Program-made: the position numbers and the translations under genes
Notes under the pieces: generated by a model
Told to the model about the DNA's origin: nothing
What the model saw: the letters and a program-made list of their open reading frames with translations, nothing else
Database searches by the model: none
Source: a virus
Reading direction: 5' to 3' (one strand)
Length of the DNA: 33,890 nucleotides
Virus record (IMG/VR): IMGVR_UViG_3300044733_004742
Span: 1 to 33,890 of that record
In this document: piece by piece, positions 1-33,890 of the stretch
Layout of the letters: each line of letters begins with the position of its first letter
Position numbering within the stretch: position 1 is the stretch's first letter

Positions 1-1
1 T

Positions 2-1963
2 TTTACTGAAATTTCTACAGACTCAATGGTTCCAATATCTATAACTTCTGGTAGTCAAGATGACGGATACTATTCAGTTGTTACTTCAACAAATCAATAT
101 ACTGCGCCAGTAATAAGTAGCGTAGTTCCATCTGCTACTAGTACAACTGTATCGGCAACATTTTCTACTAGCGGAGGATTTAATGGATATAGTTATGCCG
201 TAAGAACTGGTAGTCATTTCGGAACTTTAGTGGCTAGCGGTAACAGCAACTCTGGATCATTTAGCCAAGGCTCATTGTCTTCGGGAGTAAGATATTATGT
301 AACACTCACCCCATTTAATCCTTACAGTCAATTTGGAACGGCAGTACAATTTGATATTGCAACATCAGCGGCCCCTGGACCATTTAGCATAAATAGCGGA
401 AGCAGAACTAAACCTACAAACCCTGTTACTGAAAGATCTGTTACTATAGGATGGACATCTTCTACTAACGGAGTAAACTATGAAGTTCAATTAGAAGGAA
501 GTACTGACAATGCAACTTGGGCTGTAGTAAGTGGTATATTTGAACTTAGGACCACTAAAGTTCCACTTACTTTGCAAAATTCTCCATACTACACAGGAAA
601 CTCAACAACTTTTACAAGCGTTGATTGGAAACCTTACTATCGTGCAACAGCTAGAGTTAGGGATGCTGCCACAGACCTTACTACTGCAGCATATTCAAAT
701 GGAGGAAGTTCTACATCTTATGCCTACTTTACAATTCCAGCCGTTGCTCCAGGAACACCAACATTAGGAACAATAACTGTAACAAAAACCACAGCATCTA
801 TTCCATATACTTTTCCTACAAATACTGGATCAGAACACATAGATTGGATACAATTTTCATTAGACAACTCTACCTTTAACAATGATTATTCTAGCCCATA
901 TGATTTTTCTAGTTTAACTGCTGGAACAAATTATACTCTTTATTATAGAGCATTAAACTATGATAAATTATATTCAAGCACTTTGAGTACTACATTTACT
1001 ACTACAGCAGCTAAACCACCAGGGCTTGTACAATCAATAACAGCTGGCACTAAAACCAATACAAGTATAGCTTGGAGCTGGACTGCTCCAACTGTAACAA
1101 CATCAAATAATGCTGCTACTGGATATGAATATGCTCACACACAAAGTACAGCAACTCCAACATCATGGACAGCTCAAACTGGAACAAGTGTTACTGTTTC
1201 TAATTTAACAAAAAATACAACATACTATATGCATGTTAGAGGCACAAATGCTGATGGTCCTGGACCGTCGACATATAATTCTGCTTCAACAAATAATGAT
1301 AATTTTTACACAGTTTCATTTAACGTTAATGGTTCTGGAGGAACTAATCCTGCATCTGTTACTCAGACTACCGTAGGAGGATCAGTAACCCTTGCCGCAG
1401 CTCAAACAAGAACTGGTTTCACTTTTGGCGGATGGAATACTAATACTTCTGGCACTGGAACAAATTATAATGCTGGATCTTCATATACACCAACTGCAGA
1501 TATAACACTTTATGCAAAGTGGACGGTATCATTTGTTACGCCAGCACCAACAACACCACCAAGTTTTGTATTTTCAAGAGGATTAAATGGAGCTACATCT
1601 TCAACTAGACGTAACTGGGGATGGAACGTATCAAGTGGTATGGGAAGTTACAGTTATGTTATATACACTTTAGAGTGGCATAATGTTAACTCAACAACGC
1701 CTCCTTCAACAACAAGAACTGCAGACGCACTACTTACATTCGGATCTTCTGGTTCATCAGCTCCAGTATCAAATGCACAGACATATAACTTGAGCGGAAA
1801 TTCAAATCCAAACTATAGAACAATGGCAAGGGGTTCTTCTTATGCAGGAACAAACGGAACAACTATTACAGCCTCAACCAATTTTTCATGGGCTAGAGCA
1901 ATATGTAGGGTAACAGGAACAAATGGAACAACTTATGCAAGTGGCTATACAGGATTCTTATAA
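2..1963 (+). CDS. Tail fibre/adhesin with FN3-like domains and an InlB B-repeat (5' partial)
   Basis: The reading frame is open to the left edge, so the ATG at 26 is probably internal and the N-terminus is missing. The visible 650 or so residues are rich in Ser, Thr, Gly and Asn with almost no Cys, as in phage fibres. Counting from the ATG at 26, about four fibronectin-III-like beta segments run from roughly 30 to 425. A Listeria-Bacteroides repeat (InlB B-repeat, Flg_new type) follows at about 430-502, recognised by FTFGGWNTNTSG and then ITLYAKWT. A Gly/Ser-rich C-terminal domain ends at 645. The likely role is host-surface or glycan binding at the virion tail. Small tail-associated genes follow. 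The FN3-like calls rest on pattern and spacing; the B-repeat is clear. Confidence 0.8.
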   Translation, partial: FTEISTDSMVPISITSGSQDDGYYSVVTSTNQYTAPVISSVVPSATSTTVSATFSTSGGFNGYSYAVRTGSHFGTLVASGNSNSGSFSQGSLSSGVRYYVTLTPFNPYSQFGTAVQFDIATSAAPGPFSINSGSRTKPTNPVTERSVTIGWTSSTNGVNYEVQLEGSTDNATWAVVSGIFELRTTKVPLTLQNSPYYTGNSTTFTSVDWKPYYRATARVRDAATDLTTAAYSNGGSSTSYAYFTIPAVAPGTPTLGTITVTKTTASIPYTFPTNTGSEHIDWIQFSLDNSTFNNDYSSPYDFSSLTAGTNYTLYYRALNYDKLYSSTLSTTFTTTAAKPPGLVQSITAGTKTNTSIAWSWTAPTVTTSNNAATGYEYAHTQSTATPTSWTAQTGTSVTVSNLTKNTTYYMHVRGTNADGPGPSTYNSASTNNDNFYTVSFNVNGSGGTNPASVTQTTVGGSVTLAAAQTRTGFTFGGWNTNTSGTGTNYNAGSSYTPTADITLYAKWTVSFVTPAPTTPPSFVFSRGLNGATSSTRRNWGWNVSSGMGSYSYVIYTLEWHNVNSTTPPSTTRTADALLTFGSSGSSAPVSNAQTYNLSGNSNPNYRTMARGSSYAGTNGTTITASTNFSWARAICRVTGTNGTTYASGYTGFL

Positions 1964-1965
1964 TA

Positions 1966-1974
1966 TGATATACT
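1966..1974 (+). promoter_or_regulatory. Candidate extended -10 promoter after the fibre gene
   Basis: TGATATACT gives an extended -10 (TG, one base, TATACT) just after the fibre stop codon. The expected start near 1981 would leave a leader of about 12 bases carrying a GGAGG ribosome site before the ATG at 1993. No good -35 is visible, so this is a moderate call. Confidence 0.4.
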
Positions 1975-1992
1975 TGGAAAAATGGAGGATAA

Positions 1993-2229
1993 ATGACAAA
2001 TAATTATTTAAGTAAGCAAGATATGCTAAATGTTGTAACAGCTCATATTAGAGATTTACATGCTGAGAAATATAGTCATCAACTTAGAATTATAGAATTT
2101 GATGCTGCTGGATCAGAAAATATTGATCAGATTCTTTATAATCAAATAGCAGATATGGTTACCCAATATGATTTAAGAATTTCAGCTTTAGAGGCTGAGA
2201 AAGAAAAAGTTTTGGCTTTGCCAGAATAA
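1993..2229 (+). CDS. Small tail-region protein, coiled-coil-like
   Basis: A 78-residue protein starting at an ATG six bases behind a strong GGAGG site. It is charged and mostly helical by composition, with an acidic middle and a C-terminal heptad-like segment (ISALEAEKEKVLAL). It resembles the next gene product: both open with a short polar stretch, then a helix with an xHIRDLHAEKYS or RIKNLNYTKYN pattern, then an ILYNQIADMVTQYDLRISAL or IxTxxxSDINAQIAAL pattern. This suggests tandem duplication. Position behind the fibre gene suggests a fibre-associated or assembly factor, but no family was recognised. Confidence 0.65.
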   Translation: MTNNYLSKQDMLNVVTAHIRDLHAEKYSHQLRIIEFDAAGSENIDQILYNQIADMVTQYDLRISALEAEKEKVLALPE

Positions 2230-2241
2230 AAAGGAGATAAA

Positions 2242-2472
2242 ATGACAACGCTATCAAATACAGAAAAAGCTCAAATTATTAATCAAAGAATTAAAAATTT
2301 GAACTATACTAAGTATAATTATGATCTAGACCTGCTTGTTGAAAACACTAAAGCAGCACCACTTGCTAGTGCTATTTCAACAATAACTACATCTATATCT
2401 GATATTAATGCTCAAATTGCTGCTCTAACAACTGAGCTTGCAAAGTATCCAGTAGAACAATCAGAGGAATAA
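2242..2472 (+). CDS. Small tail-region protein, likely paralogue of the preceding one
   Basis: A 76-residue protein with an AAGGAGAT ribosome site just ahead of its ATG, 12 bases after the previous stop. Two predicted helices carry the same RIKNLNYTKYNYDL and SDINAQIAALTTEL spacing as its neighbour, and the C-terminus is acidic. No known domain was recognised. The likely role is tail or fibre associated, by location only. Confidence 0.65.
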   Translation: MTTLSNTEKAQIINQRIKNLNYTKYNYDLDLLVENTKAAPLASAISTITTSISDINAQIAALTTELAKYPVEQSEE

Positions 2473-2473
2473 A

Positions 2474-2659
2474 ATGGCTGAAAAAGCAGAACTAGTTATT
2501 GCGGCAATGCAGCAAAGAATCGGTGAGTTAGTCTCAAATTATGAGACTCAAATTGCAATATTAAGAGCAGACATTACAAAGCTTATTGAAGAGAGAGATG
2601 CAAAAGTTGAAGCTACGAAATCGTTCGAAGCCCATATTGACAATATCGCAACCAACTAA
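2474..2659 (+). CDS. Small coiled-coil protein
   Basis: A 61-residue protein that starts one base after the preceding stop, with no clear ribosome site of its own, which fits translational coupling. Almost the whole chain looks like an amphipathic helix with heptad spacing (ELVIAAMQQRIGELVSNYE, then ILRADITKLIEERDAKVE). Its 3' end overlaps the next reading frame by 74 bases, which is long for this genome. Either the next gene starts later than annotated or the two are joined by a +1 frameshift. Confidence 0.55.
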   Translation: MAEKAELVIAAMQQRIGELVSNYETQIAILRADITKLIEERDAKVEATKSFEAHIDNIATN

Positions 2660-3005
2660 TTTTCCTTCTGGTATTGCTGTTAAAACAGATAAAGATACAT
2701 ATTGGATTAAAGACGGTAAAAGATATAAGTTGATTTCTGATAGGGCCGCACAGTCCTGGTGCTTTACTACGGTACTTGCAACAGAGTCGGCATTGTCTGG
2801 GATTAAGCTTGTGGGCAAACTAGGCTTTCGAGACGGCGCTTTGATCAAGAACGTTGCAGATGGTAAAATGTATCTAGTATCACAAAATAAACTAAGACAC
2901 ATTGTAGATCCAGATTCTTTTAAAAGGTATGGGCTAGATAGGTCAAAATTAATTGAGGTGTCAGAAAAAGAAATACTGGCACATGATTTAGGAGAAAATT
3001 TATAA
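2586..3005 (+). CDS. Beta-rich protein with a 'YxIxDGKRY' repeat; start uncertain
   Basis: The frame is 139 residues from a TTG at 2586. ATG at 2598 and TTG at 2637 are other possible starts, and none has a convincing ribosome site. The conserved-looking part begins around base 2660. It has two copies of a short motif, DTYWIKDGKRYKLI and GKMYLVSQNKLRHIV, the second followed by a DSFKRYGLDRSKLIEVSEKE segment. This pattern recurs in exported and phage tail proteins as small beta repeats. The middle of the gene is markedly richer in G+C than its neighbours (29 of 60 bases at 2761-2820, against 14 of 60 at 2281-2340), so it may have a separate origin. The role is unknown, probably in the tail. 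Confidence 0.55.
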   Translation: MKREMQKLKLRNRSKPILTISQPTNFPSGIAVKTDKDTYWIKDGKRYKLISDRAAQSWCFTTVLATESALSGIKLVGKLGFRDGALIKNVADGKMYLVSQNKLRHIVDPDSFKRYGLDRSKLIEVSEKEILAHDLGENL

Positions 3006-3427
3006 TGGCATTTAATGATGGAGAGCCTTTAGACGCAGCAAAACTTGGTGCGTTAGAGTTACAAGTAACTAATTTAGCATCTACTATTCCAAAGATTGGT
3101 GCATCAACCACAAATGTTAGTGTAACTAATAATACAGTACAACAGGCAAATATACCACAAATAGTTGGAAGTTCTCCTGGAACAAAGTGGGAATTAAAAT
3201 CTGGTCAGGTTAACGACCAATATTTTTCTTTTGATGGAAAGGTTGGCAGTGTTCCTAAAGCTGTTATAATTACATCTAGACATAGTGGAAGCGGTACTGG
3301 ATGGCATCCACAAATTAATACAAAAACTCAATCTATCACAAAAGAAGGTTTTACAGCAATAGTTTATATGCCACCGAGTGCTCCTACACACACAGTGTAT
3401 ATTACTTGGCTAGCACTCTGTTATTAG
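3005..3427 (+). CDS. Small tail or receptor-binding-like protein
   Basis: A 140-residue protein whose ATG overlaps the previous stop (TAATG). The N-terminal 30 residues read like a phage tail attachment helix (DAAKLGALELQVTNLA). The C-terminal 80 residues are beta-rich and end in VYITWLALCY, similar in style to the final strand of small lectin-like or fibre-tip domains. It is the last gene before the terminator-like hairpin at 3470-3494, so it closes the tail operon. A host-binding tip or fibre accessory role is inferred from position and composition only. Confidence 0.6.
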   Translation: MAFNDGEPLDAAKLGALELQVTNLASTIPKIGASTTNVSVTNNTVQQANIPQIVGSSPGTKWELKSGQVNDQYFSFDGKVGSVPKAVIITSRHSGSGTGWHPQINTKTQSITKEGFTAIVYMPPSAPTHTVYITWLALCY

Positions 3428-3429
3428 TA

Positions 3430-3457
3430 TTGACAATTTTTAATCATATGTTACAAT
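3430..3457 (+). promoter_or_regulatory. Promoter, consensus -35 with good -10
   Basis: TTGACA at 3430-3435 and TACAAT at 3452-3457 are separated by 16 bases. This is the best sigma-70-like -35 found in the window. The expected start is near 3464. It would drive the metallophosphoesterase gene and the replication genes beyond it, through the hairpin at 3470-3494. Confidence 0.6.
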
Positions 3458-3468
3458 TACTGTAACAT
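3448..3468 (+). promoter_or_regulatory. Candidate operator: 8-bp inverted repeat over the -10
   Basis: ATGTTACA at 3448-3455 and TGTAACAT at 3461-3468 form a perfect 8-bp inverted repeat with a 5-base spacer. It covers the -10 and the expected transcription start of the promoter at 3430-3457. A dimeric phage repressor bound here would block the polymerase. No second copy was noticed by eye. Confidence 0.45.
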
Positions 3469-3469
3469 C

Positions 3470-3494
3470 AAAGTCACGTACCCGTGACTTTTTT
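3470..3494 (+). terminator. Rho-independent terminator-like hairpin
   Basis: AAAGTCACG at 3470-3478 pairs with CGTGACTTT at 3483-3491 around a 4-base loop, and the run of T reaches 3494. It is well placed to end the tail operon. It also lies just downstream of the promoter at 3430-3457, so it would sit at the 5' end of that transcript and could attenuate it. Confidence 0.7.
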
Positions 3495-3512
3495 ACATAT
3501 TTAAGGGATTTA

Positions 3513-4313
3513 ATGAGTAACGACTTAAAGTGGATGCTGTCATCAGACCAGCAATTCCCATATCAAGATGACAAGATGATAGCTCTATGGTTTAAGGTTA
3601 TGAAGTGGTTTAAGCCAGATGTAGTAGATTATTTGGGAGACACAGATGATCAAGCATGCTACAGCAAATATAATGAAGGCTTGTCCTCAGAATTTCTTGC
3701 ATTGCATAAGACTGACAGTAAAGATTTAATTGTTCCAATGATGCGTCATGAAGCAAAGGGAGCAAGAGATTTTTATGCAAAGACTAGAGAGATGTTACCA
3801 GATGCTCAGCTTTTTTCTGCTTTAGGAAATCACGATATTAGAATTTTTAATTACATGGATGCAAAGCTCCCAGAATATTTAAAAGAAGTAACACCAGAAA
3901 CTCTTTGGAATTTAGACTCATTAGGTTATGAATATATATATTATGACTCTTTGCCAAAGCGTCGCTTTGGTGACGTGCATGTCCACCATGGAATCTCAAT
4001 ATCTGCAACTGGATCAGTAAGAAAAGATATGGAAGATCTTCAGGTATCTTTAATTAGAGGACACTCACACAGAATTGCCTCACACATGGTAACATATGAA
4101 TTAAGAAACAATGGCGAAGGAGAAACCCTTCGTGGATATGAGATTGGTCACATGTGTGATGAAAAGGGGCCAGGGATGAAGTATACCCAGCACCACGACT
4201 GGCAAAAAGGTTTTGCTATTGCACATATTGTAAATGATTATCCTCACATTCAAATGATTCATGTGTCCCCAGACTACTCTTGCGTTGTGGACGGAAAGGT
4301 GTTTGCTCTATAA
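3513..4313 (+). CDS. Metallophosphoesterase (calcineurin-like)
   Basis: A 266-residue protein carrying the motifs of the calcineurin-like phosphoesterase family in order: D12/Q13 near the N-terminus, GDTDD at 42-46, GNHD at 105-108, VHHG at 157-160 and GHSH at 183-186. These residues bind two metals and hydrolyse phosphate mono- or diesters. Such proteins are frequent in phage genomes, where the substrate is usually unknown; DNA ends, cyclic nucleotides and RNA termini are all possible. The ATG has an AAGGGA site upstream. It is the first gene after the promoter and hairpin block, so it should be the first product of this transcript. It overlaps the next gene by TAATG. Confidence 0.85.
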   Translation: MSNDLKWMLSSDQQFPYQDDKMIALWFKVMKWFKPDVVDYLGDTDDQACYSKYNEGLSSEFLALHKTDSKDLIVPMMRHEAKGARDFYAKTREMLPDAQLFSALGNHDIRIFNYMDAKLPEYLKEVTPETLWNLDSLGYEYIYYDSLPKRRFGDVHVHHGISISATGSVRKDMEDLQVSLIRGHSHRIASHMVTYELRNNGEGETLRGYEIGHMCDEKGPGMKYTQHHDWQKGFAIAHIVNDYPHIQMIHVSPDYSCVVDGKVFAL

Positions 4314-4498
4314 TGTGGTGCGGAAAATGTGGTGGAAGAGTATTCGTTGATCGAGTATTTTCACAAAAGCTTCACGTAGAAGTGTTCTGTATACTTTGCG
4401 GAAAACGTAATATGATTAATAAAGAAACGAGTGCGTTTGGAAAATGGCTAGAGAGAAAAGAAACAGCAAATCAAAAAGCTTACGGTATTTCTTCTTAA
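4313..4498 (+). CDS. Small zinc-ribbon protein
   Basis: A 61-residue protein starting at the ATG that overlaps the phosphoesterase stop. An upstream TTG at 4280 is in frame but would sit inside that gene. CGKCG near the N-terminus and CILCGK about 20 residues on make a four-cysteine zinc ribbon, followed by a basic helix. Such proteins bind nucleic acid or other proteins, and the specific role is not known. The 3' end overlaps the next gene by 55 bases. Confidence 0.6.
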   Translation: MWCGKCGGRVFVDRVFSQKLHVEVFCILCGKRNMINKETSAFGKWLERKETANQKAYGISS

Positions 4499-4923
4499 AC
4501 GATAAAATACATAAAGTTTTAAAGTTATCTAGAGCAAAAGACGAACTAGTTTCCTGGTGCTACCCAGATAAAAAAAGATATTTATATTCTTATTCTCAAG
4601 TTAAAAAGAATATGGAAAATGCTTACGATATTAATCAAGTTGGATTTATGCTTAACAAGCACAAAGTTACAATAATAGATTATATATTAGAAGGAAAAAT
4701 ATCTGCTCCTCAGAAGGTATACCCTATTGGAAATCCAGGTAGTAAATGGTCTAAGTATATGTTTAGTCAAAAAGACATTTTAGACATACATGAATTTATT
4801 TTAGACTCTGGACATTCTTTAGAGTTGCCATCACGCTCAGAATTATTAGCTCTTCTCAAACACAACATTATATTGTATACTAAGACCGATAACGGATTCG
4901 TACCAGTATGGAAGGCGGAGTAA
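4444..4923 (+). CDS. Putative DNA-binding protein (HTH-like)
   Basis: A 159-residue basic protein with a GGAAA ribosome site before its ATG. The first 20 residues are rich in Lys, Arg and Ser. A helix-turn-helix-like segment is suggested around residues 58-82 (AYDINQVGFMLNKHKVTI), where a MerR- or excisionase-like fold would place its recognition helix. The rest contains aromatic residues and a segment ending KYMFSQKDILDI. It sits between two tiny zinc proteins at the head of the replication operon, so a regulator of early genes is plausible. No specific family was recognised. Confidence 0.6.
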   Translation: MAREKRNSKSKSLRYFFLNDKIHKVLKLSRAKDELVSWCYPDKKRYLYSYSQVKKNMENAYDINQVGFMLNKHKVTIIDYILEGKISAPQKVYPIGNPGSKWSKYMFSQKDILDIHEFILDSGHSLELPSRSELLALLKHNIILYTKTDNGFVPVWKAE

Positions 4924-5033
4924 TGGCAAGTAGCAGAATTGTAATTTGCCCAGATTGTAACAAGGAGCTTGAAGTTAGATCTGATTTTGCACACCTAACA
5001 TTATCTAACCATATTAAAAAGGAGCATAAATGA
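4923..5033 (+). CDS. 36-residue C2H2-type zinc-finger microprotein
   Basis: The ATG at 4923 overlaps the preceding stop (TAATG) and the TGA overlaps the next ATG (ATGA), so this short frame fits the operon exactly. The translation has CPDC, then about 17 residues including DFAHLTL, then HIKKEH. This gives a Cys-x2-Cys and His-x4-His set as in a single C2H2 finger. A strong AAGGAG near its 3' end serves the next gene. It is likely a DNA- or RNA-binding accessory factor. Single-finger microproteins like this are common in actinophage genomes and have no assigned function. Confidence 0.6.
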   Translation: MASSRIVICPDCNKELEVRSDFAHLTLSNHIKKEHK

Positions 5034-5233
5034 CAACGAGAGTTAAGGTAGACCTTTCATTTACACGTAATCTAGGCAATTATGAAAGCATTAAGATTGG
5101 TGTCGGTATAGAAGATGATGTAAGATCTGGAGAAAATGTTGATGCGGCAACAGAGCGTGTCTATAAGTTTGTTGAAAATAAACTAATTGAAAAGACAACT
5201 GAGATAGAGAAAGAGCTAAAAGATGGCAAATAA
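5030..5233 (+). CDS. Conserved-looking small protein of the replication operon
   Basis: A 67-residue protein with an AAAAAGGAG site and an ATGA overlap with the previous gene. The sequence NLGNYESIKIGVGIEDDV near the N-terminus forms two beta strands, followed by a long acidic and basic helix ending in EIEKELKDGK. The LGNYES segment resembles small phage proteins often found next to replication genes, but I cannot name a function. It overlaps the next gene by 11 bases. Confidence 0.6.
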   Translation: MTTRVKVDLSFTRNLGNYESIKIGVGIEDDVRSGENVDAATERVYKFVENKLIEKTTEIEKELKDGK

Positions 5234-5546
5234 TAAAGAGCCTTACATAATGCTGACTTTATATCAAAATCTATACAAGCAAAAATATAACACTGCTCCT
5301 AAAATTAATAAGTTTAGAGAAAAGTGGGCTATGCAAGATGTTATAGATAGCGTAGGCCTAGAACGTGCAATAGAGATATTAGAGTATTACTTTAGTCTGC
5401 AAAAATCTGGGCATCCACTAAATTTCTTTTTCTATAATTTTGATAAAATGGAAGCTGCTATTATCGCTATTAAAAAAGATAAAGAAGCAAGGAAAGCCTT
5501 GCTGGAAAAAACTAAAACGTTAGTAGAAAAAGGCGGTATAGAATGA
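5223..5546 (+). CDS. Helical protein next to the helicase; possible helicase loader
   Basis: A 107-residue, mainly helical protein: LYQNLYKQKYNTAPKINK, then an AMQDVIDSVGLERAIEILEY segment and a C-terminal Lys/Glu-rich helix. It overlaps the DnaB-type helicase gene by 4 bases. A small helical protein encoded directly upstream of a phage DnaB-like helicase is often the helicase loader or a primosome adaptor. That is inferred from position; no AAA+ motif is present, so it would be a non-ATPase loader at most. Confidence 0.5.
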   Translation: MANNKEPYIMLTLYQNLYKQKYNTAPKINKFREKWAMQDVIDSVGLERAIEILEYYFSLQKSGHPLNFFFYNFDKMEAAIIAIKKDKEARKALLEKTKTLVEKGGIE

Positions 5547-6790
5547 ATACTGAAGCAACATTAATTTCTGCAGTATGTAAGAATAAAGACATTAGTGTAC
5601 TTCTTGCTGATAATGTTGATGAAATTTTTACATCACATAGAGATATTTGGGAGGGCTTAAAGTCTTATTATTATAAGTTTAAAGCAGTTCCAGAAGTTGG
5701 TATTCTTCAAGAAAAGTTTAAAGACTTTGATCCAGACACAAACATTAAAGGTGAAACCGCATACTACTTAGATAAGTTAAAGAATGAATATCTTACTAGC
5801 AGAATTAAGAATATAATCCTTAAGGGTGGCTCTATGCTAAAAGAAGATGCTGCTTCAAGAGTTTTGTCTCAAATGCAAAGTCAACTTTCTATGCTTAGTA
5901 AATTTACAAATAATGTTAGAGACCTAGAAGTTACAGATATTGAAAATGCTACTAAGCACTTTGAGTCAGTTAAGCTTCGCTCTGCAACAATGGGTGGGTC
6001 TCCAGGAATTAAAACAGGATTTGAGGCAATTGATTTAGCGTATCCAACTGGCATGGCTCCAGGACATTTAATTGTTGCTATTGGTTGGCCAGGACGAGGA
6101 AAAACTTGGTTCACATCCTATCTCGCATGTAAAGCTTGGGAGCAAGGTTTCAAGCCAATGATTGTTTCTCTTGAAATGTCTCCAGAAAATATGCGTGACC
6201 GCATTTATACCATGATGGGTTCAGGTCTATTTCGTGCTAGCGATTTATCAAAGGGAGAAATTAATATTGATGATTTTCGTTCATGGGGACAAAAGAAGTT
6301 TGATAATAAAAACGGATTTGTCCTTGTTTCAAATGAGGGAATGTCAGAAGTTACTCCTGCAACAATTCAAGGTAAAATTGATCAGCACAAACCAGACCTA
6401 GTTATTCTAGACTATCATCAACTTTTTTCTGATAATAAAAAGAGTATGGGAGCAACAGAGCGTAATATGAATATATCTCGTGAGTTTAAAATGCTTGCAA
6501 TGACAAACAATATTCCTATTATTGATATTACTGCAGCGACAATGGATGATGTATCAGATCAAGATAATCCACCAATGCTTTCCCAAGTTGCTTGGTCCAA
6601 GGCTATTGAATATGATGCAGACATGGCTATTGCTATTCATAAGTATACTGGTACAAATATGATTGAGGTTGTATCTAGAAAGAATAGACATGGACAAGAA
6701 TTTGGAATGTATTTAGATTGGGACATCAACAGAGGTCTTGTAAAGGAAATATACGAAAACCCATTTGCAAATGACTCATCGAAGAATTAA
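5543..6790 (+). CDS. dnaB: DnaB-like replicative DNA helicase
   Basis: A 415-residue superfamily-4 helicase that unwinds DNA at the phage fork. The N-terminal 125 residues are helical, like the DnaB N-domain, but short. The RecA-like domain has GFEAIDLAYPTG (159-170) before the Walker A motif GWPGRGKT (181-188), the catalytic Glu in SLEMSP (209-214), Walker B LVILDY (286-291) and a C-terminal VVSRKNRHG segment typical of family members. The family usually runs to about 450 residues, so this is slightly short. It is encoded between the possible loader and the primase and should work with both. There is no sign of an intein. Confidence 0.92.
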   Translation: MNTEATLISAVCKNKDISVLLADNVDEIFTSHRDIWEGLKSYYYKFKAVPEVGILQEKFKDFDPDTNIKGETAYYLDKLKNEYLTSRIKNIILKGGSMLKEDAASRVLSQMQSQLSMLSKFTNNVRDLEVTDIENATKHFESVKLRSATMGGSPGIKTGFEAIDLAYPTGMAPGHLIVAIGWPGRGKTWFTSYLACKAWEQGFKPMIVSLEMSPENMRDRIYTMMGSGLFRASDLSKGEINIDDFRSWGQKKFDNKNGFVLVSNEGMSEVTPATIQGKIDQHKPDLVILDYHQLFSDNKKSMGATERNMNISREFKMLAMTNNIPIIDITAATMDDVSDQDNPPMLSQVAWSKAIEYDADMAIAIHKYTGTNMIEVVSRKNRHGQEFGMYLDWDINRGLVKEIYENPFANDSSKN

Positions 6791-7073
6791 AAGATTTCAG
6801 GTTCAGGTTGAGTTTCATGATAATTCTCAGCTTATAAGCTTAAAACCTCAGTATGAAAACTTGTTAATTCAAGATATGCGTGGAAAAGGATACATCAGGG
6901 TACTTGACATAGATCCAGCTTTTTCGGTAGAATTTACTGGTGAAACATGGAAGTTCTTAATGAGCATTCATGGCGTTTATGTAGGAAAGAAGAAGGCATG
7001 GCAATTAGAGGGTACAACACAGAACAAATTGATACCACGAGCTACTCACCAGCCCACATCAAGTCTGTCCTAA
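6771..7073 (+). CDS. Small protein between helicase and primase
   Basis: A 100-residue protein from the ATG at 6771, which lies within the last codons of the helicase gene. A TTG at 6765 is also in frame. The first 75 residues look like a compact beta-alpha fold (FQVQVEFHDNSQLISL, then IRVLDIDPAFSVEFTGETW). The last 25 residues are encoded in the overlap with the primase start and look unstructured. Position suggests a primosome accessory factor. No family was recognised. Confidence 0.55.
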   Translation: MTHRRIKRFQVQVEFHDNSQLISLKPQYENLLIQDMRGKGYIRVLDIDPAFSVEFTGETWKFLMSIHGVYVGKKKAWQLEGTTQNKLIPRATHQPTSSLS

Positions 7074-7996
7074 AATCTTTAGGGCTTAGTATAACTGGAG
7101 AAACTTCTAACGACTTTCTTTGCTACTGCCCATTTCATTCTAATAGACATACTTCAAGTTTTAGCGTTAGTCGTGAAAAGGGTGCATTTATATGTTTTAA
7201 CCCATCCTGCGGAGAAGCTGGAACACTACAAGAGCTAGTTAAAAGAATTACAAATAAAAATGAGTTTGAAGCTATGAGATTTATATCTTCAAAAGAATCC
7301 GAAGCTTTAGAAAATTTTGATGAACTACTTGCAGAATCACTAGAAGAAAAGCCAACTTTTGAAGAGTTCTCTAAAGAAACTCTTGCAAAATTAAACGACG
7401 GCCTTGTAACAGAATGGAGAGCACAAAAGTATTTTGAGTCCAGAAGCATTAAAATGGAGTCTGGAAAATACTTTAATTTAGGATATTCAAAGAATATGGA
7501 TATGGTAACGGTACCAGTACATAGCCCAGATGGAATGCCTATTGGTATTGTTGCTAGATCAATTGAAGGTAAAACTTTTAAAAATAGTACAAATTTGCCT
7601 AAGAGTAAAACGCTATTTAATATACACCGTGCTAAAAAAATTGGAGACCATGTAATAGTTGTTGAGTCTAGCTTTGATGCAATTCGTGTTCATCAAGCAG
7701 GATTTCCAAATGTTGTTGCTACTTTAGGAGGATTTCTTTCTACGGAACAACACAATTTGCTTAATAGGCATTTTAATAAAATAACTATAATGACAGATGC
7801 AGATACTGCAGGCAGAGAGCTAGGTAAAAGTATTGCTTCAAAATTAAAGTTTAAAGACCTATTGTGGGCTTCCTATGAATATGGTAGAATATATCCTCAT
7901 GATGCAAAAGATGCTGGCGACATGACCGATGAAGAAATAAAAATATGCATTAAAAATTCTGTTTCCGATATGGAGTACAGATCTTGGAACTCGTGA
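6998..7996 (+). CDS. dnaG: DNA primase (CHC2 zinc finger plus Toprim)
   Basis: A 332-residue primase from the ATG at 6998, which has an AAGAAGG site. An in-frame ATG at 6947 would add a stretch unlike any primase. The zinc-binding domain has YCPFH (43-47) and CFNPSC (66-71), giving a C-x2-H and C-x4-C set. The Toprim domain follows, with Glu223 in VVESSFDAI and Asp267/Asp269 in MTDADTAG, the metal-binding residues for RNA primer synthesis. There is no C-terminal DnaB-interaction domain of the cellular type, and total length is about half that of bacterial DnaG, as is usual for phage primases. Confidence 0.9.
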   Translation: MAIRGYNTEQIDTTSYSPAHIKSVLKSLGLSITGETSNDFLCYCPFHSNRHTSSFSVSREKGAFICFNPSCGEAGTLQELVKRITNKNEFEAMRFISSKESEALENFDELLAESLEEKPTFEEFSKETLAKLNDGLVTEWRAQKYFESRSIKMESGKYFNLGYSKNMDMVTVPVHSPDGMPIGIVARSIEGKTFKNSTNLPKSKTLFNIHRAKKIGDHVIVVESSFDAIRVHQAGFPNVVATLGGFLSTEQHNLLNRHFNKITIMTDADTAGRELGKSIASKLKFKDLLWASYEYGRIYPHDAKDAGDMTDEEIKICIKNSVSDMEYRSWNS

Positions 7997-8002
7997 TATA
8001 AT
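7994..8002 (+). promoter_or_regulatory. Extended -10 promoter ahead of the ssDNA-binding gene
   Basis: TGATATAAT is a perfect extended -10. The -35 region is poor, which an extended -10 tolerates. The start should be near 8009, giving a leader of about 40 bases that includes a 5-bp inverted repeat (GATGG at 8012-8016, CCATC at 8024-8028) and the AAGGAG site. A separate strong promoter is sensible for an abundant ssDNA-binding protein. Confidence 0.55.
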
Positions 8003-8050
8003 GAAAACACAGATGGATATATACCATCAACTACAAACAAGGAGATATAA

Positions 8051-8722
8051 ATGAGTATAGTAAAGGGTCTAAAAGACCTAAACAAGGCATTGGACAAGCC
8101 TACTTATAGCGGTGGAGAAGACAATAAAGGTCGCTGGCTAAAGATTGAAGATGGAGAAAGCGTAAAGATTCGCTTTTTGCAAGAGTTGGATCCAGACTCA
8201 CCAACATACAACGATAAGCTAGGTTGTGGATTTATTGCGTTAGAGCATACTAATCCAAAAGACTATCGTCGTAAAGCATTAGATACAATGGAAACAGAAG
8301 GTCGTGATTGGGCTAACGAGCAACATCGTAAAGACCCAAAGGCTGGTTGGAAAGCTAGAACACGTTTATATATTAACGTATTGGTGGATGACGGTAAGGA
8401 AGAGCCATACGTAGCAATTCTTTCACAAGGTACAAGCGGTAAAACAATTACGCCAACGCTAATTGAATATGCTGGTGAAATGGGAAGCATTTCAAACCTA
8501 ATGTGGCGCATTAAGCGCTCAGGTTCAAAAACAGATACAAGTTATACAATCATTCCTTTAGCTAAGGATGAGACTCCTTTCGACTCATCTGGGCTAACAT
8601 TATATGACTTAGAAAAAACTGCGGTTCGTCATGTTCCATATGCGGAACAAGAAGCATTCTATATGGGCGAATCTCAGGATAAAGAAGAAGCCTCTTCAAC
8701 AAGCAACAATTTAGAGTGGTAA
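8051..8722 (+). CDS. Putative single-stranded DNA-binding protein
   Basis: A 223-residue protein with an AAGGAG site. It has a basic, beta-rich core (GRWLKIEDGESVKIRFLQEL, then RLYINVLVDDG and a YTIIPL strand) and a final 25 residues rich in Glu, Ser and Asp (SQDKEEASSTSNNLEW). An OB-like core with an acidic C-terminal tail is the layout of phage ssDNA-binding proteins such as gp32 and gp2.5, where the tail recruits replisome partners. Its own extended -10 promoter and its place between primase and polymerase support this. No single diagnostic motif is visible, so the assignment rests on layout and context. Confidence 0.65.
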   Translation: MSIVKGLKDLNKALDKPTYSGGEDNKGRWLKIEDGESVKIRFLQELDPDSPTYNDKLGCGFIALEHTNPKDYRRKALDTMETEGRDWANEQHRKDPKAGWKARTRLYINVLVDDGKEEPYVAILSQGTSGKTITPTLIEYAGEMGSISNLMWRIKRSGSKTDTSYTIIPLAKDETPFDSSGLTLYDLEKTAVRHVPYAEQEAFYMGESQDKEEASSTSNNLEW

Positions 8723-8723
8723 T

Positions 8724-8767
8724 TATATACAACGAGGCCAGTCTATTGACTGGCCTCATTGTATATA
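8724..8767 (+). repeat. Long inverted repeat, 20-bp stem
   Basis: Bases 8724-8743 pair with 8748-8767 around the loop TATT, with one C/A mismatch (8733 and 8758). The core GAGGCCAGTC/GACTGGCCTC is perfect. It lies directly after the ssDNA-binding gene and could stop transcription or protect the 3' end, but no T-run follows the stem. Its loop and right arm contain the -35 of the next promoter. Confidence 0.75.
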
Positions 8768-8774
8768 GTAGAAT
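8746..8774 (+). promoter_or_regulatory. Promoter for a leaderless message
   Basis: TTGACT at 8746-8751 and TAGAAT at 8769-8774 have the ideal 17-base spacing. Six bases separate the -10 from the ATG at 8781, so transcription should start at the ATG itself. No ribosome-binding site is present. The -35 lies in the loop and arm of the inverted repeat at 8724-8767. Confidence 0.55.
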
Positions 8775-8780
8775 AGCAAA

Positions 8781-8987
8781 ATGAAATCATACGACATACC
8801 AGACCCATTTGAAATATTTGTGTCAAATAAGTATAAAAACTACGTAGGGGCAATCTATGATTTCTTTGCTAGAGAATGGCACATGAAATGCGGATGCTGC
8901 AAAGAAGATTTATATGCACCAACCAAAAAGATATTAACTAAAATTAGACTATATCATACTAGAAACGAATGCACGGGCGGATACTAA
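8781..8987 (+). CDS. Small zinc-type protein, leaderless
   Basis: A 68-residue protein beginning exactly where the promoter at 8746-8774 should start transcription. It has an aromatic N-terminal half (DPFEIFVSNKYKNYVGAIYDFF), then MKCGCCKEDLY and a C-terminal HTRNEC, which could hold one zinc. The stop overlaps the polymerase start (TAATG), so it leads the polymerase operon and its translation may set the polymerase level. Function unknown. Confidence 0.6.
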   Translation: MKSYDIPDPFEIFVSNKYKNYVGAIYDFFAREWHMKCGCCKEDLYAPTKKILTKIRLYHTRNECTGGY

Positions 8988-11900
8988 TGAGTTTTACACA
9001 CCTACACGTTCACTCCTACTATTCATTAATGGATGGGCTAAATTCTCCAAAAGAGTTATGTCAAGCTGCTCTAGATGCTGGTCAAACTTCAATTGCAATC
9101 ACAGATCATGGTACAATTTCTTCACATAGAGATATGCAAATGGCAGCAAAAGAACTAGGCATAAAGCCTATTCTTGGCGTAGAAGCTTATATCTCTTCAA
9201 CAGATAGATTTGATAGATCTTCTAAAACAGATAAAAGTATACAGGCGTATAACCACATTATTTTATTGGCTAAAAACCAAATTGGTTTAAATAATATTAA
9301 TGTCTTGCAGGAAATTGCTTGGAACGAGGGTTTTTATCACAAGCCACGTATTGATAGAGAGGTTTTAAAAGAATATGCGGAAGGTATTATTGTTCTTAGC
9401 GGATGCCTTAATGGTCTCATTAGTAAGTGCCTTGAACGCCAGGAATTCTCGGAAGCAAAACTTTTACTCAAAGATTTTAAAAAAACTTTTGGTAATGACT
9501 TTTACGTTGAGGTCCAATCTCACAATCCGCAAGAAATAAATTTAAAGCTACTAGAATTTGCAGATGAATTAAAAATTAAAGCGGTGGCAACAGGAGATGC
9601 CCACTTTGCTAAAGAAGAAGATAGAGTGTTAGAAGAAGCCATGCTTATTCTTTCAACATCTCCTAAAGTAGATAAAGATGCAGACGTTGAAATGTCTAGA
9701 AACATAAAAGACATTAATGAAAGATTAAACTATCTTTATCCAAATAGAAAAATATCATTTCAGGACATGAATTTGTTTATTCAAACTCGTTCTGAAATTG
9801 AAGCAGACTTTAATAAATCAGGTATTAATCGAACAGACATTTACGATAATACCATGGAGATAGCCTCTAAAATTGAAGAATACGATTTTAACAGGGGTCT
9901 AGACCTATTGCCTGTACCTAAGACCAATGCCGACCAAAAGCTCCGCCAAATGGCCTTAGAAGGCCTTAAAAGACTAAACAGGGACGAGGATCAGACCTAC
10001 CTAGATAGAATTGAAGAAGAGTTATCTATAATTAAAGATAAGGCATTTGCGTCCTATTTTTTAGTTGTTGCAGATATGATTAACTGGGCTAAAGGACAAA
10101 ATATTCTGGTTGGTCCAGGTCGAGGTTCTGCTGCTGGCTCTTTAGTTTGCTATGCGCTTGGTATTACAGATGTAGATCCAATTGAATATAACTTACTGTT
10201 TTTTAGATTTATTAATCCAGAGCGTAATGACTTTCCAGATATTGATACGGACTTTGAAGATCGTCGTCGCAAAGAGGTTAAAGATTACTTAAAAAAGAAA
10301 TTTAAGCACGTTGCGTCTATTTCAACATACACTTATTTTAAAGATAAGGGTGTAATTCGTGATGCTGCTCGTGTATTTATGGTTCCACTTCAAGAAGTTA
10401 ATCGTGCAACAAAACAGATAGATACGTTTGAAGATTTTTTAAGTTCTCCAAATACTAGAGAGTTTAGAGCCAAGTATCCAGAGGTTCAGTGGTTGGCAGA
10501 TAAACTTCGTGGAAGAATTAGATCTGTGGGAGTGCATGCTGCTGGTGTTGTGGTTGCAAAAGATGAGCTTAGAAATTATGCTCCTGTAGAATCTAGAGCA
10601 GATGCTAATGATGATGTCTCTGGAAGAATTCCAGTTGTTGGATATGACATGGATACTGTAGCAGATATTGGACTTATTAAACTTGACGCACTTGGCTTAA
10701 AAACACTTTCTGTTATATCTGATACATTAAAATCAATCAAAGAGCGTAGCGGTAAAGATGTAGATCTATCATCAATACCAATGGACGATAAAAAGGTTTA
10801 TAAGAATTTGAGCGAAGGATATACTAAAGGCGTGTTTCAAGCAGAAGCAACTCCGTACACCAATCTTCTTATAAAGATGGGTATTGATAAGTTTGAAGAT
10901 CTAGTTGCATCAAATGCTTTGGTTAGACCAGGAGCCATGAACACTGTTGGTGCTTCTTATATTAATAGAAAAAATGGCAAGGAAGCTGTAGATTATAGCC
11001 ATACTATTATGAAGGAGTTTACTGAAAATACATATGGTGTTATTATATATCAGGAGCAGGTAATGCAAGCCTGCGTATACCTAGGTGGTATGTCTTGGTC
11101 AGAGGCTGATAAGGTCCGCAAGATTATTGGAAAGAAAAAAGATGCAAAAGAATTCGACCAGTTCAAAGATCAGTTTATTACTGGGGCTTCAAAACACATT
11201 TCTCAGAAAAAAGCAGAAGAGCTCTGGCACGATTTTGAAGCTCACGCAGGTTATTCTTTTAATCGCTCTCACGCCGTTGCTTACTCTATGCTTAGTTACT
11301 ATACTGCTTGGCTTAAAACTTACTACCCGCTTGAGTTTATGTTTTCAGTTCTTAAAAACGAAAACGATAAAGATGCCAGAACAGAATATTTAATTGAGTG
11401 TAAAAGATTAGGGTTAAAAATTCTCCTGCCTCATATCAATGAGTCAAAGCTTTATTTTTCACTTCAAGAAGAAGCAATTAGATTTGGTTTATGTGAAATT
11501 AAATTTATTTCAGATAGTATTGCTAATAAAATAATAGAGAAAGGACCATATAAAAACTATGCTGAATTTATTGAAAGAGCATCGCAAAAAGGTAGCGGTA
11601 TTAATAGTAGGGCTGTTTCTGCTCTTAATGCCGTGGGCGCTGCAGCGTTTGATGATAATCCAAGACAAGGTGATGAAAAAGAAAAATACTACGAGTTCTT
11701 AGGAATTCCTACTTTTAACTTAGACTTACCTCCAAGAATTAAATCTCAAGCAAGGCCTATCTCTGAATTTGATGACCTAGGATCATTTGTAATGTTTGGA
11801 ATGGTCAAGGGAATTAAACGAGGTAATGGTTGGTCAAGAATAGAAATTGTAGATGAAACTGGCTCTATAGGATTATTTCATACAGAGCAAACACAAATTG

Positions 11901-12253
11901 AGTCTGGCCAGATGTACTTTGTATTAGTTGGAGATAATAGAATTGCAAGATATATTAAGGTTTCAGAAATAGATCCAAAGTCTAATGATTTGTTTGTAGA
12001 TTATTTGTATAGAAAAGAATATGATATTGCAGAAGATGAATATATTGTTGTAAACTTTACTCCATATAAAACTAAGGCTGGAAAAATGATGAGCCATATA
12101 GTTTTATCTAATAAAAATAAAGAGTTAACTAGAGTAATCGTTTTCCCAACAATGTATAAAATGTCTTTAGCAAAAATGCGTGAAGGAATGAAATGTAAGC
12201 TAGTCTTGTCAAAACTAGATGATGGGACTTTAAACGTAAAGGAAATAAAATGA
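8987..12253 (+). CDS. dnaE: DNA polymerase III alpha subunit (DnaE type)
   Basis: A 1088-residue C-family polymerase that copies the phage genome. The ATG at 8987 overlaps the preceding stop and gives the expected PHP start. The PHP domain (1 to about 270) keeps its metal ligands: HLHVH (5-9), then TDHG, GVEAY, SGCL and TGDAH. This suggests a working intrinsic 3'-5' exonuclease, as in many non-enterobacterial DnaE proteins. The palm has GPGRGSAAGS, then FPDIDTDF (416-423, catalytic Asp418 and Asp420) and KLDALG (Asp567). Fingers, a helix-hairpin-helix region (near GSGINSRAVSALNAVG) and an OB-fold follow. It is slightly shorter than cellular DnaE (about 1160). No separate clamp, clamp loader or epsilon gene is seen here. 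Confidence 0.95.
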   Translation: MSFTHLHVHSYYSLMDGLNSPKELCQAALDAGQTSIAITDHGTISSHRDMQMAAKELGIKPILGVEAYISSTDRFDRSSKTDKSIQAYNHIILLAKNQIGLNNINVLQEIAWNEGFYHKPRIDREVLKEYAEGIIVLSGCLNGLISKCLERQEFSEAKLLLKDFKKTFGNDFYVEVQSHNPQEINLKLLEFADELKIKAVATGDAHFAKEEDRVLEEAMLILSTSPKVDKDADVEMSRNIKDINERLNYLYPNRKISFQDMNLFIQTRSEIEADFNKSGINRTDIYDNTMEIASKIEEYDFNRGLDLLPVPKTNADQKLRQMALEGLKRLNRDEDQTYLDRIEEELSIIKDKAFASYFLVVADMINWAKGQNILVGPGRGSAAGSLVCYALGITDVDPIEYNLLFFRFINPERNDFPDIDTDFEDRRRKEVKDYLKKKFKHVASISTYTYFKDKGVIRDAARVFMVPLQEVNRATKQIDTFEDFLSSPNTREFRAKYPEVQWLADKLRGRIRSVGVHAAGVVVAKDELRNYAPVESRADANDDVSGRIPVVGYDMDTVADIGLIKLDALGLKTLSVISDTLKSIKERSGKDVDLSSIPMDDKKVYKNLSEGYTKGVFQAEATPYTNLLIKMGIDKFEDLVASNALVRPGAMNTVGASYINRKNGKEAVDYSHTIMKEFTENTYGVIIYQEQVMQACVYLGGMSWSEADKVRKIIGKKKDAKEFDQFKDQFITGASKHISQKKAEELWHDFEAHAGYSFNRSHAVAYSMLSYYTAWLKTYYPLEFMFSVLKNENDKDARTEYLIECKRLGLKILLPHINESKLYFSLQEEAIRFGLCEIKFISDSIANKIIEKGPYKNYAEFIERASQKGSGINSRAVSALNAVGAAAFDDNPRQGDEKEKYYEFLGIPTFNLDLPPRIKSQARPISEFDDLGSFVMFGMVKGIKRGNGWSRIEIVDETGSIGLFHTEQTQIESGQMYFVLVGDNRIARYIKVSEIDPKSNDLFVDYLYRKEYDIAEDEYIVVNFTPYKTKAGKMMSHIVLSNKNKELTRVIVFPTMYKMSLAKMREGMKCKLVLSKLDDGTLNVKEIK

Positions 12254-12447
12254 CAGAAGATATTGATAGCTTAGTTCAATCAATAAGCATGAACCAAGTT
12301 TTGGTGGCATTGTTAGAAGAGTATGGGAAGCTAACAGTTCCAACCCTTAAGTTTTTGGATGTAGATATAAAAAATAAAGAGTTGGTAATAGATTATGATG
12401 AGGATGGCCCATCATTTACATTTAGTTTGAGAGATAAAAATGAATAG
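12250..12447 (+). CDS. Small acidic protein downstream of the polymerase
   Basis: A 65-residue acidic protein with an ATGA overlap with the polymerase gene and an 8-base overlap with the next one. It has an N-terminal helix (SLVQSISMNQVLVALLEEYG) and a C-terminal beta hairpin rich in Asp (LVIDYDEDGPSFTFSL). The coupling suggests a partner or regulator of the polymerase or of the MazG-like enzyme. No family was recognised. Confidence 0.55.
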   Translation: MTEDIDSLVQSISMNQVLVALLEEYGKLTVPTLKFLDVDIKNKELVIDYDEDGPSFTFSLRDKNE

Positions 12448-12787
12448 CAATGATATTGTTACAGAATATGGTTTAGATGCACTATCTGCTTTATTGCATG
12501 AGTCGGCTAGACAAAAGGGGTTCTGGGATGGAGAGTACACTAACGATAAGATAGGAAATAAATTAGCCCTTGTGCACTCAGAAGTAACAGAAGTTCTTGA
12601 AGCAATTAGAAAATCTAAAGGCAGTGAGCACATCGTAGAAGAAATTGCAGACATTATTATTAGAATTTTAGATGTTTATGCTGCAATGAGAAATGAAGAG
12701 CAGGTATTGCATAGCTTAGATGAAATCTTAGAAAAGAAAATAAATATTAATAAAGAGCGTCCAAGACTACACGGAAATTTATTTTAA
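12440..12787 (+). CDS. MazG-like nucleotide pyrophosphohydrolase
   Basis: A 115-residue all-alpha NTP pyrophosphohydrolase that converts (d)NTPs or related alarmones to monophosphates. The signature helices are visible: KLALVHSEVTEVLEAIRKS, where the Glu residues bind magnesium, then IVEEIADIIIRILDVYAAM with the ExxD partner. A single MazG-type domain of this size is common in phages, often next to the polymerase, and is thought to adjust nucleotide or ppGpp pools. It is encoded between the polymerase and RecA. Confidence 0.82.
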   Translation: MNSNDIVTEYGLDALSALLHESARQKGFWDGEYTNDKIGNKLALVHSEVTEVLEAIRKSKGSEHIVEEIADIIIRILDVYAAMRNEEQVLHSLDEILEKKININKERPRLHGNLF

Positions 12788-12788
12788 A

Positions 12789-12797
12789 TGGTATACT
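12789..12797 (+). promoter_or_regulatory. Extended -10 promoter for recA
   Basis: TGGTATACT gives an extended -10 in the 30-base gap before recA. A purine-rich stretch (AGGAGAAAGAAAAGG) follows and provides the ribosome site. No clear -35 is visible. No LexA-type box was recognised. Confidence 0.45.
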
Positions 12798-12817
12798 AGG
12801 AGAAAGAAAAGGTAAAT

Positions 12818-13822
12818 ATGAAAATAGATATAGATAGTGTACTATCAAAATTAGATCCAAAAACAAGAGCAAGAGTTCAGTCAGCACAAGACGTTCAAGT
12901 TGAAAAACAACTCACGCCTAGCATCGGATTAAACTTTGCGCTTCGTGGCGGATTAGGTTACGGCAGACAAATTCTTGTGTGGGGAAATAAGTCCGCAGGA
13001 AAGTCATCATTTTGTTTACAGATGATTGCTATTGCACAAAAGCAAGGCAAGACATGCGCTTGGATTGACGCTGAAGCTTCATATGATCAATCTTGGGCAG
13101 AGTCTTTGGGAGTAGATTCATCTTCCCTTATTTATTCTCCAGCAAAAACTGTTAATGACATGGTTGATGTTGCAACTAAATTAATGGAAGCAGGGGTTGA
13201 CATGATTGTTGTTGATTCAATTTCTGCATTACTTCCTGCAATTTATTTTGAAAAAGATGGAAATGAAATGAAAGATTTGCAAGATACAAAGCAAATCGGC
13301 GCTGAAGCAAAGGATATGACCCACGCAGTCAAGATGTTAAATTATGCAAACAAAAACACACTACTTGTTCTCATCTCACAACAGCGAAATCAATTTGGAT
13401 CTATGCATGCTAGTCACATCCCCACGGGTGGCATGGCAGTCAAGTTCTTTTCTTCCACTGTCATTAAACTATGGTCTTCTGAAGCTGAGGCGAATGCTAT
13501 TAAGGCTGGGATTAAAGTTGGCGACAAGATCATTGAACAAAGGGTTGGGCGACCAGTTAACTGGATTATTGATTACAACAAACTCGGCCCCCCAAATCTA
13601 TCGGGACAGTACGACTTTTACTACCAAGGGGAAACTCTTGGTGTAGATAGGGTCGGAGAAACTTTAGATGTCGCAGAAATGTGTGGCATAGTAGAAAAAG
13701 GTGGCGCATGGTATACAGTAAATGGAGAACGTTTTCAAGGACGTGCAAAGGCTGTAGCATATTTAAAGGAAAATCCAGATGTTGCAGACATCTTAGTCGA
13801 GGAAATAAATGCCAAATCTTAA
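12818..13822 (+). CDS. recA: RecA-family recombinase
   Basis: A 334-residue ATP-dependent strand-exchange protein. Walker A is GNKSAGKS (56-63), the Glu-bearing strand is WIDAEASYD (82-90), Walker B is MIVVDSIS (129-136), and an LISQQRNQFG segment marks the loop region. The N-terminal polymerisation segment is short and the C-terminal domain ends at a KGGAWYTVNGERFQG segment like that of cellular RecA. It lies nearer RecA than the T4 UvsX type. Position after the polymerase and before a nuclease-like gene suggests recombination-dependent replication or repair. It overlaps the next gene by 14 bases. Confidence 0.93.
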   Translation: MKIDIDSVLSKLDPKTRARVQSAQDVQVEKQLTPSIGLNFALRGGLGYGRQILVWGNKSAGKSSFCLQMIAIAQKQGKTCAWIDAEASYDQSWAESLGVDSSSLIYSPAKTVNDMVDVATKLMEAGVDMIVVDSISALLPAIYFEKDGNEMKDLQDTKQIGAEAKDMTHAVKMLNYANKNTLLVLISQQRNQFGSMHASHIPTGGMAVKFFSSTVIKLWSSEAEANAIKAGIKVGDKIIEQRVGRPVNWIIDYNKLGPPNLSGQYDFYYQGETLGVDRVGETLDVAEMCGIVEKGGAWYTVNGERFQGRAKAVAYLKENPDVADILVEEINAKS

Positions 13823-13997
13823 TGAGTTTCTTAATAAAGAAATTAAACAGAAAGACTATGAACTAGAAAATCTTCCAGGCGTTAGAGCATGCAATACATG
13901 CGATGAAGATGTAAACGGTGCAGCTTGGGACCCTATAGAATTAGTAATGTCTTGGAGATGCTCTAGGGGTCATGAAACGGTTTTTAAGGTCCAATAA
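13809..13997 (+). CDS. Small zinc-ribbon protein
   Basis: A 62-residue protein with a GAGG site inside the recA 3' end. CNTCDEDV and, about 25 residues later, WRCSRGHETVF suggest a Cys3His zinc site. It sits between RecA and a PD-(D/E)XK-like protein, so a DNA-end or recombination cofactor is possible. Function unknown. Confidence 0.55.
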   Translation: MPNLNEFLNKEIKQKDYELENLPGVRACNTCDEDVNGAAWDPIELVMSWRCSRGHETVFKVQ

Positions 13998-14311
13998 TGT
14001 CAGAAAGATCAGAAGTCAAAAGAGATGGCGCTAAGGCTCAAAAAAATAGTGGTCGTGGCGATTATCAAAAGGGTGATGCAAAATGGAATCAGTTTCTTGT
14101 AGATTATAAAGAAGCAGGATCATCGTTTACTTTAAATAAAGATAACTGGGCAAAAATCTGCACAGACACATTTAAAGTTAGTAGGGACATGCACCCAGCG
14201 CTAAAGATTATTATAGGAACAGATTCCAAAGTCAGACTTGGAATTATTGAGTGGGCAGTTTTAGAAGAACTGATCCAGTTTTGGGAGGACAATAACGATG
14301 GGGTCAAATAA
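13997..14311 (+). CDS. Putative PD-(D/E)XK nuclease, Holliday-junction-resolvase-like
   Basis: A 104-residue basic protein. The segment QKNSGRGDYQKGDAKWNQFL followed by VDYKEAGSSFTLNKDNWAKI matches the layout of short archaeal-type resolvases and related phage nucleases: a Gly-Asp turn, then a strand ending in an (E/D)xK-like VDYKE, then a Ser-Phe-Thr-Leu and Trp-Ala-Lys helix. The final PALKIIIGTDS and GIIEW strands fit the rest of the fold. It follows RecA, which suits a recombination nuclease. The residues are suggestive but the family assignment is by pattern only. Confidence 0.5.
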   Translation: MSERSEVKRDGAKAQKNSGRGDYQKGDAKWNQFLVDYKEAGSSFTLNKDNWAKICTDTFKVSRDMHPALKIIIGTDSKVRLGIIEWAVLEELIQFWEDNNDGVK

Positions 14312-14432
14312 CAAAATACCGTTTAATCAAACAGTTATTAAAAATGGTAGAATTGTCAGGGTGAGAAAAGATGGTTCCGTAAAAGCCGATCTCGGCCCCT
14401 ACAAGACAGAACAAACAAAGGGTAAGAAATGA
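14298..14432 (+). CDS. 44-residue basic protein
   Basis: The ATG at 14298 has a GGGAGG site and lies inside the end of the previous gene; the TGA overlaps the next ATG (ATGA). The product is basic (about 11 Lys/Arg) with a central RIVRVRKDGSVKADLGPY that looks like a small beta hairpin. It could bind nucleic acid. It is too short for family recognition, but the start and stop overlaps support it as a real gene. Confidence 0.5.
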   Translation: MGSNNKIPFNQTVIKNGRIVRVRKDGSVKADLGPYKTEQTKGKK

Positions 14433-14584
14433 AAGAAGTTTTGTATACAACATTAACTGGCACTGCAGTAGGTGCGATATTTAGTATTCTTAAACTACCA
14501 ATTCCAGCACCTCCTGTATTCGCAGGACTGATGGGAATAGTTGGTCTTTGGATTGGTTTCGGAATAGTTCAGAGGTTCATCTAA
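14429..14584 (+). CDS. XapX-domain membrane protein
   Basis: A 51-residue hydrophobic protein with two likely membrane helices: LTGTAVGAIFSILKL, then the loop PIPAPPVFAGL, then MGIVGLWIGFGIV. The G-hydrophobic-hydrophobic-G...PxPAPPxxAGxxGxxG pattern is that of XapX (DUF1427) proteins, small inner-membrane proteins of unknown role. It overlaps its neighbours on both sides (ATGA, then TAATG) and begins a run of membrane and secreted proteins that ends at the cobalamin adenosyltransferase. It may be part of that module or an unrelated membrane factor. Confidence 0.6.
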   Translation: MKEVLYTTLTGTAVGAIFSILKLPIPAPPVFAGLMGIVGLWIGFGIVQRFI

Positions 14585-14691
14585 TGGAAATGTTTTTCCT
14601 TTGCGGGATTGCAGTAGGATTTTTAATTGGATACCCTATGGGTTTGTTCATAGACAAATTAGATAAGAGGATAAAAAATGTCGGAAGATAA
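14584..14691 (+). CDS. 35-residue single-span membrane peptide
   Basis: The ATG overlaps the XapX stop (TAATG) and the frame ends 14 bases inside the next gene. The peptide has one hydrophobic helix (FFLCGIAVGFLIGYPMGLF) and a basic tail (DKLDKRIKNVGR), so it would insert with the C-terminus on the cytoplasmic side. Function unknown. Holin-like or signal-anchor peptides look similar, but no other lysis gene is near. Confidence 0.5.
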   Translation: MEMFFLCGIAVGFLIGYPMGLFIDKLDKRIKNVGR

Positions 14692-15013
14692 GAATACTCT
14701 AGAGCTAATTAGTTCTATTACGGAGTTTAATGACCTACATGAGTATATGGGTGATGATCAGCTAGATAGGGCATTGGCTATTGTAGTAAAGCTATTAATG
14801 AACCCAGACGTGCCTTCGGCAAAGGCTCCATATCTAATTATTGAACTTCAGGCTATGTCTACAAAGTTTTCTATGATGGCTTCGTACTATTCTACTATAG
14901 CTAAGGATAAGGCTGGCACTACAAATAACAATAAGAAGAATATTTATTATTCAGCAAAGGAGTGCATAGACAAACTCGTAGATGCACTTAAGTATGTGGT
15001 TAGGTATAACTAA
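14678..15013 (+). CDS. Helical protein of unknown function
   Basis: A 111-residue cytosolic-looking protein, mostly helical, with an AAGAGGAT ribosome site. Segments include FNDLHEYMGDDQLDRALAIV and a C-terminal helix ending in LKYVVRYN. It overlaps the secreted protein gene downstream by one base. No domain was recognised. It may be an unrelated passenger in the membrane/cobalamin stretch. Confidence 0.55.
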   Translation: MSEDKNTLELISSITEFNDLHEYMGDDQLDRALAIVVKLLMNPDVPSAKAPYLIIELQAMSTKFSMMASYYSTIAKDKAGTTNNNKKNIYYSAKECIDKLVDALKYVVRYN

Positions 15014-15462
15014 TGATTAAAAAAAGAATTATGCTGGTGTTTATTTTTATTGGTTCAGCAATAGGATTGTTTGTTTTAAATTCTAATCAACCAGAGTGCA
15101 TTAACCTATACGTAGACTACGGAAATAATTCTACAGTAGAAAAGAAATGCGTCAGTGCCGTTGGTGTAGTTAATTCTTTAGATTTATTAAAAGCAAATGG
15201 ATACAAAATAGAGGGAACAGCAAAGTATGGAAATGCTGTTGTCTGCAGAGTAAATAATTTTCCCAATAACAGTGTTGAAAAATGCCAAGACATGCCACCA
15301 GAAAATGCATATTGGGCCGTGTTAGTAAAAAAGAATCAGGCCTTGCCATTTCCAAGAAATGAATGGGGCTGGGCACAAAAGGGAATTAATGAAACTTTTG
15401 TTAGACCAGGGGACCACTTAGGCCTAGTATTTTCTACTAACGGAGAAGTAAGGTGGCCGTAG
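15013..15462 (+). CDS. Secreted or anchored transcobalamin-like (DUF4430-type) protein
   Basis: A 149-residue protein with an N-terminal signal or anchor (KKR, then a hydrophobic stretch at 7-22) and an extracellular-looking body with four cysteines (29, 46, 78, 91). The body has INLYVDYG (30-37), a SLDLLKANGY helix (55-64), KYGNAVVCRVNNFP (71-84), CQDMPPENAYWAVL (91-104) and FVRPGDHLGLVF (129-140). This order matches the transcobalamin C-terminal-like domain (DUF4430), found in vitamin B12 carriers and, in Actinobacteria, near ECF vitamin transporters. There is no lipobox ahead of Cys29, so a signal anchor is more likely than a lipoprotein. It lies two genes before a cobalamin adenosyltransferase, which supports a B12 role. 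Binding itself is inferred. Confidence 0.68.
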   Translation: MIKKRIMLVFIFIGSAIGLFVLNSNQPECINLYVDYGNNSTVEKKCVSAVGVVNSLDLLKANGYKIEGTAKYGNAVVCRVNNFPNNSVEKCQDMPPENAYWAVLVKKNQALPFPRNEWGWAQKGINETFVRPGDHLGLVFSTNGEVRWP

Positions 15463-15596
15463 AACTGTTAGAAGAAAAGGTTAAAAATAAATCTTTTCCA
15501 ATATTAATTGTTGCTCAGCTTTTTATAACAGTTATTGTTTTATCTGTAGTTAATGAAATTGCAGTAGATGTTTGGCGTTCTTTAAGGGGTCATTAA
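15453..15596 (+). CDS. 47-residue single-span membrane protein
   Basis: The GTG at 15453 lies 10 bases inside the end of the preceding gene, and the TAA overlaps the next ATG (TAATG). The product has a charged N-terminus (VELLEEKVKNK), one membrane helix (FPILIVAQLFITVIVLSVV) and a short cytosolic or external tail ending in WRSLRGH. It sits between a secreted transcobalamin-like protein and a cobalamin adenosyltransferase, so it may anchor or couple the two. No family was recognised. GTG is a rare start here, but no ATG is available. Confidence 0.55.
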   Translation: MAVELLEEKVKNKSFPILIVAQLFITVIVLSVVNEIAVDVWRSLRGH

Positions 15597-16093
15597 TGGT
15601 AATACTAAGTAAAATTTATACTAAAACTGGTGATGATGGGCAAACCTCTAACGCTAATAACGAAAGGGTGTCTAAGACTAGCCCTATGATGGAAGCAATA
15701 GGTGCTGTAGATGAGGCCAACTCTGCTATTGGAATGGCAACCGATGAGTATAATGATATTATTGAAAGAGTTCAGAGCGACTTATTTGATCTTGGTGCAG
15801 AGCTTGCGGGGGCCCCAACAATAACAATATCTGAAAACAGAGTGACATATTTAGAAAATGTAATTGATGACTACAATGAATATCTAGAGCCTCTAAGATC
15901 TTTTGTTTTACCAACAGGTCCACTGCACAATGCAAGGACTGTTGTAAGAAGGGCAGAGCGTGAAGTTTGGAAGATAGAAAATGTAAATCCAAACATTGCT
16001 AAGTATTTAAATCGTCTATCAGACTTATTGTTTGTTATGGCTAGATATCACAATAAAGGAAAAGAAAAAATGTGGGTGCCAAACAATGGGTAG
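15596..16093 (+). CDS. PduO-type ATP:cob(I)alamin adenosyltransferase
   Basis: A 165-residue enzyme that transfers adenosine from ATP to cob(I)alamin, making coenzyme B12. The ATG at 15596 overlaps the upstream stop; an in-frame TTG at 15572 would add residues not seen in the family. Diagnostic segments are KIYTKTGDDGQTS (6-18), ERVSK (23-27), AIGAVDEANSAIG (34-46), PTGPLHNARTVVRRAEREVW (106-125, with Arg114, Arg118, Arg119 and Glu121 of the catalytic RxxxRRxE) and YLNRLSDLLFVMAR (137-150). Length fits a lone PduO domain (about 180). All key positions appear intact, so it should be active. It would support adenosylcobalamin enzymes such as class II ribonucleotide reductase. The Cas4-like gene follows. 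Confidence 0.9.
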   Translation: MVILSKIYTKTGDDGQTSNANNERVSKTSPMMEAIGAVDEANSAIGMATDEYNDIIERVQSDLFDLGAELAGAPTITISENRVTYLENVIDDYNEYLEPLRSFVLPTGPLHNARTVVRRAEREVWKIENVNPNIAKYLNRLSDLLFVMARYHNKGKEKMWVPNNG

Positions 16094-16871
16094 AGATATA
16101 GTAAAGAATCTTAAATTTAAAAAGCATACTGGGAAACATTTTGATCCAGAAAGATTTGCTCAGTTGCTTGATGAGTCATATCGTAATACTAAAAGAGCAG
16201 ACGGAGAAATGACAAAGAAATCATTTAGTCCAAGCTCTTTAGGGTATGGGCATGGAACATGCCCTAGATACTGGTATATGGCTTTTAGTGGGGCAATGTT
16301 TATAGATGACAATGATGCTGTTGCCGTTGCAAATATGGCTCAGGGAACACAAGCGCATGAAAGACTTCAAAAGCTAATTGCTACAATGCCAGAGTTTAGA
16401 GCCGAAGAAGAAGAAATTATAAATGAATATCCTCCAATTCGTGGATTCATTGACTTGATTATGGAATATGACAATGAAACAGTGATTGGTGAAATTAAAA
16501 CTGCTAAGCAGGAAGTGTGGGACGCAAGACAGTCAGAGATGAAACCCACTGCCAATCACTTGTTGCAGTTATTGACATACATGAAATTAAAAAATGCAAA
16601 AGAAGGATTCTTTTTGTATGAAAATAAAAACACTCAAGAAATACTTGTAATACCAGTATCAATGAATGAAAGAAATACTAAAATAATTGAAGATACATTT
16701 TTATGGATGTGCGAAGTTTGGGATAATTTTAAAGATGGCGATCTTCCTATGAAGCCAGCAGGAGCATCTAAGTCAAAGATGCCTTGCACCTATTGCCCAG
16801 TTAAAAAGGAGTGTTATGCTGGATTAACTGGAACAGTTCAGATAGAAAGATTTGAAGTGCCATCACTATGA
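16086..16871 (+). CDS. Cas4/RecB-like exonuclease with Fe-S cluster motif
   Basis: A 261-residue PD-(D/E)XK nuclease from the ATG at 16086; an upstream TTG at 16032 is within the previous gene. Catalytic residues are His91, Asp123 (IRGFIDLIM), Glu136/Lys138 (GEIKTAK) and the QLLTY motif (161-165). Cys59 (GTCPRYW) and three C-terminal cysteines (234, 237, 243; CTYCPVKKEC) match the 4Fe-4S cluster of Cas4 and AddB. In phages such enzymes act as 5'-3' exonucleases in recombination. No cas1, cas2 or repeat array is present, so it is not part of a CRISPR locus. It overlaps its neighbours by 8 and 4 bases. Confidence 0.88.
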   Translation: MGRDIVKNLKFKKHTGKHFDPERFAQLLDESYRNTKRADGEMTKKSFSPSSLGYGHGTCPRYWYMAFSGAMFIDDNDAVAVANMAQGTQAHERLQKLIATMPEFRAEEEEIINEYPPIRGFIDLIMEYDNETVIGEIKTAKQEVWDARQSEMKPTANHLLQLLTYMKLKNAKEGFFLYENKNTQEILVIPVSMNERNTKIIEDTFLWMCEVWDNFKDGDLPMKPAGASKSKMPCTYCPVKKECYAGLTGTVQIERFEVPSL

Positions 16872-17155
16872 TTTGTGCCAATAAGGAATGCTTAAATGGT
16901 AAAGAGTTTACTCCTAAAACTCATAATCAAAAATATTGTTCAGAAGAGTGTTGCAGAATTGCAACTAATAAAAGAATAATGGAGAAGTATTATGAAAAAA
17001 AAGCAATACGAAATGGAACAATTATAAGAAAGTGCAAAAAGTGTAAGGCAAAGTTAAGTATATATCACAACGAAAGTTTTTGTTCTAGTTGTGAAAAGTC
17101 TATAAATTTAGAATCTAGAAACAGCCTTTTAAGGATGATAGATGACATTAGCTAG
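16868..17155 (+). CDS. Double zinc-finger protein
   Basis: A 95-residue basic protein with eight or nine cysteines. The N-terminal half has CANKEC...YCSEECC, a treble-clef-like pattern. The C-terminal half has CKKCKAKL...CSSC, a zinc ribbon. A lysine-rich helix (RIMEKYYEKKAIRNG) joins them. It overlaps the Cas4-like and RuvC-like genes by 4 and 14 bases. A DNA-binding partner in recombination is likely; no exact family was recognised. Confidence 0.6.
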   Translation: MICANKECLNGKEFTPKTHNQKYCSEECCRIATNKRIMEKYYEKKAIRNGTIIRKCKKCKAKLSIYHNESFCSSCEKSINLESRNSLLRMIDDIS

Positions 17156-17708
17156 CCTTGTTAAAACAAAAGCCAATAGAGTTTTAGGTATAGATGCTTC
17201 TACAAACTCTGTAGCTTTTTGCCTTATGGAAAATGATAAGCCTTTAAAATGGGGCAAGATAAATTTAGTTGGAGCAGACATATACGAAAAGATATATAAT
17301 GCAAAAGTAAATACTCATGCTATGCTAGAAGAATTAAAATCAGATTATATTGCAATAGAGGGAGCAATACTTGTCAAATCACCAGATGCTGTGATAAAAT
17401 TATCTTATGTCTATGGAGTTGTTATTGCTGAGCTTATGTCTACTGGCGCTGAGGTTATTACAATTAGCCCTTCCTCGTGGCAGGCGTTCATTGGCAATAA
17501 AAATCCAACGAAAGATGAAAAGTCTGAAATAAGATTGTCTAACCCAGGTTACGCAGAATCTTGGTATAAAACTCAGTTGCGTAATATGCGTAAGCAAAGG
17601 ACTGTAGATTATTTTAATAATAAATACGGTTTATCAATTACAGATTTTGACGTAGCAGATGCATTCGGCATTGCTCATTATGCAAATAAGGTGTTGACAC
17701 AAAGATGA
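17142..17708 (+). CDS. ruvC: RuvC-like Holliday junction resolvase
   Basis: A 188-residue RNase-H-fold nuclease. Acidic catalytic residues appear in order: Asp18 in VLGIDASTNS, Glu73 in YIAIEGAI and a C-terminal pair in DFDVADAFGIAHY. Typical RuvC is about 170 residues. A Lys/Arg-rich insertion around 140-155 (YKTQLRNMRKQR) could contact DNA. It would cut branched DNA made by RecA-dependent replication, preparing concatemers for the terminase. It shares an ATGA overlap with a glycosyltransferase gene. Confidence 0.85.
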   Translation: MTLASLVKTKANRVLGIDASTNSVAFCLMENDKPLKWGKINLVGADIYEKIYNAKVNTHAMLEELKSDYIAIEGAILVKSPDAVIKLSYVYGVVIAELMSTGAEVITISPSSWQAFIGNKNPTKDEKSEIRLSNPGYAESWYKTQLRNMRKQRTVDYFNNKYGLSITDFDVADAFGIAHYANKVLTQR

Positions 17709-18559
17709 TTCCAAAGAACTTATTTCAAACATACTATTGTGATTACAAAGATTTACCTAGTTATGTAAAAAATTGTACAGAAACATGGCAGCAAAACAAC
17801 CCAGATTTTAATTATATCTACATGAATGAATCTGAATGTCATAAATGGCTACTAGAAAACTATGATCCTCAATACGCAAGAGCTTACGAGTTGTTAAAGC
17901 ATAAAGCACAGAAGGGAGATCTTTGGAGATATAGTGTTGTAAATAAACTTGGCGGGATATATATGGACATAGACACTGTGTGCAGAAGACCTCTTTCTGA
18001 TGTAATTGATTACAATTATAATTTTATCACATCGCTAGAGCTAGAAAAAAATTCAATGTTTACTCAATGGGGCTTTGGAGGACAAGCAAATAATCCTATT
18101 CTAACTAACCTAACAAACTATATTATAGAAAATGTTGATGGTTGGCCAGATAATCAAAATTCTTTAAAAACTGATTTAACTGGGCCAGTGTCTTTTCAAA
18201 AAGCGGTAGTTAGCGTATTGGGTAACGACGCAGACCCAATAGTTAATTTAATGGATTCACATGATAGTAGTGTTTTAGATTTTGGTTTGACCTGGGAAGA
18301 TCGAATTAAAAATGCTACAGAAGAAATAAATAATTCTCCTGCAGCGCAAAAAGAAAAATTTGGGCTGTACACCTATAACTTTAATCAAGCTGGTAGACAT
18401 TTTATGTCTTCGCAAAGGTGGACAGACAATACATTTGGCAAACCAGGAGTTGTAACTAGAATTCTTGGTAGAAATCCTAGACAAATAAATACTGATTATG
18501 CTGAGGTTAAAATATATTTAAAAAATAGACCTGGCTATAACTCGTTTGGAGGAATGTAA
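17705..18559 (+). CDS. DXD-motif sugar transferase (GT32/OCH1-like)
   Basis: A 284-residue GT-A-fold glycosyltransferase. It starts MIPKNLFQTYY, like the IPKxIHQ start of the family. It has KAQKGDLWRYSVVNKLGGIY leading into MDIDT, where Asp88 and Asp90 form the metal and nucleotide-sugar-binding DXD. A second sugar-binding region lies around FGGQANNPI. The acceptor is not known. It sits among recombination and nucleotide genes (RuvC before, a methyltransferase and a DUF1599-like gene after), which makes DNA-base glycosylation worth testing. A surface glycan or virion protein is equally possible. Confidence 0.85.
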   Translation: MIPKNLFQTYYCDYKDLPSYVKNCTETWQQNNPDFNYIYMNESECHKWLLENYDPQYARAYELLKHKAQKGDLWRYSVVNKLGGIYMDIDTVCRRPLSDVIDYNYNFITSLELEKNSMFTQWGFGGQANNPILTNLTNYIIENVDGWPDNQNSLKTDLTGPVSFQKAVVSVLGNDADPIVNLMDSHDSSVLDFGLTWEDRIKNATEEINNSPAAQKEKFGLYTYNFNQAGRHFMSSQRWTDNTFGKPGVVTRILGRNPRQINTDYAEVKIYLKNRPGYNSFGGM

Positions 18560-18898
18560 ATGGCATTTGATTTAATTGGTTTAAATCCAACTGGAATAGA
18601 GGGAAGGCATTTTAGAAGAAATATTACTGCATGGTACTATTTTTGGGATAGTATTAGTGATCTTTATCCAGAGATAGCGTCTAAAGTTGAATACGCATAT
18701 TCTAATGACGGAGATATATTAGATAAAGAGTCTTGCGAAAAGTTAGCAACATTAATGATTGATGACATAGAAAATGGAACCATTAATCATTATTGTTATC
18801 AAAACTTTACAGTAAAGAAAATTATATCTCCTTCATACGCAGACTACTACGATTTTTATTTATTTTTAACTCAATCAGGTGGATTTAAAATATGTTAA
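18560..18898 (+). CDS. Conserved-looking phage protein of unknown function
   Basis: A 112-residue aromatic-rich protein with a GGAGG-type site and its ATG immediately after the previous stop. The start MAFDLIGLNPTG, followed by FRRNITAWYYFWDSI, resembles proteins I associate with actinophage genomes, where a similar N-terminus precedes a conserved Trp-rich core. No catalytic motif is visible. It ends seven bases into the next gene. Confidence 0.55.
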   Translation: MAFDLIGLNPTGIEGRHFRRNITAWYYFWDSISDLYPEIASKVEYAYSNDGDILDKESCEKLATLMIDDIENGTINHYCYQNFTVKKIISPSYADYYDFYLFLTQSGGFKIC

Positions 18899-19041
18899 AG
18901 CTTTATCAGAGCAAAGAGTGGTTGTATAGAAGATATGTTGTTCAAAAGAAAACCGTAACAGAAATAGGAAAAGAATGCGGTGTATCTGCTATGACTATAC
19001 AAAGATACATAGAGCAGTTTGGATTAATTAAAAAGCGATGA
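18892..19041 (+). CDS. 49-residue helix-turn-helix protein
   Basis: The ATG overlaps the previous gene by 7 bases and the TGA overlaps the next ATG (ATGA). The product is basic and almost all of it is one helix-turn-helix: RRYVVQKKTVTEIGKECGVS then AMTIQRYIEQFGLI. It looks like the DNA-binding part of a resolvase/Hin-type or homeodomain-like HTH. It is likely a small DNA-binding regulator or recruitment factor. Confidence 0.65.
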   Translation: MLKLYQSKEWLYRRYVVQKKTVTEIGKECGVSAMTIQRYIEQFGLIKKR

Positions 19042-19487
19042 ATATACTAGAGCTTGGGTCTGGCTCAGTCCCTTTACAAGGTGCCGTACATCATGATAGA
19101 ATAAAGCATTCCGAATGGATAGATGTGGCATGGGACTTAGAAGTTATTCCTTGGCCCTGTAAAAACGAGGAGTGGGATGAAGTCTATGCAATTGATGTGT
19201 TTGAGCATCTAAATACAGAAATTGCAGATTGGCTGTCTGAATGTCATAGGATACTTAAGGTAGGCGGAAAACTTACTTTAAGGCTTCCAGCATGGGACAA
19301 CGAATTATCTTATCGTGATCCAACGCATAAGAAAGTTTTTCACCATGAAACATTTGACTATTTTGATCCTGAAAAAGAATTGTATGAATTGTTTGGAAGG
19401 TACTACTGGGATAACGTTCCGTTATTTCAGGTGACATTTGTAGGTAGAGAAAATAATGATCTACGATTTGAACTGATTAGGAGATAA
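19038..19487 (+). CDS. Class I SAM-dependent methyltransferase-like protein
   Basis: A 149-residue protein with a Rossmann-type start, MNILELGSGSVPLQG (motif I), an acidic partner near VAWDLEVIPWPC, then DEVYAIDVFEHL (motif IV/V, as in Methyltransf_11 proteins) and ILKVGGKLTLRLPA. It is short for the family, so it may be minimal or lack substrate domains. Unlike DNA-base methylases it has no DPPY/NPPY or PC motif, so small molecule, sugar or protein acceptors are more likely. It lies between an HTH protein and a DUF1599-like protein. Confidence 0.72.
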   Translation: MNILELGSGSVPLQGAVHHDRIKHSEWIDVAWDLEVIPWPCKNEEWDEVYAIDVFEHLNTEIADWLSECHRILKVGGKLTLRLPAWDNELSYRDPTHKKVFHHETFDYFDPEKELYELFGRYYWDNVPLFQVTFVGRENNDLRFELIRR

Positions 19488-19488
19488 T

Positions 19489-19812
19489 ATGTTAAACCCA
19501 GTATTTAAAGATGTTACAAACTTTAACTGTAACGACCTTTATTTAAAATCAGTTGGCGCCCCTTCTGGTGGTAAAATATGGGAGGCATGCCATGAAATTG
19601 CACACTTACTAATTGAAAAGAATATATCTTATGGAGACTCAGCATTAAGTCCAGCACGTATATTTTCTCAAGCGGATTCTGTAGAACAACTTAAAGTTAG
19701 AATTGATGATAAATTAAATAGGGTTATGCACAATCAAGGGTATGCTGGGGATAATGACGTCGACGATCTGATTGGATATTTAGTTTTATATAAAATAGCT
19801 AAATCTGTTTGA
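19489..19812 (+). CDS. DUF1599/MazG-fold-like nucleotide protein
   Basis: A 107-residue helical protein with an AGGAGA site. Segments IAHLLIEKNISYGDSALSPA, then LKVRIDDKLNRVM and DVDDLIGYLVLYKIA, match the 'KxxxYGxS...RIxDKxxR...DxxDLxGYLxL' layout of DUF1599 and related phage NTP pyrophosphohydrolase-like proteins. Pfam files DUF1599 as a nucleotide-modification-associated domain. It may remove an unwanted dNTP or prepare a modified one. The assignment is by motif layout. Confidence 0.6.
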   Translation: MLNPVFKDVTNFNCNDLYLKSVGAPSGGKIWEACHEIAHLLIEKNISYGDSALSPARIFSQADSVEQLKVRIDDKLNRVMHNQGYAGDNDVDDLIGYLVLYKIAKSV

Positions 19813-19837
19813 TTTTTTAGTCGACTAGAAGTATAAT
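19809..19837 (+). promoter_or_regulatory. Promoter for a leaderless terminase message
   Basis: TTGATT at 19809-19814 and TATAAT at 19832-19837 have 17-base spacing. Six bases separate the -10 from the ATG at 19844, so the transcript should start at the ATG. No ribosome site precedes the ATG. This would give the packaging genes their own transcript. Confidence 0.65.
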
Positions 19838-19843
19838 GTATAT

Positions 19844-20380
19844 ATGACAGAATTAGAGCCAGCGGTACATTTTGACCGAATGAATAAAGTAGTTGAAGAG
19901 CTGCTAAAAGGAAATACTCCAACTCAAATAGCAACTGCTACTGGTTTTAAAAGAGCTGAAGTAGTTGAACTAATTGATGAATGGAAGCAAGTAGTCCATA
20001 ACGATGTAAGTTTGCGTGGTAGGGCTAAGGAAGCAATTTCTGGAGCAGACCAGCATTATGCTATGCTTATTAAAGAAGCCTGGAAAACTGTAGAGGATGC
20101 AGATACTCAAGGTCAGTTAAACGTTAAAGCAGGCGCACTTAAATTAATTGCAGACATAGAGACTAAAAGAATTACAATGCTTCAGGCCGTTGGCGTTTTA
20201 GAAAACAATGAAATTGCATCTCAAATTGCAGAAACAGAAAGAAAGCAAGAAATTTTAGTTGGCATATTAAAAGAAGTAACCGCTGGATGCCCTAAATGCA
20301 AACTAGATGTAGCAAAAAGATTGTCTCAAATAACTGGTATTGTTGAATCCGTAGTAATAGAAGAGTCCGATGTCGTTTAA
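19844..20380 (+). CDS. Putative terminase small subunit
   Basis: A 178-residue protein directly upstream of the large terminase, overlapping it by 11 bases. The N-terminal part has a helix-turn-helix (VEELLKGNTPTQIATATGFK, then RAEVVELIDEWK) as in DNA-recognising small terminase subunits. A long helical middle (GADQHYAMLIKEAWKTVEDA) would suit ring oligomerisation. A CPKCKLDV near the C-terminus may hold a metal or make contacts. Identification rests mainly on position and layout. The message appears to be leaderless. Confidence 0.7.
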   Translation: MTELEPAVHFDRMNKVVEELLKGNTPTQIATATGFKRAEVVELIDEWKQVVHNDVSLRGRAKEAISGADQHYAMLIKEAWKTVEDADTQGQLNVKAGALKLIADIETKRITMLQAVGVLENNEIASQIAETERKQEILVGILKEVTAGCPKCKLDVAKRLSQITGIVESVVIEESDVV

Positions 20381-22169
20381 TTTTAACGATCTAATTGATC
20401 TACTTGATGGCGAAGAGTTTGAAGAGAAACCAGTAGACCTTCGTGAATTTGTTACAAGCCCAAACTATTTAGGTCTTCCTCCGTTATCAGATATTCAATA
20501 TACTTTGATTGAAAAAAGTTCACAGATATATAAAGAACCAACACTTATAAAACTATTTGGAGAAGAAGAAGGAAAAAGAATTGCAAAACAAACTGCAACA
20601 GAAGTAGTTGCACAGTTAGGCAAGGGAAGTGGAAAAGATTACTGTTCTACTATTGCTGTTTCATATATAGTATATTTACTATTATGCTTAAAAGATCCAG
20701 CTTCTTATTATGGGAAGCCACCAGGAGATGCAATTGATATTATTAATATTGCTATAAACTCACAACAAGCAAACAATGTTTTCTTTAAGGGATTTAAAAC
20801 TAGAATCGATAAATCTCCCTGGTTTGTAGGAAAATATGAAGCTAAAGCATCTGAAATGAAATTTGATAAAGCAATTACAGTTCATTCAGGACACTCAGAG
20901 CGTGAAGCCTGGGAAGGTTACAATGTTATTGTTGTTATTCTAGACGAGATATCTGGATTTGCTATTGAAAATACAACAGGACACGATCAAGCTAAAACTG
21001 CTGATGCTATATACGATATGTACCGTGCATCTGTGGATTCTCGTTTTCCAGATTTTGGTAAAGTAATTCTTCTATCATTTCCAAGATTTAAAAATGATCC
21101 GATTCAAAAGTTTTATGAGTCAGTTATTGGAGAAAAAGAGACAGTAATTAGAACACATAAATTTAAAATTGACGAGGAACTTCCAGATGGAACTGAAGGA
21201 AATGAGTTTGAAATTGAATGGGAAGAAGACCATATAAAATCATACCTTATTCCAAAGGTATATGCGTTAAAGAGACCCACATGGGAAGTAAATCCAACAA
21301 GAAGTATTGAAGATTTTAAAACAGCATTTTATAAAAATGCTATGGACGCTTTGGGTAGATTTGCTTGCATGCCTCCAGAAATGATTGATGCATTTTTTAA
21401 GTCAAGAGAAAAAGTAGAAAAGGCTTTTAATAATACTGGAATTGCAGTAGATAAATTTGGAAGACTAGAAGAATGGTTTAAGCCAGACCCAGACAAAAAA
21501 TATTTTATTCACGTTGACTTGGCTCAAAAGCACGACCATTGTGCAGTTGCAATGGCACATGTTGATAGATGGGTAAATGTTAAAGTTACAAATGATTACT
21601 CTCAACCAGCTCCAATAGTACATGTAGATGCAGTAAGATATTGGACTCCTACACCAGATAAGTCTGTAGACTTTACTGAAGTAAAAGACTATATTCTTTC
21701 TTTAAGGACAAGAGGTTTTAATATTGGTGTCTGTACCTTTGACCGATGGAACTCTCACGATATGATGCAACAATTAAAACAATATGGAATTAATACAGAA
21801 ATTTTGTCAGTTGCAAAAAAACATTATGACGATATGGCTATGGTTATTTTAGAAGAAAGAATTAGTGGCCCACACATACCGTTACTTATTGATGAATTGC
21901 TTCAGCTTAAAATCATGAGAGACAAGGTAGACCACCCACGAAAGGGCTCAAAAGATTTAGCTGATGCAGTTTGTGGATCAATATTTAATTCAATTAGCAG
22001 AACAAGACCAGACTTGAATAATGAAATAAATATTCATACATATGAATCTATGTCCATGTATGATGATTTTAGTAGAGATAGATCAGACGTTATTAGCACA
22101 AACATGATTCGTCCGCCCAGGATGCCAGAAAGTTTGTCAGATGCCTTGGAAGGGATGGAAATAGTATGA
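20370..22169 (+). CDS. terL: Terminase large subunit
   Basis: A 599-residue packaging motor and nuclease. The ATPase domain has a Walker-A-like QLGKGSGKD (82-90) and Walker B VVILDEIS (188-195, Asp192/Glu193). The RNase-H-like nuclease domain has IHVDLAQKHDHCAV with Asp383 and, near the end, DLADAVCG with Asp532. The protein cleaves concatemeric DNA at the portal and pumps it into the prohead. Portal and capsid genes normally follow, but here an accessory block comes next, so the structural genes must lie outside the window. Confidence 0.93.
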   Translation: MSFNFNDLIDLLDGEEFEEKPVDLREFVTSPNYLGLPPLSDIQYTLIEKSSQIYKEPTLIKLFGEEEGKRIAKQTATEVVAQLGKGSGKDYCSTIAVSYIVYLLLCLKDPASYYGKPPGDAIDIINIAINSQQANNVFFKGFKTRIDKSPWFVGKYEAKASEMKFDKAITVHSGHSEREAWEGYNVIVVILDEISGFAIENTTGHDQAKTADAIYDMYRASVDSRFPDFGKVILLSFPRFKNDPIQKFYESVIGEKETVIRTHKFKIDEELPDGTEGNEFEIEWEEDHIKSYLIPKVYALKRPTWEVNPTRSIEDFKTAFYKNAMDALGRFACMPPEMIDAFFKSREKVEKAFNNTGIAVDKFGRLEEWFKPDPDKKYFIHVDLAQKHDHCAVAMAHVDRWVNVKVTNDYSQPAPIVHVDAVRYWTPTPDKSVDFTEVKDYILSLRTRGFNIGVCTFDRWNSHDMMQQLKQYGINTEILSVAKKHYDDMAMVILEERISGPHIPLLIDELLQLKIMRDKVDHPRKGSKDLADAVCGSIFNSISRTRPDLNNEINIHTYESMSMYDDFSRDRSDVISTNMIRPPRMPESLSDALEGMEIV

Positions 22170-22402
22170 ATACATATCAAGAAAAAGCAAAAGAGTGTAA
22201 GTGTTGTGGTAAGCACGTTCCTCTTCCTACAGTTTTAAAAGACTACAATGGAGTTACTGTATGCCCAACTACATTTTCAAACTGCATGGAATATAAAAGA
22301 ATATGGAAGTCTTTAGGCCAAAGGCCGAGTGGCTCAGTTAGGAAACATTTTTCAGAGTACGTTCAAAACCTTGTTGAACAGGAAAATTTAAATGAGTCAT
22401 AA
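22166..22402 (+). CDS. Small zinc-finger-like protein
   Basis: A 78-residue protein with an ATGA overlap with the terminase. CKCCGKHV and, 20 residues on, CPTTFSNCMEY could bind zinc; the C-terminus is a polar helix. It may be a packaging accessory or HNH-like remnant, but no HNH residues are visible. Function unknown. It overlaps the next gene by 11 bases. Confidence 0.5.
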   Translation: MNTYQEKAKECKCCGKHVPLPTVLKDYNGVTVCPTTFSNCMEYKRIWKSLGQRPSGSVRKHFSEYVQNLVEQENLNES

Positions 22403-23348
22403 TGAATGGTTCTTTAATCCTTTAGGAGACATAACTTTAACAGATAAAAACTACAATACTCTTTTATATAATAAAATAGATAAAGGAAATTTTAACTATT
22501 TAAAAGGAATGGGAAAATCTGGGAAAAAGCATGATTTTATAACATACAATTACAATTATTATGGGTACAGAAGTATTCAGTTTGAAAAATCAAAAGATTT
22601 TTTAGCCGCAGGCTGCTCACAGACATTTGGCGTTGGAGTAAATGAAGAATTTATTTGGACAAATATTTTATCTAAAAAAATAAATGTAGATATACCTAAC
22701 CTCTCTATTGTCGGTGGCTCAATACCATCTATAGTAAATAACCTATTTGCTTATTTTAAAGAGTTTGGTAGACCAAAAACTTTATTATTACTTTTACCAG
22801 ACCCATATAGAATGCAAATACCAACGCAAAGAAAATATATAACGTCTGATCATATCAGAGAAGAAGATCCTAGAGAACCAAATCCAGAATACATGACTTG
22901 TCTGTATCTTCAAAGAAATAAAAGAAGAGAGTTTGAAAAATATCAAAAGATGCCCTTTGATCTAGAAAGCATTTTAACTCCCGATATACCATTTTTTTAT
23001 AGCATGAGATCAATAGAACATTTAATACAATATTGTGATGACTTTAATATAAAATTAATATGGTCTAGTCATGATATGGGGTTTAACTTAATGATGTCTA
23101 ATGTAAATTATAAAAACTATATCGACTCCGAAGAACACATGTGGAATATAGAAGGGTATTACGGTAAAGATCCGTTTGGCTACGAAAAATTTGTTACAAC
23201 AAAAACTGTATATAAAGAAGACGCTTGCCATGAAGAATTAAGAAGCTTAGACCCAAGAATTTTTGAGCGTGGCAATGACGGATCACACTATGGAATCCAT
23301 CAGCATTATCATATTGCAGAAATTTTTGAAAAGGCTTTAAATGCTTAG
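22392..23348 (+). CDS. SGNH/GDSL-like hydrolase, copy 1
   Basis: A 318-residue protein with the SGNH-hydrolase layout: nucleophile Ser76 in GCSQTFGVGV and the C-terminal Asp296/His299 in DGSHYGIHQHYH. SGNH enzymes remove or add acyl groups on sugars and other alcohols. It is clearly related to the copy at 24862-25884: both share an FAYFKxxGxPK block, a PxxxRMxxPTxxKxIT block and a TPxIPxFYS block. The acceptor is unknown; its place beside a carbamoyltransferase suggests sugar or glycan modification. Confidence 0.72.
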   Translation: MSHNEWFFNPLGDITLTDKNYNTLLYNKIDKGNFNYLKGMGKSGKKHDFITYNYNYYGYRSIQFEKSKDFLAAGCSQTFGVGVNEEFIWTNILSKKINVDIPNLSIVGGSIPSIVNNLFAYFKEFGRPKTLLLLLPDPYRMQIPTQRKYITSDHIREEDPREPNPEYMTCLYLQRNKRREFEKYQKMPFDLESILTPDIPFFYSMRSIEHLIQYCDDFNIKLIWSSHDMGFNLMMSNVNYKNYIDSEEHMWNIEGYYGKDPFGYEKFVTTKTVYKEDACHEELRSLDPRIFERGNDGSHYGIHQHYHIAEIFEKALNA

Positions 23349-23439
23349 ACAACTTGTATATAGATTAATGTATTTTATTCAAAAGATTAAAATTAAATTA
23401 TTTAAAAAAAATAAAGATAAAAGAAGGTATATATATTAA
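23341..23439 (+). CDS. 32-residue basic membrane-like peptide
   Basis: The ATG lies 8 bases inside the end of the SGNH gene and the TAA overlaps the next ATG (TAATG), the usual coupling here. The peptide has an amphipathic hydrophobic first half (LRQLVYRLMYFIQKI) and a strongly basic second half (KKNKDKRRYIY). It may be a peripheral membrane peptide or just a coupling leader. The coding call rests on overlaps only. Confidence 0.35.
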   Translation: MLRQLVYRLMYFIQKIKIKLFKKNKDKRRYIY

Positions 23440-24869
23440 TGATAATTATGGGAATAAATGAAACCTATCATGATGCCTCCGTATCTTTAATTAAAGACGG
23501 AGAAATCCTTTTTGCGGGGCATGCAGAAAGATATAGTAAAGAAAAAAATGATTGGTTTACAAATGATAGTTTAATTAAAAATGCATTAGAATATGGGTAT
23601 CCAGATAAAATAGCTTATTATGAAAACATATGGCTTAAAAAGGCCCGTATAGCCATTCATGGCGGTTTTGGTGGGGACAAGCCATACTTTCTTCAAACAC
23701 CCCTTAAAAAAATTCCTAGGGCTTCTTTTGGGCATCACAAATCTCATGCAGCAGCAGGGTACTACACAAGTAATTATACAGATGCGGTTATTGTAGTTTT
23801 AGATGCAATTGGAGAATTTAATACTTCTACGGTATGGGTTGGGGAAGGATCTAAAATTAAACAAGTTTACAAACAAAACTACCCAATAAGTTTTGGACTT
23901 TTTTATTCTGCATTCACCCAGCTTATAGGCTTAATGCCAAATCAAGAAGAATATATTATGATGGGGATGGCGGCTTACGGAGACTGGACAAAATATTATA
24001 AACAGGTAGATAACTATTTCCCTAAATATGATAAACAAAAATATAATTTTCACAAAGGCATTACTGACTGGGGATGGGTTTCAGAGCAAGACAAGTTTGA
24101 TATTGCCGCAGCAGTTCAGGTAGTTTATGAGCAAAGGCTTATAGACTTTATGAATATGGCTAAATCAATAACAGGAAAAACAAATTTAGTTTTTATGGGA
24201 GGATGTGCCCTTAACTGTTCTGCTAATACATTGCTATGGAAAATATTTGATAGCGTTTGGATTATGCCTAACCCAGGAGATGCTGGTAGCTCATTAGGCG
24301 CAGCAGCGTTATTGTATGGAAAGCATTTAAATTGGAGTGGCCCCTATCTTGGGCATAATATTGTTGGAAAGTATCCAGTTGATGAAATTGTAAATGGCAT
24401 TAAGCAAAATGGAATTGTTGCCGTTGCAAACGGCAGGGCTGAGTACGGACCCAGAGCGCTTGGAAATAGAAGTATTTTTGCTGACCCAAGAGATATTTCT
24501 ATAAAAGATAAAGTAAATAGCATTAAGCAGAGAGAAAAGTTTAGGCCATTTGCTCCAGTAATTTTAGAAGAGTTTGCTAGCGAATGGTTTGATATGAATT
24601 TTTCTTCTCCATACATGCAGTATGCAGTTAAATGTAAATATCCAGATAAAGTTCCAGCAGTTGTTCATGTTGACGGAACTTCAAGAGTGCAGACTGTAAA
24701 TAAAGAACAGCACCCAGGCCTGCATATGGCTCTAAGAAAATTTTACTGGGAAACTGGTATACCAATGCTGCTAAATACAAGCTTAAATATTAAAGGGCAA
24801 CCAATTGTAAATGATTTAAATGATGTTAAAATCTGGCAAGAGCATTACGGGGAAAAAATATATGTCTGA
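23439..24869 (+). CDS. Carbamoyltransferase (NodU/CmcH/TobZ family)
   Basis: A 476-residue O-carbamoyltransferase. The Kae1-like N-terminal domain has GINETYHDASVSL (5-17, Asp12), the metal-binding FGHHKSHAAAG (97-107, His99/100/103) and VVLDAIGE (119-126). GGCALNCSAN and a GRAEYGPRALGNRS block (about 333-346) follow. The C-terminal part has KFRPFAPVI, HVDGTSRVQTV and LLNTSLNIKGQPIV, as in the YrdC-associated family. Such enzymes move carbamoyl from carbamoyl phosphate through carbamoyl-AMP to a hydroxyl of an antibiotic, nod factor or, in some phages, hydroxymethylcytosine. The acceptor here is unknown. It is somewhat shorter than the usual 540-600 residues. Confidence 0.9.
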   Translation: MIIMGINETYHDASVSLIKDGEILFAGHAERYSKEKNDWFTNDSLIKNALEYGYPDKIAYYENIWLKKARIAIHGGFGGDKPYFLQTPLKKIPRASFGHHKSHAAAGYYTSNYTDAVIVVLDAIGEFNTSTVWVGEGSKIKQVYKQNYPISFGLFYSAFTQLIGLMPNQEEYIMMGMAAYGDWTKYYKQVDNYFPKYDKQKYNFHKGITDWGWVSEQDKFDIAAAVQVVYEQRLIDFMNMAKSITGKTNLVFMGGCALNCSANTLLWKIFDSVWIMPNPGDAGSSLGAAALLYGKHLNWSGPYLGHNIVGKYPVDEIVNGIKQNGIVAVANGRAEYGPRALGNRSIFADPRDISIKDKVNSIKQREKFRPFAPVILEEFASEWFDMNFSSPYMQYAVKCKYPDKVPAVVHVDGTSRVQTVNKEQHPGLHMALRKFYWETGIPMLLNTSLNIKGQPIVNDLNDVKIWQEHYGEKIYV

Positions 24870-25884
24870 TAGAAGAAATAATCCATGGCAAAGGTCTGGT
24901 AAGCTATATGGAACTATACAAGATGCAATATTTGGCAATGTCGATAACGACTTTGAGATGAACGATTACAAAAAGAGACGAATATATTTAAATGATCTAG
25001 GAGAAGAAAATTTTGTAGCTTATACTCATACTGGGTTTAAGCATAATATATTGTATAAACACAATAACCTGCACTATAGATGCGAAGATTTTGATAAAAA
25101 TGTTGACATATTATTTTCTGGATGCTCAATGACATATGGGTATGGCCTTCCAGTAGAACTTACATTTCCACATATTGTATCTAATAAGCTAAATTATTCT
25201 TATGCAAACATAGGCTTGTTGTCTGAATCAGTTTCATCTCAAGTCAGAAGAACATTTGCTTACTTTAAAAAATATGGACACCCTAAATATTTATATGCAG
25301 TCTACCCAGATTTTGGAAGAATGGAATTTCCAACAAATAGTAAAAGTTTTATTACTGGAACCCAGAAAAAAATTACAAAACAAGATATTCTGGAGAGAAA
25401 TAATAACTTAACTGCTTGGCTTCAAAGAAATTTTTTGCAAAATGCACATATGCCTGGAAACTTACCTAATTTGAAGCTTTCTGCCCAACCTCATATTGCA
25501 GAAGAAGTTATTACTCCAGAAATACCACATTTTTATTCTTCTCAGCTAATATTAATGTTACAACAATATTGTGATATTGCTGGAATAAAGTTTGAATGGA
25601 CTACGTGGGACCAGGATCAATACAATATAATGTCTCAGTTTGAAGATTTTCCAAATATATTTAATCTTAATATGGATAAATGGATACCAGACTATGATAA
25701 TACTTTAGACAACTATACAGACAATTCAAGCTGCCATAGTCAAATGAGAGAGGATTTAGGTACAATGTTCCATTTTGGCATGGATAGGGAGTACGGCATA
25801 GACCACGCTCATTGGGGAGCTCATAGGCATGCACATGTTGCAGATATTATACTTTCTCGTATAAACAGAATTCTTGTTGACTAA
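24862..25884 (+). CDS. SGNH/GDSL-like hydrolase, copy 2
   Basis: A 340-residue protein from the ATG at 24862, which has a GGGG-A-rich ribosome site and overlaps the carbamoyltransferase end by 8 bases; an in-frame ATG at 24820 is too far inside that gene. The nucleophile is Ser89 in SGCSMTYGYG and the C-terminal pair is Asp314/His317 in DHAHWGAHRHAH. It is a paralogue of the 318-residue protein, sharing three blocks in order. Both catalytic sets are intact, so two acceptors or two steps may be involved. A leaderless promoter for the next gene overlaps its last codons. Confidence 0.72.
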   Translation: MSDRRNNPWQRSGKLYGTIQDAIFGNVDNDFEMNDYKKRRIYLNDLGEENFVAYTHTGFKHNILYKHNNLHYRCEDFDKNVDILFSGCSMTYGYGLPVELTFPHIVSNKLNYSYANIGLLSESVSSQVRRTFAYFKKYGHPKYLYAVYPDFGRMEFPTNSKSFITGTQKKITKQDILERNNNLTAWLQRNFLQNAHMPGNLPNLKLSAQPHIAEEVITPEIPHFYSSQLILMLQQYCDIAGIKFEWTTWDQDQYNIMSQFEDFPNIFNLNMDKWIPDYDNTLDNYTDNSSCHSQMREDLGTMFHFGMDREYGIDHAHWGAHRHAHVADIILSRINRILVD

Positions 25885-25905
25885 AAATATTCATAAAGAT
25901 ATAAT
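25877..25905 (+). promoter_or_regulatory. Promoter for a leaderless message
   Basis: TTGACT at 25877-25882 and TATAAT at 25900-25905 have exact 17-base spacing. Six bases separate the -10 from the ATG at 25912. The -35 includes the end of the SGNH gene. It would drive the second half of the glycan block. Confidence 0.65.
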
Positions 25906-25911
25906 GTAATT

Positions 25912-26220
25912 ATGGATGACTTTATGGATTACGACTCAAGGCTAAGCCACTACATTGAAATTGGGGCTATATCAATTGAGGGGGTAGATCCAAATGGAGA
26001 ACTAATACTTTCTGTTACTGATAAGGCTAAAGAGTTAGCTCCAGATTTATGGCAGGCTCATATAGAATACGTAGACAAACAATTAATTAATTTGTATGAA
26101 AAGGGATTAATTGAAGTAGAATACAATGAAAATTTAGAGGCAACATTTAAACTTTCTCCCACAGCGGTAGAAGACATAAAAGATAAAGGCATATGGTTAG
26201 TAGATGAAAAAGATGAATAA
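25912..26220 (+). CDS. Winged-helix-like small acidic protein
   Basis: A 102-residue acidic protein starting at a leaderless promoter. A helix-strand pattern (AISIEGVDPNGELILSVTDK, then a helix, then LINLYEKGLIEVEYNENLEA) could be a winged-helix domain, but no signature is clear. It overlaps the next gene by 17 bases. As the first gene after a promoter in the block it might be a local regulator. This is inferred. Confidence 0.5.
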   Translation: MDDFMDYDSRLSHYIEIGAISIEGVDPNGELILSVTDKAKELAPDLWQAHIEYVDKQLINLYEKGLIEVEYNENLEATFKLSPTAVEDIKDKGIWLVDEKDE

Positions 26221-27307
26221 TATTGTTATCCCCCTTGCAGGAGAAGGCAAGCGCTTTGCAGATTTTGGATATGACGTGCCTAAGCCTCTTATTGTGGTTG
26301 ATGGCAAAACTTTAATTGAGCATGCAATAACAACAATTGGTATACCTGGAAGATTTATTTTTATCACCAAAAAATATAAAAATGAAAAATATAACCAAGA
26401 GCTTACATCTATATTAAAATCATGTGCTCCAGATTGTGTGGAAATAAAAGTCGACGTTAAGCATCGTGGTGCTGCAGACGCAGTTATGTTTGCTAAAGAA
26501 TATATTGATAATGATAGTCCACTATATAATGCTAACTGCGACCAGATACTTGATTGGGATGCAGAAGAGTTTGTAAATACAGTAACAAATAATGGGTGCG
26601 ACTCTGCTGTAGTTTTGTTTAAGTCTAGAAGCCCAAAGCATGGGTATGCAGAAATTGTAGACAATAAAGTAACTAAATTAGTAGAAAAAGATCCTATAAC
26701 AGATCATGCTATGGTAGGCTTTCATTATTGGGCAAAGGGTTCAGATTTTGTAAGGTCTGCAGAAGCTTTATTAAACAACGATGGATCAGATGAGGTTTAT
26801 ATATCTCATACAATAAATGGATTAGTAAATGATGGATACTATGTTTATCCATATTTTATTCCAAATAACGAGTATATTAATCTCGGCACCCCTGACGACG
26901 TGGCTTTGTATTTAGGCAAGGTTAAAGAATTTTATACAGAAAAACCAAAAACAATATTTTGCGATATAGATGGAACAATAATTAAGCATGCACATATGTT
27001 TAGCGAGATAAGCAAACATAAATCAGAAGCGCTTGCTGGTGTTGTTGCAAAGTTTAATGAGTGGGACGCAAAGGGCCATAAAGTAATTTTAACTACCGCA
27101 AGAAAAGAATCGGCAAGGCAAGGTACTGAAAAAGCTTTAGAAGAGTTAGGTCTTTCTTGGGACCTTTTAATTATGGGGGTTACTAGCGGCACAAGAGTTT
27201 TAATTAACGATAAATTAAATAGAAGAGACCCAGATAGAGCAATTGCAGTAAGTTTAATTACAGACGAAGGATTTATTTCAGAGGATTGGTCTAAATACGG
27301 ATTATGA
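26204..27307 (+). CDS. Nucleotidyltransferase fused to a HAD phosphatase
   Basis: A 367-residue two-domain enzyme. Residues 1 to about 240 are a sugar-phosphate or alcohol-phosphate nucleotidyltransferase (IVIPLAGEGKRFADFG, then a Lys-Pro pair at 27-28, a YNANCDQIL segment and an EYINLGTPDD segment near the end). From about 247 a HAD domain starts (IFCDIDGTIIKH, with nucleophile and acid/base Asp), then VILTTARKES and a GVTSGTRVLINDK segment. The pairing could activate a sugar or polyol phosphate while removing an unwanted phosphate, as in some capsule pathways. Two ATGs (26204, 26213) are possible starts. A reverse-strand frame at 26197-26664 is a shadow. Confidence 0.85.
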   Translation: MKKMNNIVIPLAGEGKRFADFGYDVPKPLIVVDGKTLIEHAITTIGIPGRFIFITKKYKNEKYNQELTSILKSCAPDCVEIKVDVKHRGAADAVMFAKEYIDNDSPLYNANCDQILDWDAEEFVNTVTNNGCDSAVVLFKSRSPKHGYAEIVDNKVTKLVEKDPITDHAMVGFHYWAKGSDFVRSAEALLNNDGSDEVYISHTINGLVNDGYYVYPYFIPNNEYINLGTPDDVALYLGKVKEFYTEKPKTIFCDIDGTIIKHAHMFSEISKHKSEALAGVVAKFNEWDAKGHKVILTTARKESARQGTEKALEELGLSWDLLIMGVTSGTRVLINDKLNRRDPDRAIAVSLITDEGFISEDWSKYGL

Positions 27308-27633
27308 AGTTGTCTAAGCTAAATGAAACAATAGGCGGATGGTTTGTTGGTAATTTCCCACAGGCGGCTTTTCAAACAGATGCATGCGAAGTTTCATATA
27401 AATATCACCATAAAGGCGAACTTTGGCCCGTACATTATCAAGAAAAAGTTATAGAAATAAATCTTATGGTTCGAGGAACTATGAAAATGCATGACAAGAT
27501 TTTACAGGAAGGCGACGTATTTATACTTTATCCATATGAAATAGCAGATCCAGAATTTATAACTGACTGCGAAGTTGTTTGTGTTAAAGTTCCTGGAATA
27601 ACAAACGACAAGGTTGTAGTAAAAAAACAATGA
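27304..27633 (+). CDS. Cupin-like protein
   Basis: A 109-residue beta-barrel-like protein with ATGA overlap on both sides. The first cupin motif may lie around FQTDACEVSYKYHHKGELWP, with HH and E as possible metal ligands, and the second around MKMHDKILQEGDVFILYPYE (RGTM...GDVFIL pattern). It is short, as single-domain cupins are. Nearby enzymes suggest a sugar-nucleotide or glycan reaction, perhaps epimerisation or regulation. Confidence 0.62.
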   Translation: MKLSKLNETIGGWFVGNFPQAAFQTDACEVSYKYHHKGELWPVHYQEKVIEINLMVRGTMKMHDKILQEGDVFILYPYEIADPEFITDCEVVCVKVPGITNDKVVVKKQ

Positions 27634-28097
27634 AGCTTATAGCTCACAGAGGAAATGTTTTTGGACAAAATCTTGAAAAAGAAAATCATCCTGATTACAT
27701 ATTAGAGGCTTTAGAGTATGGCTGTGAAGTAGAATTAGATTTATGGGCAAAAGATAACGATTTATTTCTGGGGCATTCAAGCCCCGATTATCCAATATCT
27801 TCAGAATTTCTTGAGTCAAATTCTGAAAAATTTTGGGTTCATTGTAAAAATATAGAGGCCCTTTGGATTTGCATGTTTAAATTAAAAAATATCCATTATT
27901 TTTGGCATCAGGAAGATGACGTATCGGTTACAAGCAAAAAAATTTTTTGGACATATCCAGGTAAACCTTTAACCCCAAACTCTGTTTTACTTATTTTAAA
28001 TGAAGAGGCTTTAAAAAAAGAACAAATTGGTGGAGATATATACGGCATATGTACAGACTATGTAGATGAAGTAAAGGGGCGTTTAATTAATGCATAA
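27630..28097 (+). CDS. GDPD-like phosphodiesterase, short form
   Basis: A 155-residue protein with glycerophosphodiester-phosphodiesterase features: IAHRGNVFG (4-12, His5/Arg6), the acidic VELDLW (34-39, Glu35/Asp37), LGHSS (His49) and a further FWVHCKN strand. Family members run to about 230-250 residues, so this is truncated at the C-terminus, although a YGICTDYVDEV segment resembles the family's closing DG(V/A)xTDxP. It may cleave phosphodiesters in a glycan or lipid, or be a non-catalytic relative. It overlaps the next gene by 8 bases. Confidence 0.6.
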   Translation: MKLIAHRGNVFGQNLEKENHPDYILEALEYGCEVELDLWAKDNDLFLGHSSPDYPISSEFLESNSEKFWVHCKNIEALWICMFKLKNIHYFWHQEDDVSVTSKKIFWTYPGKPLTPNSVLLILNEEALKKEQIGGDIYGICTDYVDEVKGRLINA

Positions 28098-29235
28098 CAA
28101 TGGCATGAAGGCTAGATTTGAGTTTGATTCCGTAGAAGCAGTTGATGTTCCAGAATCAGTTGGAAAAATATTTAAATTAAAAAATGTTAATTTTACTCCT
28201 AAACAGGGTGCTGAAGTTGTTGAGGTTCCAGGTAAAACGTTTTTTGTTAGTGCAGGGTATTACATATGGCACTTTTTGTTTGATGAAATTGCTGCCTACA
28301 TATATGTTAAAAAACATGTTAAAGATTTAAATTTAATGTGGGTATATCAGCCAGATATTAAATCTAATACCAAAGAAGATTTTTTAAATGAAATAAAAAC
28401 AAGATCTTTTCATAATGAAAACACAACTGGAATAGAAGTTCATAAATATTTTGAAGATGTTATGAGAATTTTTGGCGGACAAGACTATGTTTTTTGCCCT
28501 AAAGAAAGAGAAACAAACTATCATTTTGAAGAATTATATTTAGTTTGGGATCCGCATGATTTTTTTGTTGATAAAAAATATAAATTTTTACAGCTAGGAA
28601 ACCATTGGTCTGGTGTGCCGTATGCTTGGTGGACTAGATATAATTGGCAAGAAGGCGATAGATTTACTGGCGATATATTTGAGCATCAATGGTGGAGAAG
28701 AATAGGTATATCTGAAATGAGAAGTATCTTCTTAAAAGAATTAGAATCTTATCCTGAAATGCCTTATAAAAAAATTTTTATTTCTAGAAGAGATGCTGAT
28801 GCAAGATACAGTAAGGAGTTAACAGAAGAAAAAGATAAGTTATCTTTTTTTAGATACGTGGATCCAGAAATTAATAATATGATTGAAGATTATTATGTAG
28901 AGCGTGGATACCATCCAGTTAATTTTGAGGGCATGTCTTATTTAGATCAATTAAATTATATAAGAAGCGCCACACATGTTGCTGGATTAATTGGATCTGG
29001 ATTTACAAGCCTGTTTGTTGCAAAGCCAGGTTGCGTAGTAACAGAGATACTAGTAAATAAAAAATATAACTACACGTATAAGTTTCTTGCGGATATTGTT
29101 CCATTTAGGCTACACAGAATAGATCTTAGGTTACTAGTAGGAACACCAGAAAAGTTTCAAGAAATTTTTAAATTAAAAAATGATTACATAGATTCTTTGG
29201 AGGAAAGCTATCAAAAATATAATCCAAACAATTAA
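28090..29235 (+). CDS. GT61-like glycosyltransferase (DUF563)
   Basis: A 381-residue protein of the capsule-type DUF563/GT61 family. The C-terminal half has KKIFISRRDADARY, then VNFEGMSYLDQLNYIRSATH and VAGLIGSGFTSLFVAKPG, which match the family's R-R...M...D/Q...G-x-G-x-G layout. The N-terminal half has the IWHFLFDEIAAY motif typical of the same family. The donor and acceptor are unknown. It lies in tandem with a second, more distant copy. Confidence 0.8.
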   Translation: MHNNGMKARFEFDSVEAVDVPESVGKIFKLKNVNFTPKQGAEVVEVPGKTFFVSAGYYIWHFLFDEIAAYIYVKKHVKDLNLMWVYQPDIKSNTKEDFLNEIKTRSFHNENTTGIEVHKYFEDVMRIFGGQDYVFCPKERETNYHFEELYLVWDPHDFFVDKKYKFLQLGNHWSGVPYAWWTRYNWQEGDRFTGDIFEHQWWRRIGISEMRSIFLKELESYPEMPYKKIFISRRDADARYSKELTEEKDKLSFFRYVDPEINNMIEDYYVERGYHPVNFEGMSYLDQLNYIRSATHVAGLIGSGFTSLFVAKPGCVVTEILVNKKYNYTYKFLADIVPFRLHRIDLRLLVGTPEKFQEIFKLKNDYIDSLEESYQKYNPNN

Positions 29236-29239
29236 TGTT

Positions 29240-30196
29240 ATGGACATATTTCCAGTTACCGAAACTACTTTTTGTATGAGGTTTCCTAATATGCAATACA
29301 CTTCTTACGCAATGAAGCAGAGTGAGTATCCATTAATTCCAAAGTTAGACGTTGAGCCAAATTTAAATAGAGACATACTTGTTCTTCCCTATGTTGAAAA
29401 ATATTTTCATACATTTTTTGAGTATATTCCTAAAATTTTATTTTTAAAAAATATTAATCCAGCAGTCTTAGTTATATTTGTGTGTTCTGAAAAAACACAG
29501 TATGATGAGGATACAAATCTTTTTCATTCTTGGAAAAACATTGGTAATCATAGAGAAGATCATTTTAAAGATTTTTTAGATAGATCTCAAATTAGTTATG
29601 TTTGTACCTACAAAGACTCTGATTTTTTTAAAAATATGATTGCTCGTTCTGGATATGTATTTTATGATTCAATAAAAAAGATTCATATGAAAAGATGGAT
29701 GAATGATTTTTATAAATTTCCAAGCTCGATATCTTATTTTCCAACCTGTTCTCAGACTACAGATACACTTTTACCAATGGTAAAATATTTAAAGGGCATC
29801 AACAATGACAATATAGAATCTTTTAGGTCTATATATATATCTAGAAGAAATTTTCCAGAAAGAACTTTAGATAATGAAAAGCAACTAGAACAATTTATGC
29901 TAGATAGTGGGTATGAAGTATATTGTTTTGAAGATATGAATATTTTTGATCAAATAAAATTAGCAAAAGAATCAAAAAGAATTATTATTTTGAATGGTTC
30001 GTCTGCTGCTAATTGCGTATTATCAAATCCAGGAACAGAAGTTATTGCTTTTAATAATGGCGCTGAAATTGTAGGGGTTTACGAAAATGCATGTAAAATG
30101 TATAATATAGATTATAAATTAATAGAGATGCCAAATAACGATGCATTATGGATTATTGATTATTTAAAACAAAATAATTTAAACAAGCCTTTGTAG
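29240..30196 (+). CDS. GT61-like glycosyltransferase, second copy
   Basis: A 318-residue protein distantly related to the one upstream: YFHTFFEYIPKIL (like WHFLFDEIAAY), then SIYISRRNFPERT, then CFEDMNIFDQIKLAKESK and IIILNGSSAANCVLSNPGTE. This places it in the DUF563/GT61 family too. It is shorter at the N-terminus. The stop codon TAG at 30194-30196 lies within the 5' acceptor/D-arm sequence of tRNA-Arg, so gene and tRNA share 10 bases. It ends the glycan block. Confidence 0.75.
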   Translation: MDIFPVTETTFCMRFPNMQYTSYAMKQSEYPLIPKLDVEPNLNRDILVLPYVEKYFHTFFEYIPKILFLKNINPAVLVIFVCSEKTQYDEDTNLFHSWKNIGNHREDHFKDFLDRSQISYVCTYKDSDFFKNMIARSGYVFYDSIKKIHMKRWMNDFYKFPSSISYFPTCSQTTDTLLPMVKYLKGINNDNIESFRSIYISRRNFPERTLDNEKQLEQFMLDSGYEVYCFEDMNIFDQIKLAKESKRIIILNGSSAANCVLSNPGTEVIAFNNGAEIVGVYENACKMYNIDYKLIEMPNNDALWIIDYLKQNNLNKPL

Positions 30197-30259
30197 CTCA
30201 GAGGACAGAGCAGGACTCTTCTAAGGTCTTGGTCGCAGGTTCGACTCCTGCCAAGGGCG
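30187..30259 (+). tRNA. tRNA-Arg (anticodon UCU)
   Basis: A full cloverleaf: acceptor GCCTTTG/CAAGGGC with one G-U pair, D stem GCTC/GAGC, anticodon stem GGACT/GGTCT with loop CTTCTAA (anticodon TCT), T stem GCAGG/CCTGC with loop TTCGACT, discriminator G. CCA is not encoded (GCA follows). It reads AGA, a codon used heavily in this window. The first 10 bases are also the end of the glycosyltransferase gene. Confidence 0.92.
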
Positions 30260-30263
30260 CATT

Positions 30264-30336
30264 TGGGGATTAGCTCAGCAGGCAGAGCGGGAAGCTGTTA
30301 ACTTCTAGGTCATAGGTTCGAATCCTATATCCCCAG
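30264..30336 (+). tRNA. tRNA-Asn (anticodon GUU)
   Basis: A full cloverleaf: acceptor TGGGGAT/ATCCCCA, D stem GCTC/GAGC, anticodon stem GGAAG/CTTCT with loop CTGTTAA (anticodon GTT), T stem ATAGG/CCTAT with loop TTCGAAT, discriminator G as expected for Asn. CCA is not encoded. It reads AAC and AAU. It ends 6 bases before the stop codon of the convergent reverse-strand gene. Confidence 0.92.
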
Positions 30337-30342
30337 CAAGTA

Positions 30343-30921
30343 TTAGGGCATAAAATAGCCAGGGTGTGGTATTAAGCAATCCATATATGCATACCGTGTA
30401 CCAGAAGTAACCTCAAGTGTTTCATGCTCATATTCTCTATCAACTTTAAAAATCAATAAATCATTTTCTTCTGGCTTATACTTAAAATTAATTTTTGGAA
30501 AGTTAATCTCTCCGCCTTCAAAATCTCCAATATATAAACCTATTTTATAATAAGCTATTGGATCATCGTTAATATAAAAAGAAGAATTGTTATTTATTTC
30601 AGCAAATTGTCCAGTTTTTAATCTTACAAAATTAGCATGTTGATACATCCAATACTCTGGAGCAAAATAGTTAAATATTGGATCATGAAATTGATTATCT
30701 ATAACATCAAGGCTGCACTTATCTCCCCAAAATGTACCTTCAATGTCGCCTATTTCATAGTTTCCATGTCTATGCCAATCGTTTTCTTGAAAACTATTTA
30801 GTTTATCTTTATATGTTGTTAATAATTCTGGATCCAAATAATTTTTAATTAAATAAATTTCGTCAAACAGCTTAACTGTTTTAGGATCAGATTTAAATCT
30901 AGGCTCAGTTACGAGCATCAT
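30343..30921 (-). CDS. 2OG-Fe(II) oxygenase-like protein lacking the HxD motif
   Basis: A 192-residue protein whose second half follows the prolyl-4-hydroxylase fold: YYKIGLYIGDFEGGEINFP (125-143), then DLLIFKV and EHETLEVTSGTRYAYMD with the distal His166 and the 2OG-binding Arg176. The metal-binding HxD expected near 106-112 is replaced by FAEINNN, so iron binding is likely lost. It could be a non-catalytic partner of the next oxygenase, with which it is co-transcribed and overlaps by 17 bases, or a decaying copy. It ends 6 bases from tRNA-Asn on the opposite strand. Confidence 0.7.
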   Translation of the reverse strand: MMLVTEPRFKSDPKTVKLFDEIYLIKNYLDPELLTTYKDKLNSFQENDWHRHGNYEIGDIEGTFWGDKCSLDVIDNQFHDPIFNYFAPEYWMYQHANFVRLKTGQFAEINNNSSFYINDDPIAYYKIGLYIGDFEGGEINFPKINFKYKPEENDLLIFKVDREYEHETLEVTSGTRYAYMDCLIPHPGYFMP

Positions 30922-31645
30922 CGGCAGTCCAAAGGTCTCCGAGTAGCCATCTTCCTATAGACTCTTCAGATCTGTCAGTTACATACTTAAAGTATTTGTC
31001 GCTTTTATAATTATAAAAGGTTCCTGGCGCCATGTCATATTTTGTTGCAAAACAAGAGAATGCGTACCTTACGCCTTTAGTTACAGGTTTAGTTGCATGA
31101 AAATATGGAGCTTCTGCTCCGTGAATAACCACGTCTCCAGGTTCTGGCTTATATACTAATTCTCCAGGCATGCATTCAATATCACCATTAGGCTTTAATG
31201 TGCCATCTGCTAAAAATGCTGGATAAAAAACTTCTCCGCCTTCAAATTCAGATAGGTAGGTTACTACTCCGTAATCAATAAGACTACATGTTCCGTATGT
31301 ATCTTCTTGAGTTAACTCATGAGCCTTGTCTTTTCCAGGATTGTCTGCATGTAAAAACATTCCTTCGTGACCAACTCTAGATGTAATTACTTGTGATTGA
31401 GGATTAATTACATAATCTGGGTAGAGCAATTCTGAAACATGCTCCCATAGATCTATAATTCCAGGCACTGGCGGACTCATTTTATCGTCATACCAAGGAA
31501 TTGCATTGCCCTCTTCTTTAAAAGATTCTGGGTTAAATGTGTCTAATATTTTAACAAATCTATCGCACATTTCACGAGGAACATACCCTTTAAATACGTA
31601 TATACCTTCGGTTAATTTAGTGCATTCTGGCTTATCATAGAACAT
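30905..31645 (-). CDS. 2OG-Fe(II) dioxygenase (prolyl-4-hydroxylase-like)
   Basis: A 246-residue oxygenase that would use 2-oxoglutarate, oxygen and iron to hydroxylate a substrate. The metal triad is complete: His99/Asp101 in FLHADNPG and His183 in PYFHATKP, with Arg193 in GVRYAF for 2OG. The double-stranded beta-helix is marked by YLSEFEGGEVFYP and KPEPGDVVIH. The N-terminal helix region is typical of P4Hc proteins. The ATG starts 6 bases after a reverse-strand -10, so its message is probably leaderless. The substrate is unknown; phage relatives are common in aquatic phages. Confidence 0.86.
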   Translation of the reverse strand: MFYDKPECTKLTEGIYVFKGYVPREMCDRFVKILDTFNPESFKEEGNAIPWYDDKMSPPVPGIIDLWEHVSELLYPDYVINPQSQVITSRVGHEGMFLHADNPGKDKAHELTQEDTYGTCSLIDYGVVTYLSEFEGGEVFYPAFLADGTLKPNGDIECMPGELVYKPEPGDVVIHGAEAPYFHATKPVTKGVRYAFSCFATKYDMAPGTFYNYKSDKYFKYVTDRSEESIGRWLLGDLWTADDARN

Positions 31646-31651
31646 ATATGT

Positions 31652-31660
31652 ATTATATCA
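31652..31660 (-). promoter_or_regulatory. Reverse extended -10 promoter, leaderless
   Basis: Read on the minus strand, TGATATAAT is a perfect extended -10. Six bases separate it from the ATG (31643-31645) of the oxygenase gene. No clear -35. It faces away from the forward promoter at 31698-31706, so the two share a region of about 45 bases. Confidence 0.6.
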
Positions 31661-31697
31661 CAGCTAAAATTCGACCCTTCCTACAATATAAATAAAA

Positions 31698-31706
31698 TGC
31701 TATAAT
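31698..31706 (+). promoter_or_regulatory. Forward extended -10 promoter, leaderless
   Basis: TGCTATAAT is an extended -10. Six bases separate it from the ATG at 31713. The -35 region is weak. There is no ribosome site in the six bases, so the message should be leaderless. Confidence 0.6.
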
Positions 31707-31712
31707 ATATAA

Positions 31713-32000
31713 ATGAGTATAGAAAACCATAAATGGGTTCGCCTACCTAGCGGGGAATTAAACGAGGCCTATCTTGACCATAACACACACAAAGGTCCTT
31801 TTTGTGTAAACTGTTCTAAATTTTTCTGTTTACAATGTGAAAAAGACTTAGGGTTAAATAGTGGTGGATCTGCATCTGATGGATCTGTAGATTACTATTT
31901 ACCTAAGTGTGAAGCAAATCTTGATAATGAGGTAGAAGCGTGGTCTCCAATTGGTGGAGAACTAGCAGTTTCATTAATAGAAAGAAAAGTACATGCCTAA
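31713..32000 (+). CDS. Small Cys-rich protein
   Basis: A 95-residue protein with CVNCSKFFCLQCEKDLG near the middle, a four-cysteine zinc-like knot, and a later LPKCEAN. It starts at a leaderless promoter and overlaps the next oxygenase gene by 8 bases. Function unknown; it may be an adaptor for the oxygenase. Confidence 0.55.
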   Translation: MSIENHKWVRLPSGELNEAYLDHNTHKGPFCVNCSKFFCLQCEKDLGLNSGGSASDGSVDYYLPKCEANLDNEVEAWSPIGGELAVSLIERKVHA

Positions 32001-32580
32001 TCCAGTATACGTTAAAAACGATATTTTGTTGATAGAAGATTTTTTAACACCAGAAGAAACACAAAAACTTTTTGAGTTTGCAAGCAACCCCGAAGCAGAC
32101 TGGTCGTACCAATATGATTATGATATTGCAGAACAAGCTTCTCAAGGCGGTAAGTTTAAAGAAGGTGATCCAGAGTTTGATGAAGTAGTTGCAAAGAAAA
32201 ACCCATTTTGGTCAGACAAGATGCTTGCAATAAAGTTTCCAGCACTACAAACAGAATTAACAAAAAGAACATTAGCAGTTTTTGATGATAAATATAGAAT
32301 TAATCAGATTGCAAGAATCCAAAGACAGTACCCTGGATCAGAACTAAAGCAACACCACGATCAGGGCTATGATTTAACTTTACAAAGAGCTGTCATTATT
32401 TATTTAAACGATAACTATGAAGGCGGAGAAATTTATTTTACACAACATGATGTTAGGTTAAAACCAAAGGCTGGGTCACTAATAACTTTCCCAGGCACAG
32501 ACGATTACTTGCATGGAGTTGCAACAGTTCAGCCAGGTGAAACAAGGTACGTTATAAGCACCTTTGCTTTCAATAAATAG
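31993..32580 (+). CDS. 2OG-Fe(II) dioxygenase, second active-type copy
   Basis: A 195-residue P4Hc-type oxygenase. The triad is His121/Asp123 (QHHDQG) and His174 (DYLHGV), and the 2OG Arg185 is in GETRYVIST. The fold shows RAVIIYLNDNYEGGEIYF and AGSLITFPG. Compared with the reverse-strand oxygenase it is shorter and separate in sequence, so it is not a recent duplicate. It precedes a stand-alone NAD-binding protein whose ribosome site overlaps this gene's stop. Confidence 0.86.
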   Translation: MPNPVYVKNDILLIEDFLTPEETQKLFEFASNPEADWSYQYDYDIAEQASQGGKFKEGDPEFDEVVAKKNPFWSDKMLAIKFPALQTELTKRTLAVFDDKYRINQIARIQRQYPGSELKQHHDQGYDLTLQRAVIIYLNDNYEGGEIYFTQHDVRLKPKAGSLITFPGTDDYLHGVATVQPGETRYVISTFAFNK

Positions 32581-32592
32581 GGGGAGATTAAA

Positions 32593-33129
32593 ATTTTAAA
32601 AGTATCAATAATTGGATGCGGTTTTGTAGGAGCCAGACTTGTAGAAGAAATAAACTCTGAAAGAGAAGAAAGTTTTCTACTGGCAAGAGAAGAGCACGGA
32701 GCTAAGATTGTTTTAAACACCGTTTTAGTTAAAAATGTTGCAAAGTATTCTGATAACACACCAGCTAACTACACATCTAATCTTAATGATTTATTGTCTG
32801 ATGACTCAAACCTTGTAATAGATGCTAGCAATAATTCAACATCTGAGTGGGCTAGAGGAACATTAACTGAGCTAGCTAAAGCTGGAAAGTCTGTAATAAT
32901 TCTAAACAAACCTTTGCTTGTTGATAATGTAAATCTTTTTGGTGAGTTAGAAAAAACTTACGGCGTAAAATTTTTAATTGGTGCTTGCATTTCAAAAAAC
33001 TCTCCAATTAACGTAAGCCCACTTAATTATTTATTTAATGGCACTGAACGATTTGAACAGCGTGGGCACTCCTCAGATGAAGTATGCCGAGCAATTTTTG
33101 AAGAAGTTCTATATTTTTATAATAAGTAA
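32593..33129 (+). CDS. Homoserine-dehydrogenase-like NAD(P)-binding domain, likely ATT start
   Basis: From ATT at 32593 the frame encodes 178 residues starting ILKVSIIGCGFVGARLVEEI, a Rossmann GxGxxG (8-13). It continues with NLVIDASNN (73-81) and AGKSVIILNKPLLV (97-110), as in the NAD domain of homoserine and aspartate dehydrogenases. No ATG, GTG or TTG occurs in frame between the upstream stop (32578-32580) and about 32785, and a start there would delete the Rossmann motif. A GGGGGAG ribosome site ends 6 bases before the ATT. The catalytic domain of these enzymes is missing and the C-terminus is unlike them. It may be a redox-cofactor-binding accessory or a truncated enzyme. Confidence 0.68.
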   Translation: MLKVSIIGCGFVGARLVEEINSEREESFLLAREEHGAKIVLNTVLVKNVAKYSDNTPANYTSNLNDLLSDDSNLVIDASNNSTSEWARGTLTELAKAGKSVIILNKPLLVDNVNLFGELEKTYGVKFLIGACISKNSPINVSPLNYLFNGTERFEQRGHSSDEVCRAIFEEVLYFYNK

Positions 33130-33133
33130 AATA

Positions 33134-33142
33134 TGATATAAT
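33134..33142 (+). promoter_or_regulatory. Extended -10 promoter for the heat-shock gene
   Basis: TGATATAAT is a perfect extended -10 just after the NAD-protein gene. The start is expected near 33149, which is the first base of the hairpin at 33149-33169. The leader is about 50 bases long. Confidence 0.6.
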
Positions 33143-33148
33143 TGTTAC

Positions 33149-33169
33149 AGGACGCCCAATAGGGGTCCT
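33149..33169 (+). promoter_or_regulatory. 5' leader hairpin of the hsp20 message
   Basis: AGGAC at 33149-33153 pairs with GTCCT at 33165-33169, and CCC pairs with GGG around the loop AATA; one G is bulged. The transcript should begin at this hairpin, which could protect its 5' end. A second weak stem (TTATTC at 33177-33182 with GAATAA at 33194-33199) encloses much of the AAAGGGG ribosome site. Confidence 0.5.
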
Positions 33170-33200
33170 AATTAACTTATTCGCTTGAAAGGGGAATAAA

Positions 33201-33617
33201 ATGGTAACACAATTCGCAATGGATCTATTCAATGATCCTTTTTTTATTGGCTTTAACAGAGACCTAGCCCGTCTAAATAGTGCACACAAAATCAACTCTC
33301 AATCATATCCTCCGTATGATCTTCTTAAATTAGATGAAGATACATACAGACTGTCTCTTGCTATTGCAGGGTTTACCAAGGAAGATATTAGTGTTTCAGT
33401 AGACAACGGAACACTTATTATTAAGGGTGAAATTGTAGAAGTTGCAGATGCAGAAATTGTTCACAAAGGTATCGCTAGCAGAAAGTTTGTCAGATCGTTT
33501 GCTTTAGGCGAATACATGGAAGTATCTGGTGCAGAGCTAAAGGACGGCATGCTACACATTAGTGTGGATCGTATTGTTCCAGAAGAAAAAAAGCCTAAAA
33601 CAATTAAAATCAAGTAA
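33201..33617 (+). CDS. Small heat-shock protein (Hsp20/alpha-crystallin)
   Basis: A 138-residue chaperone that holds unfolding proteins. The alpha-crystallin domain (about 32-125) has PYDLLKLDEDTYRLSLAIAG, FTKEDISVSVDNGTLIIKGE, the SRKFVRSFALGEYME strand and the ELKDGMLHISV closing segment, with a short Lys-rich tail. The N-terminus contains a phage-typical DLFNDPFFIGFNRDL. Hsp20 genes are known in T4-like cyanophages, where they are thought to aid capsid and tail folding. Here it follows an extended -10 promoter and structured leader, so it should be a separately expressed gene. Confidence 0.9.
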   Translation: MVTQFAMDLFNDPFFIGFNRDLARLNSAHKINSQSYPPYDLLKLDEDTYRLSLAIAGFTKEDISVSVDNGTLIIKGEIVEVADAEIVHKGIASRKFVRSFALGEYMEVSGAELKDGMLHISVDRIVPEEKKPKTIKIK

Positions 33618-33619
33618 GG

Positions 33620-33625
33620 TATAAT
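33620..33625 (+). promoter_or_regulatory. -10 promoter for the structured RNA and nuclease gene
   Basis: TATAAT lies 3 bases after the hsp20 stop, with the start expected near 33632, at the start of the structured region. No -35 or TG extension is seen, so the call depends on the -10 and the position. Confidence 0.45.
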
Positions 33626-33628
33626 AGA

Positions 33629-33712
33629 AGTCTGCACCCCGTCACTGGGGAGTCGCAGACTATTCGGGTCGCTACCCGAAGGATGGACCTGAGCACGTCC
33701 CGAAACTGCTCA
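33629..33712 (+). ncRNA. Structured leader or small RNA with a likely H-type pseudoknot
   Basis: About 84 bases with three structures in order. First, AGTCTGC (33629-33635) pairs with GCAGACT (33655-33661) and encloses CCCC/GGGG (33637-33640, 33647-33650). Second, TTCGGGT (33663-33669) pairs with ACCCGAA (33674-33680) around CGCT. Third, GGAC (33685-33688) pairs with GTCC (33697-33700) while TGAGCA (33690-33695) inside its loop pairs with TGCTCA (33707-33712), a pseudoknot with loops of 1, 1 and 6 bases. The nuclease ribosome site AAGGAGAG follows 9 bases on. It is far richer in G+C than its surroundings. It could be a cis-regulator or a stable small RNA; no Rfam family was recognised. Confidence 0.62.
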
Positions 33713-33731
33713 TTAAAATTTAAGGAGAGTT

Positions 33732-33890
33732 ATGTTTGAATACAGAGTTAAGCAGGTAACAAGGATAGTGGACGGAGATACTATTGATGTTGATATTGAT
33801 CTTGGATTCAGCATTTCATATTCTCAAAGACTTAGACTAGCTGGCATCGACACACCAGAGTCTAGAACAACAGATAAACTTGAAAAAACA
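33732..33890 (+). CDS. Staphylococcal-nuclease-like protein (3' partial)
   Basis: Fifty-three residues are present before the right edge. RIVDGDTIDVDIDLG (12-26) and LRLAGIDTPESR (36-47) are the first two blocks of the thermonuclease (SNase) family, where the acidic residues bind calcium and an Arg helps cleave nucleic acid. The rest, including the second catalytic region, is outside the window. It has a strong AAGGAGAG site and follows a structured RNA leader. It likely degrades host or competing nucleic acid. Confidence 0.85.
   Translation, partial: MFEYRVKQVTRIVDGDTIDVDIDLGFSISYSQRLRLAGIDTPESRTTDKLEKT

Follow-up and report, generated by a model that had tools for sequence, protein, structure and literature searches.

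A phage gene cassette coupling a protein of predicted transcobalamin-type fold to a cobalamin adenosyltransferase, and its likely role in B12 supply

The genes of the cassette and their products

The window, meaning the whole stretch of DNA analysed, is a 33,890-base IMG/VR virus record with a G+C content of 34.8%. Between positions 15013 and 16093 it carries three genes in tandem, referred to here as SEC, TM47 and ATR.

15013..15462, + strand: SEC, 149 aa, exported or membrane-anchored four-cysteine protein with a predicted transcobalamin-type beta domain
15028..15078, + strand: hydrophobic segment at the N-terminus of SEC (residues 6-22), either a signal peptide or a membrane anchor, hydropathy 2.84
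15091..15459, + strand: mature beta domain of SEC (the modelled part, residues 27-149; 41-sequence alignment, AlphaFold2 model)
15453..15596, + strand: TM47, 47-aa single-span membrane protein with the C-terminus hhWR(S/A)h(T/R/K)GH
15596..16093, + strand: ATR, 165 aa, PduO-type cob(I)alamin adenosyltransferase (PF01923, TIGR00636)

TM47 opens with a GTG at 15453, overlapping SEC by 10 nt, and closes with a TAA at 15594-15596 that forms a TAATG junction with the ATG of ATR at 15596, the latter frame ending in a TAG at 16093. The gene preceding SEC (14678-15013, phrog_9818) is likewise joined to it by a TAATG. A TTG start for ATR at 15572, given by the ORF lister, was rejected, as it is not the start common to relatives. 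All three frames are found again in numerous viral contigs, beyond what chance would give, and evolve under purifying selection, with median dN/dS values of 0.055 for ATR, 0.254 for SEC and 0.48 for TM47 (sequence pairs with 0.1<pS<0.6).

SEC contains cysteines at residues 29, 46, 78 and 91 and a single N-terminal hydrophobic stretch (mean Kyte-Doolittle 2.84), with no lipobox seen by eye at its N-terminus. Neither SEC nor TM47 of the window matched any Pfam, PHROG or NCBIfam family, except for a chance-level match of HTH_11 to SEC (E 0.19). Assignment of SEC to DUF4430 (PF14478) by HMM was rejected (0 of 14 genomes or records at E<=10), single members of the SEC family also gave no match to this HMM, and a SEC sequence profile retrieved nothing convincing from the PDB (best E 0.48 and 1.7).

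An AlphaFold2 model of residues 27-149 based on 41 sequences (pLDDT 91.2, pTM 0.84) matched the beta domains of transcobalamin, haptocorrin and intrinsic factor, together with 3u7z, at Z-scores of 10.0-11.0 (rmsd 2.6-3.0 across 93-96 residues), the next fold scoring 6.9. These proteins occupy ranks 1 to 14 of the 50 PDB entries listed, headed by bovine transcobalamin (2bb6; Z 11.0, rmsd 2.7, 94 residues) and including human transcobalamin represented by its beta domain alone, bound to cyanocobalamin (5np4; Z 10.5); 3u7z is a bacterial protein titled putative metal binding protein. A first model from an alignment of 15 phage SECs (pLDDT 57), superseded by the 41-sequence one, had returned the same top 15 at Z 7.9-9.0. 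Foldseek also placed the transcobalamin family at ranks 1 to 16, with E values of 3.5e-3 to 3.8e-2, no match reaching E<=0.001; a BFVD search with the good model gave none at that threshold either.

The predicted beta-domain fold is alike in SEC and in transcobalamin, intrinsic factor and haptocorrin, but sequence identity is only 14-21%. Transcobalamin also uses an N-terminal alpha6/alpha6 domain in the same chain. SEC, in contrast, is a phage product that consists of the beta domain alone after its N-terminal membrane segment, without any alpha6/alpha6 domain. From this model and from the loci of its bacterial relatives, SEC is predicted to be an extracytoplasmic cobalamin-capture protein, a prediction for which there are no corrinoid-binding data.

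TM47 has one span (mean hydropathy 2.94 at residues 17-33), and its conserved parts are a mostly basic N-terminal tail, the span itself and the hhWR(S/A)h(T/R/K)GH end. The possibility that this end is kept merely through its overlap with the start region of ATR was rejected, because the codons vary (four for arginine, three for glycine) and three loci (L230, L273, L300) keep the end without any ATG overlap. A dN/dS of 1 or more is reached by 4% of TM47 pairs. The local TM47 profile has five rows, of which one (L009) was cut out of frame; the result was kept because the listed matches all end in WR(S/A)..GH. TM47 is thus likely to be a real protein; its partnership with SEC is inferred from co-occurrence, and no role is assigned to it.

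ATR is a PduO-type cobalamin adenosyltransferase by profile and motifs. It matches PF01923 along the whole domain (2.5e-50, 171 bits against a cut-off of 24) and also TIGR00636 (154 bits against 108), i.e. at full length and over the curated cut-offs of the family; a PHROG search matched no family. The motifs YTKTGDDG, VDEAN, RRAER and NRLSDLLF, which have a catalytic role in these enzymes, are all present in the window protein and invariant across six viral ATRs, save that the second L of SDLLF is M in L302. The closest solved structures, 2g2d (8e-32) and 6wgs (9e-32), have similar motifs; the window protein differs from them by several short gaps and in being phage-encoded. Adenosyl transfer to cob(I)alamin is inferred, as there are no assay data.

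The initial annotation, made without database searches, had placed all three genes as given here, with their TAATG junctions and short overlaps, and this held. Its call of a PduO-type cobalamin adenosyltransferase held as well, at the level of profiles and motifs and with activity inferred. Its description of SEC as DUF4430-type failed by HMM and is borne out only by fold, the proposed vitamin-carrier fold having been upheld on structure prediction by the best PDB matches, which are beta domains of the transcobalamin family.

Occurrence in viral contigs and association with ribonucleotide reductase

Scans of IMG/VR confirmed 245 ATR and 163 SEC stretches. The 287 viral loci contain 78 distinct SEC sequences, which fall into 31 clusters at 80% identity, with TM47 beside SEC in 27 clusters, ATR in 29 and a ribonucleotide reductase gene (RTPR, see below) upstream in 17. 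Since many of these loci came from ATR queries, a recount was made on the SEC-query set (136 loci, of which the 115 with flanks form 18 clusters): TM47 was present in 17 of 18 clusters, ATR in 16 and RTPR just upstream in 12, and in every one of the 18 SEC lay beside ATR or RTPR. Two of these clusters have no ATR adjoining SEC, one of them (G433) carrying ATR elsewhere on the contig. Among 15 ATR-query clusters, SEC was found in 12, and three had ATR without SEC or TM47. Clusters and contigs are not independent, some of the 32 long SEC-bearing contigs considered below being near-identical (L240, L241 and L242 score alike), and in some cluster representatives (L296, L300) the upstream sequence is too short to reveal RTPR.

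In a set of ATR loci SEC and TM47 occur or are missing as a pair. Of 47 distinct ATR loci, 31 carry both genes and 16 carry neither, with no discordant case (the set is L001-L124 across lineages; of its 121 ATR loci, 22 with a short upstream flank were excluded, and merging identical sequences reduced the other 99 to 47). In 15 of the 16 loci lacking the pair, the homologue of the 14678-15013 gene and ATR are 5 nt apart. The commonest gene order is RTPR-SEC-TM47-ATR, and RTPR-ATR-SEC, ATR-SEC and RTPR-WhiB-SEC-TM47-ATR also occur; the order varies while the genes remain neighbours.

Two variants may be recorded here. In four contigs (L307, L308, L309, L313) the cassette is reversed: ATR precedes SEC, and TM47 gave no match. 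Several lineages carry within or beside the cassette (L105:1558-1872, also L278, L299 and L353) a gene that we take to be WhiB-like by its motif, without any NCBIfam match.

The ribonucleotide reductase (RNR) adjoining the cassette is, by homology, an adenosylcobalamin-dependent ribonucleoside-triphosphate reductase of class II. The copy in L132 scores 357 bits against TIGR02505 (cut-off 340) and matches the Lactobacillus enzyme 1l1l at 8e-98; it retains the NPC.E motif and, at the C-terminus, the cysteine pair, both catalytic in RTPR. Virioplankton viruses and a Thermus phage have class II monomeric RNRs (RTPR, NrdJm) of this same family. Profile searches were run in 24 relatives for PF02867, 32 for TIGR02505 and 35 for PF01923. 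RTPR was detected by TIGR02505 in 26 of 32 long SEC-bearing contigs, over the curated cut-off in 12 of the 26; the six without it may be fragments. The clade of the window has RTPR in six of eight long contigs, away from the cassette, and the window itself, being a 33.9-kb fragment, has no RNR match (PF02867). ATR was detected by PF01923 in 31 of 33 viral contigs. The B12-binding domain PF02310, searched for in 24 relatives, gave two weak matches below cut-off (L133/G004, L134/G007).

Isolate phages present a different picture. A related RNR occurs in 1138 of 50,697 isolate phage records (E<=1e-20). No SEC was found in these records (two matches, E 0.3), and ATR-like DNA was found in 15 of them, with identities no higher than 42%; of these records 13 are unannotated and the other two are one Acinetobacter phage under two records. 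With RTPR common, SEC not found and ATR rare and distant in isolates, the cassette appears to be a special extra, observed in this analysis in environmental contigs. No ATR was found in mycobacteriophage Gaia, in which RTPR is present. The actinophage DSL-LC01 from lake water (L361, OQ999401.1) has an RTPR 61% identical to that of L132 and no ATR.

Bacterial relatives of SEC and probable hosts

A search with the 15-sequence phage SEC alignment brought up 17 loci from named actinobacterial records, the best-scoring being that of Aurantimicrobium minutum (34%), and a profile of phage and bacterial SECs gave matches in 146 of the 394 genomes sampled from the class (E<=0.001), the weaker matches covering only part of the domain. 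The four cysteines and a PP..AYW motif are largely common to phage and bacterial members, and both features are shared with the SCO2322 family (NF040672) of actinobacterial ECF/cobalamin loci, which 26 of the 41 SEC alignment members match at E<=1 (best 9e-11); the window SEC does not match it at this threshold. Many SCO2322-type members differ from the phage protein in being longer and in having ECF genes as neighbours, frequently together with a toroid protein resembling prenyltransferases, whereas the window cassette and its seven neighbours (ten proteins) gave no ECF or toroid-protein match.

The bacterial loci are linked to cobalamin transport and regulation. In 16 of 17 long loci SEC lies directly upstream of CbiQ/EcfT, the exception (L138) being a contig that ends there, and 25 of 30 short loci, which extend only 1.5 kb on each side, have some ECF gene nearby. 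A toroid protein of the prenyltransferase type often precedes SEC. Riboswitches were searched for in 16 of the long loci (all but L138) and in 20 short ones: 12 of the 16 long loci have a same-strand cobalamin riboswitch upstream and the other four showed none, and the short loci gave four matches.

In one streamlined actinobacterial family (genomes of 1.1-1.2 Mb, in keeping with acI/Nanopelagicales) an AdoCbl or cobalamin riboswitch lies directly before SEC in five of five cases, three of which were already among the short-locus matches and one of which (L152) is the L135 gene again. SEC occurs in only five of 61 sampled genomes of this family. No ECF gene was found within 1.5 kb of SEC in the three loci examined, and in one genome SEC is flanked on both sides by opposite-strand genes of other function. 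Three streamlined genomes hold the cellular SECs most like that of the window in the alignment (46-47%), and their ATRs are 57-60% identical to the window ATR. No cobalamin riboswitch was found on the phage cassette or elsewhere in the window.

The sole RNR large-subunit match in two of the three streamlined genomes is the B12-dependent NrdJ, the third having a class Ib RNR in addition. FecCD was found in none of four host-like genomes and CbiQ was missing from two of the three streamlined ones, so that these searches did not identify the importer that SEC would feed. Three genomes of about 1.2 Mb (G159, G189, G261) were seen to carry SEC behind a cobalamin riboswitch without FecCD, and with a CbiQ match in one only. 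In a published reconstruction acI-B is predicted to be auxotrophic for adenosylcobalamin, and acI-A has a putative cobalamin transporter that was not expressed (PMC5574706).

The DnaE-type polymerase of the window is nearest to those of Streptomyces phages such as BillNye (57% identity), from which an actinobacterial host is inferred to be likely. More generally, the viruses bearing the cassette probably infect water-dwelling actinobacteria, again by inference. The window also encodes a NodU-like carbamoyltransferase (23439-24869), a protein with sugar nucleotidyltransferase and HAD matches (26204-27307), and a 645-aa ORF (26-1963) that has a TIGR02543 repeat stretch and no PHROG match at E<=0.001.

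Proposed function, alternatives and implications

The cassette is best read as a likely phage module for B12 supply and use, combining capture, adenosylation and use of the cofactor for dNTP production. The genes, their order, co-inheritance and homology, the predicted fold, the bacterial regulatory context and purifying selection constitute the evidence; corrinoid binding, delivery, the role of TM47, cofactor flow and host are inferred. The initial annotation had proposed that the genes jointly scavenge corrinoid and activate it for an adenosylcobalamin enzyme such as class II RNR, which is supported, with B12 binding remaining an inference. Of the observations it expected to bear on this, conservation of the SEC-TM47-ATR neighbourhood held in diverse viral contigs, and the class II RNR was found in most long SEC-bearing relatives, often directly upstream of SEC, though not in the window.

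In the proposed mechanism, SEC, tethered or secreted outside the membrane, would capture scarce corrinoid via its transcobalamin-type beta domain and hand it to a host importer, with TM47 as an inferred membrane partner. ATR would then add the adenosyl group in the cytoplasm, yielding coenzyme B12, which the phage RTPR, supplied from just upstream in many relatives and from a separate genomic position in most of the long contigs belonging to the window's clade, would use to make dNTPs for phage DNA. Expression of the phage SEC would not be switched off by B12: no riboswitch was found on the phage copy and the host-like SEC is preceded by one, suggesting escape from host B12 feedback.

The alternative that survives best, and remains possible, is that the cassette represents ordinary host-derived auxiliary metabolic genes (AMGs) feeding the B12 enzymes of the host (NrdJ, MetH) and not the phage RTPR. 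It is favoured by the two host-like genomes in which B12-dependent NrdJ is the sole RNR match, by the three that have their own ATR, and by the separation of RTPR from the cassette in the window's clade. Against it, RTPR, SEC, TM47 and ATR stand in tandem across many different SEC clusters, and the phages bring their own triphosphate reductase.

It is unlikely that SEC handles another ECF ligand, such as cobalt or another cofactor, or a corrinoid precursor, with ATR still making coenzyme B12 and being a neighbour only through a shared cobalt/B12 regulon. This reading draws on the bacterial SEC operons, which hold a CbiQ-type EcfT and cobalamin riboswitches; such riboswitches can also control cobalt uptake. 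Also, the S component of L137 gives only a weak match, to the general ECF_trnsprt model, and that of L135 matches nothing. However, the best fold matches other than 3u7z are B12 binders, and SEC of the three streamlined loci examined sits behind a cobalamin riboswitch without a nearby ECF gene, where imported cobalt would, by inference, help only a B12-making cell. In addition, the phages pair SEC with ATR and RTPR, which need finished corrinoid.

A cell-surface role of SEC and TM47 against competing phages (receptor masking or superinfection exclusion), with ATR incidental, is very unlikely: a secreted or anchored protein with a small membrane protein is a usual layout of such systems and the pair is missing together while ATR stays, but bacterial SEC relatives are cobalamin-regulated and ECF-linked, and SEC adjoins ATR or RTPR in all SEC-query clusters, nearly all of them (17) with TM47.

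The supply-and-use module thus remains the preferred reading, and some of its parts are of known kinds. Viral RTPR and phage cobalamin genes have been described; the cyanophage cobS, like the cassette, is a phage gene touching B12, but it serves B12 synthesis and not capture or activation (PMC9301287). Studies of viral RTPR treat the RNR alone, without any B12 capture or activation gene in the bearing sections (PMC10547690, PMC6459318, PMC12918982). An AMG survey mentions virion-fraction genes converting cobalamin to coenzymes without naming them (PMC13079714), and a viral ATR on its own may conceivably have been listed in such surveys already. What appears to be new is the coupling of a phage protein of predicted transcobalamin fold to ATR; the open-access literature searched, which excluded subscription journals and supplements, yielded no paper joining phage, ATR and a transcobalamin-like protein.

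According to Wu et al. 2023 (PMC10547690), RTPR viruses need a host that makes B12 or that assimilates and modifies a precursor, and may themselves control or boost its uptake or production. By naming concrete uptake and modification genes beside RTPR, the cassette makes this question of B12 supply testable. Also, a bacterial protein family with a predicted transcobalamin beta fold gains a likely role in B12 import, and phage replication is linked to a vitamin whose synthesis is beyond many plankton bacteria. A bolder reading, towards which the evidence leans only slightly, is that viruses of streamlined, B12-starved actinobacteria encode the whole vitamin line from capture through activation to use. 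If true, it would constitute a virus-encoded vitamin acquisition system, in which riboswitch-free capture lets infection force B12 import for the viral class II RNR.
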